Assembly (NCBI GenBank): GCA_947466965.1
Contig: CANIFU010000011.1
Location: 1 to 56,086, forward strand
Reading direction: 5' to 3'
DNA: 56,086 bases
Source of the DNA: Bacteroidota bacterium
GTDB lineage: Bacteria > Bacteroidota > Bacteroidia > 2-12-FULL-35-15
Shown: positions 1 to 56,086 of the stretch, piece after piece
Layout: each line of letters begins with the position of its first letter
How positions within the stretch are numbered: the first letter of the stretch is position 1
Notes under the pieces: model-generated
What the model saw: only the letters and a program-made list of their open reading frames with translations
What the model was told of the DNA's origin: nothing
Database searches by the model: none
Program-made: the position numbers and the translations under genes

Positions 1-267
1 ACAGATGGAACATATACCATCAAAAATGAAATGCTAAATCATTGCTGGAGACTTTGGCATTCAACGGTTATAACCTGGGATGGGCTTGTTGTTCCTTGTT
101 GTTTTGATAAAGATGCACAACATCAATTGGGTAATCTTAAAACAGAATCTTTCAAAAAAATGTGGCAAGGAAATAAATACCAAAATTTTAGAAGCGCTGT
201 TCTTCGTTCACGCTCCGAAATAGATATCTGTAAAAATTGTACCGAAGGAACAAAAGTGTGGGCATGA
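1..267 (+). CDS. Radical SAM protein, C-terminal SPASM part (5' truncated by window edge)
   Basis: The reading frame is open from base 1 to a TGA at 265-267, so only the last 88 residues are present. They hold a CC pair in VVPCCFDKDAQHQLGN and a later CKNC pair, the cysteine pattern of a SPASM/twitch auxiliary iron-sulfur domain. The GNLKTESFKKMWQGNKY stretch is typical of this domain at the end of radical SAM enzymes. SPASM domains bind an extra [4Fe-4S] cluster and occur in peptide- and sugar-modifying radical SAM enzymes. The catalytic CxxxCxxC half lies outside the window, so the substrate cannot be named. The next gene sits in a separate repeat-bounded unit and is unlikely to be functionally linked. 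Confidence 0.75.
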   Translation, partial: TDGTYTIKNEMLNHCWRLWHSTVITWDGLVVPCCFDKDAQHQLGNLKTESFKKMWQGNKYQNFRSAVLRSRSEIDICKNCTEGTKVWA

Positions 268-296
268 AGCCTTTCGGAGAAATAGTATATTCGTAA

Positions 297-324
297 TGTC
301 ATCCCGTGCTACGACACGGGATCT
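297..324 (+). repeat. Left inverted repeat of the GIY-YIG unit
   Basis: The copy begins TGTCATCCCGTG and ends CACGGGATCT, with central loop CTACGA. The 8-base arms can fold on themselves. It pairs with 646-673 across the gene with a single mismatch in the loop. An ATG at 296 overlaps this repeat and would translate it as MSSRATTRD, which is probably not protein. Confidence 0.85.
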
Positions 325-337
325 GTCAATTAAAAAT

Positions 338-646
338 ATGAATCTCAATCGTGCATACGTTTATATTTTGTCAAACAAAAATAGAACAGTGTTATACATT
401 GGTGTTACAAATGATTTAGAAAGAAGAATGGCAGAGCATAAAAATGGAATAGGTTCATCTTTTACAAAAAAGTACAATGCTCATGAACTTTTGTTTTACG
501 AAATTCATAACGATATAACTCAAGCTATTACTAGAGAAAAGCAGTTAAAGAAATGGAAAAGAGAATGGAAGATGGATTTGATCAAAACAATGAACATCGA
601 AATGCTTGATTTGGCTTTCGATTGGGATATGAGTTTAGAACAATGA
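338..646 (+). CDS. GIY-YIG nuclease domain protein
   Basis: A 102-residue single-domain GIY-YIG protein. The signature is visible as AYVYILSN followed by LYIGVTNDLERRMAEHKNG, including the conserved arginine region, and later FYEIHN and TREKQLKKWKREWK, the pattern of the small UPF0213/YhbQ-like branch. GIY-YIG domains cut DNA with one divalent metal; no DNA-target domain is attached. The in-frame ATG at 296 lies inside the flanking repeat, so the ATG at 338, just before the domain, is chosen. The gene fills the space between two inverted repeats and its stop codon runs into the right one. The natural substrate of these short proteins is unknown to me. Confidence 0.85.
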   Translation: MNLNRAYVYILSNKNRTVLYIGVTNDLERRMAEHKNGIGSSFTKKYNAHELLFYEIHNDITQAITREKQLKKWKREWKMDLIKTMNIEMLDLAFDWDMSLEQ

Positions 647-673
647 GATCCCGTGTCGTGGCACGGGATGACA
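646..673 (-). repeat. Right inverted repeat of the GIY-YIG unit
   Basis: Reverse complement of 297-324 apart from one loop base (G where the left copy predicts A). Self-complementary arms ATCCCGTG and CACGGGAT give a hairpin immediately after the GIY-YIG stop codon, which could also act on the mRNA 3' end. Confidence 0.85.
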
Positions 674-697
674 GTCCTATAATGTAGAAGCAATAAT

Positions 698-732
698 AAA
701 AAAGCTCCGAAATATTCTTTCGGAGCTTTTTT
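698..732. terminator. Bidirectional intrinsic terminator between the GIY-YIG unit and frr
   Basis: The arms AAAGCTCCGAAA and TTTCGGAGCTTT are perfectly complementary around a five-base loop, with an A-run on the left and a T-run on the right, so it works on both strands. It separates the plus-strand nuclease unit from the minus-strand frr operon that ends 40 bases to the right. Confidence 0.85.
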
Positions 733-772
733 AAATTTAATTTCTTTTGACTTTTTCTCTTTTGACTTGATT

Positions 773-1336
773 TTAAACAGTCATTATCTCTTTCTCTTTT
801 ACCTCTAAGTGCTTATCACATTTAATAACATACCCGTCTGTTATAGTCTGAACAAGCGTTTCAGCGCTTTTTACTTCGTCCTCTGGTGTTCCGTTCTTTT
901 GAAGTTTTTTTAATTCTTCGTTGGCTTCTTTTCTGATCGTGCGCAAAACTACTTTTCCGTTTTCTGCTTCCGCTTTTGCTTTCTTAACAAGATCACGTCT
1001 GCGCTCCTCTGTTAATGCAGGAACAAGAATACGAATCAGCACTCCGTCATTCTGTGGATTTAGACCCAGATTGGCTGCCATGATCGCTTTTTCTATCGGA
1101 GTGAGCATTGCTTTTTCCCAAGGCTGAACAACAAGTGTACGTGCATCAGCAGTATTTACATTTGCAACCTGGTTTAGTGGCGTGCGTGTTCCGTAATAAT
1201 CAACAGAAATACTTTCAAGCATTGTCGGGCTTGCTTTCCCGGCACGAACCTTTACCAATTCAGATTCAAGGTGTGAAAGAGCTTTTTCCATTTGCTCTTT
1301 TGTATTGTCTAGTATAAATTGAATGTCTTCGTTCAT
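773..1336 (-). CDS. frr: Ribosome recycling factor
   Basis: A full-length RRF (187 residues; the family is about 185). It splits post-termination 70S ribosomes together with EF-G in the cytoplasm. The family signature RAGKASPTMLESISVDYYG lies near residues 32-50, followed by TPLNQVANVN and the helical VRILVPALTEERRRDLVK-type region. ATG start. It is the last gene of the minus-strand translation operon, after pyrH, an order conserved in many bacteria. It ends just before the bidirectional hairpin at 698-732. Confidence 0.97.
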   Translation of the reverse strand: MNEDIQFILDNTKEQMEKALSHLESELVKVRAGKASPTMLESISVDYYGTRTPLNQVANVNTADARTLVVQPWEKAMLTPIEKAIMAANLGLNPQNDGVLIRILVPALTEERRRDLVKKAKAEAENGKVVLRTIRKEANEELKKLQKNGTPEDEVKSAETLVQTITDGYVIKCDKHLEVKEKEIMTV

Positions 1337-1433
1337 TTTTTTAGTCTTTAGTCATTTATAAATAGTCAATAGACTTTATGTAAAATTACTGTTTTTTTCT
1401 TTTGTTCTCTGCTTCAAGAGGAGGAAGAGCGAA

Positions 1434-2141
1434 TTAAAATTCTACGAGTGTTCCTACTTTTTCACCTTCAACCAAACGTAATAAATTACCTTTTTTATTC
1501 ATATCAAAAACGATGATAGGCAGTTTATTTTCTTTGCACAATGTGAATGCGGTCATGTCCATTACTTCAAGTCCTTTTGCGTATACTTCTTCAAAAGAAA
1601 TTGTTTCATATTTAGTAGCTGTTTTATCTTTTTCAGGATCAGCAGTGTAAATTCCGTCTACACGTGTTCCTTTCAAAACAACATCCGCTTCAATTTCGAT
1701 CGCGCGAAGTGTAGCCGCGGTGTCGGTTGTAAAATAAGGGTTTCCGGTTCCTGCGCCAAAAATAACGACACGGTTTTTTTCTAAGTGACGAACAGCTTTT
1801 CTTCGGATAAACGGTTCGCAAATTTGTTCCATTTTTATAGCGGATTGTAAGCGTGTTTCAACACCAGCTTTTTCTAAAGAGGATTGCAAGGCCATTGAAT
1901 TGATAACCGTAGCTAACATTCCCATATAATCGCCTTGTACTCTGTCCATGCCACCTTCAGCAGCCTGAATTCCTCTGAATATATTTCCACCGCCAATCAC
2001 AATGGCGATTTCAACACCCAGTGCTGCAACTTCTTTGATTGCAGCAGCATATTCAGATAAGCGATCGTGATCGATTCCAAACTGTTTGTTTCCCATTAAG
2101 GATTCACCGCTAAGTTTTAGGAGGATGCGTTTGTATTTCAT
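1434..2141 (-). CDS. pyrH: Uridylate (UMP) kinase
   Basis: Bacterial UMP kinase of the amino-acid-kinase fold (235 residues). It phosphorylates UMP to UDP in pyrimidine synthesis and is usually hexameric, GTP-activated and UTP-inhibited. Visible motifs: KLSGESLMG at residues 9-17, [10 protein letters not shown] at 48-57, and [15 protein letters not shown] at 129-143, which includes the Thr/Asp nucleotide contacts. ATG start. It follows tsf by about 125 bases that hold a hairpin terminator and an AT-rich stretch with a TATATTTA box, so it may have its own promoter as well as readthrough from tsf. Confidence 0.97.
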
Positions 2142-2221
2142 TGAAGCAGTTTAAGGTTTAAAAGTTTAAAGTTGGAAAGTTAAGTATTTAGTTCTTAAAT
2201 ATAAAATGGTGCTTTGCGGGC

Positions 2222-2250
2222 AAAAAAAAGTCCCGAATAAATCGGGACTT
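2222..2250 (-). terminator. Hairpin terminator/attenuator after tsf
   Basis: The stem AAGTCCCGA/TCGGGACTT (2228-2236 with 2242-2250) around a five-base loop is followed on the minus strand by a run of eight T. It lies between the tsf stop and pyrH inside the translation operon, so it either ends the ribosomal transcript or lowers downstream expression. Confidence 0.8.
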
Positions 2251-2266
2251 AAAATATAATAATGAA

Positions 2267-3103
2267 TTAGCTTAAAGCGATTCGTTTGAATCCTGAAACA
2301 GTTAATCCTTTTTCGGAATCGTTCAGATATTGAGCGATTGTTTTTTTATTGTCTTTAATAAACTCTTGATTTAACAAAGTTGATTCTTTGTAAAATTTAT
2401 TCAATTTACCCATTGCGATTTTTTCAAGCATTTCTTCCGGCTTACCTTCCTCACGTGCTTGTTCTTTACCAACTTCAATTTCGCGTTTGATCATTTCCGC
2501 ATCTACATCTCCTTTATCAACTGCTACTGGAGCCATTGCAGCAACTTGCATTGCAACATCTTTCGCAACATCAGCATTAACAGTTGCAGAACTGAATCCT
2601 ACAATATTTGCCAATTTATTTCCCGGGTGAATGTATGCAAAAACAAGAGGCGCTTCAATCACTTCAAATTTTGTTAATTCAATTTTTTCTCCGATCACTC
2701 CGGTTTGTTCAATTAGTTTTTCACCAATAGTAATTTTACCATCAAAAGACATTGCTTTTAATTCTTCAGCAGTTTTTGCATTTTTCTCAACAGCAATATC
2801 TAAGATTGCATTCGTCATTTTAATGAATTCAGCATTTATTCCAACAAAATCAGTTTCACAGTTAACCGCTAAAACAACACCACGCTTGTTATCAGGAGTT
2901 ACTTTTGCAAGAACAACACCTTCTTTTGACTCACGGTCACCACGGTTAGCAGCCACCTTTTGTCCTTTTTTACGAAGTTCATCAATTGCTTTTTCGAAAT
3001 CACCTTCCGCCTCGGTTAATGCTTTCTTGCAATCCATCATTCCCGCACCGGTCATTTGTCTTAATTTATTTATATCTGCTGCTGTGATAGTCATTGTTGT
3101 CAT
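2267..3103 (-). CDS. tsf: Elongation factor Ts
   Basis: The nucleotide exchange factor that regenerates EF-Tu-GTP in the cytoplasm (278 residues). The N-terminal UBA-like part carries ITAADINKLRQMTGAGMMDC and KKAL (about residues 6-29), followed by FEKAIDELRKKGQKVAANR. The CETDFVG motif near residues 80-88 is the EF-Tu contact of the core. The ATG at 3103 gives MTTMTITAA; the ATG three codons on (3094) is nearer the usual family start and cannot be excluded. It lies between rpsB and pyrH with hairpins on both sides. Confidence 0.97.
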   Translation of the reverse strand: MTTMTITAADINKLRQMTGAGMMDCKKALTEAEGDFEKAIDELRKKGQKVAANRGDRESKEGVVLAKVTPDNKRGVVLAVNCETDFVGINAEFIKMTNAILDIAVEKNAKTAEELKAMSFDGKITIGEKLIEQTGVIGEKIELTKFEVIEAPLVFAYIHPGNKLANIVGFSSATVNADVAKDVAMQVAAMAPVAVDKGDVDAEMIKREIEVGKEQAREEGKPEEMLEKIAMGKLNKFYKESTLLNQEFIKDNKKTIAQYLNDSEKGLTVSGFKRIALS

Positions 3104-3117
3104 GGGTTTTATTTGAT

Positions 3118-3150
3118 TAAAAAATGTCCCGATTTTGTCGGGACGTTTTT
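3118..3150. terminator. Hairpin between rpsB and tsf
   Basis: The stem GTCCCGA (3126-3132)/TCGGGAC (3138-3144) with a five-base loop has A-runs and T-runs on both sides, so it has terminator form on either strand. In context it follows rpsB on the minus strand. Its stem is the same seven-base sequence as the hairpin after tsf. Confidence 0.75.
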
Positions 3151-3157
3151 TATATTA

Positions 3158-4000
3158 TTAACTGTTAATTTTTCTTCTTGGTTTTTTCGCTCCGGCTTTC
3201 GTTTCACCTTCATCTGAAGATGATTTGATTTTTGCACCGTCACTTAATTTTTCTGCTTCATCGCGCGAAGATTTTACACCTTCTTTTTCTTCAGCTGCAG
3301 TTTCTTTATCTACTTTACGTTCAGCTAAACCTTCTTCAATTGCTTTTGCAATAATACTTGTTATTAATGCGATTGAAGTTGAAGCATCATCATTTGCTGG
3401 GATTGCAAAATCAACTGCATTCGGATCAGAGTTTGTATCAACGATCGCGAAGGTAGGGATGTTTAATCTTTTTGCTTCAGCAACTGCAATGTGTTCTTTA
3501 GAAATATCTACAATGAACAAAGCTGCAGGTAAGCGGCTAAGGTCAACGATAGAACCTAAGTTCGTTTCTAATTTAGCTCTCTCACGGGAAATTTGTAATT
3601 TTTCTTTTTTAGAAATATTGTCAAATGTTCCATCAGTACTCATTTTGTCAATGGTAGCCATTTTCTTTACTGCTTTACGGATAGTTGCAAAGTTCGTTAA
3701 CATACCACCTGGCCAACGCTCCGTAACATAAGGCATACCGATTGCTTTTACTTTATCAGCAACGATATCTTTTGCTTGTTTTTTTGTTGCAACAAATAAA
3801 ATCTTTTTACCTGATTTTGCAATTTGTTTTAAAGCATCTGCTGCTTCGTCTATTTTAACTACTGTCTTATTTAAGTCAATAATATGAATACCATTTTTTT
3901 CGGTGAAGATATATGGAGCCATCGCTGGATTCCATTTTCTTTTCAAATGTCCGAAGTGAGAACCTGCCTCTAATAGATCGTTGAAATTTGTTCTTGACAT
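3158..4000 (-). CDS. rpsB: 30S ribosomal protein S2
   Basis: Ribosomal protein S2 of the small-subunit head. The start at 4000 gives MSRTNFNDLLEAGSHFGH, followed by KRKWNPAMAPYIF and NGIHIIDLNKT, matching the usual Bacteroidota N terminus. An ATG 16 codons upstream (4048) would add MAKDKKSINYYK and is probably not used. RWPGGMLTNFATI and the IVDTNSDPNAVDFAIPANDD stretch are well conserved. The protein is 280 residues, longer than the 241 of E. coli, because of a charged Ser/Lys/Glu tail after about residue 235 that ends KPRRKINS; such tails occur in this phylum. rpsI precedes it in the same operon. Confidence 0.96.
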   Translation of the reverse strand: MSRTNFNDLLEAGSHFGHLKRKWNPAMAPYIFTEKNGIHIIDLNKTVVKIDEAADALKQIAKSGKKILFVATKKQAKDIVADKVKAIGMPYVTERWPGGMLTNFATIRKAVKKMATIDKMSTDGTFDNISKKEKLQISRERAKLETNLGSIVDLSRLPAALFIVDISKEHIAVAEAKRLNIPTFAIVDTNSDPNAVDFAIPANDDASTSIALITSIIAKAIEEGLAERKVDKETAAEEKEGVKSSRDEAEKLSDGAKIKSSSDEGETKAGAKKPRRKINS

Positions 4001-4072
4001 TGCGTCTTTAATTTTATAATAATTAATACTTTTTTTATCCTTCGCCAAGCTAGGGATGCAATTTGGTAAATG

Positions 4073-4459
4073 TTAACGTTTACTGAATTGGAAGCGTTTA
4101 CGAGCTTTTTTCTGACCCGGTTTCTTACGTTCAACCATTTTAGGATTACGAGTCATTAAACCTTCTGCTTTTAGCAATGGCTTAAGTGCTGCATCCGTTT
4201 CTACTAAAGCACGAGCAATTGCTAATCTAACAGCTTCTGCTTGTCCTGTTACCCCGCCCCCTTTTACATTTACTTTTACATCAAATTCATTCATCGTTTT
4301 TGTAACGCCAAATGCTTGAGTAACTTTGTATTGTAAAACGGATGTTGTGAAGTACGCTTTGTAATCTTTGTTGTTGATTACAATTTCGCCACTTCCTTTT
4401 TGCACATATGCACGTGCTACAGCGGTTTTTCTTCTACCAAGAGTATTTACTACTTCCAT
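4073..4459 (-). CDS. rpsI: 30S ribosomal protein S9
   Basis: Small-subunit protein S9 (128 residues, the normal length). The N-terminal GRRKTAVARAYVQKGSGEIV and the basic C-terminal tail RKRFQFSKR are diagnostic; the final Lys-Arg reaches the P-site tRNA in ribosome structures. GGGVTGQAEAVRLAIARAL fills the middle. It is separated from rplM by only five bases, so the two are co-transcribed and probably translationally coupled. Confidence 0.98.
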   Translation of the reverse strand: MEVVNTLGRRKTAVARAYVQKGSGEIVINNKDYKAYFTTSVLQYKVTQAFGVTKTMNEFDVKVNVKGGGVTGQAEAVRLAIARALVETDAALKPLLKAEGLMTRNPKMVERKKPGQKKARKRFQFSKR

Positions 4460-4464
4460 TTTTA

Positions 4465-4920
4465 TTATTTAATTGTATTTATTTTGATTTCTTTCGGTTG
4501 TTGAGCTGCATGAGGATGTTCTGATCCTGCATAAATAAAAACATTTCTTCTTAACGCATCACCCAATTTATTTTTTGGTAACATTCCGCTAACTGCCATT
4601 CTAACTACTTCAGTCGGTCTTTTAGTGAAAAGTAATTTAGGTGTTGCAAAACGTTGCCCACCTGGATAACCTGTGTGACGAACATATTCTTTCTCAGCTA
4701 CCTTGTTGCCTGTTAATTTGATTTTTTCAGCATTGATAATGATAACATTATCACCTGTGTCTACGTGAGGAGTAAAGTTTACTTTGTCTTTTCCTCTTAA
4801 AATGTAAGCCACGTTAGAAGCTAAACGACCCAATGTTTCGTTTTCTGCATCTACGATAACCCATCCTTTTGTAACAGTTTCTTTACTTGCTGAAACCGTC
4901 TTGTAACTAATTGCTTCCAC
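4465..4920 (-). CDS. rplM: 50S ribosomal protein L13 (GTG start)
   Basis: Large-subunit protein L13 (151 residues). ETLGRLASNVAYILRGKDK and FTPHVDTGDNVIIINAEKI are clear, followed by RHTGYPGGQR and the VSGMLPKNKLGDA motif. The only start that keeps the phylum-typical N terminus (MEAISYKTVSA) is the GTG at 4918-4920; no in-frame ATG lies close by. It is the first gene of the rplM-rpsI-rpsB-tsf-(pyrH-frr) operon, behind a near-perfect promoter at 4978-5009 and a leader of about 50 bases. The GTG start and leader hairpin may tune its translation. Confidence 0.97.
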   Translation of the reverse strand: MEAISYKTVSASKETVTKGWVIVDAENETLGRLASNVAYILRGKDKVNFTPHVDTGDNVIIINAEKIKLTGNKVAEKEYVRHTGYPGGQRFATPKLLFTKRPTEVVRMAVSGMLPKNKLGDALRRNVFIYAGSEHPHAAQQPKEIKINTIK

Positions 4921-4977
4921 TGTATTTAGATATTAATTTATGTACTAAAAATGCCGTATTTTTCTTAAAACGGGACG

Positions 4978-5009
4978 CAAAGATAAGCACATTTTTTATT
5001 TCTAGCAAA
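4978..5009 (-). promoter_or_regulatory. Bacteroidota-type promoter of the rplM operon
   Basis: On the minus strand a TTTG -33 box (5006-5009) and a TATCTTTG -7 box (4978-4985, fitting TAnnTTTG) are separated by exactly 20 bases, the established optimum for the primary sigma factor of this phylum. Transcription should start near 4970, giving a leader of about 50 bases before the GTG of rplM. That leader contains a weak CCGT/ACGG stem-loop. Confidence 0.85.
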
Positions 5010-5010
5010 A

Positions 5011-5461
5011 TAATTCACAATTAAATGTTTATAATTAATTGTCTCTGTCATTTTTATTTATTTCAATTCCTTACTTTTTGTTAGCTAATATGTGCTTTTT
5101 TGCAAGTTGTACATTACTGTAATCTCCGTTTTTTACCTTCGTTTAGTTCAATATTCGCTATAAAATAGTAAAATATCATCTTTTTTTCTTGATTTTACCT
5201 TTTTGTTGGAGAAGCACTATTTCCTTTTTTGTACCTTTTTCGTACCTTTTTTTACAGCCCTTTTATCCAATCAAATTTCTGTTCATGAACGTTTCGAACT
5301 TCTTGTTCTTTTATTTTTTGTTGCTTTGTCCACAAAATAATATTGCTTTCTCCCAAATATTCAAAACCTTATTTATAATCGTTCCAATTTGTTTTTCTGA
5401 CACTATTATGACAATTCTCTTATAAGAAGTTCTCAAATTTGTAGTGTAAATAGAAATTACA
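5011..5461. other. Gene-poor AT-rich divergent intergenic region
   Basis: About 450 bases upstream of hemA contain no gene I can support. The plus strand is T-rich, with short runs such as GTACCTTTTTC repeated twice around 5226-5248. A CAAATTTG seven-of-eight match to the -7 box lies near 5434-5441 and could serve hemA, but no TTTG box is placed correctly. A 78-codon frame at 5189-5425 is only Phe/Leu-rich translation of T-rich DNA. No tRNA or structured RNA was recognised. Confidence 0.5.
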
Positions 5462-6694
5462 TTGAAAAAGTTTAAAATAATAGCATTTACTCACAAAACA
5501 ACCGATATCAATGATATCGGTAAGCTTCACATTGACGACGGTTTGGTGAAGGAGCGATTTGATTTGCTGAAGGCCGCTTTAAATATTGAAGAGCTGTTGT
5601 ATCTGTCTACTTGTAACCGTGTTGAATTTATGCTTGCAAACAATGCTAGTATTGATGGTTCATTTCTAAAAAAATTCTTTTCCGTTTTTAATTCCACCTG
5701 GACTTCTACAGATGTTGATTGGGCGATCGATAATGCGCAGGTGTTTGAAGGAGATGCTGCCTTGCGCCATCTTTTTAATGTCGCCTCTTCCATTGATTCT
5801 CTTGTTGTTGGTGAGCGCGAAATTATCACGCAGGTTCGCAATGCATATGATAAATGCAATGCGCTCGGACTAACTGGTGATTTGCTTCGGATCGTTGTTA
5901 AAAAAACAATTGAAGTTGCAAAAGATGTATATACACATACCAATATCGCTAAAAATCCTGTTTCTGTTGTTTCATTAGCCTACCGTAAATTACGTGCGCT
6001 CAATGTAAAACAAAATGCTCGCTTTTTAATTATTGGTTCTGGTGTTACAAATACCACAATGGCCAAGTATCTGAAAAAACATAAATTCGCAAACTTTACT
6101 ATTTTTAACCGAACGCTCGCCAATGCTCAGAAATTAGCAGAAGATTTAAACGGAAAAGCATTTCCCTTAACGCATCTATCAACCTATTCCGAGGGCTTTG
6201 ATATTATTGTTACTTGTACTGGTGCTGCTGAAAGTATTATTACACCTTCTTTATATAAGAATTTAGTAGGTGATGATAAATCAAAAAAAGTAGTAATCGA
6301 TTTGGCAATACCAAACGACCTTGATCCTGAAATATTAAATAATTACGATGTGAACTTAATTGCGGTAAATAACCTTCAAGAAGTTGCAAAGGAGAATTTA
6401 CTTTCCCGTGAACAGGAAATGGATGCGTGTAGCATTATTATCGAACAAAATATAGAGGACTTCAAGCAAATTCTTAAAACACGTAAAGTGGAATTAGCAA
6501 TGAGTGAAGTTCCTAAAAAAGTAAAAGAAATCCGTGAAACTGCAAATGAAGTTTTTGCTAAAGAATTACAAAATTTGGATGTTGATTCGAAAGAAGTGTT
6601 AGAAAAAATATTAGCCTACATGGAGAAAAAATACATCAGCGTTCCAATGAAAATGGCAAAGGATATTTTAATCGAGGATGCGAAATCAAAATAG
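5462..6694 (+). CDS. hemA: Glutamyl-tRNA reductase (TTG start)
   Basis: The first committed enzyme of the C5 tetrapyrrole route: it reduces Glu-tRNA to glutamate-1-semialdehyde with NADPH. The catalytic cysteine is C51 in LSTCNRVEF; HLFNVASSIDSLVVGE (103-118) lines the active site. An NAD(P)-binding domain begins near residue 185 (FLIIGSGVTNTTMAKYL), followed by a C-terminal dimerisation helix region with LEKILAYMEKK. Length 410. The TTG at 5462 is the only start giving the familiar MKKFKIIAFTHKTTD N terminus. It heads the haem gene run hemA, hemCD, hemB and is followed by a terminator, so the genes are at least partly separate units. Confidence 0.95.
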   Translation: MKKFKIIAFTHKTTDINDIGKLHIDDGLVKERFDLLKAALNIEELLYLSTCNRVEFMLANNASIDGSFLKKFFSVFNSTWTSTDVDWAIDNAQVFEGDAALRHLFNVASSIDSLVVGEREIITQVRNAYDKCNALGLTGDLLRIVVKKTIEVAKDVYTHTNIAKNPVSVVSLAYRKLRALNVKQNARFLIIGSGVTNTTMAKYLKKHKFANFTIFNRTLANAQKLAEDLNGKAFPLTHLSTYSEGFDIIVTCTGAAESIITPSLYKNLVGDDKSKKVVIDLAIPNDLDPEILNNYDVNLIAVNNLQEVAKENLLSREQEMDACSIIIEQNIEDFKQILKTRKVELAMSEVPKKVKEIRETANEVFAKELQNLDVDSKEVLEKILAYMEKKYISVPMKMAKDILIEDAKSK

Positions 6695-6699
6695 TTGCG

Positions 6700-6728
6700 A
6701 AGCCCGTTGAGGGCTTTTGTTTTTTAAA
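6700..6728 (+). terminator. Intrinsic terminator after hemA
   Basis: The stem AAGCCC/GGGCTT around GTTGA is followed by a T-rich tract (TTGTTTTTT). It comes directly after the hemA stop and suggests that hemCD has a separate promoter in the following 150 bases, which I could not pinpoint. Confidence 0.7.
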
Positions 6729-6875
6729 TAAACAGTGAAGCCCGAATACTACTTTCAAAATATCCCTAGAACATTTTGCTAATTGCATAATCAGTATTTA
6801 TAAATGTATACAAATTTATTTCATTATATATAATCTCAAATACCTACATTCCCTTCAAACGGTTTGAAATAAAAA

Positions 6876-8441
6876 ATGATCGATAGAAAAATAATAATTG
6901 GTAGCAGAGGAAGCGATCTTGCATTGTGGCAAGCCAATCACATTCTTCGTAAGGTTCAAAAGTTAGGTTTGACAGCCGAGTTGAAAATAATTACTACACA
7001 AGGTGATGCTGTGCAGGATTTGAGTTTCGATAAACTTGAAGGAAAAGGTTTTTTTACGAAGGAAATTGAAGAAGCCTTATTGAATAAAGAAATTGATCTT
7101 GCTGTTCATTCTCACAAAGATCTTCCTACAACTTCTCCGGATGGATTAAAGATTGCAGCCGTTTCTGAACGGGAAGATGCAGCTGAATTAATTCTAATCC
7201 GCAAAGAGTCTGTAGACAATGCACTAAAATTTTCTTTCAAAAAAAATGCAATTGTTGGCACTTCTTCAGCAAGAAGAAAATCTCAATTGCTGGCTTTCAG
7301 AAATGATATAAAATTAGAAGACCTTCGTGGAAACGTTCCTACACGTATTCAAAAATTACGCGATAAAAAATACGATGCAATTATGCTAGCCGCAGCTGGT
7401 GTTGAGCGCTTGCATATCGATTTAAGTGAATTTAAAGTGTTGCGTATAGATCCGAAAGAGTTTATTCCTGCTCCCGCACAAGGTGTGCTAGGTTTGCAGA
7501 TACGGGAAGATGATCATGAATTATTTGAATACATTCATAAATTAAATTCCGAAAAGGTTGAAGATACAATCAGCATCGAACGTAAAGTGCTGAATTTGTT
7601 TGATGGCGGCTGCCAGTTGCCTTTAGGTGTTTTTTGTATCAAGGAAGATAATAAATTTAAAGTATGGACTTCCAAATCGGATGCCTGGAATACAATGCCG
7701 AAGCGCTTGTATCTTGAATCTTTTACTAGTGATGGATTTGCGCAAAAAATTGTGAATCGTCTCAATGCCATTAAAGGATGTTCAGTTTTAATTACACGTG
7801 ATTTAAAAGAAGATTCTTTTTTTAAGAATGTGTTAGAAGGTAACGGATACGATGTTCAAGGGGTCTCTTTTATTGAAACAAAAAAAGTGACTATACTTTC
7901 TGTGCCACAAGCTGATTGGGTTTTCTTTGCCAGTTCAAATGCTGTAGATTATTTCTTTTCCCAAAATCCTGAATTGAAATCGAAAACGAGATTTGGTGTA
8001 ATCGGAAAATCAACCGAACAGGAGTTGAAAAAGCACAATAGAAACGCAGCATTTGTCGGCTCTGTGCCGGATACAAAAGTGGTGGGAAAAAAATTCGCTA
8101 AAACAGTTGGTGATCAAACCGTATTGTTTCCTCAGGCAAAAGGCGGACTCCGCACTATTCAGCAACAATTTGAGGACGCCAGTAAACTTTCGGATTTGGT
8201 TGTTTATGAAACAGTAAAAAAAGAAAATGCAACTCTTCCGGATGCTCAAGTCTTAGTATTTACAAGTCCGTCAAACGTTGAATCTTTTTTTGAAAAAGGA
8301 AAGATCTCTGCTTCGCAAAAAGTGATCGCAATCGGAAAATCGACAGAGAAAAAATTACTAGAATATAAAATTGAAAATTGTTTGCTACCTTCATCATTCG
8401 ATGAAGTTGGATTAGCAGAAGCTGTTTTCGGAATTCAATAA
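6876..8441 (+). CDS. hemCD: Fused hydroxymethylbilane synthase / uroporphyrinogen-III synthase
   Basis: One 521-residue frame carries two consecutive haem enzymes. Residues 1 to about 298 are porphobilinogen deaminase (HemC): IGSRGSDLALWQA, HSHKDLPT with the catalytic Asp82, GTSSARRKSQLL, EDLRGNVPTRI, and the dipyrromethane cofactor cysteine C246 in DGGCQLPLG. Residues 301-521 are HemD: GCSVLITRD at its start, FFASSNAVDYFF and LVFTSPSNVESFF, the paired HemD half-motifs. The fusion would hand the unstable hydroxymethylbilane straight to the cyclising enzyme. ATG start. hemA lies upstream and hemB downstream, with an inverted-repeat element in between. Confidence 0.93.
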   Translation: MIDRKIIIGSRGSDLALWQANHILRKVQKLGLTAELKIITTQGDAVQDLSFDKLEGKGFFTKEIEEALLNKEIDLAVHSHKDLPTTSPDGLKIAAVSEREDAAELILIRKESVDNALKFSFKKNAIVGTSSARRKSQLLAFRNDIKLEDLRGNVPTRIQKLRDKKYDAIMLAAAGVERLHIDLSEFKVLRIDPKEFIPAPAQGVLGLQIREDDHELFEYIHKLNSEKVEDTISIERKVLNLFDGGCQLPLGVFCIKEDNKFKVWTSKSDAWNTMPKRLYLESFTSDGFAQKIVNRLNAIKGCSVLITRDLKEDSFFKNVLEGNGYDVQGVSFIETKKVTILSVPQADWVFFASSNAVDYFFSQNPELKSKTRFGVIGKSTEQELKKHNRNAAFVGSVPDTKVVGKKFAKTVGDQTVLFPQAKGGLRTIQQQFEDASKLSDLVVYETVKKENATLPDAQVLVFTSPSNVESFFEKGKISASQKVIAIGKSTEKKLLEYKIENCLLPSSFDEVGLAEAVFGIQ

Positions 8442-8450
8442 GATAGAATA

Positions 8451-8585
8451 GGAACGCAGATCTGTTAAGATTTTTATGATTGAAAATGATAAAATATTTA
8501 ATGCGTTAAGAAAATCATAAGTTATCATAAACCAACACAGAGAAAATCATATTTTAACATAACAATCATAAAAAATCCGCGTTCC
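8451..8585. mobile_element. Gene-less inverted-repeat element (MITE-like) between hemCD and hemB
   Basis: The left end GGAACGCAGAT, then ATTTTTATGATTG, faces a right end whose complement reads GGAACGCGGAT, then TTTTTATGATTG. The 135-base interior is AT-rich with several ATCATAA words and no gene. AATA flanks both sides (8447-8450 and 8586-8589), a possible target duplication. The ends match those of the GxxExxY unit at 13702-14226, so this looks like a deletion derivative or MITE of that family. It fills nearly the whole hemCD-hemB gap, ending 15 bases before the hemB start, so it may contribute to hemB expression. Confidence 0.65.
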
Positions 8586-8600
8586 AATAATACCTAGCAC

Positions 8601-9572
8601 ATGATAACACAACGTCCAAGAAGATTAAGAAAAAATGCAATCGTTCGAGAAATGGTTGCTGAAACACGACTTTCTAAAGACATGTTCATCTATCCTTACT
8701 TTGTAGTGGATGGTGAAAAAGTGATTCACCCGATTGATGCCATGCCGGGTATTAATCATTATTCGGTTGATGAATTATTGAAAGATGTTGAAAACGGTTT
8801 GAAGATCGGCATAAATAAAATTTTATTGTTTGGTGTTGGTGAACATAAAACAGTAGACGCCAGCTCTTCCTTCAGTAATAACTCTATTGTTGTGAAAGCA
8901 GTAAAAGCGCTGAAGGAAAAATTTGGTGATGCGTTGTATGTGATCACGGATGTTTGTGTGTGTGCATATACTACGCACGGACATTGTGGAATATTGCACG
9001 ATGAATATGTTCACAATGATTCGTCTGTGGAAGTATTAGCAAAAATGGCTTTGGCGCATGCACAAGCTGGTGCAGATATGGTTGCACCGAGTGATATGAT
9101 GGATGGAAGAATTGCCGCAATGCGTTCATTGCTGGATAAAAATGGGTTTGAAAATACGGCGATCATGTCCTATTCTATAAAATATGCTTCTGCTTATTAT
9201 GGTCCGTTCCGCGAAGCAGCTGATTCTGCTCCGCAAAAAGGTGATCGTAAGTCGTATCAGATGGACCACCGCAATGGAAATGAATCGATGACGGAAGGTT
9301 TGTTGGACGAAGTGGAAGGTGCAGATATTTTAATGGTAAAACCTGCTTTGGCTTATATGGATGTGATCTTTAATTTAAGACAGCATACACTTTTACCAAT
9401 TGCTTGTTACAATGTTTCTGGTGAATATTCTATGGTAAAAGCGGCTGTTCAAAAAGGTTGGATCGATGAACAGAAAATTGTAATGGAAAATATGTATGCA
9501 TTTGCAAGAGCTGGAGCAAACATTATTATTACGTATCACACCAAAGATATGTTTGAGAATGGATGGATTTGA
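8601..9572 (+). CDS. hemB: Delta-aminolevulinic acid dehydratase (porphobilinogen synthase)
   Basis: Condenses two 5-aminolevulinate molecules to porphobilinogen in the cytoplasm. Length 323, normal for the family. The Schiff-base lysines are K194 in SYSIKYASAYYGPFREA and K247 in LMVKPALAYMD. The metal site DVCVCAYTTHGHCG has all three cysteines (C119, C121, C129), which marks the zinc-dependent type. ATG start. Its upstream region is occupied by the repeat element at 8451-8585. With hemA and hemCD it covers the steps from Glu-tRNA to uroporphyrinogen III except hemL. Confidence 0.97.
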   Translation: MITQRPRRLRKNAIVREMVAETRLSKDMFIYPYFVVDGEKVIHPIDAMPGINHYSVDELLKDVENGLKIGINKILLFGVGEHKTVDASSSFSNNSIVVKAVKALKEKFGDALYVITDVCVCAYTTHGHCGILHDEYVHNDSSVEVLAKMALAHAQAGADMVAPSDMMDGRIAAMRSLLDKNGFENTAIMSYSIKYASAYYGPFREAADSAPQKGDRKSYQMDHRNGNESMTEGLLDEVEGADILMVKPALAYMDVIFNLRQHTLLPIACYNVSGEYSMVKAAVQKGWIDEQKIVMENMYAFARAGANIIITYHTKDMFENGWI

Positions 9573-9620
9573 TTGGGTTAAATTTTATTTTAAAATGATT
9601 TTATTACCTAAGTTTATTTT

Positions 9621-10052
9621 ATGAAAATTTTTTTTACCACTCTATCTTTTGTGTTGATTTGTTATTTTTCGTTTGCGCAAAACAAATCTAGCTATGGCAT
9701 ATACATCGGTTGCTTTACTAGCGGAGACACCATCCCGGATGGGGCCGTTAGCGAAATTCCGATTATAAGTCTTTTTAAGGACGGTAAAGGGCAAAAAGAT
9801 GCGTTTATCTCATCATTTTCTGCTTTTGTACACGTAAATGGGAAGATTATTGAACTTCAACAGGAAACTCGCTGTCTTAATTTATTAAATATAAATTATG
9901 GCAAGCCGCTTTTTAATGGTGAACCGAGACCACAGAAAATAGTTATTGAAAATATAACCATTTCTGTCAAACAAAATGGTGAGATGACCAAACGTAAATT
10001 ATCATCACAAACATTTTACAGAGCGAAAACGGCAAATAAAAAGTGCTTATAG
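9621..10052 (+). CDS. Small secreted protein, function unknown
   Basis: 143 residues with a clear signal peptide (MKIFFTTLSFVLICYFSFAQ, cleavage after FAQ). The mature part contains GCFTSGDTIPDGAVSEIPI, a beta-rich middle (SAFVHVNGKIIEL, KIVIENITISVKQNGE) and two further cysteines, C87 and the penultimate one. The shape recalls small beta-sandwich cell-surface proteins of Bacteroidota, but I recognise no family. It is downstream of hemB on the same strand with 48 bases between; a functional link is not evident. Confidence 0.6.
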   Translation: MKIFFTTLSFVLICYFSFAQNKSSYGIYIGCFTSGDTIPDGAVSEIPIISLFKDGKGQKDAFISSFSAFVHVNGKIIELQQETRCLNLLNINYGKPLFNGEPRPQKIVIENITISVKQNGEMTKRKLSSQTFYRAKTANKKCL

Positions 10053-10172
10053 TATTTAGGTAGTCACAGACAACAAAGAATTAAAATACGAATTAAAACT
10101 CTGTGGCTGCTGAAAGGGAAACGACAAATGGTTTCTGGGTAATAAAATCGAGTCGGAAAAGGTAGCGGTATT

Positions 10173-10466
10173 CTAAGCCTTCTCAATCACTTTCGGAACT
10201 TTAAAATAATCGGAATCGTGTTTCGGTGCATTTCTTAATGCCTCATCTTGAGTAATTTCATGTTTCACATCGTCTTCACGTAAAACATTTACCTCGTCAC
10301 TCATGTATATCAATGGTTCCACATTGCTTGTATCTAGTTCATTCAGCTTTTCTATAAAGCCTAGCATATTGTTCATGTCTTTTTTAATCTGCTCTTTTGC
10401 TTCGTTCTCGAATTCAAGGCGGGCAAGATGCGCGATCTTGTCTACTGTTGCATTATCTATTTTCAT
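10173..10466 (-). CDS. gatC: Asp/Glu-tRNA amidotransferase subunit C
   Basis: A 97-residue GatC, the small belt subunit of GatCAB, which amidates misacylated Glu-tRNA(Gln) and/or Asp-tRNA(Asn). VDKIAHLARLEF near the start, MLGFIEKLNELDTSNVEPL in the middle and LREDDV near residue 72 are typical. ATG start. Its first codons overlap the end of the upstream acyltransferase gene by 14 bases, so the two are co-transcribed. gatA and gatB are not in the window; dispersed gat genes are common in this phylum. Confidence 0.93.
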   Translation of the reverse strand: MKIDNATVDKIAHLARLEFENEAKEQIKKDMNNMLGFIEKLNELDTSNVEPLIYMSDEVNVLREDDVKHEITQDEALRNAPKHDSDYFKVPKVIEKA

Positions 10467-11244
10467 TTACTGTTTTTTTTTTCGAACCTGATAAGCAGTC
10501 CAGATTGTATTGATCCAATTCGTTTGAAATAATCTCATGCACTTTTGTTTTCAAAGATACTAAATCATTTTCTGTCATACCAATCGTTGAAATTGGTTTG
10601 TGTACAATAATTTTTGATGTTCCTGGTCGTCCATAAGATTTAAAAAAACCGCCATTTTGTAATATTTTCCAATTATTCAGGTAGGTGATCGGAATAATTG
10701 GGACTTGTTTTTCGATGGCTATTTTAAAGGCTCCGTTTTTAAATCCTCTTAATTTTCCATTGCTTGAAATGCCTCCTTCAGGATAAAGAAATGTGCTGTT
10801 CCCTTTGTCAATTTCCTGACCGGCTCTTACAAATGCTCTGTGGGATGATTTGTTACTGCTTCTATCTACAAGTATATTCATTTGTTTGAAGAATATCCGG
10901 AACAAAGGAACTTTCCCAAGTTCTTGTTTTCCCATGAATACATAGTAATTCGGAATCAATAAATAACTGATTGAAATGTCTAAATAGGAAGAATGGTTGG
11001 CACAAATTACTGCTGGCTGAGGAAGTTTGGAACCTGGAATTTCATGTTTCACTTTTATAGAAATGCCCGGAACGAATAAGATCCATCTTGCCCAGAATTT
11101 TTTTAATTTGAAGGCATACGGAAACCACGCTTCTTTCGAAAGAAAAATAAAGAATAATGGATATAATACAATCAAACCCAAAACAAAATTGAGAAGAAAC
11201 AATAGTTTCCATAGTGTTCGGGGTATGACTATGAGGTTTTTCAT
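10453..11244 (-). CDS. 1-acyl-sn-glycerol-3-phosphate acyltransferase (PlsC family)
   Basis: Membrane-associated acyltransferase that transfers an acyl chain to a lysophospholipid, probably lysophosphatidic acid. The NHSSYLD box (HX4D) and the FLYPEGGISSNGKLRGFKNG box are intact, followed by VPIIPITY. An N-terminal hydrophobic segment (LWKLLFLLNFVLGLIVLYPLF) anchors it. I start at the ATG at 11244 (MKNLIVIPRTLW, 263 residues); an in-frame ATG 30 codons upstream lies beyond a TATCTTTG promoter box, so it would precede the transcript start. It overlaps gatC and is divergent from trpS. Confidence 0.88.
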   Translation of the reverse strand: MKNLIVIPRTLWKLLFLLNFVLGLIVLYPLFFIFLSKEAWFPYAFKLKKFWARWILFVPGISIKVKHEIPGSKLPQPAVICANHSSYLDISISYLLIPNYYVFMGKQELGKVPLFRIFFKQMNILVDRSSNKSSHRAFVRAGQEIDKGNSTFLYPEGGISSNGKLRGFKNGAFKIAIEKQVPIIPITYLNNWKILQNGGFFKSYGRPGTSKIIVHKPISTIGMTENDLVSLKTKVHEIISNELDQYNLDCLSGSKKKTVNENR

Positions 11245-11252
11245 TAGGAAAG

Positions 11253-11307
11253 CAAAGATATGAAATTTTAATGCTGTTTTATGGGTTTTAAATAAACTGT
11301 ATCTTTG
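11253..11307. promoter_or_regulatory. Divergent promoter region for the acyltransferase-gatC and trpS units
   Basis: Two exact TAnnTTTG boxes face outward: TATCTTTG on the minus strand (11253-11260), just before the acyltransferase start, and TATCTTTG on the plus strand (11300-11307), 39 bases before trpS. A TTTT at 11277-11280 is 19 bases from the plus box and may act as a weak -33 element. No good -33 box was found for the minus direction. Confidence 0.6.
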
Positions 11308-11345
11308 GTTTCGAATTTTAAATCTAATAACCAATAATCAACAGA

Positions 11346-12326
11346 ATGTCACGGATACTTACTGGAGTTCAAAGCACTAACATTCCTCATTTTGGAAATA
11401 TTTTAGGTGCAATTTTGCCTGCCATAAAAATGTCGGAACTAGCGGGTAATGAATCGCTTTTTTTTATTGCTGATCTCCATGCATTGACAACAATTAAAGA
11501 TGCCGTTTTTATAAAAGATAGTACGGATGCTGTTGCTGCTACCTGGTTAGCTTTTGGTTTTGATACGGATAAAAATATATTCTACCGCCAAAGTGATGTG
11601 CCTGAAGTGACTGAACTTGCTTGGTATCTGAATTGTTTCACCCCTTTTCCGATGCTTGCAAATGCTCATTCTTTCAAGGATAAATCCGAACGCTTGTCGG
11701 ATGTTAATGCTGGTTTGTTTACCTATCCTGTATTGATGGCTGCGGATATTATCTTGTACGATGCTAATTTTGTTCCTGTCGGAAAAGATCAGTTGCAACA
11801 TTTGGAAATGACGAGAGATATTGCTGAGAAGTTTAATAATGTATACGGTGATGTTTTTGTTATTCCGGAAGGAAAGGTAAATGAAGCAACCATGCTCATT
11901 CCCGGTATTGATGGAAAAAAAATGAGTAAATCCTTAAACAATTTCATCAATATTTTTCTGCCCGAAAAAGAATTGAAAAAAATAATTATGAGTATTGTAA
12001 CGGATGCTACTCCTCTAGAAGCTCCTAAAAATCCAGATACATGTAATGTATTTACGCTTTATAAATTAATTGCAAGCGATGCTCAAGTTGCTGAAATGCG
12101 TGAAAATTATTTGAAAGGGGGTTATGGTTACGGTCATGCAAAAACTGCTTTTTATGATTTGTTATTGCAAACGTTTAAAACACAACGCGAAACGTATGCT
12201 CATTATATGAATAACCGGAATGAGTTGGATGCGAAATTGCAAGAGGGAGCCAACAAAGCCAGAAAAATTGCAAAAGTAACATTGAACAGGGTCAGACAGA
12301 AATTAGGATTCAAACCCTCAAATTAA
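11346..12326 (+). CDS. trpS: Tryptophanyl-tRNA synthetase
   Basis: Class I aminoacyl-tRNA synthetase (326 residues) that charges tRNA(Trp) in the cytoplasm. The HIGH-equivalent is PHFGN inside ILTGVQSTNIPHFGNILGA, near residues 14-18. KMSKSLNNFI, near residues 193-202, is the second ATP-binding loop. VGKDQLQHLEMTRDIAEKFN, around 142-161, is the typical substrate-recognition helix. ATG start directly downstream of a -7 box. A weak hairpin and T-run follow the stop. Confidence 0.96.
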   Translation: MSRILTGVQSTNIPHFGNILGAILPAIKMSELAGNESLFFIADLHALTTIKDAVFIKDSTDAVAATWLAFGFDTDKNIFYRQSDVPEVTELAWYLNCFTPFPMLANAHSFKDKSERLSDVNAGLFTYPVLMAADIILYDANFVPVGKDQLQHLEMTRDIAEKFNNVYGDVFVIPEGKVNEATMLIPGIDGKKMSKSLNNFINIFLPEKELKKIIMSIVTDATPLEAPKNPDTCNVFTLYKLIASDAQVAEMRENYLKGGYGYGHAKTAFYDLLLQTFKTQRETYAHYMNNRNELDAKLQEGANKARKIAKVTLNRVRQKLGFKPSN

Positions 12327-12331
12327 TAAGT

Positions 12332-12366
12332 CACTTAATAGAGATCTGTATTCTCAAGTGTTTTTT
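12332..12366 (+). terminator. Probable terminator after trpS
   Basis: The arms CACTT (12332-12336) and AAGTG (12356-12360), with a few extra pairs inside a large loop, are followed by TTTTTT. The stem is short and the loop large, so this is a weaker call than the others. Confidence 0.5.
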
Positions 12367-12398
12367 AATTGAATTCTTTTTATAAAACAGCACATTGT

Positions 12399-13685
12399 TT
12401 ATTTTATACCGTATTTTGTTTTGTATTTTTCATACAAAACTTTTTGATCGTTATTCAAATCGATATCTCTTCCTTTTATAAATGCTCTTTCTACGTTATT
12501 ACTTCTCATGTCCAAAGCATCACCAGTTGATATAAATACAGTCGCATCTTTCCCTGTTTCAATACTACCTGTAGTTTTATCAATGCCTAATATTTTTGCC
12601 GTATTTAAAGTGATTGATCTCAATGCTTGTTCTTTTGTTAAACCATAAGCGGCTGCGGTTCCAGCTAAGAAAGGGAGGTTTCTGGTGTTCATCGCTTCCA
12701 TGTCACCTTCGTTGTTCAGGCAATAAAGAACCCCTGCTTTTTGCAATAAATAGGGAAGCTTATAGGGAAGATCAATGTCGTCTTCTTGATACGTTGGTAA
12801 ATCGTGGAGCCTTGAAATGATAACTGCAATTTCATTTTGTTTCAACAGGTCTGTAATCATCCAGCTTTCTTTACCCCCGATAATAGCTATTTTTTTGATC
12901 TTATTTTGCTTGGCAAAATGGATGGCTTCTATCATTTCTTTTACTGTATTACTGTGAATGAATAAGGTTTGCGTTCCTGCGAAAATTCCTTTCATTGCTT
13001 CAAAACGTAAATTAGCTTCTTCTTTGCTTACACTTTCATTGTATGCTTTTGCATCAGCAAATAGTTTTTTTAGCAGATCTGTTTGTTTTACATAATCTTT
13101 ATTTTTTTCAAACGGTCCGGGATAAATATTATCATCATCCAAAAATTTACGATTTTGAATGGTTGGCCAATTGATGTGAATTCCATCATCTGTTTTATAT
13201 GCTGCGTCTTCCCAATTCCATCCGTCCAGCATAACTATACTTGATGTTCCAGAAACAAGCCCGCCACGTGGAGTTATTTGCGCAAGCAATACGCCATTGC
13301 TTCTGACAGTAGGTATTATTTTGGAGTCAGTATTGTAAGCAATCAGTGAACGCACATTTGGCAGTGTGGTTCCCGTTTCTCTGAAATCATTTGTCGCCCT
13401 CACCGATTCAATTTCTGTTAATCCCAATGTTGAATTAGGTGCAATAAATCCTGGGTAAATATGTTTGCCTCCCGCATCTATAATTTCATCATAAGCTGAT
13501 TTATCCAGTTTTGCTGTTGTCGCATCCGCTACCAAAACTATTTTTCCGTCTTTTAATCCAATCAGGGAATTCTGGATAACACTGTCATTCCCGATATGTG
13601 CTGTGGCGTTCATGATTAACACACTTTTCTGTGAGTAAGTGATGGAGTTGATGAGTAGTAATGAAAATAGGATTGATTTTCTCAT
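12399..13685 (-). CDS. Secreted amidohydrolase-like protein with degenerate metal site
   Basis: 428 residues with an N-terminal signal peptide (ILFSLLLINSITYSQ). The overall form is an imidazolonepropionase-like amidohydrolase: an N-terminal beta-sandwich part (LKDGKIVLVA), the IYPGF strand, and a C-terminal AYGLTKEQALRSITLNTAKILGI segment followed by GSIETGKDATVFI. The normal D-x-H-x-H metal motif after PGFI is replaced by APNST (A82, N84, T86), so this copy lacks the first metal ligands and may be non-catalytic. It resembles the N-terminal half of the larger amidohydrolase upstream (14246-17332), and the pair could be co-transcribed and act together in the periplasm. Confidence 0.8.
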   Translation of the reverse strand: MRKSILFSLLLINSITYSQKSVLIMNATAHIGNDSVIQNSLIGLKDGKIVLVADATTAKLDKSAYDEIIDAGGKHIYPGFIAPNSTLGLTEIESVRATNDFRETGTTLPNVRSLIAYNTDSKIIPTVRSNGVLLAQITPRGGLVSGTSSIVMLDGWNWEDAAYKTDDGIHINWPTIQNRKFLDDDNIYPGPFEKNKDYVKQTDLLKKLFADAKAYNESVSKEEANLRFEAMKGIFAGTQTLFIHSNTVKEMIEAIHFAKQNKIKKIAIIGGKESWMITDLLKQNEIAVIISRLHDLPTYQEDDIDLPYKLPYLLQKAGVLYCLNNEGDMEAMNTRNLPFLAGTAAAYGLTKEQALRSITLNTAKILGIDKTTGSIETGKDATVFISTGDALDMRSNNVERAFIKGRDIDLNNDQKVLYEKYKTKYGIK

Positions 13686-13701
13686 GGTGCTTTGTTTGAT
13701 A

Positions 13702-13733
13702 GTAACGTCAGATCTTTTAAGATTTTTTTGGAT
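13702..13733 (+). repeat. Left end repeat of the GxxExxY unit
   Basis: GTAACGTCAGATC followed by TTTTAAGATTTTTTTGGAT. It shares CAGATC, TTAAGATTTTT and the AACG start with the left end at 8451-8482 and is degraded at its outermost bases. The last codons of the pseudogene (FYPKKS and stop) are encoded within or next to it. Confidence 0.65.
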
Positions 13734-14174
13734 AAAAAAGAAGCTGTGTGTCGTATGATATTTTTATGTTTTCTAGGGTTATGTTTCTTTTAAAATCGTT
13801 ATATAATACTTTTCTTTTGTATTCTATTTCCTTTCCAAAGTTTAATAACAATAAAACTTCTATTTCTGTTGCTTTTAAATAATTGACTATTTGAATTTCG
13901 TGTTCTTCAATTAAATATTCACATGCTTTTAACTCAATGATAACTTTGTTTTTTAAAATGATGTCAGCAAAATAACTTCCAATACATATTTTATCATAAA
14001 ACACATCAATTGGTTTTTGTGTTTCACATTCTAGTCCTTGTTTCTTCAAGTCAATAATCATAGCTTTTCATAAACCTTCTCTAAAAAAACAAGCCCTAGA
14101 TTATTGTAAACATTATAATAAGCTTTTATTATTTTCTTAGTTAAGTCCTAATGCTTAAAATTATCTCCAATCAT
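13717..14174 (-). pseudogene. GxxExxY protein (PD-(D/E)XK-like nuclease), decayed
   Basis: Read on the minus strand from the ATG at 14174, the frame gives MIGDNFKH, a TAG stop (14148-14150), then DLTKKIIKAYYNVYNNLG and LVFLEKVYEK. At about 14061-14066 the frame shifts by one base into the segment that starts MIIDLKKQGLECETQKPIDV. That part keeps the family core: IGSYFADIIL, KVIIELKA, HEIQIVNYLKAT and LLLLNFG. The name-giving GxxExxY motif reads VFLEKVY, its Gly changed to Val. So there are three lesions: a stop, a frameshift and a motif change. The remaining 114-codon frame alone is unlikely to be functional. Intact relatives are about 125-130 residues. Confidence 0.8.
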
Positions 14175-14189
14175 AAATATTATTTTATC

Positions 14190-14226
14190 TTAAAAAATCA
14201 TAACCATCATAAAAAATCTGCGTTCC
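14190..14226 (-). repeat. Right end repeat of the GxxExxY unit
   Basis: On the minus strand it begins GGAACGCAGATTTTTTATGA and continues TGGTTATGATTTTTTAAG. It matches the right end of the hemCD-hemB element (GGAACGCGGATTTTTTATGA, then TTGTTATG) almost base for base, which is the strongest evidence that the two elements are related. Confidence 0.75.
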
Positions 14227-14245
14227 TATTATTCGTTAGTTGGAA

Positions 14246-17200
14246 CTATTCTGCTATCTCTAAATAATCTTCCTGCATACTATCACACTCAAATAATTGT
14301 TTTCTTTTCATAACCGGTTTTTGAGTTGGTGCTCCGCCTTTTTTCTCTTCAATCATTTTCTGTATGATACGAGCTCTTTCTTTTTGAATTTCAGATCTCA
14401 TTTTGATATCTTCTTCAGCGTCAAAATAAATTTGTCCGTCAATAATTGTTTTTTCAACTTTTGCATAAACGGATAACGGAATGTCTGACCAAAGCACTAA
14501 GTCGGCATCTTTACCAACTTTTATACTACCCACTTTTTTGTCGATGTGCAACAACTTTGCAGGATTAAGTGTTACTAATTTTAATGCTTCTTCTTCAGAT
14601 AATCCACCATATTTAATTGCTTTTGCAGCTTCCTGATTTAATCTTCTTCCCATTTCAGCATCATCTGAATTTATAGCAGTTACAATTCCTGCTTTAGAAA
14701 GTAATGCTGCATTATATGGAATAGCATCTTTAACTTCCATCTTGTATGCCCACCAGTCGCTGAATGTTGATGCTCCTGCTTCGTGAGCTTTCATTTTGTC
14801 GGCTACTTTATATCCTTCTAAAATGTGAGTAAATGTATTAACGTGAAATCCCATTGAATCGCCAACATGCATCAGCATATTTATTTCTGACTGAACATAT
14901 GAGTGACATGTGATAAATCGTTTTTTATTTAGTATCTCCGCAATGGCTTCTAGTTCAAGATCTCTTCTGAAGGGAATCGTTTTCGCTTTCGCTTTTTCAG
15001 ACAGTGCAGCAAATGCTTGTTGTTTTGCTTCGTATTCTTTTGCTCGGGTAAAACAATCGTAAAAAACTTGTTCAACTCCCATTCTTGATTGAGGAAAACG
15101 AATCGTGTTGGCATCTCCCCAATTGCTTTGTTTTACATTTTCTCCTAAAGCAAATTTGATAAAGCCATCAGCATTCTCAAATTTCATTTCTTCTGGCGAT
15201 TTTCCCCAGCGCAATTTGATGATAGCAGACTGACCGCCTATTGGATTTGCAGAGCCGTGTAATAATTGAGATGTTGTTACCCCTCCCGAAAGCTGGCGGT
15301 AAATATTTATATCTTCTGAATTGATTACATCTCCCATTCGCACTTCTGCGCTTGATGCTTGTGTTCCTTCATTTACACTACTTAATGCTATGTGTGAATG
15401 TTCATCGATGATACCGGCAGTAAGATGCTTACCTGTTCCATCAATTACTTTTGCGAAGGCAAGTTTTGGTGCTCCGATGTCGTCTGCGATTCGCACAATG
15501 CGACCCTCTGTAATATATACATCCTGGTTTTTTAATACACCTTCTGCTTCATTCGTCCAAACTGTAACGTGTTTTATTAATACTGCTTCGTATCGTGTTT
15601 TAAAGTCGTTGACATATTTACTGAAGCCTTCGCGGTCATCACTTTGTTTTCCATAGGCACAGAATGGATAGATGACCCGTCCGAATTTTATTCCTTCTTT
15701 GTTTGTTGAATCCTTTTTTATTGAATCTTTTTTAACAGCAGCCACAATCAATGTTCCGGAATATGATGCATTCCAATTGATCCATGCTCCCTCTGGTGTT
15801 TGTCCTGTTCCAGTCATTTTTAAAGAATCAGTAGAAATATTTCCACTTAAGCGGATGGTACCACCAGAAATAGGTGTGTTGAAACTCATTGAAACTAAAT
15901 TCCCGGTAATGCTTATATTAACAGCTGTTTTGGCAGTGTCGGTATATAGCGTTGCTTTTAGTTTATCTAATTCACCCTCCACTTTTAATTGGTGCAATAC
16001 TCTTTCCGGACCATATGAAAAATCGTAATTGCCTCTTATGTCAATCGTGTTGTAATCATTGATTTTATAAACATTTCCCTGAATCCAATTTTCATAAATT
16101 ATTGTTTTTTCATCAAATAAATTTCCAGAAGTTATAATAAAGTTAGCAATCATTCCTTCTTTTATTTTTCCGATTTTGTCACTTAGATTCAACATTTCTG
16201 CAGGAATGCTTGTAAGAGATCGGAGTGCTTGTTTTTCAGATAAACCATAAGAAATAGCCTTACGCACATTTTTCCAGAAATCTTTTTTCTCTTTCAAGTC
16301 AGAGGCTGTGATCGCGAAAACGACTCCATTTTTTTCCATTGCAAAAAGATTAACAGGAGCCATTTCCCAATGTTTTAATTCTGACAATGAAACATAATTC
16401 GCATCATAGGCATCTTCAACATCAAACGCCATTGGAAAGTTAACAGGTAAAATAAATTTACATCCCGTTGCCTTTATATCTTCTAATCGTTGGTATTCGT
16501 TACCGCTTCCTTTGATAATGTATTTTACTTTAAATTCGTCACCAATCTTATCCGCACGCAATGCATTTAATTTATCGTTACTTTCAAATAGTTGAGGCAG
16601 GGGTTGAAGCAAATTAAATGCATCAAGGGAAATATTAAATTCTTTTTTTGTTTTATCAGACTTGTACCAATTTGCATCCAGATAGGTTTGGCGCAATAGC
16701 GCTATTGAGCCCATGAATGAAGACGGATAATCCTGACCTGAAGTGCCTTTGTCGAAAGAATACATTGCTGCCGCTTTTTCATTCAGGATCAATTCGTTTT
16801 CACGATTGTCCGATAATGAAACCACACTTGCTGAACCTCTTACAATTCCATCCTTTTGAAAAGTAAGCACTGCTCCGAAACCAAGCTTTCTGAATTCATC
16901 CGCACTTTTACTGTCTTTTGCGAACATTTTTATTGCTTCCGTTTCAGATTTTATTGCTTGATTCCAACCGTATGCTCCTTTTGTATTGCTTTCTATTTGA
17001 GGATAACCTCCACCTGAACTGCGTTTTACTTCCGGCATTCCATAAGATGAATAAGCATCGATAAGTCCTGGATATATTGATTTTCCTTTTAAATCAAAAA
17101 TTACTGCCCCTTGTGGTAAATTTATTTTTGTGCCCACAGCAAAAATAGTTCCGTCTTTTATTATCAGTGTTCCATTGTCAATGCTTTGATCTGCATCTAC

Positions 17201-17332
17201 AATTATCTTTGCATTGATAAAGGCATAGATGACATGATTTTTGTTGGATGTACCGTTTATAGGAAATGTTTCTTGCGCAAGAATTACAACGCTATAAGAA
17301 ATGGCAATAAGGAGTAGGATTATTTTTTTCAT
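14246..17332 (-). CDS. Secreted tandem amidohydrolase (degenerate N half, intact C half)
   Basis: About 1028 residues from the ATG at 17332 (MKKIILLLIAISYSVVILAQ, signal peptide); an in-frame ATG ten codons upstream would spoil the signal. The N half (about 30-450) has the amidohydrolase frame, but its metal motif reads DAYSS (residues 92-96) instead of D-x-H-x-H. A beta-rich linker (about 460-570) follows. The C half has an intact DEHSH motif near residue 643, ITCHSYVQSEINMLM, HVNTFTHILEGYKVADKM and AINSDDAEMGRRLNQEAAKA, consistent with an active metal-dependent hydrolase. It ends GSIKVGKDADLVLWSD plus a charged tail. The substrate is unknown; periplasmic location is inferred. A one-domain degenerate relative lies just downstream. 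Confidence 0.85.
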   Translation of the reverse strand: MKKIILLLIAISYSVVILAQETFPINGTSNKNHVIYAFINAKIIVDADQSIDNGTLIIKDGTIFAVGTKINLPQGAVIFDLKGKSIYPGLIDAYSSYGMPEVKRSSGGGYPQIESNTKGAYGWNQAIKSETEAIKMFAKDSKSADEFRKLGFGAVLTFQKDGIVRGSASVVSLSDNRENELILNEKAAAMYSFDKGTSGQDYPSSFMGSIALLRQTYLDANWYKSDKTKKEFNISLDAFNLLQPLPQLFESNDKLNALRADKIGDEFKVKYIIKGSGNEYQRLEDIKATGCKFILPVNFPMAFDVEDAYDANYVSLSELKHWEMAPVNLFAMEKNGVVFAITASDLKEKKDFWKNVRKAISYGLSEKQALRSLTSIPAEMLNLSDKIGKIKEGMIANFIITSGNLFDEKTIIYENWIQGNVYKINDYNTIDIRGNYDFSYGPERVLHQLKVEGELDKLKATLYTDTAKTAVNISITGNLVSMSFNTPISGGTIRLSGNISTDSLKMTGTGQTPEGAWINWNASYSGTLIVAAVKKDSIKKDSTNKEGIKFGRVIYPFCAYGKQSDDREGFSKYVNDFKTRYEAVLIKHVTVWTNEAEGVLKNQDVYITEGRIVRIADDIGAPKLAFAKVIDGTGKHLTAGIIDEHSHIALSSVNEGTQASSAEVRMGDVINSEDINIYRQLSGGVTTSQLLHGSANPIGGQSAIIKLRWGKSPEEMKFENADGFIKFALGENVKQSNWGDANTIRFPQSRMGVEQVFYDCFTRAKEYEAKQQAFAALSEKAKAKTIPFRRDLELEAIAEILNKKRFITCHSYVQSEINMLMHVGDSMGFHVNTFTHILEGYKVADKMKAHEAGASTFSDWWAYKMEVKDAIPYNAALLSKAGIVTAINSDDAEMGRRLNQEAAKAIKYGGLSEEEALKLVTLNPAKLLHIDKKVGSIKVGKDADLVLWSDIPLSVYAKVEKTIIDGQIYFDAEEDIKMRSEIQKERARIIQKMIEEKKGGAPTQKPVMKRKQLFECDSMQEDYLEIAE

Positions 17333-17417
17333 ATCTAAATTTGTTCTAAACAAAAATACCATTTTAAACGGATTTCTGTTTAAAATTGTATGACTGGTAA
17401 AATTCGAGGATTTTTAG

Positions 17418-17425
17418 TACTTTTG
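17418..17425 (+). promoter_or_regulatory. -7 box of the cytochrome c gene
   Basis: TACTTTTG fits TAnnTTTG, 22 bases before the ATG at 17447 and followed by a run of fifteen A. No well-placed TTTG -33 box was found. It lies downstream of an in-frame ATG at 17390, which argues against that earlier start. Confidence 0.5.
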
Positions 17426-17446
17426 ATCGTACAAAAAAAAAAAAAA

Positions 17447-18061
17447 ATGGAATCAGGAATTCGCCTCACCCACCTTTTAGTAGTAGTATTATTTATACTT
17501 ATCTATCTCATTAAAACTACATTGCTATTGCTGAATAAGCAGGAAACATTGATGAAGTTTTCCAAAATGGTTAAAGTTCCTGAAATGATTGTCAGCATCT
17601 TATTTTTAGTAACCGGAATATATATGCTTACTCAGGTTCCTGAAATAAAATCATTGCTGATTATAAAAATTGTAGCTGTTTTTCTTTCAATACCATTAGC
17701 AGTAATCGGATTTAAAAAACAAAATAAAATATTGGCAGTTGCTTCTCTTTTATTGATCGTTGGTGCATACAGATTAGCTGAAATGAGTAAAAAACAAAAA
17801 TCAAAAAGTATGTCTACCATTTCTAAAAGTACTGTGAATGGTGCCGAATTATATAATAAAAGCTGCGTTTCTTGTCATGGTACTGATGGTAAATTAGCGT
17901 TGATGGGTGCAAAAGATCTTAGCCAATCTGTAATGGATCTTAATGCGAAAATGGAGATCATCAAAAACGGAAAAAACGCTATGACTCCGTTTGGGGCAAT
18001 GTTGAACGAAGCACAAATAAAAGCTGTTGCAGAATATACTGAAACGCTTAAAAGTAAGTAA
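17447..18061 (+). CDS. Membrane-anchored c-type cytochrome
   Basis: 204 residues. The first 110 or so hold about four hydrophobic segments (LLVVVLFILIYLI, VSILFLVTGIYML, IIKIVAVFLSIPLAVIGF, LAVASLLLIVGAY), resembling SirB-type small membrane proteins. The C-terminal 80 residues are a monohaem cytochrome c: GAELYNKSCVSCHGTDG with haem motif C140-x-x-C143-H144 and a likely axial Met179 in NAMTPFG. Such a domain faces the periplasm and passes electrons. The start chosen is the ATG at 17447; the upstream frame from 17390 translates promoter DNA and the poly-A tract as KKKK. The A15 tract touches the start codon. hflX follows by 33 bases. Confidence 0.82.
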   Translation: MESGIRLTHLLVVVLFILIYLIKTTLLLLNKQETLMKFSKMVKVPEMIVSILFLVTGIYMLTQVPEIKSLLIIKIVAVFLSIPLAVIGFKKQNKILAVASLLLIVGAYRLAEMSKKQKSKSMSTISKSTVNGAELYNKSCVSCHGTDGKLALMGAKDLSQSVMDLNAKMEIIKNGKNAMTPFGAMLNEAQIKAVAEYTETLKSK

Positions 18062-18094
18062 GCTTTTATTTAAAGTCTCAAAACGCTAAATTGA

Positions 18095-19297
18095 ATGTAC
18101 GATACCGGGAAGAAGCAAGAAACAGCCGTTTTGGTTGGCTTGATAAATAGGAGTCAGGATGAAGATACAGCCAAAGAATATCTTGATGAATTGGCTTTTT
18201 TAGCAGAGACTGCCGGTGCAAAAGTATTAAAACGATACACTCAGCGGCTGGAGCATCCCGATTCACGTACATTTATTGGTGCAGGAAAATTAATTGATGT
18301 CCGCACATTTGTTACTGAAAATAAAATTGACATCATCATTTTTGATGATGAACTTTCTCCCGCTCAACAACGGAATCTCGAAAAAGAAATCAATGTTGAA
18401 AAGGAAATTAAAATAAAAGTAGTTGACCGTACACGGTTGATCCTCGATATTTTTGCTGCCAGAGCCCGAACTGCTCATGCAAAAACCCAAGTTGAGCTGG
18501 CACAATCCATTTATCTTTTACCCCGACTAACAAAAATGTGGGATCACTTAGATCGCATCAAAGGTGGTATTGGTATGAAAGGTGCCGGTGAAACAGAGAT
18601 TGAAACAGATAGAAGAATTGTTCGCGACAGGATAGCTTTTTTAAAAGAAAGACTAAAGGTTATCGACCGCCAGATGGAAACACAGCGGAAAAATAGAGCG
18701 GATATGATCCGGGTTGCATTAGTTGGTTATACCAATGTCGGAAAATCGACTATAATGAATATGCTCAGTAAAAGTGACGTGTTTGCTGAAAATAAATTGT
18801 TCGCAACACTGGATACGACCGTCCGTAAAGTGGTGATTGAAAATTTACCGTTCTTGCTTTCTGATACCGTTGGTTTTATTAGGAAATTACCTACAACATT
18901 GGTTGAATCATTTAAGTCTACATTAGATGAAGTTCGTGAAGCCGATATTCTAGTTCATGTTGTAGATATTTCTCATTCTGGTTTTGAGGATCAATTAAAT
19001 GTTGTCAATCAAACGCTTGCTGATATAGGTGCAGGTGATAAGCCTACACTTTTAGTATTTAATAAAATTGATGCGTTTGTTTTTGAAGAAAAAGAAGTAG
19101 ATGACCTTACGCCAAGTACAAAAAAGAATTTGAGTTTGGACGACCTTAAAAAAACGTGGATGAACAATTTAAATTCGGAATGTATTTTTATATCTGCAAC
19201 CGATAAACAAAATCTTGAGGAATTCAAAAAGGTGTTGTATGATAAAGTGAAAGTGATGCATCAAAAGAGATATCCCTATAATAATTTTTTATACTAA
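18095..19297 (+). CDS. hflX: GTPase HflX
   Basis: Ribosome-associated GTPase of the Obg-HflX group (400 residues) that splits or rescues stalled 70S ribosomes under stress. The N-terminal HflX domain includes TFIGAGKLIDV and IIFDDELSPAQQRNLEKE; GGIGMKGAGETEIETDRR is the family signature. The G domain begins near residue 209: GYTNVGKSTIMNM (G1), DTVGFIRKLP (G3), FNKIDAF (G4). ATG start. Its stop overlaps the stop of the convergent L,D-transpeptidase gene by four bases with no terminator between them. Confidence 0.95.
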   Translation: MYDTGKKQETAVLVGLINRSQDEDTAKEYLDELAFLAETAGAKVLKRYTQRLEHPDSRTFIGAGKLIDVRTFVTENKIDIIIFDDELSPAQQRNLEKEINVEKEIKIKVVDRTRLILDIFAARARTAHAKTQVELAQSIYLLPRLTKMWDHLDRIKGGIGMKGAGETEIETDRRIVRDRIAFLKERLKVIDRQMETQRKNRADMIRVALVGYTNVGKSTIMNMLSKSDVFAENKLFATLDTTVRKVVIENLPFLLSDTVGFIRKLPTTLVESFKSTLDEVREADILVHVVDISHSGFEDQLNVVNQTLADIGAGDKPTLLVFNKIDAFVFEEKEVDDLTPSTKKNLSLDDLKKTWMNNLNSECIFISATDKQNLEEFKKVLYDKVKVMHQKRYPYNNFLY

Positions 19298-20961
19298 TTT
19301 TTTCTTTTCATTGCTTTTAGCATTTTTTCATCTCTCCGGTATACATCAATAAAATAATGCAACTCCCCTAATGTATCTACCTCTGCAGTAAAATAACTAA
19401 AATAGAGTGCGATAGGTTTTTTGATGTATACATATTTTTGTGTTTCCTTCGATATGTCTGAAATTAAAGAATCTAAAGGATATTTAATGCTATCATCGCG
19501 GATTAAAAATTGTGCAAAATCCATGAATTTTTCTAGTCTGCAACAGCCGTGACTCATTGCACGCATTTCTCTGTTGAACAATTTTCTATTATCGGTATCG
19601 TGCATGTAAACACCATATTTATTTTCAAAATTGAATTTTAAAATTCCTAGCGAATTTTTTTCACCGATTCCTTGTCTTAATTTCCAAGGGAAATATTTTG
19701 TTGAGTAGTTCTTCCAATTTATTTTTGAAGCATCTACTTTTTTATTATGACCATCTAGTAGTTCAAAATTCTTTCTGCTCAAATAGGTTGTATCCCATTT
19801 TAATATTGGTAAAATTTCTTTTGTAGCAATGCTATACGGTACAGTCCAGTAAGGGTATATTAAAAAATAACGGATGGTGCTTTTTAACAATGGTGTTTGA
19901 TGATCTGGCGCTCCAATAATTACGCGTGATCGCATAACGATCGTGTCTTGCTCAACTACATGCATTTCAAATTTCGGAATATTTACCCATACGTATTGTT
20001 TTTCAGTTGGCCTTTTAGTCCAGCGCCAACGTTCCATATTTACTAAAATCTGATTAATGTAATCTTGTTTTGTCCGCTGCAGTGCTTTGAATGTAAGTTT
20101 CCCTATTTTTCCATCTTCTGTTAAATTATTTTTGCACTGAAAGTTTTTGATCGACTTAACTAATTTTATAGAGTCAGAACCTGTATATTCATCAAAATAA
20201 TCGTGGCTCTTTATTAATCGCTCTTTTACTCTTGCTAGGAAGGTTGTTGAATCGGATTCTCTATTTGCGATACTGTCCCAGTTGCTGTCTTTAAATTCAT
20301 CTTTAAATTTCTTCAACAAAGATTTAAGCGATTTGTAGTTTTCGTTTTTGGGTTCTAATGAATCGAAAGCGATCCGGACATTATTTTGAGTAATTACCGA
20401 GTTTAATAGTTGAACAATATTCGTTTCAAATTCCTCTCCTTTCCATTCGTAAGTTAAGCTGTCTGAATTGATTCGGCCCTTGTTTATATGGACAGCCATT
20501 GTAAAAAAAGCATCCATCAAAAGCAAATCTGCATGCTCCAGTTTTTCTACATCAAATTTTTTTGTAAGACTGTCTTTTGCTGATAGTAAAAGAGCGTTTA
20601 TTTTTTTGTAATGGTAATCTTCTTGAAACAAACCATAGCTTTCTGCATTTTTAACCGCAACTAAAAGAGAATCTCCCTGATTGGAGAGCATTCCTTTATT
20701 TGTAAATGTTACTGAGTATTTATTTTGATTATAAAATGCAAGGATAAATTTTGTTGAATATAAACTGTCTTCTTCAATAATAAGAATGTCGCTAGTATCT
20801 CTATTCATTAGTTTCTCCTGAAGCAATTTTGAAATTTGCTCATTCACCAATTCAGGTTTTTCAACCAACAAAATATCTACCACCTTTTCTTTCGAACATT
20901 TATGGCATCCTGTTAAAATGGATAAGACAAAAAGGCATAATACAATACGGGAGGTTTTCAA
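19294..20961 (-). CDS. L,D-transpeptidase lipoprotein (YcbB/LdtD type)
   Basis: 555 residues from a TTG start at 20961, which gives a lipoprotein signal ending LSILTGC; no ATG produces one. The family forms 3-3 peptidoglycan cross-links or attaches proteins to the wall. A middle helical scaffold is followed by a peptidoglycan-binding-like repeat (VKSIKNFQCKNNLTEDGKIG) near 270-290. The catalytic YkuD domain includes WVNIPKFEMHVVEQ, YPYWTVPYSIATKEILP, GVYMHDTDNRKLFNREMRAM and SHGCCRLEKFMDFA. C473 is the nucleophile; C474 is an extra neighbouring Cys where Ile or Val is common. A TAAATTTG box on the minus strand at 20978-20985 may be its promoter. Confidence 0.9.
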   Translation of the reverse strand: MKTSRIVLCLFVLSILTGCHKCSKEKVVDILLVEKPELVNEQISKLLQEKLMNRDTSDILIIEEDSLYSTKFILAFYNQNKYSVTFTNKGMLSNQGDSLLVAVKNAESYGLFQEDYHYKKINALLLSAKDSLTKKFDVEKLEHADLLLMDAFFTMAVHINKGRINSDSLTYEWKGEEFETNIVQLLNSVITQNNVRIAFDSLEPKNENYKSLKSLLKKFKDEFKDSNWDSIANRESDSTTFLARVKERLIKSHDYFDEYTGSDSIKLVKSIKNFQCKNNLTEDGKIGKLTFKALQRTKQDYINQILVNMERWRWTKRPTEKQYVWVNIPKFEMHVVEQDTIVMRSRVIIGAPDHQTPLLKSTIRYFLIYPYWTVPYSIATKEILPILKWDTTYLSRKNFELLDGHNKKVDASKINWKNYSTKYFPWKLRQGIGEKNSLGILKFNFENKYGVYMHDTDNRKLFNREMRAMSHGCCRLEKFMDFAQFLIRDDSIKYPLDSLISDISKETQKYVYIKKPIALYFSYFTAEVDTLGELHYFIDVYRRDEKMLKAMKRKN

Positions 20962-20977
20962 TTGCTTATAGTTTTCA

Positions 20978-20985
20978 CAAATTTA
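20978..20985 (-). promoter_or_regulatory. Possible -7 box of the L,D-transpeptidase gene
   Basis: The minus-strand TAAATTTG fits TAnnTTTG, 16 bases before the TTG start. No TTTG lies at the expected distance, so this is a partial match only. Confidence 0.4.
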
Positions 20986-21194
20986 CATAAATGCTTTTAC
21001 AACAGTTGAAAGCATATCTTTTATTAATGATGTAAGAGGTCTACCTCCTTTTTTTATAGCTTAAAGGCAGCTTGGCTATTCAATAAGTTATGAACAATTG
21101 GTGATAGTTTTAAAAGTAATGTTTTTATAGTTGTTTTTTTTTATAAATTGTATCAAGCTAAAAAAATAATTATTTATTTATCCAAATTTAAGGT

Positions 21195-21761
21195 ATGAAA
21201 ATTAAAAATATTTTCTCTATGACATTAGTGGTGGTAGCTATTGTTATGGCTTTTAATATTAAAGTGTTTGCTCAGGCGAAATATTTTACTGGATATGTGA
21301 TCATGCTGAATGGTGATACATTAAAAGGTGAAATTAAAAAGAATCCCAAGCGCGATTTTGACAATTTCGCGAAAGCAGCATATCGCAAAAAAGATGGAGG
21401 GGAGATAAAAACGTTCAATCCAACTAAAATCAAAGAATATTGTATAGAAAGTACAATATTTGTTTCACATAATGTTGATGGTGATCAGGTTTTTTTAAAA
21501 CGCCTGTCCAAAGGTTCTGTAAATCTTTATGAGTCGCAGGTGGAAGTGTTACAGATGAATGATGTTATAGTGAAATCTGATTATTATATGGAAAACCAAT
21601 CGGGCGAGCTTGTTAAAATAAAATCAGGAAAATTCAAAAAACAAGTAGTTGAAGCAATGTCTGATAATCTAGAAATTGTAAAAGCAGTGGAAGAAAAAAA
21701 GTATGAATATGAAAATATTGTTGAGTTGTTCAATGCATATAACAATTCTGCATCCAACTAA
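21195..21761 (+). CDS. Secreted protein of unknown function
   Basis: 188 residues with a signal peptide ending KVFAQ near residue 27. The mature part starts KYFTGYVIMLNGDTLKGEIK, a GDT-x-x-G-x-I pattern I associate with a widespread uncharacterised Bacteroidota family, followed by TFNPTKIKEYCI, a YESQVEVLQMND segment and a charged helical C terminus. No catalytic motif is visible. It stands alone between a long upstream gap and a strong terminator, so it is probably a single-gene unit. Confidence 0.65.
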   Translation: MKIKNIFSMTLVVVAIVMAFNIKVFAQAKYFTGYVIMLNGDTLKGEIKKNPKRDFDNFAKAAYRKKDGGEIKTFNPTKIKEYCIESTIFVSHNVDGDQVFLKRLSKGSVNLYESQVEVLQMNDVIVKSDYYMENQSGELVKIKSGKFKKQVVEAMSDNLEIVKAVEEKKYEYENIVELFNAYNNSASN

Positions 21762-21781
21762 CATATTAGTTTATAATACAG

Positions 21782-21812
21782 AAGCTGGAAGAAGTTCTTC
21801 CGGCTTTTTTAT
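21782..21812 (+). terminator. Intrinsic terminator after the secreted protein gene
   Basis: AAGCTGGAAGA pairs with TCTTCCGGCTT (one G-T pair) around a tiny loop and is followed by TTTTTT. It lies between the secreted protein gene and polA. Confidence 0.85.
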
Positions 21813-21892
21813 TTCCTAAATACTTTTAAACAGTTCCAGTATAATGGCTTTTTTCGGTTATTTTTATGGAATATTATAAATCATCCATCGAT

Positions 21893-24727
21893 ATGTCTGA
21901 AACCAATAAAAAATTATTTTTATTAGATGCCTTTGCTCTTATTTATCGAGCATATTTTGCCTTTGCAAATAATCACCGAATTAATTCTAAAGGATTAAAT
22001 ACCTCTGCCGTACTTGGTTTTACAAATACATTATTAGAAGTTCTTAAAAAAGAAAAACCTACTCACATTGCTGTTGTTTTCGATACGCCCGAACAAACCC
22101 TACGTCATATTGAATTTACCGAATACAAAGCCAATCGTGAGGAAATGCCTGAAGATCTTGCATTGGCAATTCCTTATATTATTAAAGTAATTGAAGGGTT
22201 TAATATTCCGGTGATATCTAAACCCGGTTTTGAGGCAGATGACGTAATCGGAACGCTTGCTAAAATGGCCGAAAAGCAAGGTTTTACTACCTATATGATG
22301 ACACCTGATAAAGACTATGGACAATTGGTTTCTGATAATATTTTTATTTATAAACCAGCCCGCATGGGAAATGGTGCCGAAATTATGGGCACTGCCGAGG
22401 TATGTAAAAAGTGGGATATTCAAAATGTGGATCAGCTGATTGATATTTTAGGATTAATGGGTGATAAGGTTGACAACATTCCCGGTATACCCGGAGTAGG
22501 CGAAAAAACAGCCATTCAGTTGGTTAAAGATTTTGGTACGATTGAAAATCTATTGCAGAACACCGATAAACTTAAAGGAAAACTGAAGGAAAAAGTAGAA
22601 CTCAATAAAGAAAAAGCGATTCAGTCAAAGTGGCTTGCAACAATCATTTGTGATGTTCCGGTTGTTCTAGATGAAAAGGAACTTGAAATTGAAGAACCTA
22701 ATAGAGAAGCGCTGAGAGAATTATTCACTGAGTTGGAATTTAGAAGACTAGCGGAACAGATTTTGGGTGAATCTCTTGCAGAAACAGCAGGGGTTATTAA
22801 ATTGCCTGTTGCAAAAGTCAAAAAATCCGACCCTGATCAAATGGATATGTTTGGACTAGAAGCGGAAGCGGAAGTTTTTTCTCGCGATGCGGATGATGCT
22901 CCGAAAAATTTCAAAACATTAAAGGATGTTGTACATACCTACCAACTGATTGATACAGTTGAAAAAAGAGCAGCTTTGATTGCTGAATTACTCCAACAGA
23001 AAGAGCTTTGTTTTGATACTGAAACAACAGGATTAGATACGCATTCCGCCGAACTGGTTGGTTTGTCTTTTTCTTTTAAATCTAAAGAAGCGTATTATAT
23101 TCCTGTTCCCGAAAATCAATCAAACGCTCAATTGATCATAAATGAATTTAAACCTGTTTTTGAAAACGAGAATATCATCCTCATTGGTCAGAATATAAAA
23201 TATGACCTTTCTGTTCTTCGAAAATACAATGTTCAGCTGAAAGGAAAATTATTTGATACAATGGTTGCTCATTTTTTGATTCAGCCCGAAATGCGCCACA
23301 ATATGAATGTTATGGCTGAAACATATTTAAATTATTCTCCTGTTTCTATTGAAACACTGATTGGAAAAAAAGGGAAAGGACAATTAAACATGCGTGATGT
23401 TCCCCTAAATGAAATTAAAGAATATGCAGCTGAAGATGCTGATATCACATTTCAATTAAAGTATGCGTTTGAAGGGATGATGACCGATCAGATTACAAAA
23501 AAGTTATTTGAAGAAATTGAAATTCCATTAATTACAGTTCTTGCAGCGATGGAAGAGGAAGGGATTGCTCTTGATAAAAATGCACTAAAAGATTTATCGG
23601 TTGAATTAGAGAAGGATATTTTAATTGTAGAAAAGGAAATTCAGCAATTGGGTGGATCGGCTTTCAATGTTTCTTCCCCAAAACAAGTGGGCGAAATTTT
23701 ATTTGATGTGTTGCAGATTGCCGAAAAACCGAAGAAAACAAAAACTGGTCAGTATGCCACTGGAGAAGATGTGTTGGCTAAGCTTGTTGGTAAACATGAG
23801 ATAGTTGGAAAAATATTAGATTACCGTGAACTAGTAAAGTTAAAAAATACATACGTAGATACCTTACCCGAATTAGTAAATCCTCTAACAAACAGAATTC
23901 ATACTTCTTACAATCAAGTGGTAGCAGTGACTGGCAGATTGAGTTCTGATAATCCGAATCTTCAAAATATTCCAATACGAACCGAGCGAGGTAGAGAAAT
24001 CAGAAAAGCATTTGTTGCACGCAACGAAAATTATATGCTGCTTTCTGCTGATTACTCTCAGATTGAATTGCGAATTATTGCTGAATTAAGTAAAGATACA
24101 GGTATGATCGAAGCGTTTCAATCCGGACAAGATATTCATAAAGCGACTGCTGCAAAAGTGTATAATATTTCTTTGGAAGAAGTGACTGCTGATATGCGGA
24201 GAAATGCTAAGATGGTTAACTTTGGAATCATTTATGGAATATCTGCATTTGGACTTTCCGAACGTTTGAATATCCCTAGAAAGGAAGCTGCATCTATTAT
24301 CGAAAACTATTTTGAAAAATATCCACGTATTAAAGCTTATATGGACGAAAGTATTGAGCAGGCTCGTGATAAAGGATATGTTGAAACAATAATGGGTAGA
24401 AGAAGATACCTTCGTGATATTAATTCGAATAACCATACCGTTAGGGGATATGCTGAGCGCAATGCAATTAATTCACCCATTCAGGGAAGTGCAGCAGATA
24501 TGCTTAAAATTGCGATGATCAATATTCAAAAAGACTTTACTGCATTGGGTGTTAAATCAAAAATGCTTTTGCAGGTGCATGATGAATTAGTGTTTGATGT
24601 ATGGAAGGAAGAATTAGAGATTGTAAAACCGATTATTGAAAGCCGAATGAAAAATGCAATTCCTGGTTTAGTGGTTCCAATGGAAGTTGGAATGGGTATC
24701 GGAAAAAATTGGTTGGAAGCGCATTGA
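21893..24727 (+). CDS. polA: DNA polymerase I
   Basis: Repair and Okazaki-fragment polymerase, 944 residues, with three domains. Residues 1 to about 290 are the 5'-3' nuclease (FLLDAFALIYRAYFAFA, GFEADDVIGTLAK, GDKVDNIPGIPGVGEKTA). Residues from about 350 to 540 are the 3'-5' exonuclease with catalytic FDTETTGLD (D375, E377) intact, so proofreading is likely. The rest is the polymerase: LLSADYSQIELRII with D720, RRNAKMVNFGIIYG in the O helix, and LQVHDELVFDV with D897. The start at 21893 (MSETNKKLFLLDA) matches relatives; an ATG nine codons earlier adds MEYYKSSID and is less likely. Confidence 0.97.
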   Translation: MSETNKKLFLLDAFALIYRAYFAFANNHRINSKGLNTSAVLGFTNTLLEVLKKEKPTHIAVVFDTPEQTLRHIEFTEYKANREEMPEDLALAIPYIIKVIEGFNIPVISKPGFEADDVIGTLAKMAEKQGFTTYMMTPDKDYGQLVSDNIFIYKPARMGNGAEIMGTAEVCKKWDIQNVDQLIDILGLMGDKVDNIPGIPGVGEKTAIQLVKDFGTIENLLQNTDKLKGKLKEKVELNKEKAIQSKWLATIICDVPVVLDEKELEIEEPNREALRELFTELEFRRLAEQILGESLAETAGVIKLPVAKVKKSDPDQMDMFGLEAEAEVFSRDADDAPKNFKTLKDVVHTYQLIDTVEKRAALIAELLQQKELCFDTETTGLDTHSAELVGLSFSFKSKEAYYIPVPENQSNAQLIINEFKPVFENENIILIGQNIKYDLSVLRKYNVQLKGKLFDTMVAHFLIQPEMRHNMNVMAETYLNYSPVSIETLIGKKGKGQLNMRDVPLNEIKEYAAEDADITFQLKYAFEGMMTDQITKKLFEEIEIPLITVLAAMEEEGIALDKNALKDLSVELEKDILIVEKEIQQLGGSAFNVSSPKQVGEILFDVLQIAEKPKKTKTGQYATGEDVLAKLVGKHEIVGKILDYRELVKLKNTYVDTLPELVNPLTNRIHTSYNQVVAVTGRLSSDNPNLQNIPIRTERGREIRKAFVARNENYMLLSADYSQIELRIIAELSKDTGMIEAFQSGQDIHKATAAKVYNISLEEVTADMRRNAKMVNFGIIYGISAFGLSERLNIPRKEAASIIENYFEKYPRIKAYMDESIEQARDKGYVETIMGRRRYLRDINSNNHTVRGYAERNAINSPIQGSAADMLKIAMINIQKDFTALGVKSKMLLQVHDELVFDVWKEELEIVKPIIESRMKNAIPGLVVPMEVGMGIGKNWLEAH

Positions 24728-24811
24728 AATTCGGTTTTACTCTTGGTGACCTATTGAATTGTAATTTCGGACTGGTTTTAAGATCTATGATTATTGAATA
24801 TAGTCTAAAAA

Positions 24812-25678
24812 TCAAAAATTATAATCCTTAAATTCTTTTGTGAATTCTTCAGGAAGGATTGTTGTATTTACTTCCAAATTTTGATATTCATACGTTTCAT
24901 ACAAGCCTTGATCATCAAAAACCTTATTGCTGACAGGAAGCAAAGATTCTTTATCAATTAACAAGATCGTTAATTTCCCATAGGCATTTGGTACCTGAAT
25001 GGTTTGTCCTTCTTTCACATCATTGTACCAACTTATTTTTGTATTATTCATTAATACCATGTACTCACTCACTCTTAATTTTCGAGCAATTGAAGTTAAG
25101 TTCTCTCCCTTTTTTACGGTATAGTTTGTCCAAGCGAAGTCATTGAAAGTAATTGCGAGTTTATAACAATTGCGACCATTTAATTTCTCTTCTCCCACCA
25201 CTACAAAATATTTGTCGAGCTTGTCGCCCACACGTTTTAGTCCATCTTTCAAAACATCTGCAAGGTACTGAAATCCCATTTCGTGTATTGTGTGATGTTG
25301 GTCTTTGCGCATCAGCGATCCGTATGGATCAAGATTCAGATTCATAAATGGGAATGCTCCTGGATTTACCAATGCATTTCCGTTATTTTGTCCTTGTATC
25401 CAAAGCACTTCCGGACCTTTTAATGAAACATATAGTTTACGTGGAGATACCTGTAGCTTAACTATCGACTCGTAATGTGTCATTCTGCCCTTGATACGTT
25501 CGTTACATTGAAGTTTGAACCGCAATGTTTTTACATTATCAACAGCTTCAAAAATATGATTAATCAATTCGCGGTTGTTAGAGATAGGGTTCGTTTTTTT
25601 TAAACGGAAGGAGAGCAGCGTTGTGATGATAGCGAAAGTCGCAAACAAAAGAAATATATACCGAATTCGTAATTTCAT
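24812..25678 (-). CDS. DUF1571 protein with embedded LysM domain (copy 2)
   Basis: 288 residues with an N-terminal signal or membrane segment (YIFLLFATFAIITTLLSF). The body fits DUF1571: VKTLRFKLQCNERIKGR, VSPRKLYVSLKGPEVLW, NLDPYGSLMRKDQHHTIHEMG and a C-terminal LYETYEYQNLEVN. A LysM domain (about 186-230: YTVKKGENLTSIARKL ... VKEGQTIQVP) sits inside the DUF rather than at an end, so the protein could bind peptidoglycan in the periplasm. The neighbouring gene at 25751 has the same layout and is its tandem paralogue. The molecular function of DUF1571 is unknown. ATG start. Confidence 0.8.
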   Translation of the reverse strand: MKLRIRYIFLLFATFAIITTLLSFRLKKTNPISNNRELINHIFEAVDNVKTLRFKLQCNERIKGRMTHYESIVKLQVSPRKLYVSLKGPEVLWIQGQNNGNALVNPGAFPFMNLNLDPYGSLMRKDQHHTIHEMGFQYLADVLKDGLKRVGDKLDKYFVVVGEEKLNGRNCYKLAITFNDFAWTNYTVKKGENLTSIARKLRVSEYMVLMNNTKISWYNDVKEGQTIQVPNAYGKLTILLIDKESLLPVSNKVFDDQGLYETYEYQNLEVNTTILPEEFTKEFKDYNF

Positions 25679-25750
25679 TTATTAATATAAAATAGTTTAC
25701 AAAGATAAACTCATTTTTAAATTTATGTAAAATTAATTTAACATTGAATT

Positions 25751-26602
25751 TTAAAAATGATATCCTTTAAAGCTTTTTAAAAATTCATCGGATTTGAAAG
25801 TAGGATTAATTCGCATGGAGGTAAATTCATAAGCTTCATAAAGGCCTTCTTCATCATAAACAGTAATGCTGATAGGAATGTATGTTTTTTTATCGATATA
25901 TATAATGGCTTTATTGGAATAGGGGATTGGTATCCTCAGCTTTTTACCTTCTTTTATCGAACCAAAATAGCTGGAAAGGTCATTTTTGAATCGGATCTTG
26001 TAATCGCTGGTATTCAATTTATGTGCAATACTCGTTACCGTTTCTCCTTTTTTTGTAATGTAATCTATGTATTTGTAATCGGGAAAACTAAGAATCACCT
26101 GATAACATTCTTTGCTGTTAAAGGTGAGAGTACCAGCAAAGGTAAAATGTTTGTCAAAGTCTTTCTGTGATTTTAATACAGTATTTGCAATGGTTATTCC
26201 AATGTAATAAGAGCCAAGGTCAAAAATGGTATGATGCTGATCTTTTCTAAGAATACTGCCGTATGGATCTAAATCTAAATTCATTAAGGGAATTGTTTTG
26301 GAATGCACCAAGGCATTGCCTTTGTTTATACCTTCCACCCATAATAATTCTGCTCCTTTTTCCGGATTGTGGAAATATATTTTACGTGGACTCACATTTA
26401 TTTTGATGTAGGAATGAGAAATAAGAAAGTGTTTGCCAATGCGCTCAGTTGCTTTTACGCTGCATGCCTGCGTTTTTATGTTTTTAATGCTGTCGAGCAT
26501 GTGTTCGATAATTTCGCGGCAAGGCATGCTTTTTTGATAGGATGTGCTGCCAACAAAAAGTGTTGTCAGTAAAAAAAATACACCTGTTCGAATCAATTTC
26601 AC
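25751..26602 (-). CDS. DUF1571 protein with embedded LysM domain (copy 1)
   Basis: 283 residues, paralogous to the downstream gene over its full length: VSPRKIYFHNPEKGAELLWV, NKGNALVHS, NLDPYGSILRKDQHHTIFDLG, an internal LysM segment (YITKKGETVTSIAHKLNTSD ... IKEGKKLRIP) and LYEAYEFTSMRINPTF. An N-terminal signal peptide (IRTGVFFLLTTLFVGSTS) predicts export. The two genes are 72 bases apart in the same direction and arose by tandem duplication, followed by clear divergence. I expect cell-envelope work, but no activity can be assigned. Confidence 0.8.
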   Translation of the reverse strand: MKLIRTGVFFLLTTLFVGSTSYQKSMPCREIIEHMLDSIKNIKTQACSVKATERIGKHFLISHSYIKINVSPRKIYFHNPEKGAELLWVEGINKGNALVHSKTIPLMNLDLDPYGSILRKDQHHTIFDLGSYYIGITIANTVLKSQKDFDKHFTFAGTLTFNSKECYQVILSFPDYKYIDYITKKGETVTSIAHKLNTSDYKIRFKNDLSSYFGSIKEGKKLRIPIPYSNKAIIYIDKKTYIPISITVYDEEGLYEAYEFTSMRINPTFKSDEFLKSFKGYHF

Positions 26603-26722
26603 ATAGCTAAATTAAGAAAAAATGTTCTTAATTTCTTTAATTTCTAACTACTTCAGTTAAAATTAATTCAGTAAATTCGTAACGCCTTTGCTGATGCGGT
26701 GGTATATTAAATCCAATTTCTT

Positions 26723-27460
26723 ATGAAGATTATCGGAATTATTCCCGCTCGTTACGCCTCTTCCCGTTTTCCTGCAAAACCTCTTGTAGATATTGGTGGA
26801 AAATCTATGATTGAACGTGTGTTTCTTCAGGCAAAAAAATCCAAATCGCTTACCGATGTTTTGGTTGCTACTGATGATGAACGCATTGCTTCGCATGTTG
26901 AAGCCTTCGGAGGGAAAGTTGTTTTGACAAGTGAAACCCACCAAAGTGGAACTGACAGATGTTTTGAAGCTATTAATAAATTTTCTCCCGATGCAGATCT
27001 TGTCATAAACATTCAAGGTGATGAACCCTTTATTCATCCCGAACAAATCGATCTAGTTGCTTCTTGCTTTGATTCGGCTGATACACAGATCGCCACCTTG
27101 GTTAAAATAATCAAAACCGAGGAGGATCTTTTTAATGTGAATATTCCCAAAGTTGTTTTAAATGCTCAGAAGGAAGCCCTGCTTTTCAGCCGGCAAACTA
27201 TACCCTCTATTAGAGGGAAAGAACAGCAGGAATGGCTTAAAAGTTTCACATTTTATAAGCACATTGGCATTTATGCCTATCGTATCCCGATACTCGCCCA
27301 AATTACAGCATTAAAACCCTCCTCATTGGAAATGGCCGAATCCCTTGAACAGCTTCGCTGGATTGAAAATGGATATAAAATTAAAGTTGAGTTCACTGAT
27401 TTTGAGAGTGTTGCAGTAGATGCTCCCGATGACCTGAAAAAATTAATTAAATTTTTGTAA
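26723..27460 (+). CDS. kdsB: 3-deoxy-manno-octulosonate cytidylyltransferase
   Basis: CMP-KDO synthetase (245 residues) that activates KDO for the inner core of lipopolysaccharide. IIPARYASSRFPAKPLVDIG at the N terminus is the nucleotide-binding loop. ATDDERIASH and NIQGDEPFIHP, which includes a metal-binding Asp, follow; HIGIYAYR and SLEMAESLEQLRWIENGYKI complete the family pattern. ATG start. It is transcribed away from the DUF1571 pair and may share a transcript with the HU-SPOR gene downstream. It shows that the organism makes KDO-containing LPS. Confidence 0.96.
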   Translation: MKIIGIIPARYASSRFPAKPLVDIGGKSMIERVFLQAKKSKSLTDVLVATDDERIASHVEAFGGKVVLTSETHQSGTDRCFEAINKFSPDADLVINIQGDEPFIHPEQIDLVASCFDSADTQIATLVKIIKTEEDLFNVNIPKVVLNAQKEALLFSRQTIPSIRGKEQQEWLKSFTFYKHIGIYAYRIPILAQITALKPSSLEMAESLEQLRWIENGYKIKVEFTDFESVAVDAPDDLKKLIKFL

Positions 27461-27589
27461 ATTTACCACTCAGTTATATTTTTAATCACATTTCAATTTT
27501 AATGTTTATCGCTTTCGTTTAAAGTTTTTTAGTGTCTTTTTATTAAGTTAGGGAAAGTGTTATCCCAGTCTGTTATTTTTGTTATAGAA

Positions 27590-28597
27590 ATGAATTTAGA
27601 AAAACATATCAGTGAATTATTATATGACCACAATTGTGTGATCGTTCCTGATTTAGGCGGGTTTGTCGCCAATTATACGCCAGCTAAAATTCATCCTACG
27701 CAACATACCTTTTCTCCTCCTTCTAAACACATCGTTTTTAATATCAATCTTAAAAATAATGATGGCTTATTGGCCAATCAGATTGCTGCTTTTGAAAAGA
27801 AATCATACGAAGATGCACTTAAATACATTGACTTTTTTGTGAAGGAAGTAAATGTGCAATTGAAAAGTGGAGCGAAAGTAACGATTGATGATATAGGTAC
27901 TCTTTATTTAGATGTTGAGCGGAATATTCAATTTGAACCTACTCCTACTAATTTTCTTCTTGATGCATTCGGCTTATCTTCGTTTTATTCTCCTGCTCTT
28001 AAAGAGCACACCATTAAAAAACGTATTGGAAAAGAATTTAATGATAGAGATGCAATCCCTTTAGAAAAAAATAAACGTAGCGTAAAAGGATTAGTCGCAA
28101 TTGCTTTAATAGTTCCAGTTTTAGCTGCCTTCATCTGGATTCCATTTAAAACAGATTTGCTGAAGAACATCAATTATTCAACGATCAATCCTTTTTCAAA
28201 AAAGGAAATTGTACTTCCACCATTAAAAAAAAGTTCTGAGGTTGCAGTAAATAAAGATACCATTGCTTTCAAACTCTTACAAATTGATTCCCTTATCCAG
28301 CCAATTGCTTCAACGTTGATTGAAAAGGTTGTTCCTGACACTACCGCTGTTGAAGTGAATAACATCCATTTAGAATTTAACTTTCATTTAGTAGCCGGTT
28401 GTTTTCAGGTTGAAGAAAACGCTGTAAAATTTGTTCAATCCCTACAAGCCGAAAATTTGAGTGCAGCAATTATCGGAAAAAATAATAAAGGTTTATATGT
28501 AGTAAGTTGCGGTGATTTTGTAACCCGAAAAGATGCCTTGACAGAATTAAATGCACTTCGTAAAGTACAACCCAATGCATGGTTGTATCGAAATTAA
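27590..28597 (+). CDS. HU-like domain / membrane segment / SPOR domain protein
   Basis: 335 residues. The N-terminal 1-105 resemble the HU-CCDC81-type domain of Bacteroidota (HISELLYDHNCVIVPDLGGF, then VANYTPAKIH; VTIDDIGTLYLD). A hydrophobic segment at about 166-186 (VKGLVAIALIVPVLAAFIW) and a spacer lead to a C-terminal SPOR-like domain (FHLVAGCFQVEENAVKFVQS ... GLYVVSCGDF), a fold that binds denuded peptidoglycan at division sites. The protein thus seems to link a cytoplasmic DNA/protein-binding module to the septal wall. The start at 27590 begins at the domain; a TATTTTTG box at 27574-27581 lies between it and an upstream TTG at 27557, supporting the later start. Confidence 0.82.
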   Translation: MNLEKHISELLYDHNCVIVPDLGGFVANYTPAKIHPTQHTFSPPSKHIVFNINLKNNDGLLANQIAAFEKKSYEDALKYIDFFVKEVNVQLKSGAKVTIDDIGTLYLDVERNIQFEPTPTNFLLDAFGLSSFYSPALKEHTIKKRIGKEFNDRDAIPLEKNKRSVKGLVAIALIVPVLAAFIWIPFKTDLLKNINYSTINPFSKKEIVLPPLKKSSEVAVNKDTIAFKLLQIDSLIQPIASTLIEKVVPDTTAVEVNNIHLEFNFHLVAGCFQVEENAVKFVQSLQAENLSAAIIGKNNKGLYVVSCGDFVTRKDALTELNALRKVQPNAWLYRN

Positions 28598-28647
28598 GAT
28601 TGCATTGATTGATCTTGATTCAGTAATATTACCTAAAAGCTTCTCTG

Positions 28648-29223
28648 CTAATTAATTTCCTTTTCGTTACTGTTTTTATCTCTGCTTTTTTTATAGATCT
28701 GGATCGCGAGCATTAATGTTGCCGAAAAAATAATAAGACCAAGCATTCCCCAAACAAAACCAGTATTGCTTTTAAGGACAATCAGAAATACAATTGCAAA
28801 AAGAAGAACAGTCGCTACTTCATTCCATAAGCGTAATTTAAATGAGCTATGCTTAACAATATTGTTCTGCAGTTGCTTAAACATAACATGACATTGCAAA
28901 TGGTATAAAACAAGTGCTGCAACAAAACAAAGTTTCAAAATGAAATAGGCTTGAAAAAGATATGTTTCCCATGGAAAAGTATGCATGAATACCACACAGG
29001 GACCTAAAATTAAAGTAAGTATCATGGATGGCCAGGTAATTCCATTCCATAATCTTCTTTCCATAAGTTTATATTGATTTTGCAAAATAGATTTCTCAGG
29101 CTCTACTTTTTGTTCTGCTTCTGTATGGTAAATAAACAGACGAACAATGTAGAATAGTCCTGCAAACCATGTTACAATGAATATGATGTGTAATGCCAGT
29201 GCGTATCCCCAGTATTTTTCCAT
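28648..29223 (-). CDS. hemJ: Protoporphyrinogen oxidase HemJ (CopD family)
   Basis: 191-residue multi-pass membrane protein. The N-terminal helix ALALHIIFIVTWFAGLFYIV, followed by RLFIYH with conserved His12 and His33, plus YKLMERRLWNGITWPSM and RLWNEVATVLLFAIVFLIVL, are the HemJ pattern. HemJ oxidises protoporphyrinogen IX to protoporphyrin IX in the membrane. Four to five transmembrane helices are visible. It is about 19 kb from the hemA-hemCD-hemB run. ATG start. Convergent with the HU-SPOR gene, with 50 bases between. Confidence 0.88.
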   Translation of the reverse strand: MEKYWGYALALHIIFIVTWFAGLFYIVRLFIYHTEAEQKVEPEKSILQNQYKLMERRLWNGITWPSMILTLILGPCVVFMHTFPWETYLFQAYFILKLCFVAALVLYHLQCHVMFKQLQNNIVKHSSFKLRLWNEVATVLLFAIVFLIVLKSNTGFVWGMLGLIIFSATLMLAIQIYKKSRDKNSNEKEIN

Positions 29224-29425
29224 AGAAATGATTATTTCCTACGAAGTTACGATGAAATTGAAAATTAAAAATTGAAAAATTGAAAAATCAGTCAATATTT
29301 CTTCTATTTAATCTAAATTGCCTTTCTAGCTTGATATCTGAGCTGAAAGAAATTTTGAGTCTCTATGCCTTAGAGGCAAATAGTTCGTACGATAAAACTC
29401 CATATCTTTACACAAATCTTTTATT

Positions 29426-29935
29426 ATGAAAGCGAAAACATCGAAGGAATCCTTAACGATTCAAACACAAATAGTACTGCCGAATGATACCAATACATTG
29501 GGTAATTTATTTGGAGGACAGTTATTACAGTGGATGGATATTGTTGCTTCTATTTCGGCCCATCGTCATTGCAAACGTGTAGTAGTAACTGCTTCGGTGA
29601 ATAATGTTTCTTTCAATATGCCTATCAATCATGCTAGTATAGTAACATTAGAAGCGAAAGTTTCGCGCGCATTTACTTCATCTATGGAAGTGTTTATTGA
29701 TGTGTGGGTAGAAGATCATGTGACCGGAGAAAAAGTGAAAGCGAATGAAGCTATTTATACCTTTGTGGCTGTTGATCAAAACGGTTCACCATTGCCAGTT
29801 CCTGCTGTTATTCCAGAGACAGCTGAAGAAAAAGCACGATATGAAGGTGCTTTACGAAGAAAACAATTGAGTTTGATATTGGCTGGAAAAATGAAACCGG
29901 CTGATGCAACCGAGTTGAAAGCACTCTTTGTTTAA
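29426..29935 (+). CDS. Acyl-CoA thioesterase (hotdog fold, YciA/ACOT-like)
   Basis: 169 residues with a single hotdog domain. QTQIVLPNDTNTLGNLFGGQ followed by LLQWMDIVASISAHRHC is the acyl-CoA hydrolase signature of the YciA/BFIT group; VEDHVTGEKVKANEAIYTFVAVD is the second conserved strand. It hydrolyses acyl-CoA to free acid and CoA in the cytoplasm; the chain-length preference cannot be read from sequence. ATG start. The upstream 200 bases are AT-rich with a short AATTGAAAA-type repeat (about 29254-29290). Confidence 0.88.
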   Translation: MKAKTSKESLTIQTQIVLPNDTNTLGNLFGGQLLQWMDIVASISAHRHCKRVVVTASVNNVSFNMPINHASIVTLEAKVSRAFTSSMEVFIDVWVEDHVTGEKVKANEAIYTFVAVDQNGSPLPVPAVIPETAEEKARYEGALRRKQLSLILAGKMKPADATELKALFV

Positions 29936-30065
29936 ATTTTGCTAGGGCATTTAAGCGTTCGTCTTTGTAAAGCACGATGCAATCGTAAAAAAAATGTTCC
30001 TTTTCTTCTCGTAATGAAAGATTGATCCACTAATCGGAGTGATGTGTTTAACGATTTTGTTTCTT

Positions 30066-31019
30066 TTAAAAAGCATGCTCATCAATCTTCATCATACAGT
30101 TAAAATGTCCTTTCGGGCATTTGTCGTATCCAATCTTGGAGCAAGGGCGACAGGAAAGGTTTTTTACTTCAACGATTTTCGAAGTTGGACTTGGTAGGTA
30201 TGGTGTAAATCCGAATGCAGGAACTGTATTCCCCCATACCGAAATAATTTCTTTTTTGAAAGCAGCGGCAATATGCATTAAGCCAGTATCATGTGTAATA
30301 ATCTTGCTTGCTTGTTTTACTAATGATGCGGATTGATTCAGATTGTATTTGCCACACGCATTGTATATATGCTTTCCAACAGACGCTTCAATAGTTTGAG
30401 CTCTTGCAACATCTTCTTTTCCACCCAATAGAATAATGGGCTTATCAATCTTTTTACATATTGAAATAATTTTTTCTATTGGTAGTTGTTTCGTGAAATG
30501 TTTTGCCCCGATCACAAAACCGATATACCCATTTTGATGTGTTTTAGGTAAAGTAGTTAAAAGAATCTCTTCCTTTTCAGGAATAAAATAATCAAGTCCT
30601 TTATTGTCATTCTTAATTCCCAATGCAGCAACAGTATTTATATAGCGGTCAACAATATGTTCTGCGGGCAGCTTGTTGATATTGAAATTTACAAGTATCC
30701 ATTTCTGAAAATTCAATTTCTTGAAAGATGCGGAAGGTTTCCCCAATCCTCTTTTGACTAGGACAGAGCGGATGTTGTTGTGGAGATCCACCACAAAATC
30801 GAATTGCTCATTTTTTAATTGTTGCATTACCTCTTTCACTTCCTTTTCGATGGTGTGAATTTTTGTGATGTAGGGATTGTGTTCAAGAATTCCTTTGAAT
30901 GCTTGTTTTGTAAGGAAATGAATTTCAGCATCGGTTTGCATTTTTATACAACGTATTACAGGCGTTGTTAAAACAATGTCGCCAATAGAGCTAAAGCGTA
31001 TGATTAGTATTTTTTTCAA
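30066..31019 (-). CDS. Glycosyltransferase family 9 (heptosyltransferase-like)
   Basis: About 317 residues. The N terminus (L)KKILIIRFSSIGDIVLTTP and the C-terminal ITHDTGLMHIAAAFKKEIIS, with WGNTVPAFGFTPY, are typical of ADP-heptose:LPS heptosyltransferases. It would add sugars to the LPS core on the cytoplasmic face of the inner membrane. I choose the TTG at 31019, where the family normally starts (MKKILIIRF). An ATG at 31055 would add 12 residues and overlap the cysS stop by 19 bases. A cysteine-rich end (CRPCSKIGYDKCPKGHFNC) is present in many relatives. Downstream of cysS in the same operon. Confidence 0.88.
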   Translation of the reverse strand: MKKILIIRFSSIGDIVLTTPVIRCIKMQTDAEIHFLTKQAFKGILEHNPYITKIHTIEKEVKEVMQQLKNEQFDFVVDLHNNIRSVLVKRGLGKPSASFKKLNFQKWILVNFNINKLPAEHIVDRYINTVAALGIKNDNKGLDYFIPEKEEILLTTLPKTHQNGYIGFVIGAKHFTKQLPIEKIISICKKIDKPIILLGGKEDVARAQTIEASVGKHIYNACGKYNLNQSASLVKQASKIITHDTGLMHIAAAFKKEIISVWGNTVPAFGFTPYLPSPTSKIVEVKNLSCRPCSKIGYDKCPKGHFNCMMKIDEHAF

Positions 31020-31036
31020 AGAGTATATGTCGATTG

Positions 31037-32509
31037 CTATTCTTGTATTGACCAAGAAGCGCCATCTTTTGTATCTTTAATAACGATGTGAATTTTATTC
31101 AGGTCATCACGTAATTTATCCGATGCCGCAAAATCTTTTTTAGCTTTCACCTCTTTACGAATCTCTAAGATCACTTCCATAACACCTTGCAATGCTTTAT
31201 CTGTTAATGAATTTGATTGTTCGGACTTTAATCCCAACACATCAAACACAAAATGATGCATGATTTTTTGTAATCGCTTCAGATCTTCCGCTGTGATTGT
31301 TTCTTTGCCATCATTTACCGAATTTATAATTCGTGCACCTTCAAATAAATTTGCTACTAAAATTGGTGCATTGAAATCATCGTTCATTGCCTCAAAACAT
31401 TTTTGCTCTAATGCTGCAATGTTGGATGTGGATGTGGGACCTATTTTTAAATGCTCTAATGTTTTGATGGATGTCATTAAACGTGCATACCCTTTTTCTG
31501 ATGCCTGTAATGCTTCGTTTGAAAAATCCAATGTGCTTCTGTAATGTGTTTGCATCATAAAGAAACGAACTGCCATCGGACTATATCCTTTTTCCAATAA
31601 AGGATGAGCCCCTGTAAATAACTCGCCAGGTAAAAATCCATTTCCTGCAGATTTAGACATTCTTACTCCGTTTACTGTTAGCATATTGGTATGCATCCAA
31701 TAGTTTACAGGAGCCTTGTGATTGCAGGCTTGTGATTGTGCAATTTCGTTGGTATGATGCGTTGCCTGAAGGTCCATTCCCCCTCCATGAATATCAAATG
31801 TATCGCCTAAGTATTTACTGCTCATGGCGGAACATTCAATGTGCCATCCAGGAAACCCCCATCCCCAAGGGGAAGGCCACTTCATGAGTGTTTCTGGTTT
31901 TGACTGAATCCATAATGCAAAATCTAATCGTCCTTTTTTTTCATCTTGCCCACTTAACTCACGTGTGCCTTCTAATAACTCATCTAGCTTACGATTCGTT
32001 AATTGGCCATATGAGAATTCAGTGTTGTATTTTTCAACATCAAAATAAACAGTTCCGTTTTTTACGTATGCATACCCTTTATCAATGATCATTTTAATCA
32101 TTTCTATCTGTTCGCAAATATGTCCGGTTGCTGTAGGTTCTATACTTGGAGGCAATGCATTAAATTCACGCATGACATCATGAAAACCAAGGGTGTATTT
32201 TTGAACTATTTCCATTGGTTCCAATTGTTCTAATTTTGCTTTTTTTGCAAACTTGTCTTCTCCTTCATCACGATCACCTTCTAAATGTCCTGCATCTGTT
32301 ATGTTTCTGACATAACGTACTTTTAATCCAAGAAATAGTAAATAGCGGTATATCAGATCAAATGAAATAAACGTTCGGCAATTGCCTAAATGAACATCAC
32401 TATATACTGTTGGTCCGCATACATAAAGGCCAACCATGCCTGGAGTAATGGGTGTGAATTTTTCTTTTGAACGTGAAAGTGTATTGTATATTAAAAGTTT
32501 GTTTTGCAT
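31037..32509 (-). CDS. cysS: Cysteinyl-tRNA synthetase
   Basis: Class I synthetase, 490 residues. [17 protein letters not shown] contains the HIGH-equivalent HLGN and the first zinc-binding Cys; [20 protein letters not shown] holds further zinc ligands; [10 protein letters not shown] is the KMSKS loop. It charges tRNA(Cys). ATG start. It lies directly upstream of a family 9 glycosyltransferase gene with little or no gap, so the two are co-transcribed without an obvious functional link. Confidence 0.97.
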
Positions 32510-32601
32510 ACGCTCCTATTTTCTGCTTTTGAAATTGTTGAAATCGTTGTTTTATTTAGTAGTCCTTTTGTTTAATAAAAACAGGACTCACCTGTAATAA
32601 A

Positions 32602-32634
32602 ATAAAAAAGGACTTATGAGATTTTCATAAGTCC
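32602..32634 (-). terminator. Intrinsic terminator of the MORN-repeat protein gene
   Basis: GGACTTATGA (32610-32619) pairs perfectly with TCATAAGTCC (32625-32634). On the minus strand it is followed by a T-run, which sits in the plus strand as AAAAAA. It separates the MORN-repeat gene from cysS. Confidence 0.85.
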
Positions 32635-32674
32635 AAAGATATTAAGTTTTCGTATGTCTTACGATATTGTTTAT

Positions 32675-33547
32675 TTATTCTTCAATAACTGCGTCACCAA
32701 CATATTTACCACCTTTGTAAATAGCAATTCTATTTAAGATTCCATCAGGACTATAAGTGTATACTTTCCCGTCAATTAGGCGGTTTTTCGAAAAAGTCCC
32801 GTCTTTGGAAACTTGTTTATTCGGGTTGTATAATTTCCAGTATCCTTCACCATTAAACACTTTACCCATATTATCTTTCTCTTTTTTATCAGCAATAATA
32901 GGAGGAGCTTCTACTTTAACGTCAGGAGCAGTTTTTACAAGTGGCATTTTAGGCTCAAATATTTTAACAGAAGCAACATCAAGTGTTCCGCCATTAAAGT
33001 TTTTTACAGATTTTATGTCACCATTTTCATAATATTCAGTAAGCGGTCCGGCTTCTTTTCCTTCTGCCCAATTGCCTTCTATCATTACTTTTCCATTCGG
33101 GTGAAAATATTGTTGCTGACCTTCACGCTTTCCGGTAGGGTTAAATTTAAAAGCTTGCTGAACCTGACCGTTATCGTAGTATAACTTATAGTCACCAACC
33201 CAACGGTTGTTTTTCCAATTGCCTTCTTCTTTTATTTTACCGTTTTCGTGGTACATTTTCGCATAACCATTGGGGCGGTTATTGTCATAGGTGATTACAC
33301 TTTTTACATTTGTGTTGCAGTAGTATTCTCTCCAAGGGCCGAATTTTTTGCTGTCGATGAATTTTCCTTCTTCCACTTTTTGGTCATCTTTGAAGCACTC
33401 TTTATGAAGCTCTTTATTGAAAATAATCCACTTACCTTGCTTTTTGCCGTTTTGATCAGTGTAATTAGTTGTGTCTTTTCCAACCGATGACTGTGCAATA
33501 GCTATCTTAAAGGTAACAAACAGTAATATTAGAAAACCCTTTTTCAT
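32675..33547 (-). CDS. Secreted MORN-variant repeat protein (YwqK-like)
   Basis: 290 residues with a signal peptide (GFLILLFVTFKIAIAQ). At least five repeats of the MORN-variant type follow: MYHENGKIKEEGNWKN, LYYDNGQVQQAF, YFHPNGKVMIEGNW, YYENGDIKSVKNF and a last one near YSPDGILNRIAIYKGG. Such repeats form extended beta-hairpin surfaces. Some databases label them antitoxins, but no toxin partner is present, and a periplasmic or surface role is more likely here. Single-gene unit with its own terminator. Confidence 0.78.
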   Translation of the reverse strand: MKKGFLILLFVTFKIAIAQSSVGKDTTNYTDQNGKKQGKWIIFNKELHKECFKDDQKVEEGKFIDSKKFGPWREYYCNTNVKSVITYDNNRPNGYAKMYHENGKIKEEGNWKNNRWVGDYKLYYDNGQVQQAFKFNPTGKREGQQQYFHPNGKVMIEGNWAEGKEAGPLTEYYENGDIKSVKNFNGGTLDVASVKIFEPKMPLVKTAPDVKVEAPPIIADKKEKDNMGKVFNGEGYWKLYNPNKQVSKDGTFSKNRLIDGKVYTYSPDGILNRIAIYKGGKYVGDAVIEE

Positions 33548-33712
33548 TCTATTTTGAGTAACTTTCTTAAATTTATATAAAGTTATAATAATTTTTTTTA
33601 TAAATCCTATATTTTAGACAAATCAAAATTTTTCTTCGACAGATTTTAATTCATCATTACTATATATGATTGCATTAATTTGACGCATAATGCAGATAGA
33701 TTGATCCAGAAG

Positions 33713-34660
33713 TTATATTTTTTTTAAATTTTTTATCATGTCCTTTGTCATCGCTACAAGATCGTATTCTGCTTTCCATCCCCAGTCGACTACCGCTTCT
33801 CTGGAGTCAATGCTTTGGGGCCAACTGTCCGCAATTTGTTGACGTGAATCGGGCACATATGAAATGCTGAAATCTGGAATATATTTCCTTATTTCCAGTG
33901 CAATTTCTTTAGGAGAAAAACTAAATCCCGATAAATTATAGCTGGAACGTATCTTAATTTTTTGATAATCAGATTCCATTATACCAATTGTAGCCTTTAT
34001 TGCATCGGGCATATACATCATTGGTAGGGTTGTGTTTTCAGATAAAAAACACTCATAACTTCCTGATTTTAATGCTTCGTGAAATATATGTACTGCGTAA
34101 TCTGTTGTGCCTCCACCTGGTGCCGATTTCCATCCGATAAGTCCGGGATACCTCAAACTTCTCACATCCACCCCATATTTGTTAAAATAATACTCGCACC
34201 AGCGTTCTCCTGCTTGCTTGCTTATACCATAAACAGTGCTGGGCTCCATAATTGTAAATTGTGGTGTATTTTCGCGTGGTGTATTCGGTCCAAAAACTGC
34301 AATGGAGCTAGGCCAATATACTTTCTGAATGATTTTTTCTTTGGCAAGATCTAAAACATTAAATAGTCCCTGCATATTAAGATCCCAGCCAAATTTCGGC
34401 ATTTTTTCAGCTGTTGCAGATAACAAGGCTGCCAACAGATAAATCTGGTTGATGTTGTGTCGTTTTACTATTTCAAGTAATCCTTGAGCATTCATTACAT
34501 CAATTACTTCAAAAGGACCTTCCTTAGCTTGTTCTGTGACTTTTACATCAGAAGCAACAACATTGCTGATTCCATAAATGTCTCTTAAATTTTGAACCAG
34601 TTCAGTTCCTATTTGTCCGGATGATCCAATTACTAATATTTTATCACGCTTCTGTATCAT
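33713..34660 (-). CDS. L-threonine 3-dehydrogenase, short-chain (epimerase) type
   Basis: 315 residues, extended SDR fold. ILVIGSSGQIGTELVQNL is the NAD-binding loop, YGISKQAGERWCEYYFNKYG contains the catalytic Tyr-x-x-x-Lys, and ADSWPQSIDSREAVVDWGW near the C terminus is characteristic of the GDP-mannose-epimerase-like threonine dehydrogenases first characterised in Flavobacterium and Cupriavidus. It oxidises threonine to 2-amino-3-oxobutyrate. The partner ligase (kbl) is not in the window. A nearby direct repeat (34679-34740) lies upstream, between it and trhO. Confidence 0.86.
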   Translation of the reverse strand: MIQKRDKILVIGSSGQIGTELVQNLRDIYGISNVVASDVKVTEQAKEGPFEVIDVMNAQGLLEIVKRHNINQIYLLAALLSATAEKMPKFGWDLNMQGLFNVLDLAKEKIIQKVYWPSSIAVFGPNTPRENTPQFTIMEPSTVYGISKQAGERWCEYYFNKYGVDVRSLRYPGLIGWKSAPGGGTTDYAVHIFHEALKSGSYECFLSENTTLPMMYMPDAIKATIGIMESDYQKIKIRSSYNLSGFSFSPKEIALEIRKYIPDFSISYVPDSRQQIADSWPQSIDSREAVVDWGWKAEYDLVAMTKDMIKNLKKI

Positions 34661-34678
34661 GGTATAAAATTTAAAGGC

Positions 34679-34740
34679 TAAATATCCTTAATTAAATTCA
34701 AATTCAAAATATTTTCTCAATTAAATATCCTTAATGAAAT
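34679..34740. repeat. Pair of 19-base direct repeats in the divergent threonine dehydrogenase/trhO region
   Basis: TAAATATCCTTAATTAAAT (34679-34697) and TAAATATCCTTAATGAAAT (34722-34740) differ at one base, with starts 43 bases apart, about four helical turns. The position between two divergent starts suits an operator, but no regulator is known and AT-rich coincidence is possible. Confidence 0.5.
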
Positions 34741-34783
34741 GTGAACAATGTCCAAGCTAAATTTCATTTTAGCAATAAAATTG

Positions 34784-34791
34784 TACATTTG
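34784..34791 (+). promoter_or_regulatory. -7 box of trhO
   Basis: TACATTTG fits TAnnTTTG, 25 bases before the ATG at 34817. It lies inside the longer frame that begins at 34748, so it supports the later start. No consensus -33 box. Confidence 0.5.
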
Positions 34792-34816
34792 TCACAATTT
34801 TAAAACCCCCGACACT

Positions 34817-35878
34817 ATGTTACTGCAAAACAGAGTTAACAAAAAGGAGCTTAAAAAACGAATTCAGGAAGAATCCATAAAAAGAATCACGGTTTCGTTT
34901 TATCGCTACGTCATTATTGATAATCCACAAGAACTCCGTGATCGTTTGTTTGCCGAATGGAACAATTGGAAAATTCTCGGACGAATTTATGTGGCCCATG
35001 AAGGTATCAACGCTCAGATGTGCGTTCCTGAAGAGAACTGGGAAATATTCAAATATAACCTCAATCAAAATCCATTATTTGCTGGTATCCCTTTTAAAAT
35101 TGCTGTAGAGGATGATGGAAAATCTTTTTATAAATTAACGATTAAGGTTCGCCCAAAAATTGTTGCTGATGGTTTAGATGACGGTGCTTTTGATGTTACG
35201 AATGTCGGAAATCATTTGACCGCAAAACAATTCAATATGGCGATGGAAGATCCCGACACCATTCTTGTAGATATGAGAAACCATTATGAAAGTGAGGTGG
35301 GTAAATTCAGGGGTGCAATTTGTCCGGATGCTGATACCTTTCGTGAGGAATTGCCCATGGTGATTGAAGAACTGAAAGATAAAAAAGACAAAAAAATATT
35401 GATGTATTGCACCGGAGGAGTAAGATGTGAAAAGGCAAGTGCTTATTTAAAACACCATGGTTTTAAGGATGTGAATCAATTGCATGGTGGTGTTATCGAT
35501 TACGTACGTCAAATTAAAGCTGAAGGCTTGGTTTCAAAGTTTATCGGAAAGAATTTTGTTTTTGATGAACGTGTTGGAGAGCGTATTACAGATGACGTAA
35601 TTTCATTTTGTCATCAGTGTGGTGTTTCCTGCGATACGCATGTCAATTGTGCGAACGATGATTGTCACTTGTTGTTTATTCAATGTGCATCTTGTTCCGA
35701 AAAAATGCAAGGCTGCTGTACGCCTGAATGTGTTCAGATTGCTGCATTACCAGTTGAAGAACAACGTGCATTGCGAAAAGGAAGAAAGAAAGAAGATTGT
35801 CTATCTGTTTACAAAAGTAGATTGCGTCCGAATTTGAGAGATGTTTTGGAGCAGCGAGATTTAAATCCTAAAATCTAG
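34817..35878 (+). CDS. trhO: tRNA uridine(34) hydroxylase, rhodanese family
   Basis: 353 residues from the ATG at 34817 (MLLQNRVNKKELKKRIQEES). TrhO (YceA) hydroxylates U34 of certain tRNAs as a step to ho5U-type wobble modification. GRIYVAHEGINAQMCVPEE is the N-terminal acylphosphatase-like part; a rhodanese domain carries ILMYCTGGVRCEKASAYL with active Cys198; the C-terminal cysteine-rich segment (FCHQCGVSCDTHVNCANDDC) probably binds a metal. The in-frame ATG at 34748 precedes the -7 box and would add 23 residues unlike the family. Its TAG stop shares CTAG with the stop of the convergent SpoIIE gene. Confidence 0.92.
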   Translation: MLLQNRVNKKELKKRIQEESIKRITVSFYRYVIIDNPQELRDRLFAEWNNWKILGRIYVAHEGINAQMCVPEENWEIFKYNLNQNPLFAGIPFKIAVEDDGKSFYKLTIKVRPKIVADGLDDGAFDVTNVGNHLTAKQFNMAMEDPDTILVDMRNHYESEVGKFRGAICPDADTFREELPMVIEELKDKKDKKILMYCTGGVRCEKASAYLKHHGFKDVNQLHGGVIDYVRQIKAEGLVSKFIGKNFVFDERVGERITDDVISFCHQCGVSCDTHVNCANDDCHLLFIQCASCSEKMQGCCTPECVQIAALPVEEQRALRKGRKKEDCLSVYKSRLRPNLRDVLEQRDLNPKI

Positions 35879-38049
35879 CCAACTCTCACCCCAATAACAC
35901 AAACATCATCAATTTGGTCCAAGTTACCGCGCCAATTTTCAAACTCGGCATCTAATTGATTGTGTTGTTCGGTCATAGACAGGTTTTTGTTTGTCATTAA
36001 AAGTTTTTCAAAATTATTATATTTGAATTTCTTTCCTTTCTCCCCGCCAAACTGATCTGCAAAGCCATCGGTAAATAAAAAGAACATATCATTTGACTCC
36101 AGTTGAATGGTATGCGTTGTGAAAGGTTTTGCATTTTCTGTAAAGCCAATTGGCATTTTGTCGGCTTTAATTTGAATCATAGCATTGTTGTTCGAATACC
36201 AAAATGGATTATATGCTCCAGCCCACTTTATTGTTTTTGATTCTTTTTGAAAACTACACAGGCTAATATCCATTCCATCTTTTACATCTTCTCCGCTTTT
36301 TTTGAATGTTTCCAATACGAGCTCTCTTGTCTTGTCTAATATTTTTCCTGGGTCGGTTAATCCGAATTCTATCACACAGCGTGTTAATGCATTTGCACAA
36401 ACCACGCTTACGAGTGCTCCTGGAACACCATGTCCGGTGCAATCTGCTGCTGCAAGAAAGATATGCTCTCCACTTGTTTCAAAAAAATAAAAATCTCCAG
36501 CAACAATATCTTTGGGTTTGTAAAATAAAAAATTGTTAGGAATGTATTGTGTGATATTTTCAGGTGTAGCAAGAATCGCCCGTTGTAATCTTTTTGCGTA
36601 GTTCATTGAATCGATGATCTCTTTTTGCTTTTCTTCCACTATTTCTTTTTGATGTTCAATAATTACTTTTTGTTTTTTTGTGATTCTGAATCGAGAATAA
36701 AGCGAGATTGAAAAAATAATTGCAATCAAAAGGATACAGGCAACAGCAAAAATAATTACTTGTTGTTTTTTGTGTACTTCATCCGAAACCGCTTGCATCT
36801 TTTCTTTTTCTGCTTTTGTTTTTATTTCTACTTCAGCTTGTTTTTTTTCAAATTCATAATTTAGCTGTTTAGAAGTTAGCTCTTTATCTTTTTCAGTATT
36901 AAAAATAGAATCGTGAGCTGCACTGTATGATTTATAGTGTTGAAGTGCTTTTTTATAATCACCCAAATTTATGTATACTTCGCTTAGAATGATTTCAAAA
37001 TCCATTTTTTCATTTAGCATTCCAATTTCATCACAAATGGCAATTGCATTAATAAGATATTTCTCTGCGTCACCATTTTTCTTTTGTTTATTGAAAATAA
37101 TACCAATATTTCCAATATTTCTAGCAATGCCATTTTTGTCACCAATTTCCTGAAGCAATTTAAGCGCTTTGTTTTCGAATTCTAGCGCTTTGTTATATAA
37201 TTCTTCGCGTTCTTTTGCTGTGTTTTTATTTGCCTCTGCCTTGCTTGCATATGCATTTCCGATGTTTCCTAGTGTATATGCAACTTCATATTGGTTATTG
37301 TTTTCTTCTTTTAGTTTTAATGCTTTAAAATAATAATACAAAGCTTTATCTTGCATCTGTTGTTCTTCAAATACCATGGCCATATTTCCAAAGTGTCTGC
37401 CTAATCCTACATTGTTTTTTAATACAGAATCTAACAAAATCGCTTTGTCATAAAACCCCAATGCCCTTTTGAATTCCCTTAAATTGAAGTAAACTAAGCC
37501 GATGTTTCCGAGCGTGGTGGCTTGCCCTTTTTTATCTCCTGCTGTTTCATGATAATTTAATGCTTTCAAATAGAATTCTATCGCTTTTACATAGTCTCCT
37601 GTATTGTCATAAATAATACCTATGCTTGAAAGTGTTCTTGGTTTTCGTTTAAGTGCATTTGCTTTCAGTTGCTGATCTTTTCCGCCTTCATGTTTATTCC
37701 AGAGTTCAAGGGCTTTATTTAAATAATTGAGTGAGGTAACATAATCACCTTTATTAGTATAGAACATGCCAATTTGATGATAAGATATTCCAATTCCTGA
37801 CTCCCACTTGGCAATTTTTGCATAATGCAAAGCTTGCGAGGTGAAGTATATTGCAGAGTCTGGAAGAGAATATGCATATTCTCGGGCAAATAAATTAAGT
37901 GCTTTGTTGAGATTCGTGTCTCGGCTTATAGAAACTGGCTGTTTTTCAAGTTTTGCTATAAATGTTAACAGCGAATCTTTATAAGGATTCTGCGCAGTTG
38001 CTGCAATAAAAAGAGCATGAATTGCAAAAAGTAAAATCGTTTTTTTCAT
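35875..38049 (-). CDS. TPR-repeat / SpoIIE (PP2C-type) phosphatase sensor protein
   Basis: 724 residues from the ATG at 38049, which gives the signal MKKTILLFAIHALFIAATAQ. A periplasmic array of about eight TPRs (from about 60 to 385; e.g. IGIIYDNTGDYVKAIEFYLK and IGLVYFNLREFKRALGFYDK) leads through a coiled coil to one membrane helix (VIIFAVACILLIAIIFSISL), a second coiled coil (KQKVIIEHQKEIVEEKQKEI) and a cytoplasmic SpoIIE phosphatase with its metal Asp motifs IVAGDFYFFE, ADCTGHGVPGALVS, FTDGFADQFGG and QIDDVCVIG. It would sense something outside and dephosphorylate a protein inside, classically an anti-sigma antagonist. No such partner gene is adjacent. Confidence 0.9.
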   Translation of the reverse strand: MKKTILLFAIHALFIAATAQNPYKDSLLTFIAKLEKQPVSISRDTNLNKALNLFAREYAYSLPDSAIYFTSQALHYAKIAKWESGIGISYHQIGMFYTNKGDYVTSLNYLNKALELWNKHEGGKDQQLKANALKRKPRTLSSIGIIYDNTGDYVKAIEFYLKALNYHETAGDKKGQATTLGNIGLVYFNLREFKRALGFYDKAILLDSVLKNNVGLGRHFGNMAMVFEEQQMQDKALYYYFKALKLKEENNNQYEVAYTLGNIGNAYASKAEANKNTAKEREELYNKALEFENKALKLLQEIGDKNGIARNIGNIGIIFNKQKKNGDAEKYLINAIAICDEIGMLNEKMDFEIILSEVYINLGDYKKALQHYKSYSAAHDSIFNTEKDKELTSKQLNYEFEKKQAEVEIKTKAEKEKMQAVSDEVHKKQQVIIFAVACILLIAIIFSISLYSRFRITKKQKVIIEHQKEIVEEKQKEIIDSMNYAKRLQRAILATPENITQYIPNNFLFYKPKDIVAGDFYFFETSGEHIFLAAADCTGHGVPGALVSVVCANALTRCVIEFGLTDPGKILDKTRELVLETFKKSGEDVKDGMDISLCSFQKESKTIKWAGAYNPFWYSNNNAMIQIKADKMPIGFTENAKPFTTHTIQLESNDMFFLFTDGFADQFGGEKGKKFKYNNFEKLLMTNKNLSMTEQHNQLDAEFENWRGNLDQIDDVCVIGVRVG

Positions 38050-38182
38050 AATGGGTAACAATTTAAGAATTATTTAATTAGCAAATCCATTTTAAAATTC
38101 AAGATATGTATTTCTCTTTTTGTGGGTATGTTAATTATGATTAATTTCGGGGAGAAAAAAAATCAAGTATACAGTTTTAATT

Positions 38183-40612
38183 ATGTGGATATCCATTGCT
38201 CGTTTTATTTTACGTAACCGTTTAGCAATTATTTTTGTCCTTCTTGGTATTACGGTCCTGTTTGGATTTTATGCTTCAAAAGCAGAGATTTCTTACGAAG
38301 CACCTAATTTATTGCCTGAGCATGATACTACAGCTACAGAATACAAGAAATTTAAGAAACGATTTGGACAGGATGGAGCGGTAATGGTAATCGGTATTTC
38401 AGATAGTTCATTGTATTCACTCAAAAATTTCAACGCTTGGTATGAGCTTGGTGATAGGGTGAAAGCTACTCTAGGAGTAAAGGCCGTTTTATCTGTAGCG
38501 AGACTTCAAACAGTTATAAAAAATGACAGTTTACAGAAATTTGAAAATTTCCCTATTCTTTCACGCAAACCGAAAACACAAGCAGAAGTTGATAGTATTG
38601 AAATTGTAATTAAGGATTTGCCCTTTTATAAAGGCATTATATTCAATGATACTGCTCATACAACTTTAATGGCGATTACGTTCGAAAATAAATTGTTGAA
38701 TACTAAAAAACGATTGGAAATTGTTGACTCTATTAAAGTTCAGGTTGAGAAATTTGTTGCAAGTACGCACATTGATGCTCGCTATTCAGGTATGCCATAT
38801 ATACGTACAGCCGTTGCACGCATGATCCAACGTGAAACAAAATTATTTACACTATTGGCATTGTTGGTTACAGCAGTAATTTTAATGTTGTTTTTTAGGT
38901 CGTTTTTGCCGGTTCTGTTTTCCTTGGTTGTTGTTTTTATTGGTGTCGTTTGGTCAGTAGGAATTTTAGTGCTTTGTGGATATCAGGTTTCTGTTCTCAC
39001 CGGACTAATTCCCCCCTTACTAATTGTTATAGGCGTTCCTAATTGTATTTTGATATTGAACAAATACCATACAGAGTTTAAGCTTCATGGAAATAAAATG
39101 CGAGCATTATCCCGATCCATAGAAAAAGTAGGGATTTCTTTATTCATGGCAAACATTACTACTTCCATTGGATTTGCTGTTTTTTGTTCCACTGATAGCA
39201 GACCCCTTTTTGAATTTGGATTGATCTCGTCTGTCAGTGTGATACTTACATATCTGATATCATTGATGTTAGTTCCAATTGTATTTAGTTATTTGCCTTC
39301 TCCATCGGTGAAGCATATTAAACACCTGCAAAGTAAATTACTAAATAAGGTATTGCAGAAAGTTGATTATTGGGTGCATCACTATCGGCCAAGAATTTAT
39401 GCGATTGTGATTGTTGTTGTAATTGTTGCAATCTATGGGACAACAAAAATTTTACCACTCGGATACATTGTTGACGACTTACCAAAGAACGATCCCATTC
39501 TTGTGGATATGCGTTATTTTGAAAAAAATTACAATGGTGTTTTGCCATTTGAAATTTCCATCGATACAAAAAAACCGAATGGTGTATTTGCTGATGGTGG
39601 CAGAACGTTATACAAGATCAATAAACTTCAAAAATTATTTTTGCAAGATTCTGTTTTTTCAAAAGCAGTTTCTGTAGTTGAAGGGATTAAGTTTTTTAAT
39701 CAGGCCTATAACGATGGAAAGAAAAAGGAATATCGATTACCTGGAGCAATGGATTTGCAAAAGTTGGCCGACTTTGGAAAATCGGATGCAGAAAGCAAAT
39801 CTGGACAGTTCGCTGCTTTTATTGACAGTACAAAACAGTTTACCCGTGTGAGTGTTCAAATGAAAGATATTGGGTCGATTGAGTTGTTGGAAGTATTGAA
39901 GCGTTTGCAACCAAGAATTGATAGTATTTTCAATTATGATTATGAACAAAATGAATGGCTCCCTCCACAAAAAAATTATAAAATTTCTATAACTGGGAAT
40001 AGTATGATTTTTTTACACGGGAATAAATTTTTAGTTAAAAATTTATTAGAAAGCGTATTGCTTGCCGTATTGTTAATCGCAATTGTATTATATACTTTAT
40101 TCATGTCACCAAGAATGATTCTTATTTCTGTTGTGCCAAGTTTAATACCTCTATTGATAACTGCTGGCATTATGGGTTATTTTCATATTTACATTAAACC
40201 AAGCACAATTTTAGTTTATAGTATTGCTTTTGGGATAGCATCTGATGGAACCTTATATTTTCTTACCAAATACAGACAGGAGATGAAGAGTGCTCCTTCC
40301 AGTATTTCAAAAGCTGTTTCACTTACTATAAAAGAAACAGGTGTTAGTATGATTTATACAGCAATTATTTTATTCTGTGGTTTCGGGATTTTTTCAGCTT
40401 CTAGTTTTGGTGGAACGGCAGCCTTGGGAATTTTGATTTCTGTAACATTGTTAATTGCATATTGCTCCAATTTAATTTTGTTACCTTGTTTTTTATTGAG
40501 TTTAGAAAAACGAATTACAAATAAAGCATTTTTACAAGATCCTTTAATAGAGCTCTATGATGAAGATGAAGACATTAATTTAGATGAATTAAAAATTAAA
40601 AAAAACGAATAA
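38183..40612 (+). CDS. RND/MMPL-type membrane transporter
   Basis: 809 residues with the two-half RND layout: one N-terminal helix (LAIIFVLLGITVLFGFYA), a large periplasmic loop, about five helices (KLFTLLALLVTAVILMLFF onward), a second loop, and about five more helices (LLESVLLAVLLIAIVLYTLF onward). Half motifs LIVIGVPNCILILNKYHTEF and FGIASDGTLYFLTKYRQEM correspond to the proton-relay helix 4 and helix 10 positions. MMPL-like members export lipids or hydrophobic molecules by proton motive force. It is upstream of rfbA by 30 bases, so the two are probably co-transcribed. ATG start. The substrate is unknown. Confidence 0.85.
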   Translation: MWISIARFILRNRLAIIFVLLGITVLFGFYASKAEISYEAPNLLPEHDTTATEYKKFKKRFGQDGAVMVIGISDSSLYSLKNFNAWYELGDRVKATLGVKAVLSVARLQTVIKNDSLQKFENFPILSRKPKTQAEVDSIEIVIKDLPFYKGIIFNDTAHTTLMAITFENKLLNTKKRLEIVDSIKVQVEKFVASTHIDARYSGMPYIRTAVARMIQRETKLFTLLALLVTAVILMLFFRSFLPVLFSLVVVFIGVVWSVGILVLCGYQVSVLTGLIPPLLIVIGVPNCILILNKYHTEFKLHGNKMRALSRSIEKVGISLFMANITTSIGFAVFCSTDSRPLFEFGLISSVSVILTYLISLMLVPIVFSYLPSPSVKHIKHLQSKLLNKVLQKVDYWVHHYRPRIYAIVIVVVIVAIYGTTKILPLGYIVDDLPKNDPILVDMRYFEKNYNGVLPFEISIDTKKPNGVFADGGRTLYKINKLQKLFLQDSVFSKAVSVVEGIKFFNQAYNDGKKKEYRLPGAMDLQKLADFGKSDAESKSGQFAAFIDSTKQFTRVSVQMKDIGSIELLEVLKRLQPRIDSIFNYDYEQNEWLPPQKNYKISITGNSMIFLHGNKFLVKNLLESVLLAVLLIAIVLYTLFMSPRMILISVVPSLIPLLITAGIMGYFHIYIKPSTILVYSIAFGIASDGTLYFLTKYRQEMKSAPSSISKAVSLTIKETGVSMIYTAIILFCGFGIFSASSFGGTAALGILISVTLLIAYCSNLILLPCFLLSLEKRITNKAFLQDPLIELYDEDEDINLDELKIKKNE

Positions 40613-40642
40613 AATTTAATTAGTATATAAATACGATTTAAT

Positions 40643-41506
40643 ATGAAAGGAATAATTTTAGCCGGAGGTTCCGGAACACGATTACATCCATTGACACTTG
40701 CTGTAAGCAAACAATTAATGCCGGTGTACGATAAACCAATGATCTATTATCCGCTTTCTGTTTTAATGATGGCTGGAATATCTGAGGTGCTCATCATTTC
40801 TACACCACATGATCTTCCCCAGTTTGAAAGATTGTTGGGTGATGGAGCTCGTCTTGGTTGTAAACTTAGTTATGCCGTTCAGGAAGTGCCCAACGGACTA
40901 GCACAAGCATTTGTAATCGGAGAAAAATTTATTGGTAACGATAAAGTAGCTTTGATTTTAGGCGATAATATTTTTTATGGTGCTGGTTTAGGAAGGTTGT
41001 TGCAACAGCATCAGGATCCTGAGGGAGGTGTTGTTTTTGCATATCATGTTTCAGATCCTGAACGATATGGTGTTGTCGAATTTGATTTAAATGGCAATGC
41101 CATTTCAATTGAGGAGAAACCCTTTAAACCAAAATCAAATTATGCCGTACCCGGATTGTATTTTTATGATAATAGCGTAGTAGAAGTTGCTAAAACATTG
41201 AAGCCAAGTGCCAGAGGTGAGTATGAGATCACAGATGTAAATAAATATTATTTGCAATCCGGAAAATTAAAAGTAGGAATCTTGGATAGAGGTACAGCTT
41301 GGTTGGATACCGGCACATTTGCTTCATTGACACAAGCCGGACAATTTGTTCAGGTGATCGAAGAGCGTCAGGGATTAAGAATTGGCTGTATCGAAGAAGT
41401 TGCTTATAGAATGGGATATATTAATAAAGAACAATTGAAAAAAATTGCCGAACCTTTATTGAAAAGTGGATATGGAACATATTTAATGAAATTAGCTGAA
41501 CAATAA
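40643..41506 (+). CDS. rfbA: Glucose-1-phosphate thymidylyltransferase
   Basis: 287 residues, normal for RmlA/Rfb[18 protein letters not shown] at 2-18 is the nucleotide-binding loop; the [20 protein letters not shown] stretch (about 94-113) and the [15 protein letters not shown] stretch (about 191-205) are conserved, with [10 protein letters not shown] near 223. It makes dTDP-glucose from dTTP and glucose-1-phosphate, the first step to dTDP-rhamnose and other deoxysugars. rfbB, rfbC and rfbD are absent from the window, which is unusual since they normally cluster. It sits between the RND transporter and the polyprenyl synthase, all on the same strand. Confidence 0.96.
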
Positions 41507-41525
41507 TTGAAAAATTACTAAGGAA

Positions 41526-42506
41526 TTGGATAAAATAATATCATATCAGCAACAGATAGAAGAGGCCTTAAAACACAAAAACTACGGTGCTAATCCTAAG
41601 GAATTATACGAACCTATTTCTTATATCATGTCGCTCGGTGGAAAACGATTGAGACCGGTTTTGGTATTTATGGCTTGCGATTTTTTTGACGGAGACTCTT
41701 CGAAAGTAATTCACCCTGCATTAGCAATTGAATTGTTTCATAATTTCACTTTAGTTCATGATGATTTGATGGACAACGCTCCATTGCGGAGAAATCAACA
41801 AACTGTTCATGAAAAATGGAACGATAATATTGCAATTCTAAGTGGTGATGCAATGATGGTTCGTGCATATCAGGAACTTTGTCTTGCCGACAAATCAATG
41901 CTACCTGCTTTGCTCGATATTTTTAGTGAAACAGCTGTAAAAGTATGCGAAGGGCAGCAATACGATATGAACTATGAGACAATGTCAAAAGTTTCAATTC
42001 AGCAATATATCAAAATGATTGAGCTAAAAACTGCTGTATTGTTGGGCGGAGCTTTAAAGATTGGAGCCATTATTGGCGGAGCAACAGAAGAAGATGCACA
42101 ACGATTATATGAATTTGGAAAACACATTGGAATTGCATTTCAATTGCAAGATGATATCCTCGATGTATACGCGGATGCAGCAAAATTTGGTAAACAAAAA
42201 GGAGGAGATATTATCGCTAACAAAAAAACATACCTACTTCTAAAAGCAATTGAGATGGCCGATGGTAACCGATATCTGAAAGAAGAATTGCATCAGTGGA
42301 TCAATGCGCCTCATTTTAATGCAACAGATAAAGTGGAAGCGGTTACCAATATTTATAATTTTTTAAATGTGAAAGAATTAGCCCTTAATGAAATGAAAAA
42401 ACAGTATGAGCTTGCAATTGCTTTCTTAAAAGAAATTCCCGTTGATGATGCTAAAAAGCAAGCCTTTATAAAATTTTCAGATAGTTTAATGGTGAGAGAA
42501 GTTTAG
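41526..42506 (+). CDS. Polyprenyl (octaprenyl-type) diphosphate synthase (TTG start)
   Basis: 326 residues from the TTG at 41526; no earlier ATG exists and the first internal ATG would remove the start of the fold. The first Asp-rich motif DDLMD (79-83) and the second, QDDILD (D209, D210, D213), are intact, with GGKRLRP at 38-44 and FQLQDD as usual. It elongates farnesyl diphosphate with IPP, giving the side chain of menaquinone or similar; product length cannot be read with confidence. It follows rfbA by 19 bases and precedes the ferredoxin gene by one base, so it lies in an operon. Confidence 0.92.
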   Translation: MDKIISYQQQIEEALKHKNYGANPKELYEPISYIMSLGGKRLRPVLVFMACDFFDGDSSKVIHPALAIELFHNFTLVHDDLMDNAPLRRNQQTVHEKWNDNIAILSGDAMMVRAYQELCLADKSMLPALLDIFSETAVKVCEGQQYDMNYETMSKVSIQQYIKMIELKTAVLLGGALKIGAIIGGATEEDAQRLYEFGKHIGIAFQLQDDILDVYADAAKFGKQKGGDIIANKKTYLLLKAIEMADGNRYLKEELHQWINAPHFNATDKVEAVTNIYNFLNVKELALNEMKKQYELAIAFLKEIPVDDAKKQAFIKFSDSLMVREV

Positions 42507-42507
42507 T

Positions 42508-42834
42508 ATGATCTATGATAAACACATATTTATTTGTACCAATCAAAGAGCTGTTCAAGCACCACGTAAAAGTTGTGGAGAAGCCCATGGAATGGAAATT
42601 GTTGATGCTTTTAAAAAGAAATTAAAAGAATTAAATCTTCCAATAAAACTGCGTGCACAAAAATCCGCTTGTCTCGATATTTGTGATTTTGGACAAACAC
42701 TGGTTATCTATCCTGAAGGTGTTTTTTATGTGGGAGTCGAATTAAGTGATGTGGAAGAGATCATTCACGAACACCTTATCAACGATCGAATAGTTGAACG
42801 ATTGAGGTTAGAAAATGTAAGGGCAAATAAATGA
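42508..42834 (+). CDS. Thioredoxin-like [2Fe-2S] ferredoxin
   Basis: 108 residues with four conserved cysteines (C10, C23, C55, C59) in FICTNQRAVQAPRKSCGEAHG and KSACLDICDFGQTLVIYPEG, the pattern of the thioredoxin-fold [2Fe-2S] ferredoxins (the 2Fe-2S Shethna/NuoE-like type). FGQTLVIYPEGVFYVGVEL is the typical strand after the fourth ligand. It transfers single electrons in the cytoplasm. It starts one base after the polyprenyl synthase stop and is translationally coupled with it; its physiological partner is unknown. ATG start. Confidence 0.88.
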   Translation: MIYDKHIFICTNQRAVQAPRKSCGEAHGMEIVDAFKKKLKELNLPIKLRAQKSACLDICDFGQTLVIYPEGVFYVGVELSDVEEIIHEHLINDRIVERLRLENVRANK

Positions 42835-42998
42835 ATTTTGTAAACACTTTGTTCTTATTTAGTGTTATTTTTTTTAAAAATTAATTAGATACTTTTCAAA
42901 TCAATATGAATTCTATTAAAATTGATTTTTTATAATTTAAACACTACACTTTCTGCTCCTTCATAGGGTTTTTCTAAAATAATAAGGTGCACCACAAA

Positions 42999-43358
42999 AT
43001 GAACTTCAGGGATCTTTCTAAATATATAAATCGGTTGGATTTGATAAAAGATACGGCCAATCAGATCATAAAAGATTTTGATATGTTTGCCATGGACGTT
43101 AAGTTTTCAGGTAATGCATACAATGCATATGAAGAACTCTTCGAACAGATAGAACCACACATCAAAAAATTGATTGATACCAATCAATCGAAATTTATGG
43201 GCATTCTCTACCGTATTGATTTGAGTGATGAGCAGATTAAAAAGGCGGTGCAAGAGAATACTTCTGAACCCTTTTCTGCAATTGTAACCGATCTCATTAT
43301 AAAACGGGAATTGCAAAAGGTTGTAATACGGAATCATTATAAATCTCAGCATTCGTAA
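42999..43358 (+). CDS. Small helical protein of unknown function
   Basis: 119 residues from the ATG at 42999 (MNFRDLSKYINRLDLIKDTA); a GTG four codons upstream (42987) is possible. It is predicted largely helical and charged (KLIDTNQSKFMGILYRIDLS, LIIKRELQKVVIRN), with no signal peptide or cysteine motif. I recognise no family with certainty. It stands in its own small unit ahead of the sucA promoter, with 165 bases of AT-rich DNA upstream in which I see nothing else. Confidence 0.6.
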   Translation: MNFRDLSKYINRLDLIKDTANQIIKDFDMFAMDVKFSGNAYNAYEELFEQIEPHIKKLIDTNQSKFMGILYRIDLSDEQIKKAVQENTSEPFSAIVTDLIIKRELQKVVIRNHYKSQHS

Positions 43359-43392
43359 TAGTTGATGTCGTTTTCAGAAAAGCCCCTAATTC

Positions 43393-43424
43393 TTTCCCTT
43401 TTTCGTCTAAAAACCTTAAATTTG
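43393..43424 (+). promoter_or_regulatory. Promoter of sucA-odhB
   Basis: TAAATTTG (43417-43424) fits the -7 consensus, and TTTC (43393-43396) is 20 bases upstream, three of four matches to TTTG. Predicted start near 43431, about 22 bases before the sucA ATG. Confidence 0.6.
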
Positions 43425-43452
43425 CTCCCTTAAACGAGAAACATAGAGATTT

Positions 43453-46194
43453 ATGGATAAGTTTTCATTTTTAGGTAATGGTGATGTTGTTGCAATTGAA
43501 GAATTGTTCCAGCAATATTTGAAGGATGCAAATACTGTTGAACCGGATTGGCGACAATTTTTTGCAGGGTTTGAATTTGCCCGTAAAAATTATGAAGATG
43601 CTGGTGAGATTCCTCAAAACGTAAAAAAAGAGTTTGACGTTATAAGTTTAATTAATGCCTATCGCTCTCGCGGACATTTGTTTACACTAACAAATCCGGT
43701 TCGTGAGCGAAGAAAATATGCTCCAACACTTGATATTGAAAATTTTGGATTGGGTCAGGCGGATCTTGAAACGGTCTTTCAGGCAGGATCACAATTGGGA
43801 ATCGGTGCTTCCAAATTAAAAGATATTGTAGCACATCTTACTCAGACATATTGCCAATCCATAGGTGCAGAGTATATGTATATCCGTACTCCTGAGATTG
43901 TTAATTGGCTTCAGGATAAAATGGAAGGCAGTAAGAATACGCCCACGTTTTCACTCGATGAAAAGAAAGTAATCCTGAATAAATTAAACCAGGCGGTTGT
44001 ATTCGAAAATTTCCTGCATACTAAATTTGTTGGTCAAAAACGTTTTTCATTGGAAGGTGCAGAAACAGCTATTCCCGCTTTAGATGCTGTGTGTGAAAAA
44101 GGTGCTGATCTGGGAATCGAGGATTTTGTTATTGGAATGGCGCATCGCGGTCGCTTGAATGTATTGGCGAATATCCTTAACAAAACATATAAAGATATTT
44201 TTACTGAATTTGAAGGACGCCCTTCCGAAGATTCAGTTTTTGATGGTGATGTGAAATATCACATGGGCTATTCAAGTGATCAGAAATCAAATAAAGGGAA
44301 ACCAGTTCATTTAAGTTTGACTCCCAATCCTTCGCATTTAGAGGCCGTTGATCCAGTGGTTGAAGGTATTGCACGTGCTAAGATTGATAATTTACATGGA
44401 GGAGATCTGAAAAAGGTTTGTCCGATTTTAATTCATGGTGACGGAGCTTTAGCCGGACAAGGTATTGTGTATGAAGTTTTACAAATGAGTCAGTTGGAAG
44501 GTTATAAAACCGGAGGAACAATTCATTTGGTAATTAATAATCAGGTTGGTTTTACAACCAATTATTTAGATGCACGCTCAAGTACATATTGTACGGATGT
44601 TGCAAAAACAGTTTTATCACCAGTGTTTCACGTAAACGGAGATGATGTAGAAGCTCTGGTGTATGTATGTCAATTGGCAATGGAATTTCGTCAGACTTTC
44701 CACCGTGATGTTTTCATTGATGTATTGTGTTATCGTAAATATGGTCACAATGAAGGTGATGAGCCTCGTTTCACACAGCCTCTTTTATATAAGGCAATCG
44801 CTACACATCCAAATCCAAGAGAAATTTATTTGAAACAATTGTTAGCGGAAGGCTCAATTTCTGCCGACCTTGCAAAGGAAATGGAAACGAATTTCAAAAA
44901 TCTTTTGCAGGGGAAATTAGACGAAGCAAAACAAACAGAAAAAGCAAAGATTACATCTTTTCTTGAAGGTCAATGGAAAGGTTTGAAGATGGCAGATGCA
45001 AAAGCATTTGATAAATCGCCTGAAACAGGAATTGATAAAAAGTCGTTTTTGGAAATTGCAAGAAAGACAGTTGAATTGCCGAAAGACAAAAAGTTTTTTA
45101 ATAAAATCCAGAAATTGTTTGATGATCGTGCAGCAATGATTGCTAACGATAGTTACGACTGGGCGATGGGTGAATTGTTGGCATATGCTTCCTTGATGAA
45201 TGAAGGGCATAATGTGCGTTTCAGCGGACAAGATGTTGAGCGTGGAACGTTCTCTCACCGTCATGCAATTGTGAAAGTAGAGGACTCAGAAGAAGAATAT
45301 ACTCCCTTAAATAATTTCGGAGCCAAGGGTAAATTAAGTATATACAACTCTTTGCTTTCTGAATATGGTGTTTTAGGTTATGAGTTTGGTTACGCCATGT
45401 CAACACCAAATGCCTTAACAATCTGGGAAGCACAATTTGGTGATTTCTTCAATGGCGCACAGATTATTATTGATCAATTTATTACTTCCGCGGAAGCGAA
45501 ATGGAGAAGAATGAACGGATTAGTTATGTTGTTACCGCATGGCTACGAAGGAATGGGGCCAGAACATTCAAGTGCCCGATTGGAGCGTTTTTTACAACAG
45601 TGTGCCGGCAATAATATGCAAATTGTGAATTGTACAACACCGGCAAATCAATTTCATGTTTTACGCAGACAAATCAAACGTGATTTCAGAAAACCGTTGA
45701 TCTGTTTCACTCCTAAAAAATTATTACGCTATCCTACTTGTGTTTCATCTGTGAAAGATTTTACGAATGGTGGATTTCAGGAAGTGATCGATGATTCAAC
45801 TGCAGTTGTGAAGTCTGTGAAAAAAGTAGTTTTCTGTTCTGGTAAAATTTATTATGATCTGATTGAAGGAAAAGAAAAAGCTGATGCAAGCGATGTTGCA
45901 ATTGTTCGGATGGAACAATTATATCCTTTTCCAGCAAAACAATTAGGTGCGATCATTGAAAAGTATAAAGGAGCATCAGATTTTGTATGGGCACAAGAAG
46001 AACCTGAAAACATGGGCGCTTGGGCACATATCATGCGTTTCTTTGGTAAACACATAGAAACAAAAGGAGTGACATTGAAATATGTTGGAAGAGCTGAAAA
46101 TGCAAGTCCGGCAACCGGTTTTTCGAAATCACATGCAGAACAACAACAGAATATAATTGATGCAATTGTATCCAGACAATTAGTAACTAAATAA
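43453..46194 (+). CDS. sucA: 2-oxoglutarate dehydrogenase E1 component
   Basis: Thiamine-diphosphate-dependent E1 of the 2-oxoglutarate dehydrogenase complex (TCA cycle), 913 residues. The N terminus ([20 protein letters not shown]) is the E2-binding arm. HIMS-like [37 protein letters not shown] (thiamine pyrophosphate GDG motif) and [20 protein letters not shown] are the typical E1 elements; [20 protein letters not shown] and [10 protein letters not shown]-type regions follow in the transketolase-like C half. ATG start. The E2 gene follows 34 bases later; E3 is elsewhere. Confidence 0.97.
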
Positions 46195-46228
46195 TTTACT
46201 AAAAGACAAACGACTAAAGACTAAAATT

Positions 46229-47458
46229 ATGGCAATAGTAGAAATGAAAGTACCTAGCCCGGGTGAATCAATTACAGAAGTTGTAATTGCACGTTGGCTG
46301 AAAAAAGACGGTGAGTATGTCGAAAAAGATGAAGAAGTTGCAGAAGTAGATTCTGATAAGGCTACATTAACAATCAATGCGGAGGAGTCTGGAGCAATTA
46401 AACTATTAGCTGCAGAAGGCGATACCGTAAAAGTTGGTCAGGTAGTTTGTTCTGTTGATACAAGTGTAAAAGGTGAAAGTAAACCGAAAGTAGAAGCGAA
46501 AAAAGAGCTTGTAAAAGAAACTGCGACTCCGGTTGTTGTGGCAACAAAATCTGATTCCTATGCTTCAGGTACTCCTTCTCCAGCTGCAAAAAAGTTGATG
46601 GATGAAAATAATGTACCTGCTAATAAAGTTGCCGCAACAGGAAAAGATGGACGCATCACCAAAGGCGATGTATTGTTTACATTAGCGAATGGTTTCGATT
46701 CGTCATCAACATCTGGTTGGGGTGGTAGCCGAGATACTGATCGTGCGAAGATGACTCCATTGCGTAAAAAATTAGCACAGCGTTTAGTTTCTGTGAAAAA
46801 CGAAACAGCGATGTTGACTACTTTTAATGAAGTTGATATGAGTGCTATTTATGCTATGCGGGCTAAGTATAAAGAAAAATTTAAAGATGTGCACGGAACT
46901 AATTTGGGCTTCATGAGTTTCTTTACTAAAGCTGTGACAGAAGCATTAAATTTGTTTCCGGCAGTAAATGCAATGATAGATGGAGAAGAAATTGTTTATC
47001 ATAAATATGCTGACATCGGTATTGCTGTCAGTGCTCCGAAAGGGTTGGTTGTTCCTGTTGTTCGTAATGCGGAGCAATTGAGTTTGGCTGGAATTGAAAC
47101 AGCTATTAAGAATTTAGCCTTGAAGGCACGCGATAATAAAATTACATTGGAAGATATGAGTGGCGGAACATTTACAATCACCAATGGTGGTGTTTTTGGT
47201 TCGATGATGAGTACTCCGATTATCAATCCTCCACAGAGTGCAATTTTAGGTATGCACAATGTGGTTGATCGTCCGGTTGCAGTTAACGGGCAAGTTGTTA
47301 TTCGCCCGATGATGTACGTTGCTTTATCATACGATCACCGAATCATTGACGGGCGTGAGTCGGTTGGATTTCTTGTGAAAGTAAAAGAGATGTTAGAAAA
47401 CCCTACAAAAATGTTGTTTGGCGGTAAAGACCCGAATGAGATCGTATTGGGATTGTAA
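46229..47458 (+). CDS. odhB: 2-oxoglutarate dehydrogenase E2 (dihydrolipoyl succinyltransferase)
   Basis: 409 residues. A lipoyl domain (1 to about 75) carries the modified lysine K44 in [10 protein letters not shown] peripheral-subunit-binding domain ([20 protein letters not shown], near 113-132) and a C-terminal catalytic domain with [16 protein letters not shown] (H370, D374) complete the enzyme. It transfers succinyl groups to CoA in the core of the complex. Translated just after sucA and ended by a strong hairpin. The G-W-G-G-S linker is short, as is usual in this phylum. Confidence 0.96.
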
Positions 47459-47471
47459 TGTTATTAATCTT

Positions 47472-47509
47472 AAAAAAAAAGGCTTCCGGAATTCCGGAAG
47501 CCTTTTTTT
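47472..47509. terminator. Bidirectional terminator after odhB and the SRPBCC gene
   Basis: A perfect 22-base palindrome (GGCTTCCGGAA/TTCCGGAAGCC, 47481-47502) lies between an A-run and a T-run, so it ends transcripts from both sides. Both flanking genes run towards it. Confidence 0.95.
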
Positions 47510-47954
47510 ATTTGAATAAATTGGTCAGTATTTTTTCTCTGTATGCAAAAATACCCTTTACCTTTTTTTCAATAAAGAGTTTGTTGATAATAGGTTCTAG
47601 AAACCAGCCCGGAGAAAGAAATTGAACGTGATCATTCATGATTGTTTTGCCATCTTTTTCTTCAAAAGTGTGTTCGTGGATCCAAACACGGTAGGGTCCT
47701 TTCAGTTGTTTATCGACAAATCGCTTGTTGGGTTCCCACTCACTTATTTCTGTTTGCCAGTTAAATGGAATGCCATTTACCTTTATTTTATAATCGATTA
47801 GCGTTCCTTTTTTTATGATAATAGGTAAAGGAGTCAGAATTTTAAACTGCATATCCGGGGGAGTAATTTTATTCAGATTTTCAGCGTTGCTGAAGAATTC
47901 AAAAACCTCGGAAAGGGGTTTGTTTATAACTGTTGTTTTGGTTAGAATGTGCAT
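47508..47954 (-). CDS. SRPBCC-family protein
   Basis: 148 residues with a single START/Bet v1-like fold: TTVINKPLSEVFEFFSNAEN, followed by LNKITPPDMQFKIL at the start and ISEWEPNKRFVDKQLKGPYR, then VWIHEHTFEEKDGKTIMNDH in the middle. SRPBCC proteins bind hydrophobic ligands or act as cyclases; this subgroup is uncharacterised. ATG start. It is alone on the minus strand, with a 230-base AT-rich upstream gap to the lipoprotein gene (47955-48187) in which I see nothing. Confidence 0.75.
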   Translation of the reverse strand: MHILTKTTVINKPLSEVFEFFSNAENLNKITPPDMQFKILTPLPIIIKKGTLIDYKIKVNGIPFNWQTEISEWEPNKRFVDKQLKGPYRVWIHEHTFEEKDGKTIMNDHVQFLSPGWFLEPIINKLFIEKKVKGIFAYREKILTNLFK

Positions 47955-48187
47955 GGCTTTTTAATTTATTAAACAAGAGAAAGTTAAAAAAGTTTAATAA
48001 TTATTTCTTTCACTCATTGTTTCGTATTTCATCTTAAAGGCTTTTAAAGAAGAAAGGGAGTTAGGTCAGTTATCCAAAGGGGAATAAAACGATAATACGT
48101 TGAAAGCATCAACATCAAAAGAAGTATAAGGTGATAGGGCTATTCAAAAAAAAGCAATTGGAAGAAAATAATTTCTTGTAATATTTT

Positions 48188-49279
48188 TTAAGGGATTGTA
48201 AAATCAATCAATGTATTCACATTTTGTGTACCTAAAGCAGATAAAGAGAATGTGTTCGTGAGATTAGAGCTCATCCAATCACCGGAAGAAAATGTGCCAT
48301 CGCTATTTGCATCATAAAGTGAGTACAAATAATAACTTCCGGGATGCATATAATTAAACGTAAAAGAATTATCCGTTGAGGCTAAAAAAACATATCGTGA
48401 CCGGTATTTTAATTGAGCAGGAATAAATGTAAATCCCGAGAATAGTGGCTGTGTTGTAATCATTAAAAATATTTTTTTTGCAGGGTCGGGAATGTGGCTC
48501 CCATCAAAACTAACATTCACTGTAGTTTGTCCTAAATAGGGTTGGGAAGATTCGTTATAAGGATCAATTGCAAGGTCAGCAGTAGAATAATAAATGGCTT
48601 CAGTTCTTCCATCGAATGTAGTAGAAAAATCTTTTACCATTTGTTTTTGGGGAAAGCTAAATGCTGTAATTGCTGCTTGTGCTCCAGTATTGTCTTGCAG
48701 TTTAGCTTTCCACAGCATATGTGTTTGTGCATTTGGTAAAGAATTATACACGTTTGTGTATACGTGTAGGATTAAGCTGTCGTCTTTAAAAAGCACATTG
48801 GTGTATACCCTGTTTTTCCCTGCTTTAAAGTCAGAAAACCTATAAAAATAATTGTTTGTAGTTTCTGAAACGCTATCAATAACTGCATAGGCAATGCGCT
48901 GAGAACCGGCGAATGCTCCACCGTTTCGGAAGGCCATTTTATATGCTCCGGCATGCTTTACAATAAAGAAGCTCATTAAGATATTGTTCACTGAATCTAG
49001 TTCGTTTTTTGCTGAAACCTGTGCACCGGAAACAGGACGCATATCAACGATCCATTCGGGAAATCCACCTAGTGGTGTTGATGAAGATACCGGTCCGTTC
49101 CAAATTCCAGGTAAATGGGAAAGGATAGAGTAGCCTGCTACAGAAGTGGAAGCATCGATTCCTGTTGTCCCGATTGGTGGAGGACTTGTTTCATCGCTAT
49201 CGTTTTTGTCCTTGCAGGAAGTGACAAATAATGAAATAAAAATACTAAGTAGAAGAGGAATTCTGAAAGACGTTTTCAT
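48188..49279 (-). CDS. Lipoprotein with beta-rich mature region, function unknown
   Basis: 363 residues. The N terminus IPLLLSIFISLFVTSCKDKN has a lipobox ending in Cys22, followed by an acidic/Ser/Pro linker. The mature part is beta-rich: a GIWNGPVSSSTPLGGFPEW stretch near residue 60, VNVSFDGSHI and GYSI segments, and a C-terminal YYLYSLYDANSDGTFSSGDW with a D-x-N-x-D-G calcium-binding-like loop. The pattern fits outer-membrane surface proteins of Bacteroidota, with no known enzyme or transport motif. ATG start. It is divergent from acs across 70 bases. Confidence 0.65.
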   Translation of the reverse strand: MKTSFRIPLLLSIFISLFVTSCKDKNDSDETSPPPIGTTGIDASTSVAGYSILSHLPGIWNGPVSSSTPLGGFPEWIVDMRPVSGAQVSAKNELDSVNNILMSFFIVKHAGAYKMAFRNGGAFAGSQRIAYAVIDSVSETTNNYFYRFSDFKAGKNRVYTNVLFKDDSLILHVYTNVYNSLPNAQTHMLWKAKLQDNTGAQAAITAFSFPQKQMVKDFSTTFDGRTEAIYYSTADLAIDPYNESSQPYLGQTTVNVSFDGSHIPDPAKKIFLMITTQPLFSGFTFIPAQLKYRSRYVFLASTDNSFTFNYMHPGSYYLYSLYDANSDGTFSSGDWMSSNLTNTFSLSALGTQNVNTLIDFTIP

Positions 49280-49349
49280 ATTTTGTATTTTGATATTTAA
49301 ATTTAGTAAATATTTTTCTTAACTTAGAATAATCTTATATTTTAAAATT

Positions 49350-51242
49350 ATGGCACGCATCTCCTCATTCGAAGAATATCAAGTAGAATATCAAAAAAGT
49401 ATTGAAACGCCTGAAGCTTTCTGGGCAGAAAAAGCAAATCAATTTCTTTGGTCAAAAAAATGGGACAAAGTTTTGGATTGGAATTTTTCTGAACCAAAAT
49501 TTGAATGGTTTGTAGGTGGTAAATTAAATATAACAGAAAATTGTCTGGATAGACATTTGCCAGCGCGCGCTGATCAAATTGCCTACTATTGGGAACCAAA
49601 TGATCCGGATGAAAAAGCAGTTCAATTCACCTATAAACAATTACACGAACACGTTTGCAAATTTGCGAATGTTTTAAAAAACAATGGCGCTAAAAAAGGA
49701 GATCGTATTTGTATTTATCTGCCAATGGTTCCCGAGTTAGCGATTGCATTATTAGCATGTGCTCGAATTGGTGCTGTTCATTCAGTTGTTTTTGGAGGTT
49801 TTTCAGCTGCAGCATTATCCAGTCGAATTCAAGATAGTGATTGTAACATTGTAGTAACGAGTGATGGTGCTTATCGCGGAGCAAAAGGTATACCAATGAA
49901 AGATGTGGTGGATGAAGCATTGGAAATTTGTCCTTCAGTTTCAAAAGTAATCGTTCTTGAACGAACACAAACCTTCATTAAGATAAAAGAGGGAAGGGAT
50001 GTTATGCTTGCGAATGAATTAGAAAAAGTTACTGCAGATTGTCCTCCAGAGCAAATGGATGCAGAGGATATGTTGTTTATTTTATATACATCCGGTTCAA
50101 CAGGAAAACCCAAAGGCGTTGTTCATACCTGCGGTGGTTATATGGTATATACGCATTTTACATTCGAAAATGTTTTTCAATACCGAGACAACGAAGTGTT
50201 TTGGTGTACTGCGGATATTGGTTGGATAACTGGCCATTCCTATATTGTGTACGCTCCCCTTTTGGCTGGAGCAACATCCGTTTTGTTTGAAGGAATTCCA
50301 ACCTATCCGGATGCGGGTCGTTTTTGGAGCGTAATAGATAAATATAAAGTGAATATTTTTTATACTGCCCCAACCGCTATCAGAGCGCTCGAAGCTGCAG
50401 GATTAGATTTTGTTAAGCCTTATAAATTAGATTCATTAAGAGTGTTGGGAAGTGTTGGGGAGCCCATAAATGAAGAAGCATGGAATTGGTATAATTTAAA
50501 TATCGGCAAAGGTAATTGCCCGATTGTTGATACGTGGTGGCAAACAGAAACTGGTGGTATGATGATTTCTCCAATGGCTGGAATTACAAAAACAAAACCT
50601 GGCTATGCAACATTGCCACTGCCAGGGATTCAACCTATATTAGTAGATGATAAAGGAAAAGAAATTATCGGAAATGGAGTAGAAGGAAATTTGTGCATCA
50701 AGTTCCCTTGGCCTTCTATCGTAAGGACAACCTATGGTGATCATGATCGTTGCCGTACCAATTATTTCACAACATACCCTGGATTATATTTTACAGGTGA
50801 TGGCTGTAAACGTGATGAAGACGGGTATTATAGAATAACCGGGCGCGTTGATGATGTCATGAATGTCAGCGGACATCGCATTGGCACCGCTGAAGTGGAA
50901 AGTGCAATTAATATGCATCCAGATATTGTTGAAAGTGCCGTTGTGGGTTATCCGCATGATATTAAAGGACAAGGAATTTATGCCTATGTGATTTGTACGA
51001 ATGCAAATAAAGATATTGATCTCTTGCGAAAAGAAATTCTGGCAGAGGTAACAAAGGTAATTGGTGCAATTGCAAAACCTGATAAAATTCAAATAGTAAG
51101 CGGATTACCTAAAACGAGGAGTGGGAAAATCATGCGCAGGATCTTGCGCAAAGTTGCTGAAGGAGATGTTTCTAATTTGGGTGATACATCAACATTACTA
51201 GATCCGGCTGTTGTTGATGAAATTAAGATAGGTGCCTTGTAA
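49350..51242 (+). CDS. acs: Acetyl-CoA synthetase
   Basis: 630 residues, normal for AMP-forming acetate-CoA ligases. FILYTSGSTGKPKGVVHTCG is the P-loop; WTA-like DIGWITGHSYIVYAPLLAGA, DTWWQTETGGMMI and ITGRVDDVMNVSGHRIGTAE follow. The C terminus carries the regulatory acetylation lysine K593 in TRSGKIMRRILRK. It activates acetate to acetyl-CoA and scavenges acetate in the cytoplasm. ATG start. No promoter box of high quality was found in the 70 bases upstream. Confidence 0.97.
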   Translation: MARISSFEEYQVEYQKSIETPEAFWAEKANQFLWSKKWDKVLDWNFSEPKFEWFVGGKLNITENCLDRHLPARADQIAYYWEPNDPDEKAVQFTYKQLHEHVCKFANVLKNNGAKKGDRICIYLPMVPELAIALLACARIGAVHSVVFGGFSAAALSSRIQDSDCNIVVTSDGAYRGAKGIPMKDVVDEALEICPSVSKVIVLERTQTFIKIKEGRDVMLANELEKVTADCPPEQMDAEDMLFILYTSGSTGKPKGVVHTCGGYMVYTHFTFENVFQYRDNEVFWCTADIGWITGHSYIVYAPLLAGATSVLFEGIPTYPDAGRFWSVIDKYKVNIFYTAPTAIRALEAAGLDFVKPYKLDSLRVLGSVGEPINEEAWNWYNLNIGKGNCPIVDTWWQTETGGMMISPMAGITKTKPGYATLPLPGIQPILVDDKGKEIIGNGVEGNLCIKFPWPSIVRTTYGDHDRCRTNYFTTYPGLYFTGDGCKRDEDGYYRITGRVDDVMNVSGHRIGTAEVESAINMHPDIVESAVVGYPHDIKGQGIYAYVICTNANKDIDLLRKEILAEVTKVIGAIAKPDKIQIVSGLPKTRSGKIMRRILRKVAEGDVSNLGDTSTLLDPAVVDEIKIGAL

Positions 51243-51376
51243 AAAAATCTTCGACCAAATTCATTGTAAATTTCTATAATTTAAGATCGTTTTTAAAAAA
51301 CATCTCGGCAGTTGGACTCATTATTTTTAAATGCATTGAAAAAACAGTGAAAAAAAATGCCAAAATATCTTAAAAC

Positions 51377-51408
51377 TTTGGTAATTATTGAATAGTGCCC
51401 TATCTTCG
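51377..51408 (+). promoter_or_regulatory. Promoter of the mannosyltransferase gene
   Basis: TTTG (51377-51380), exactly 20 bases of spacer and TATCTTCG (51401-51408, one base off TAnnTTTG) fit the Bacteroidota promoter. The predicted start is about ten bases before the GTG start codon, so the leader is very short. Confidence 0.7.
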
Positions 51409-51425
51409 TTATCTAATATAAAGCT

Positions 51426-52139
51426 GTGTCAGATAGTCTAGTAATCATACCAACTTATAATGAAAAGGAAAATATTGAGCGAATGATTCGCAAGGTATTT
51501 TCTTTGGCATTTTCATTTCATGTATTGATAGTTGATGACGGTTCTCCAGATGGCACTGCAGATATTGTGAAACGCTTGATTCAAGAGTTTCCTGATCGAT
51601 TGTTTATGGAAGAACGTAAAGGCAAATTAGGTCTGGGCACAGCTTATATTCATGGATTTAAATGGGCTTTGTCTAAAAATTACGAATATATTTTTGAAAT
51701 GGATTGTGACTTTTCTCATAACCCGGACGATCTGATTCGCTTACGTGAAGCTTGTGTAAAAGGTGCTGATGTGGCAATTGGTTCACGATATGTAAAGGAT
51801 GGCAGAATTGAAAATTGGCCTAAGGGACGCGTTTTAATGTCTTATTTTGCTTCTGTTTATGTACGTATGGTTTTGTTTGTCGCAATCCATGATACAACCG
51901 CAGGCTTTAAATGTTATAAAAGAAAGGTGTTAGAACGGATTCATTTTGATGAAATAAAATTTGTCGGATACGCCTTTCAGATTGAAATGAAATATACCGC
52001 ATACAAATTAGGATTTAAAATTATGGAAGTTCCGATTACATTTACTGATAGAACCGAAGGCGTTTCGAAAATGAGTAAAGGAATATTCAAAGAAGCATTT
52101 TGGGGAGTGCTTCAAATGCGATTTAAAAAAATAAATTAA
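51426..52139 (+). CDS. Polyprenol-phosphate mannosyltransferase (Dpm1-like, GT2; GTG start)
   Basis: 237 residues with no membrane segment. IIPTYNEKENIERMI, VDDGSPDGTADIV, FEMDCDFSHNPDDLIRL, AIGSRYVKDGRIENWP, and the C-terminal FVGYAFQIEMKYTAYKLG region with ITFTDRTEGVSKMS are typical of the soluble GT2 dolichol/polyprenol-phosphate mannose synthases. It transfers mannose from GDP-mannose to a lipid carrier at the membrane. The GTG at 51426 is the only start that keeps the first motif near the N terminus, and a promoter lies just upstream. A terminator follows. Confidence 0.88.
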   Translation: MSDSLVIIPTYNEKENIERMIRKVFSLAFSFHVLIVDDGSPDGTADIVKRLIQEFPDRLFMEERKGKLGLGTAYIHGFKWALSKNYEYIFEMDCDFSHNPDDLIRLREACVKGADVAIGSRYVKDGRIENWPKGRVLMSYFASVYVRMVLFVAIHDTTAGFKCYKRKVLERIHFDEIKFVGYAFQIEMKYTAYKLGFKIMEVPITFTDRTEGVSKMSKGIFKEAFWGVLQMRFKKIN

Positions 52140-52163
52140 AGCTCTTTTTTAAGAGCTTTTTTT
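52138..52163 (+). terminator. Intrinsic terminator after the mannosyltransferase gene
   Basis: AAAGCTCTT pairs with AAGAGCTTT (52138-52146 with 52151-52159) around four T and is followed by TTTT. It begins in the stop codon region and separates the gene from pyrC. Confidence 0.8.
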
Positions 52164-52179
52164 GTTAATTAAAAAAATT

Positions 52180-53517
52180 ATGAGCCGAACACTTATTAAA
52201 AATGTAAACATTGTCAATGAAGGTCACATTTTCAAAGGTGATGTATTGATAGAAGATCAGCTAATTTTAAAGGTATCAGCGTCAGAAATAAATGCTATTG
52301 CCGATGTGATGATAGATGGAACTGATCAATATTTGTTTCCCGGTTGTATAGATGATCAGGTGCATTTTCGTGAGCCCGGATTAACTCACAAAGGAGAAAT
52401 TTATACTGAAGCAAAAGCGGCTGTAGCAGGCGGTGTTACTTCATTTATGGAGATGCCCAATACTATTCCGAATGTATTCACGCAGGAATTACTGGAAGAA
52501 AAATACAAGCGTGCATCTGAAGTATCTTTGGCGAACTATTCTTTTTTTATGGGTGCCTCTAACGATAATCTGGAAGAAGTTCTGAAAACTGATCCTGAAA
52601 ATGTTTGTGGCATAAAAGTTTTTATGGGCTCATCAACAGGTAATATGCTTGTGGATAAAAGAGAAACTCTGGAAGGTTTATTCTCCCAGTGTAAAATGTT
52701 GATTGCGACACACTGTGAAGATGAAGAAACAGTCAGACATAATATGCAGGTGTATAAAGAGAAATATGGAGAGGATGTACCTGTTGAGTGTCATCCTTTA
52801 ATTCGCAGCGAAGAAGCTTGTTACAAGTCGTCTTCTTTAGCAGTTGAGTTGGCAAAAAAATACAATACGCGATTACATATTTTACACATATCCTCAGCCA
52901 AGGAAGTGGAACTGTTTGATAACATTATTCCATTAAAACAGAAAAGAATTACTGCAGAAGCTTGTATTCATCATTTATGGTTCTCCGATGAAGATTATAA
53001 GACGAAGGGTAATTTTATTAAATGGAATCCTGCAGTAAAAAAAGCGACTGACAGAGATGCGATTTTGAAGGCTGTATTAGAAAATAAGATTGATGTGATT
53101 GCAACCGATCATGCTCCTCATACGCTCGAAGAGAAGCAGCAACTTTATTTTAAAGCTCCTTCAGGTGGTCCATTGGTTCAGCATTCATTGGTTGCAATGA
53201 TTGAAATGCACAAACAAGGTAAAATTACCTTGGAAAAAATTGCGGAAAAAATGGCGCATGCTGTTGCAGACTGTTTTCAAATAAAACAACGAGGATATAT
53301 CCGTGAAGGATATTTTGCTGATTTAGTATTGGTAGACTTAAATAGCTCTTTTGTAGTAAATGAATCGAATATCATATATAAATGTGCTTGGTCCCCTTTT
53401 GACGGATTTGAATTTCATTCAAAAATAAAATACACCTTTGTAAACGGACAATTGGTTTATGAGAATGGAGTTTTTAATGAAGAAATTAAAGGGCAACGTT
53501 TAACATTTGAACGATAA
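52180..53517 (+). CDS. pyrC: Dihydroorotase
   Basis: 445 residues, cyclic amidohydrolase of pyrimidine synthesis. PGCIDDQVHFREPGLTHKGE (near 55-74), GIKVFMGSSTGNML (about 146-159, with the candidate carboxylated lysine), HCEDEETVRH, LHILHISSAKE and IDVIATDHAPHTLEEKQ are the metal-site segments. Asn/Gln replaces the first His of the usual D-x-H-x-H motif: here it reads D-D-Q-V-H, so metal coordination may differ; I believe this is normal in many Bacteroidota. The start at 52180 (MSRTLIKNVN) is used; a TTG at 52162 would add MLIKKI and sits in the terminator region. Confidence 0.93.
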   Translation: MSRTLIKNVNIVNEGHIFKGDVLIEDQLILKVSASEINAIADVMIDGTDQYLFPGCIDDQVHFREPGLTHKGEIYTEAKAAVAGGVTSFMEMPNTIPNVFTQELLEEKYKRASEVSLANYSFFMGASNDNLEEVLKTDPENVCGIKVFMGSSTGNMLVDKRETLEGLFSQCKMLIATHCEDEETVRHNMQVYKEKYGEDVPVECHPLIRSEEACYKSSSLAVELAKKYNTRLHILHISSAKEVELFDNIIPLKQKRITAEACIHHLWFSDEDYKTKGNFIKWNPAVKKATDRDAILKAVLENKIDVIATDHAPHTLEEKQQLYFKAPSGGPLVQHSLVAMIEMHKQGKITLEKIAEKMAHAVADCFQIKQRGYIREGYFADLVLVDLNSSFVVNESNIIYKCAWSPFDGFEFHSKIKYTFVNGQLVYENGVFNEEIKGQRLTFER

Positions 53518-53544
53518 TTTAATTTAACTTTTAATATTACTATT

Positions 53545-54897
53545 GTGCTCTACTGGCTTTTAAAACTGTTTGTATATTTTTCATTAAAAATATTTTATAA
53601 AATTGATGTGAAAGGATTAAATAAGATCCCTCGTAACAAACCTATAATTCTTGCTCCCAATCATTCCAACGGATTTATTGATCCAGTTATTTTGGCGAAG
53701 CTCCCTCCACAAAAAGTTCGTTTTTTTGCTCGTGGCGATGTCTTTAAAGGTGCATTTGCCAAATGGATTCTTAATAAAATGAATGTTAGTCCGATGTATC
53801 GGATGCAGGACGGTTTTGCTGAACTCAAAAAAAATGATAAGTCATTTGAAGAATGTCGCAATCTTTTATCAGCCAACAAAACAATATTAATATTTCCTGA
53901 AGGCTTGTGTATTCAGGAAAGACGACTTCGTCATCTGAAAAAAGGATTAACTCGAATCGCTTTTCAAACACTCGAATCGCTAGATTATTCGAAAGATATT
54001 TTTGTAATTCCTGTTGGAATAAATTACCAGGCGGCTCCTAAATTCCGGAGTAAAGTGTTTATCGATATTGGGAATCCAATTTCAATGAAAGAATACGAAG
54101 GAAATTATAAAGCAGATAAGGTAAAGGCCATTAACGAATTTACAAAAATATTAGAAGAAAAAATTTTGGAGAAAGTTTCAAATATCAATAATGCTCATAA
54201 CGATAAATTGGTTTCTAATATTGAAGAGGTTTATACCCATAAATGGCTTGTTGATAAACAGTTGAATTCAAAAAAGTTGAGGAATCAGAGCATTGCCAGT
54301 TCAGAAATTATTGATATGGTAAATGTACTTGATGAAAAGGAGCCTGATTTGATTTCTTCGCTTAAGAATAAGATGTATCCTTATATAAAACTGCTGAACC
54401 AAAATAATCTGCGTGATCATCTTTTACATGAGGAGAGTATTAATAAAATGAACTTTGGTACTTTTTTATTAGAGTATATTATTATTTATTTAGGATTTCC
54501 TATTTATTTTTTTGGTTTAATTTTGAATTATCCTCCCTATTTAATTGCCGAGAAATTTTCGGGTAAAAAAGTAAAAAAAGCAGAATTTTACGCTTCCTTC
54601 AGGGCTAATTTGTCATTAATATTTTGGACGATTTATCTCTTTATTCAATTAACTATTGTTGGAATTGTATTCAAAAGTTGGTTCTTACTTTTGATATTTT
54701 TCCTCCTTGCTGCACTAACCGGATTTTATGTGCTGGAATTTTATCCGGTGATGAAAAAAATTCAAGGTCGTTGGAAGTTGCTTCGAATGGTCCGTAAAGA
54801 TCGTGCAACAGTTGAAAAGTTGGTTAATTACCGGAAAGAAGTGATGGAAGAATTAGGTTTTGCAAGAATGAAATATTTGTCGCTTATTAAACGATAA
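53545..54897 (+). CDS. PlsC-type acyltransferase with C-terminal membrane segments (GTG start)
   Basis: 450 residues from the GTG at 53545 (MLYWLLKLFVYFSLKIFY). ILAPNHSNGFIDPVILAKLP (N-H-x5-D variant), VRFFARGDVFKGA, ILIFPEGLCIQERRLRHLKK and FVIPVGINYQ are the acyltransferase boxes, similar to bacterial glycerol-3-phosphate/lysophosphatidate acyltransferases. The C-terminal part has about three membrane segments (FLLEYIIIYLGFPIYFFGL, FWTIYLFIQLTIVGIVFKSW, LLIFFLLAALTGFYVL) and a basic tail. It probably makes membrane phospholipids or acylates another lipid. It is 27 bases downstream of pyrC. Confidence 0.87.
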   Translation: MLYWLLKLFVYFSLKIFYKIDVKGLNKIPRNKPIILAPNHSNGFIDPVILAKLPPQKVRFFARGDVFKGAFAKWILNKMNVSPMYRMQDGFAELKKNDKSFEECRNLLSANKTILIFPEGLCIQERRLRHLKKGLTRIAFQTLESLDYSKDIFVIPVGINYQAAPKFRSKVFIDIGNPISMKEYEGNYKADKVKAINEFTKILEEKILEKVSNINNAHNDKLVSNIEEVYTHKWLVDKQLNSKKLRNQSIASSEIIDMVNVLDEKEPDLISSLKNKMYPYIKLLNQNNLRDHLLHEESINKMNFGTFLLEYIIIYLGFPIYFFGLILNYPPYLIAEKFSGKKVKKAEFYASFRANLSLIFWTIYLFIQLTIVGIVFKSWFLLLIFFLLAALTGFYVLEFYPVMKKIQGRWKLLRMVRKDRATVEKLVNYRKEVMEELGFARMKYLSLIKR

Positions 54898-54931
54898 TCA
54901 GAAAAAATATATCCTATACATGTAATTTAAA

Positions 54932-55309
54932 TTAACTTCCATACGGAGAAAATAAGAAATCCATCTGCGTGTCTAAATCGTAAAGCATTGTAAAGCTTTT
55001 TGAATCTTTTATGCAAAAGGGTTCTAATAATTGAATCATGTTTTTGTAGCCATCCATCGTCAAATCACAGAAAAAGGTTTTGTTATCCATACTAAAAATA
55101 CCTTCATTTGTTTCGGAAATGTGAAGTATAAGTTTGCAATTTATTTTTTCGATAAATTCAAGAGAGTTCAGGTCAAGTGCTTGTTCCTTTTCTATTAGTG
55201 TTTTCTGAATAGCATCCCTGAATTGTATGGCTTCTGTCCTATCGAAATTGAATAGTCGAATCACTTGGTCCTGATATTCGTTAATGTTGTCAAGGAATTC
55301 TAATTTCAT
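54932..55309 (-). CDS. Conserved hypothetical protein
   Basis: 125 residues from the ATG at 55309 (MKLEFLDNINEYQDQVIRLF). An ATG at 55384 would add 25 residues (VCLENHSSAHLPKN...), which I consider less likely because they are of poor composition. No signal peptide or known motif; the sequence is alpha/beta and acidic (YDQ... FDRTEAIQFRDAIQK, ISETNEGIFSMDNKTFFCDL, LYDLDTQMDFLF). I cannot assign a family. Same strand as the DUF4080 gene upstream, with about 100 bases between. Confidence 0.6.
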   Translation of the reverse strand: MKLEFLDNINEYQDQVIRLFNFDRTEAIQFRDAIQKTLIEKEQALDLNSLEFIEKINCKLILHISETNEGIFSMDNKTFFCDLTMDGYKNMIQLLEPFCIKDSKSFTMLYDLDTQMDFLFSPYGS

Positions 55310-55408
55310 AATTTTATTTTTTTCAATTAATATCTGATCATTCTTTGGTAGATGCGCAGAAGAATGGTTTTCAAGGCAGACCAACTAAACCGAGATTGAG
55401 TTTGTTTT

Positions 55409-56086
55409 TTATTCAACAACAGCTGGAATCACTTTTGCTTTATTCACTCCGTCATATTGAATGATGAGGGTTGAATTTTTATTTTCTATAATGTTCTCTT
55501 TTTCGAAAGCATTGAAATTGAATTGCAGCGGCAGCATAATATATCGGAATTTATGATGATTTAATTTTTCATCTTCAATGATCTTGTTTTTCTCTGTCCT
55601 TTCTATTTCTTCAATGAACAAAGTTTGTGGCTTCACCTTGTGATGAAGATAATAGTCTATTGCAACAAGTTGATTGATGATGGGATCATCGCTGAATTTT
55701 TCAGAAACATATTCCGTCATGATCTCAAAAATATCATTCAAAGAAAATTTGTGAAGATCCCTTTTTGATTCAAAATGTAATCCTAATCCAAGAAGAAAAT
55801 CAAAAATAGAATAGTTTGTTGTGATATATTTTAACGTGTGTGGTGCTCTTTTTTTATTCCAGTATACTTCAAGTGAATGTTCTACTAATGTTATTTGATG
55901 AAGTTGCTCTGCAGATAAATAATTGCTTTCTATGATTTGATAAGGTGGATTCGGATCAAACTTAAATCCGTATTTTTCATATTTTTCTCTTACCGGTGTT
56001 CCTTTTAAAAATTTAAGAAAGCCTAATTGCAATTCGGGTGCATACAATTTAAAGACCTCTTCAAAGCTGAATTTAATGTCTTCCCA
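55409..56086 (-). CDS. Radical SAM protein, DUF4080 C-terminal part (5' truncated by window edge)
   Basis: The frame is open from the window edge: after the edge residues WEDIKFSFEEVFK it continues LYAPELQLGFLKFLKGTPVR, then EKYEKYGFKFDPNPPYQII. A TTG at 56045-56047 is therefore an internal codon, not a start. The LGFLKFLKGTP motif and the following SEN-like and LSAEQLHQITLVEHSLEVYW helices are typical of DUF4080, found at the C terminus of B12-binding radical SAM proteins. The catalytic cysteines are outside the window. The function of these enzymes is largely unknown; only the last 226 codons are seen. Confidence 0.75.
   Translation of the reverse strand, partial: WEDIKFSFEEVFKLYAPELQLGFLKFLKGTPVREKYEKYGFKFDPNPPYQIIESNYLSAEQLHQITLVEHSLEVYWNKKRAPHTLKYITTNYSIFDFLLGLGLHFESKRDLHKFSLNDIFEIMTEYVSEKFSDDPIINQLVAIDYYLHHKVKPQTLFIEEIERTEKNKIIEDEKLNHHKFRYIMLPLQFNFNAFEKENIIENKNSTLIIQYDGVNKAKVIPAVVE

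Follow-up and report, generated by a model that had tools for sequence, protein, structure and literature searches.

The window analysed here, the whole stretch of 56,086 nucleotides from a Bacteroidota bacterium, contains at 13,699-14,230 a decayed unit of about 0.5 kb in which a pseudogene of the GxxExxY family lies between inverted ends, as found by reading both strands (Table 1). A sequence-only reading of the same DNA had reported a nuclease remnant boxed by terminal inverted repeats at 13,702-14,226, which is right to within a few bases, and had set it between two amidohydrolase genes; both neighbours do encode amidohydrolase-family proteins. It overlooked a second pair of ends of the same type, located between the hemD-like and hemB genes of the window.

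Table 1. Coordinates of the repeat-bounded units and neighbouring genes in the window
Feature	Coordinates	Strand	Remarks
GxxExxY-less 135-bp unit	8451..8585	.	between hemD-like and hemB genes; both ends of window type
Amidohydrolase-family protein, 428 aa	12399..13685	-	flanking gene (context)
3'-side unit end (relative to the gene)	13699..13745	-	ATAGTAACGTCAGATCTTTTAAGATTTTTTTGGAT on the + strand, a decayed ATAGGAACGCAGATCTTTTAAGAT; local score 62-70 against intact orthologous ends
GxxExxY open-frame remnant, C-terminal three quarters	13717..14061	-	profile matches TIGR04256, PF13366
N-terminal part of the GxxExxY gene, broken	14062..14174	-	TAG codon and one-base frameshift
5'-side unit end (relative to the gene)	14182..14230	-	AATAGGAACGCAGATTTTTTATGATGGTTATGATTTTTTAAGATAAAA; iterated (N)GAT units every ~10 nt
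Two-domain amidohydrolase-family protein, 1038 aa	14246..17362	-	flanking gene (context)

The open-frame remnant matched TIGR04256 with 84.3 bits (cut-off 35), the match beginning at profile position 30, and PF13366 with 88 bits (cut-off 22), which bears out the earlier assignment of the sole inner gene to a PD-(D/E)XK-like GxxExxY remnant; its intact orthologue L065 scored 141 bits in a profile search for the family. The N-terminal region is interrupted by a TAG at 14,148-14,150 and by the frameshift, and gave a weak profile match at 14,007-14,147 with three stops inside. The GxxExxY motif itself, in which the orthologues show no or almost no variation at G, E and Y, is not in open frame in the window copy. 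The Asp, Glu-x-Lys and Gln-x3-Tyr positions persist in the remnant; the conserved Gly of VGLLLNF and the original stop do not. The reading frame does end in the left repeat, as had been noted, although this stop is not the ancestral one: the orthologues stop about 40 nt earlier, and the frame runs on into the repeat because the original stop was lost by decay. Relative to the closest orthologue the remnant has a dN of 0.047 and a dS of 0.034 (dN/dS about 1.4), as expected for a gene released from selection. With a nonsense codon, a frameshift, a lost stop and mutated ends, the window copy has lost its function.

When the two window ends were aligned in inverted order they scored 27, as against a mean of 15.1 (s.d. 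2.4) for dinucleotide shuffles, only 2 of 2000 of which reached that value; the match is weak because both ends are decaying. Each end scored 62-78 against the corresponding end of the intact orthologues (shuffle maximum 31). The two are versions of one terminal sequence, as the sequence-only reading held. Chance similarity in AT-rich intergenic DNA might be suspected from the modest end-to-end match of the window taken alone; in the face of the orthologues, 200 other loci and the controls given below it is scarcely credible, and was rejected as the origin of the ends. A recent insertion at 13.7-14.2 kb was likewise rejected, since the unit is orthologous in sister species, where it occupies the same slot. 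The copy in the window is old, has been inherited vertically and is dying.

The gap between the two amidohydrolase genes is occupied by a GxxExxY unit in about 18 of 30 loci of the same genus, and at the remaining loci the gap is short, or contains a solo end or what is left of the gene together with the right end. Since slots are shared, and patchily filled, across the genomes of the genus, the units are old residents that have often been lost. Intact copies in the same slot have evolved under purifying selection, with a dN/dS of 0.04-0.11 over a raw synonymous divergence of 0.36-0.68. The 50-nt ends differ by 0.02-0.16 in the closer pairs, in which synonymous sites differ by 0.36-0.53; one more diverged pair of left ends (L079/L080) was disregarded, having been placed in the wrong register by the pattern used to locate them. 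As the ends diverge less than synonymous sites, they are conserved or homogenised. Within one genus, the same slot may carry differing end types, each with the matching protein type (L067, L068, L205 and L208 versus L064-L066), and two slots of one genome tend toward one end type, as if units had been replaced or copied between slots.

The hemD-hemB gap has a comparable history. In G000, G025, G003, G010 and G015 it contains the 135-bp pair or something close to it. G028 and G008 have a complete GxxExxY unit in this gap, and in G001 too a GxxExxY match adjoins hemB, but the contig starts there. In other genomes this gap measures only 14-21 bp. Because the same slot holds a complete unit in other species, the gene-less pair of the window may be an in-place deletion derivative. 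Three other species have ends without a gene in the hemD-hemB slot that are of another type, ACGAATT (L193, L201, L203), and the same type flanks a frameshifted GxxExxY gene in G000 (contig 10:5732-6072, L097).

To see how general this arrangement is, GxxExxY genes were collected from related genomes, and were found in 109 of 148, with up to 20 profile matches per genome. The flanks of 126 loci (300 nt on either side, aligned in inverted order, threshold score at least 32) contained inverted repeats in 78 cases (62%), compared with 2 of 48 control genes (4.2%) and 2.8% of mismatched pairs, in which the two flanks came from different loci. A second, independent collection, sharing a few loci with the first (L068/L220, L067/L221 and L154/L229), gave inverted repeats at 37 of 75 loci (49%) versus 2 of 176 control ORFs (1.1%), and the score distributions differ with p of about 4e-22. 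At the threshold used, 38-51% of the GxxExxY loci have no inverted repeat. The proposed tie between this family and a repeat-bounded unit is thereby upheld far above the controls, and intact genes elsewhere do possess such ends.

The ends consist of three to four iterated units, one every 9-11 nt, such as CACAGAT, CACAGAG, CGCAGAG, CGCAAAG, CACTAAG, CACAAAA, ACGAATT and others. The GGAACGCAGAT type predicted from the window alone does recur; it is only one of many, and what is general is an iterated 9-11-nt unit common to both ends, which varies between elements and agrees between the two ends of one element. Record titles place the sampled members of the window subfamily in Bacteroidota, Ignavibacteriota and nine other phyla; their ends have the consensus AATRGAACRC(A/G/T)GAT and then ACxGATT-like units, with GAT recurring every 9-10 nt. 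The motif G[AT]AC[AG]C[AGT]GAT was present on both sides of 37 of 80 loci of this subfamily and in 3 of 2062 control window pairs. Tandem amplification of the right end was seen in L090, L079, L073 and L078; L090 has about five copies, each some 100 bp long. Each copy has a recurring ATAATACCAAGTA-like motif 5-10 nt or so outside the end.

Ends and protein change together. Protein identity correlates with end similarity (Mantel rho 0.27, reached in none of 500 permutations), and among pairs with unrelated outer flanks the end type is common to 77% of those at least 70% identical in protein, 30% at 60-70% and 5% at 50-60%. The flank filter for these figures starts 330 nt from the gene, and part of the pairs counted as unrelated are orthologous after all, because at least some of them share near flanks within that distance (L170/L173, judged by eye, and the group L015/L029/L128). 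Clear cases at unrelated loci are L182 and L113, which are 93% identical and both lie in genome G042, and L008 compared with L015, L027 and L029. By sequence comparison, gene and ends form one unit of about 0.5 kb, and the end type follows the protein, including at unrelated loci. The simplest reading of this co-variation is that GxxExxY itself moves the unit.

Another enzyme might move the unit instead, with GxxExxY as cargo that profits from the ends, for example a nuclease protecting the unit or the host. Other species of the genus do have RAYT/REP units in these intergenic slots, and gene-less units are common in G035 and G010, and the loci read in these two genomes include no GxxExxY gene with matching ends. 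The latter fact counts against a self-moving GxxExxY unit, unless the gene was lost or was missed in incomplete assemblies. We nevertheless regard a separate mobility enzyme as unlikely, given that, even at unrelated loci, the end type changes with the GxxExxY protein, that units of about 0.5 kb have no room for a second gene of normal size, and that the RAYT-associated palindromes differ in sequence from the ends of GxxExxY units. The RAYT-like genes in question lie in the deoC-aldehyde dehydrogenase slot of G015 (L307), G002 (L313) and G032 (L318); L307 and L318 match NF047646 with E of about 1e-16, below its curated cut-off, and L307 is flanked by CCCTGTCAGGGTTTCAAACCCTGACAGGGG palindromes. 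In L074 a palindrome of this type occurs alone, beside one GGAACGCGGAT end.

Copies that have both ends and no gene were studied for a single class of ends, AGCCGCAGATTCGCAGATT with TTTGGCAGATTC as its inner block, which comprises 14 units of 100-170 bp in G035, G010, G003, G016, G000 and G032; these represent fewer than 14 distinct sites, the G000 contig 2 pair and one unit on G035 contig 15 being orthologous. The units consist of nested inverted blocks, of which the inner one matches the start region of the gene: G000 (contig 23) has a unit of this class that includes the gene, and there the inner block coincides with the gene start (ATGGCAGATTTT). The ends-only units fold into long hairpins (z -4.2 to -8.7), which is to be expected of any inverted pair, and similarity searches in G035 and G009 put the number of ends-only copies at about ten per genome. 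On this evidence from sequence, gene-deleted units that keep both ends exist and are dispersed. Solo ends, GGAACGCGGATGACACTGATAAAACGGATTT and GGAACGCAGATTATCATGATCTTCATGATT, also occur in intergenic DNA with neither gene nor partner end, at 42329-42480 of contig 4 and at 3495 of contig 124 of G000 (L034, L041).

One ends-only unit, on contig 1 of G035, lies at a site where the neighbouring genes almost abut in six relatives, and is most simply explained as a gain; it is flanked by 14 and 28 further unexplained bases. The deoC-aldehyde dehydrogenase site is empty in the sister genome G025, which looks like a later loss, because G028 and G009 hold a unit there. Loss or gain can thus be seen, whereas a clean junction between empty and filled states was found neither at this site nor at two ends-only sites. 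No direct repeat shared by the two flanks was apparent by eye in 49 units. The examination of flanks proposed in the sequence-only reading showed neither a target duplication nor a clean empty site.

That no target duplication was seen, that the units lie between genes and leave these undisrupted, and that the same slots are filled in many species would all suit a homing-type gene, whose nuclease would cut unoccupied alleles so that host recombination copies the unit in, the ends being by-products or a protection of the occupied site. Against homing of this kind stand ends that are more conserved than synonymous sites, that follow the protein rather than the slot, and that occur as ends-only copies at unrelated loci, and we judge it quite improbable.

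The units are intergenic. Of 67 left ends, 33 lie 2-11 nt past the first nucleotide of a co-directional gene's stop codon, and for 9 of these 33 that stop is the TAG of AATAGAAC itself. Such positions could be explained by short gaps between genes and selection against disruption. By simple ORF calls, GxxExxY points the same way as both of its neighbours in 124 of 166 cases and against both in 5, which suggests expression by read-through. Such a co-directional operon setting, the orthologous slots, and the low dN/dS at fixed positions in the genome would also be expected of a settled host nuclease acting in repair or stress, with ends that serve as autoregulatory binding sites or transcription signals and with mobility confined to the past; the strong purifying selection and long retention fit a host function equally well. 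Yet presence is patchy, with frequent loss and decay, several divergent copies occur per genome, an ends-only unit was apparently gained in G035, and the same type is found at unrelated loci in different families, so that a purely domestic role appears as improbable as homing.

The protein has the residues of a putative RecB/Cas4-like PD-(D/E)XK nuclease. In the 126 GxxExxY proteins Asp and Lys are invariant and Glu is conserved in 98%, and the positions that are invariant or nearly so are GxxExxY, D, ExK, QxxxY and NF. An AlphaFold model (pLDDT 95.7) has as its best match among solved structures the Cas4 protein SSO0001 (Foldseek E 3e-4; Z 10.2 over 96 residues, 3.2 A), which predicts a Cas4-like fold; both the Asp...Glu-x-Lys signature and the predicted core fold would place the family in the PD-(D/E)XK superfamily. 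No iron-sulphur cysteines were found among the invariant or nearly invariant columns (alignments A1 and A3), PADLOC defence profiles gave no match save a marginal one to Cas4b (E 0.005), and a search of solved structures by sequence found no significant relative.

Taken together, these data make it probable that the unit is a minimal repeat-bounded element whose single gene encodes a Cas4/RecB-like PD-(D/E)XK nuclease, an arrangement resembling RAYT/REPIN with an unrelated enzyme. The nuclease would bind the iterated units of its own ends and cut or nick there, and low-rate copying or movement of the unit and its ends-only derivatives would follow, probably with the help of host repair, leaving no visible target duplication. 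Many copies would have settled into vertical inheritance, like RAYTs, and be expressed with the host operon. That GxxExxY is the sole mobility enzyme of widespread minimal elements, reading their iterated ends and spreading the unit and ends-only copies with no DDE enzyme, HUH enzyme or recombinase, is proposed tentatively, the chances being close to even.

Other genomes suggest that such units make up a widespread family of bacterial DNA, little described so far, that is or once was mobile. Phage records contained no match to the GxxExxY protein, and plasmid records contained 8 distant matches. Relatives were seen on three viral-contig loci from IMG/VR (L217-L219) and on the Fusobacteria plasmid H1 (CP102406.1); viral contigs and plasmids are possible vehicles of GxxExxY between phyla. 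A literature search, with subscription papers and preprints outside its range, found no paper describing GxxExxY repeat-bounded units, passing mentions only of GxxExxY, nothing on PDDEXK_3 or TIGR04256, and nothing relevant for typical end sequences. The family is annotated only by its motif, and defined, element-specific ends give it a testable biology. If GxxExxY moves its own DNA, PD-(D/E)XK enzymes join the proteins that confer mobility single-handedly, and there is a cause for a class of short repeats, so far unexplained, that occurs in Bacteroidota and other phyla; if it moves nothing, a nuclease and repeats conserved together at fixed loci constitute an unknown host system.

Among known PD-(D/E)XK proteins, TnsA of Tn7 and Rpn are tied to transposition or recombination, and TnsA requires the DDE partner TnsB. 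GxxExxY would resemble both in linking this fold to DNA mobility, and differs from TnsA in that its units contain no partner gene; for Rpn proteins, we know of no defined ends. With Cas4/RecB-like nucleases (SSO0001, PDB 4ic1) it has in common the signature Asp, Glu-x-Lys, Gln-x3-Tyr and, by prediction, the core fold, whereas Cas4 has four cysteines binding an iron-sulphur cluster and GxxExxY, at about 120 aa, has no conserved cysteines. Like classical IS elements and MITEs, the units have terminal inverted repeats, one gene and internally deleted derivatives, and the short dispersed copies with both ends and no GxxExxY gene (the 14 units of one class and the 135-bp unit of the window) are MITE-like. 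Unlike classical IS elements, they have no DDE transposase and no target duplication was found, they measure about 0.5 kb in all, and they lie mostly co-directionally behind stop codons. The closest parallel is the RAYT/REPIN system (PMC3116915, PMC8049555), which likewise combines one gene with inverted short repeats in intergenic DNA, has gene-less paired-end derivatives that fold as hairpins, persists vertically with loss, and shares intergenic slots with the GxxExxY units in the genus of the window. The two differ in that the only gene of the GxxExxY unit encodes a PD-(D/E)XK protein in place of an HUH/Y1 transposase, that each of its ends repeats a unit in direct orientation where REP sequences are single palindromes, and that its gene-less copies appear to be few, about ten per genome by similarity search in G035 and G009, where REP copies number hundreds.
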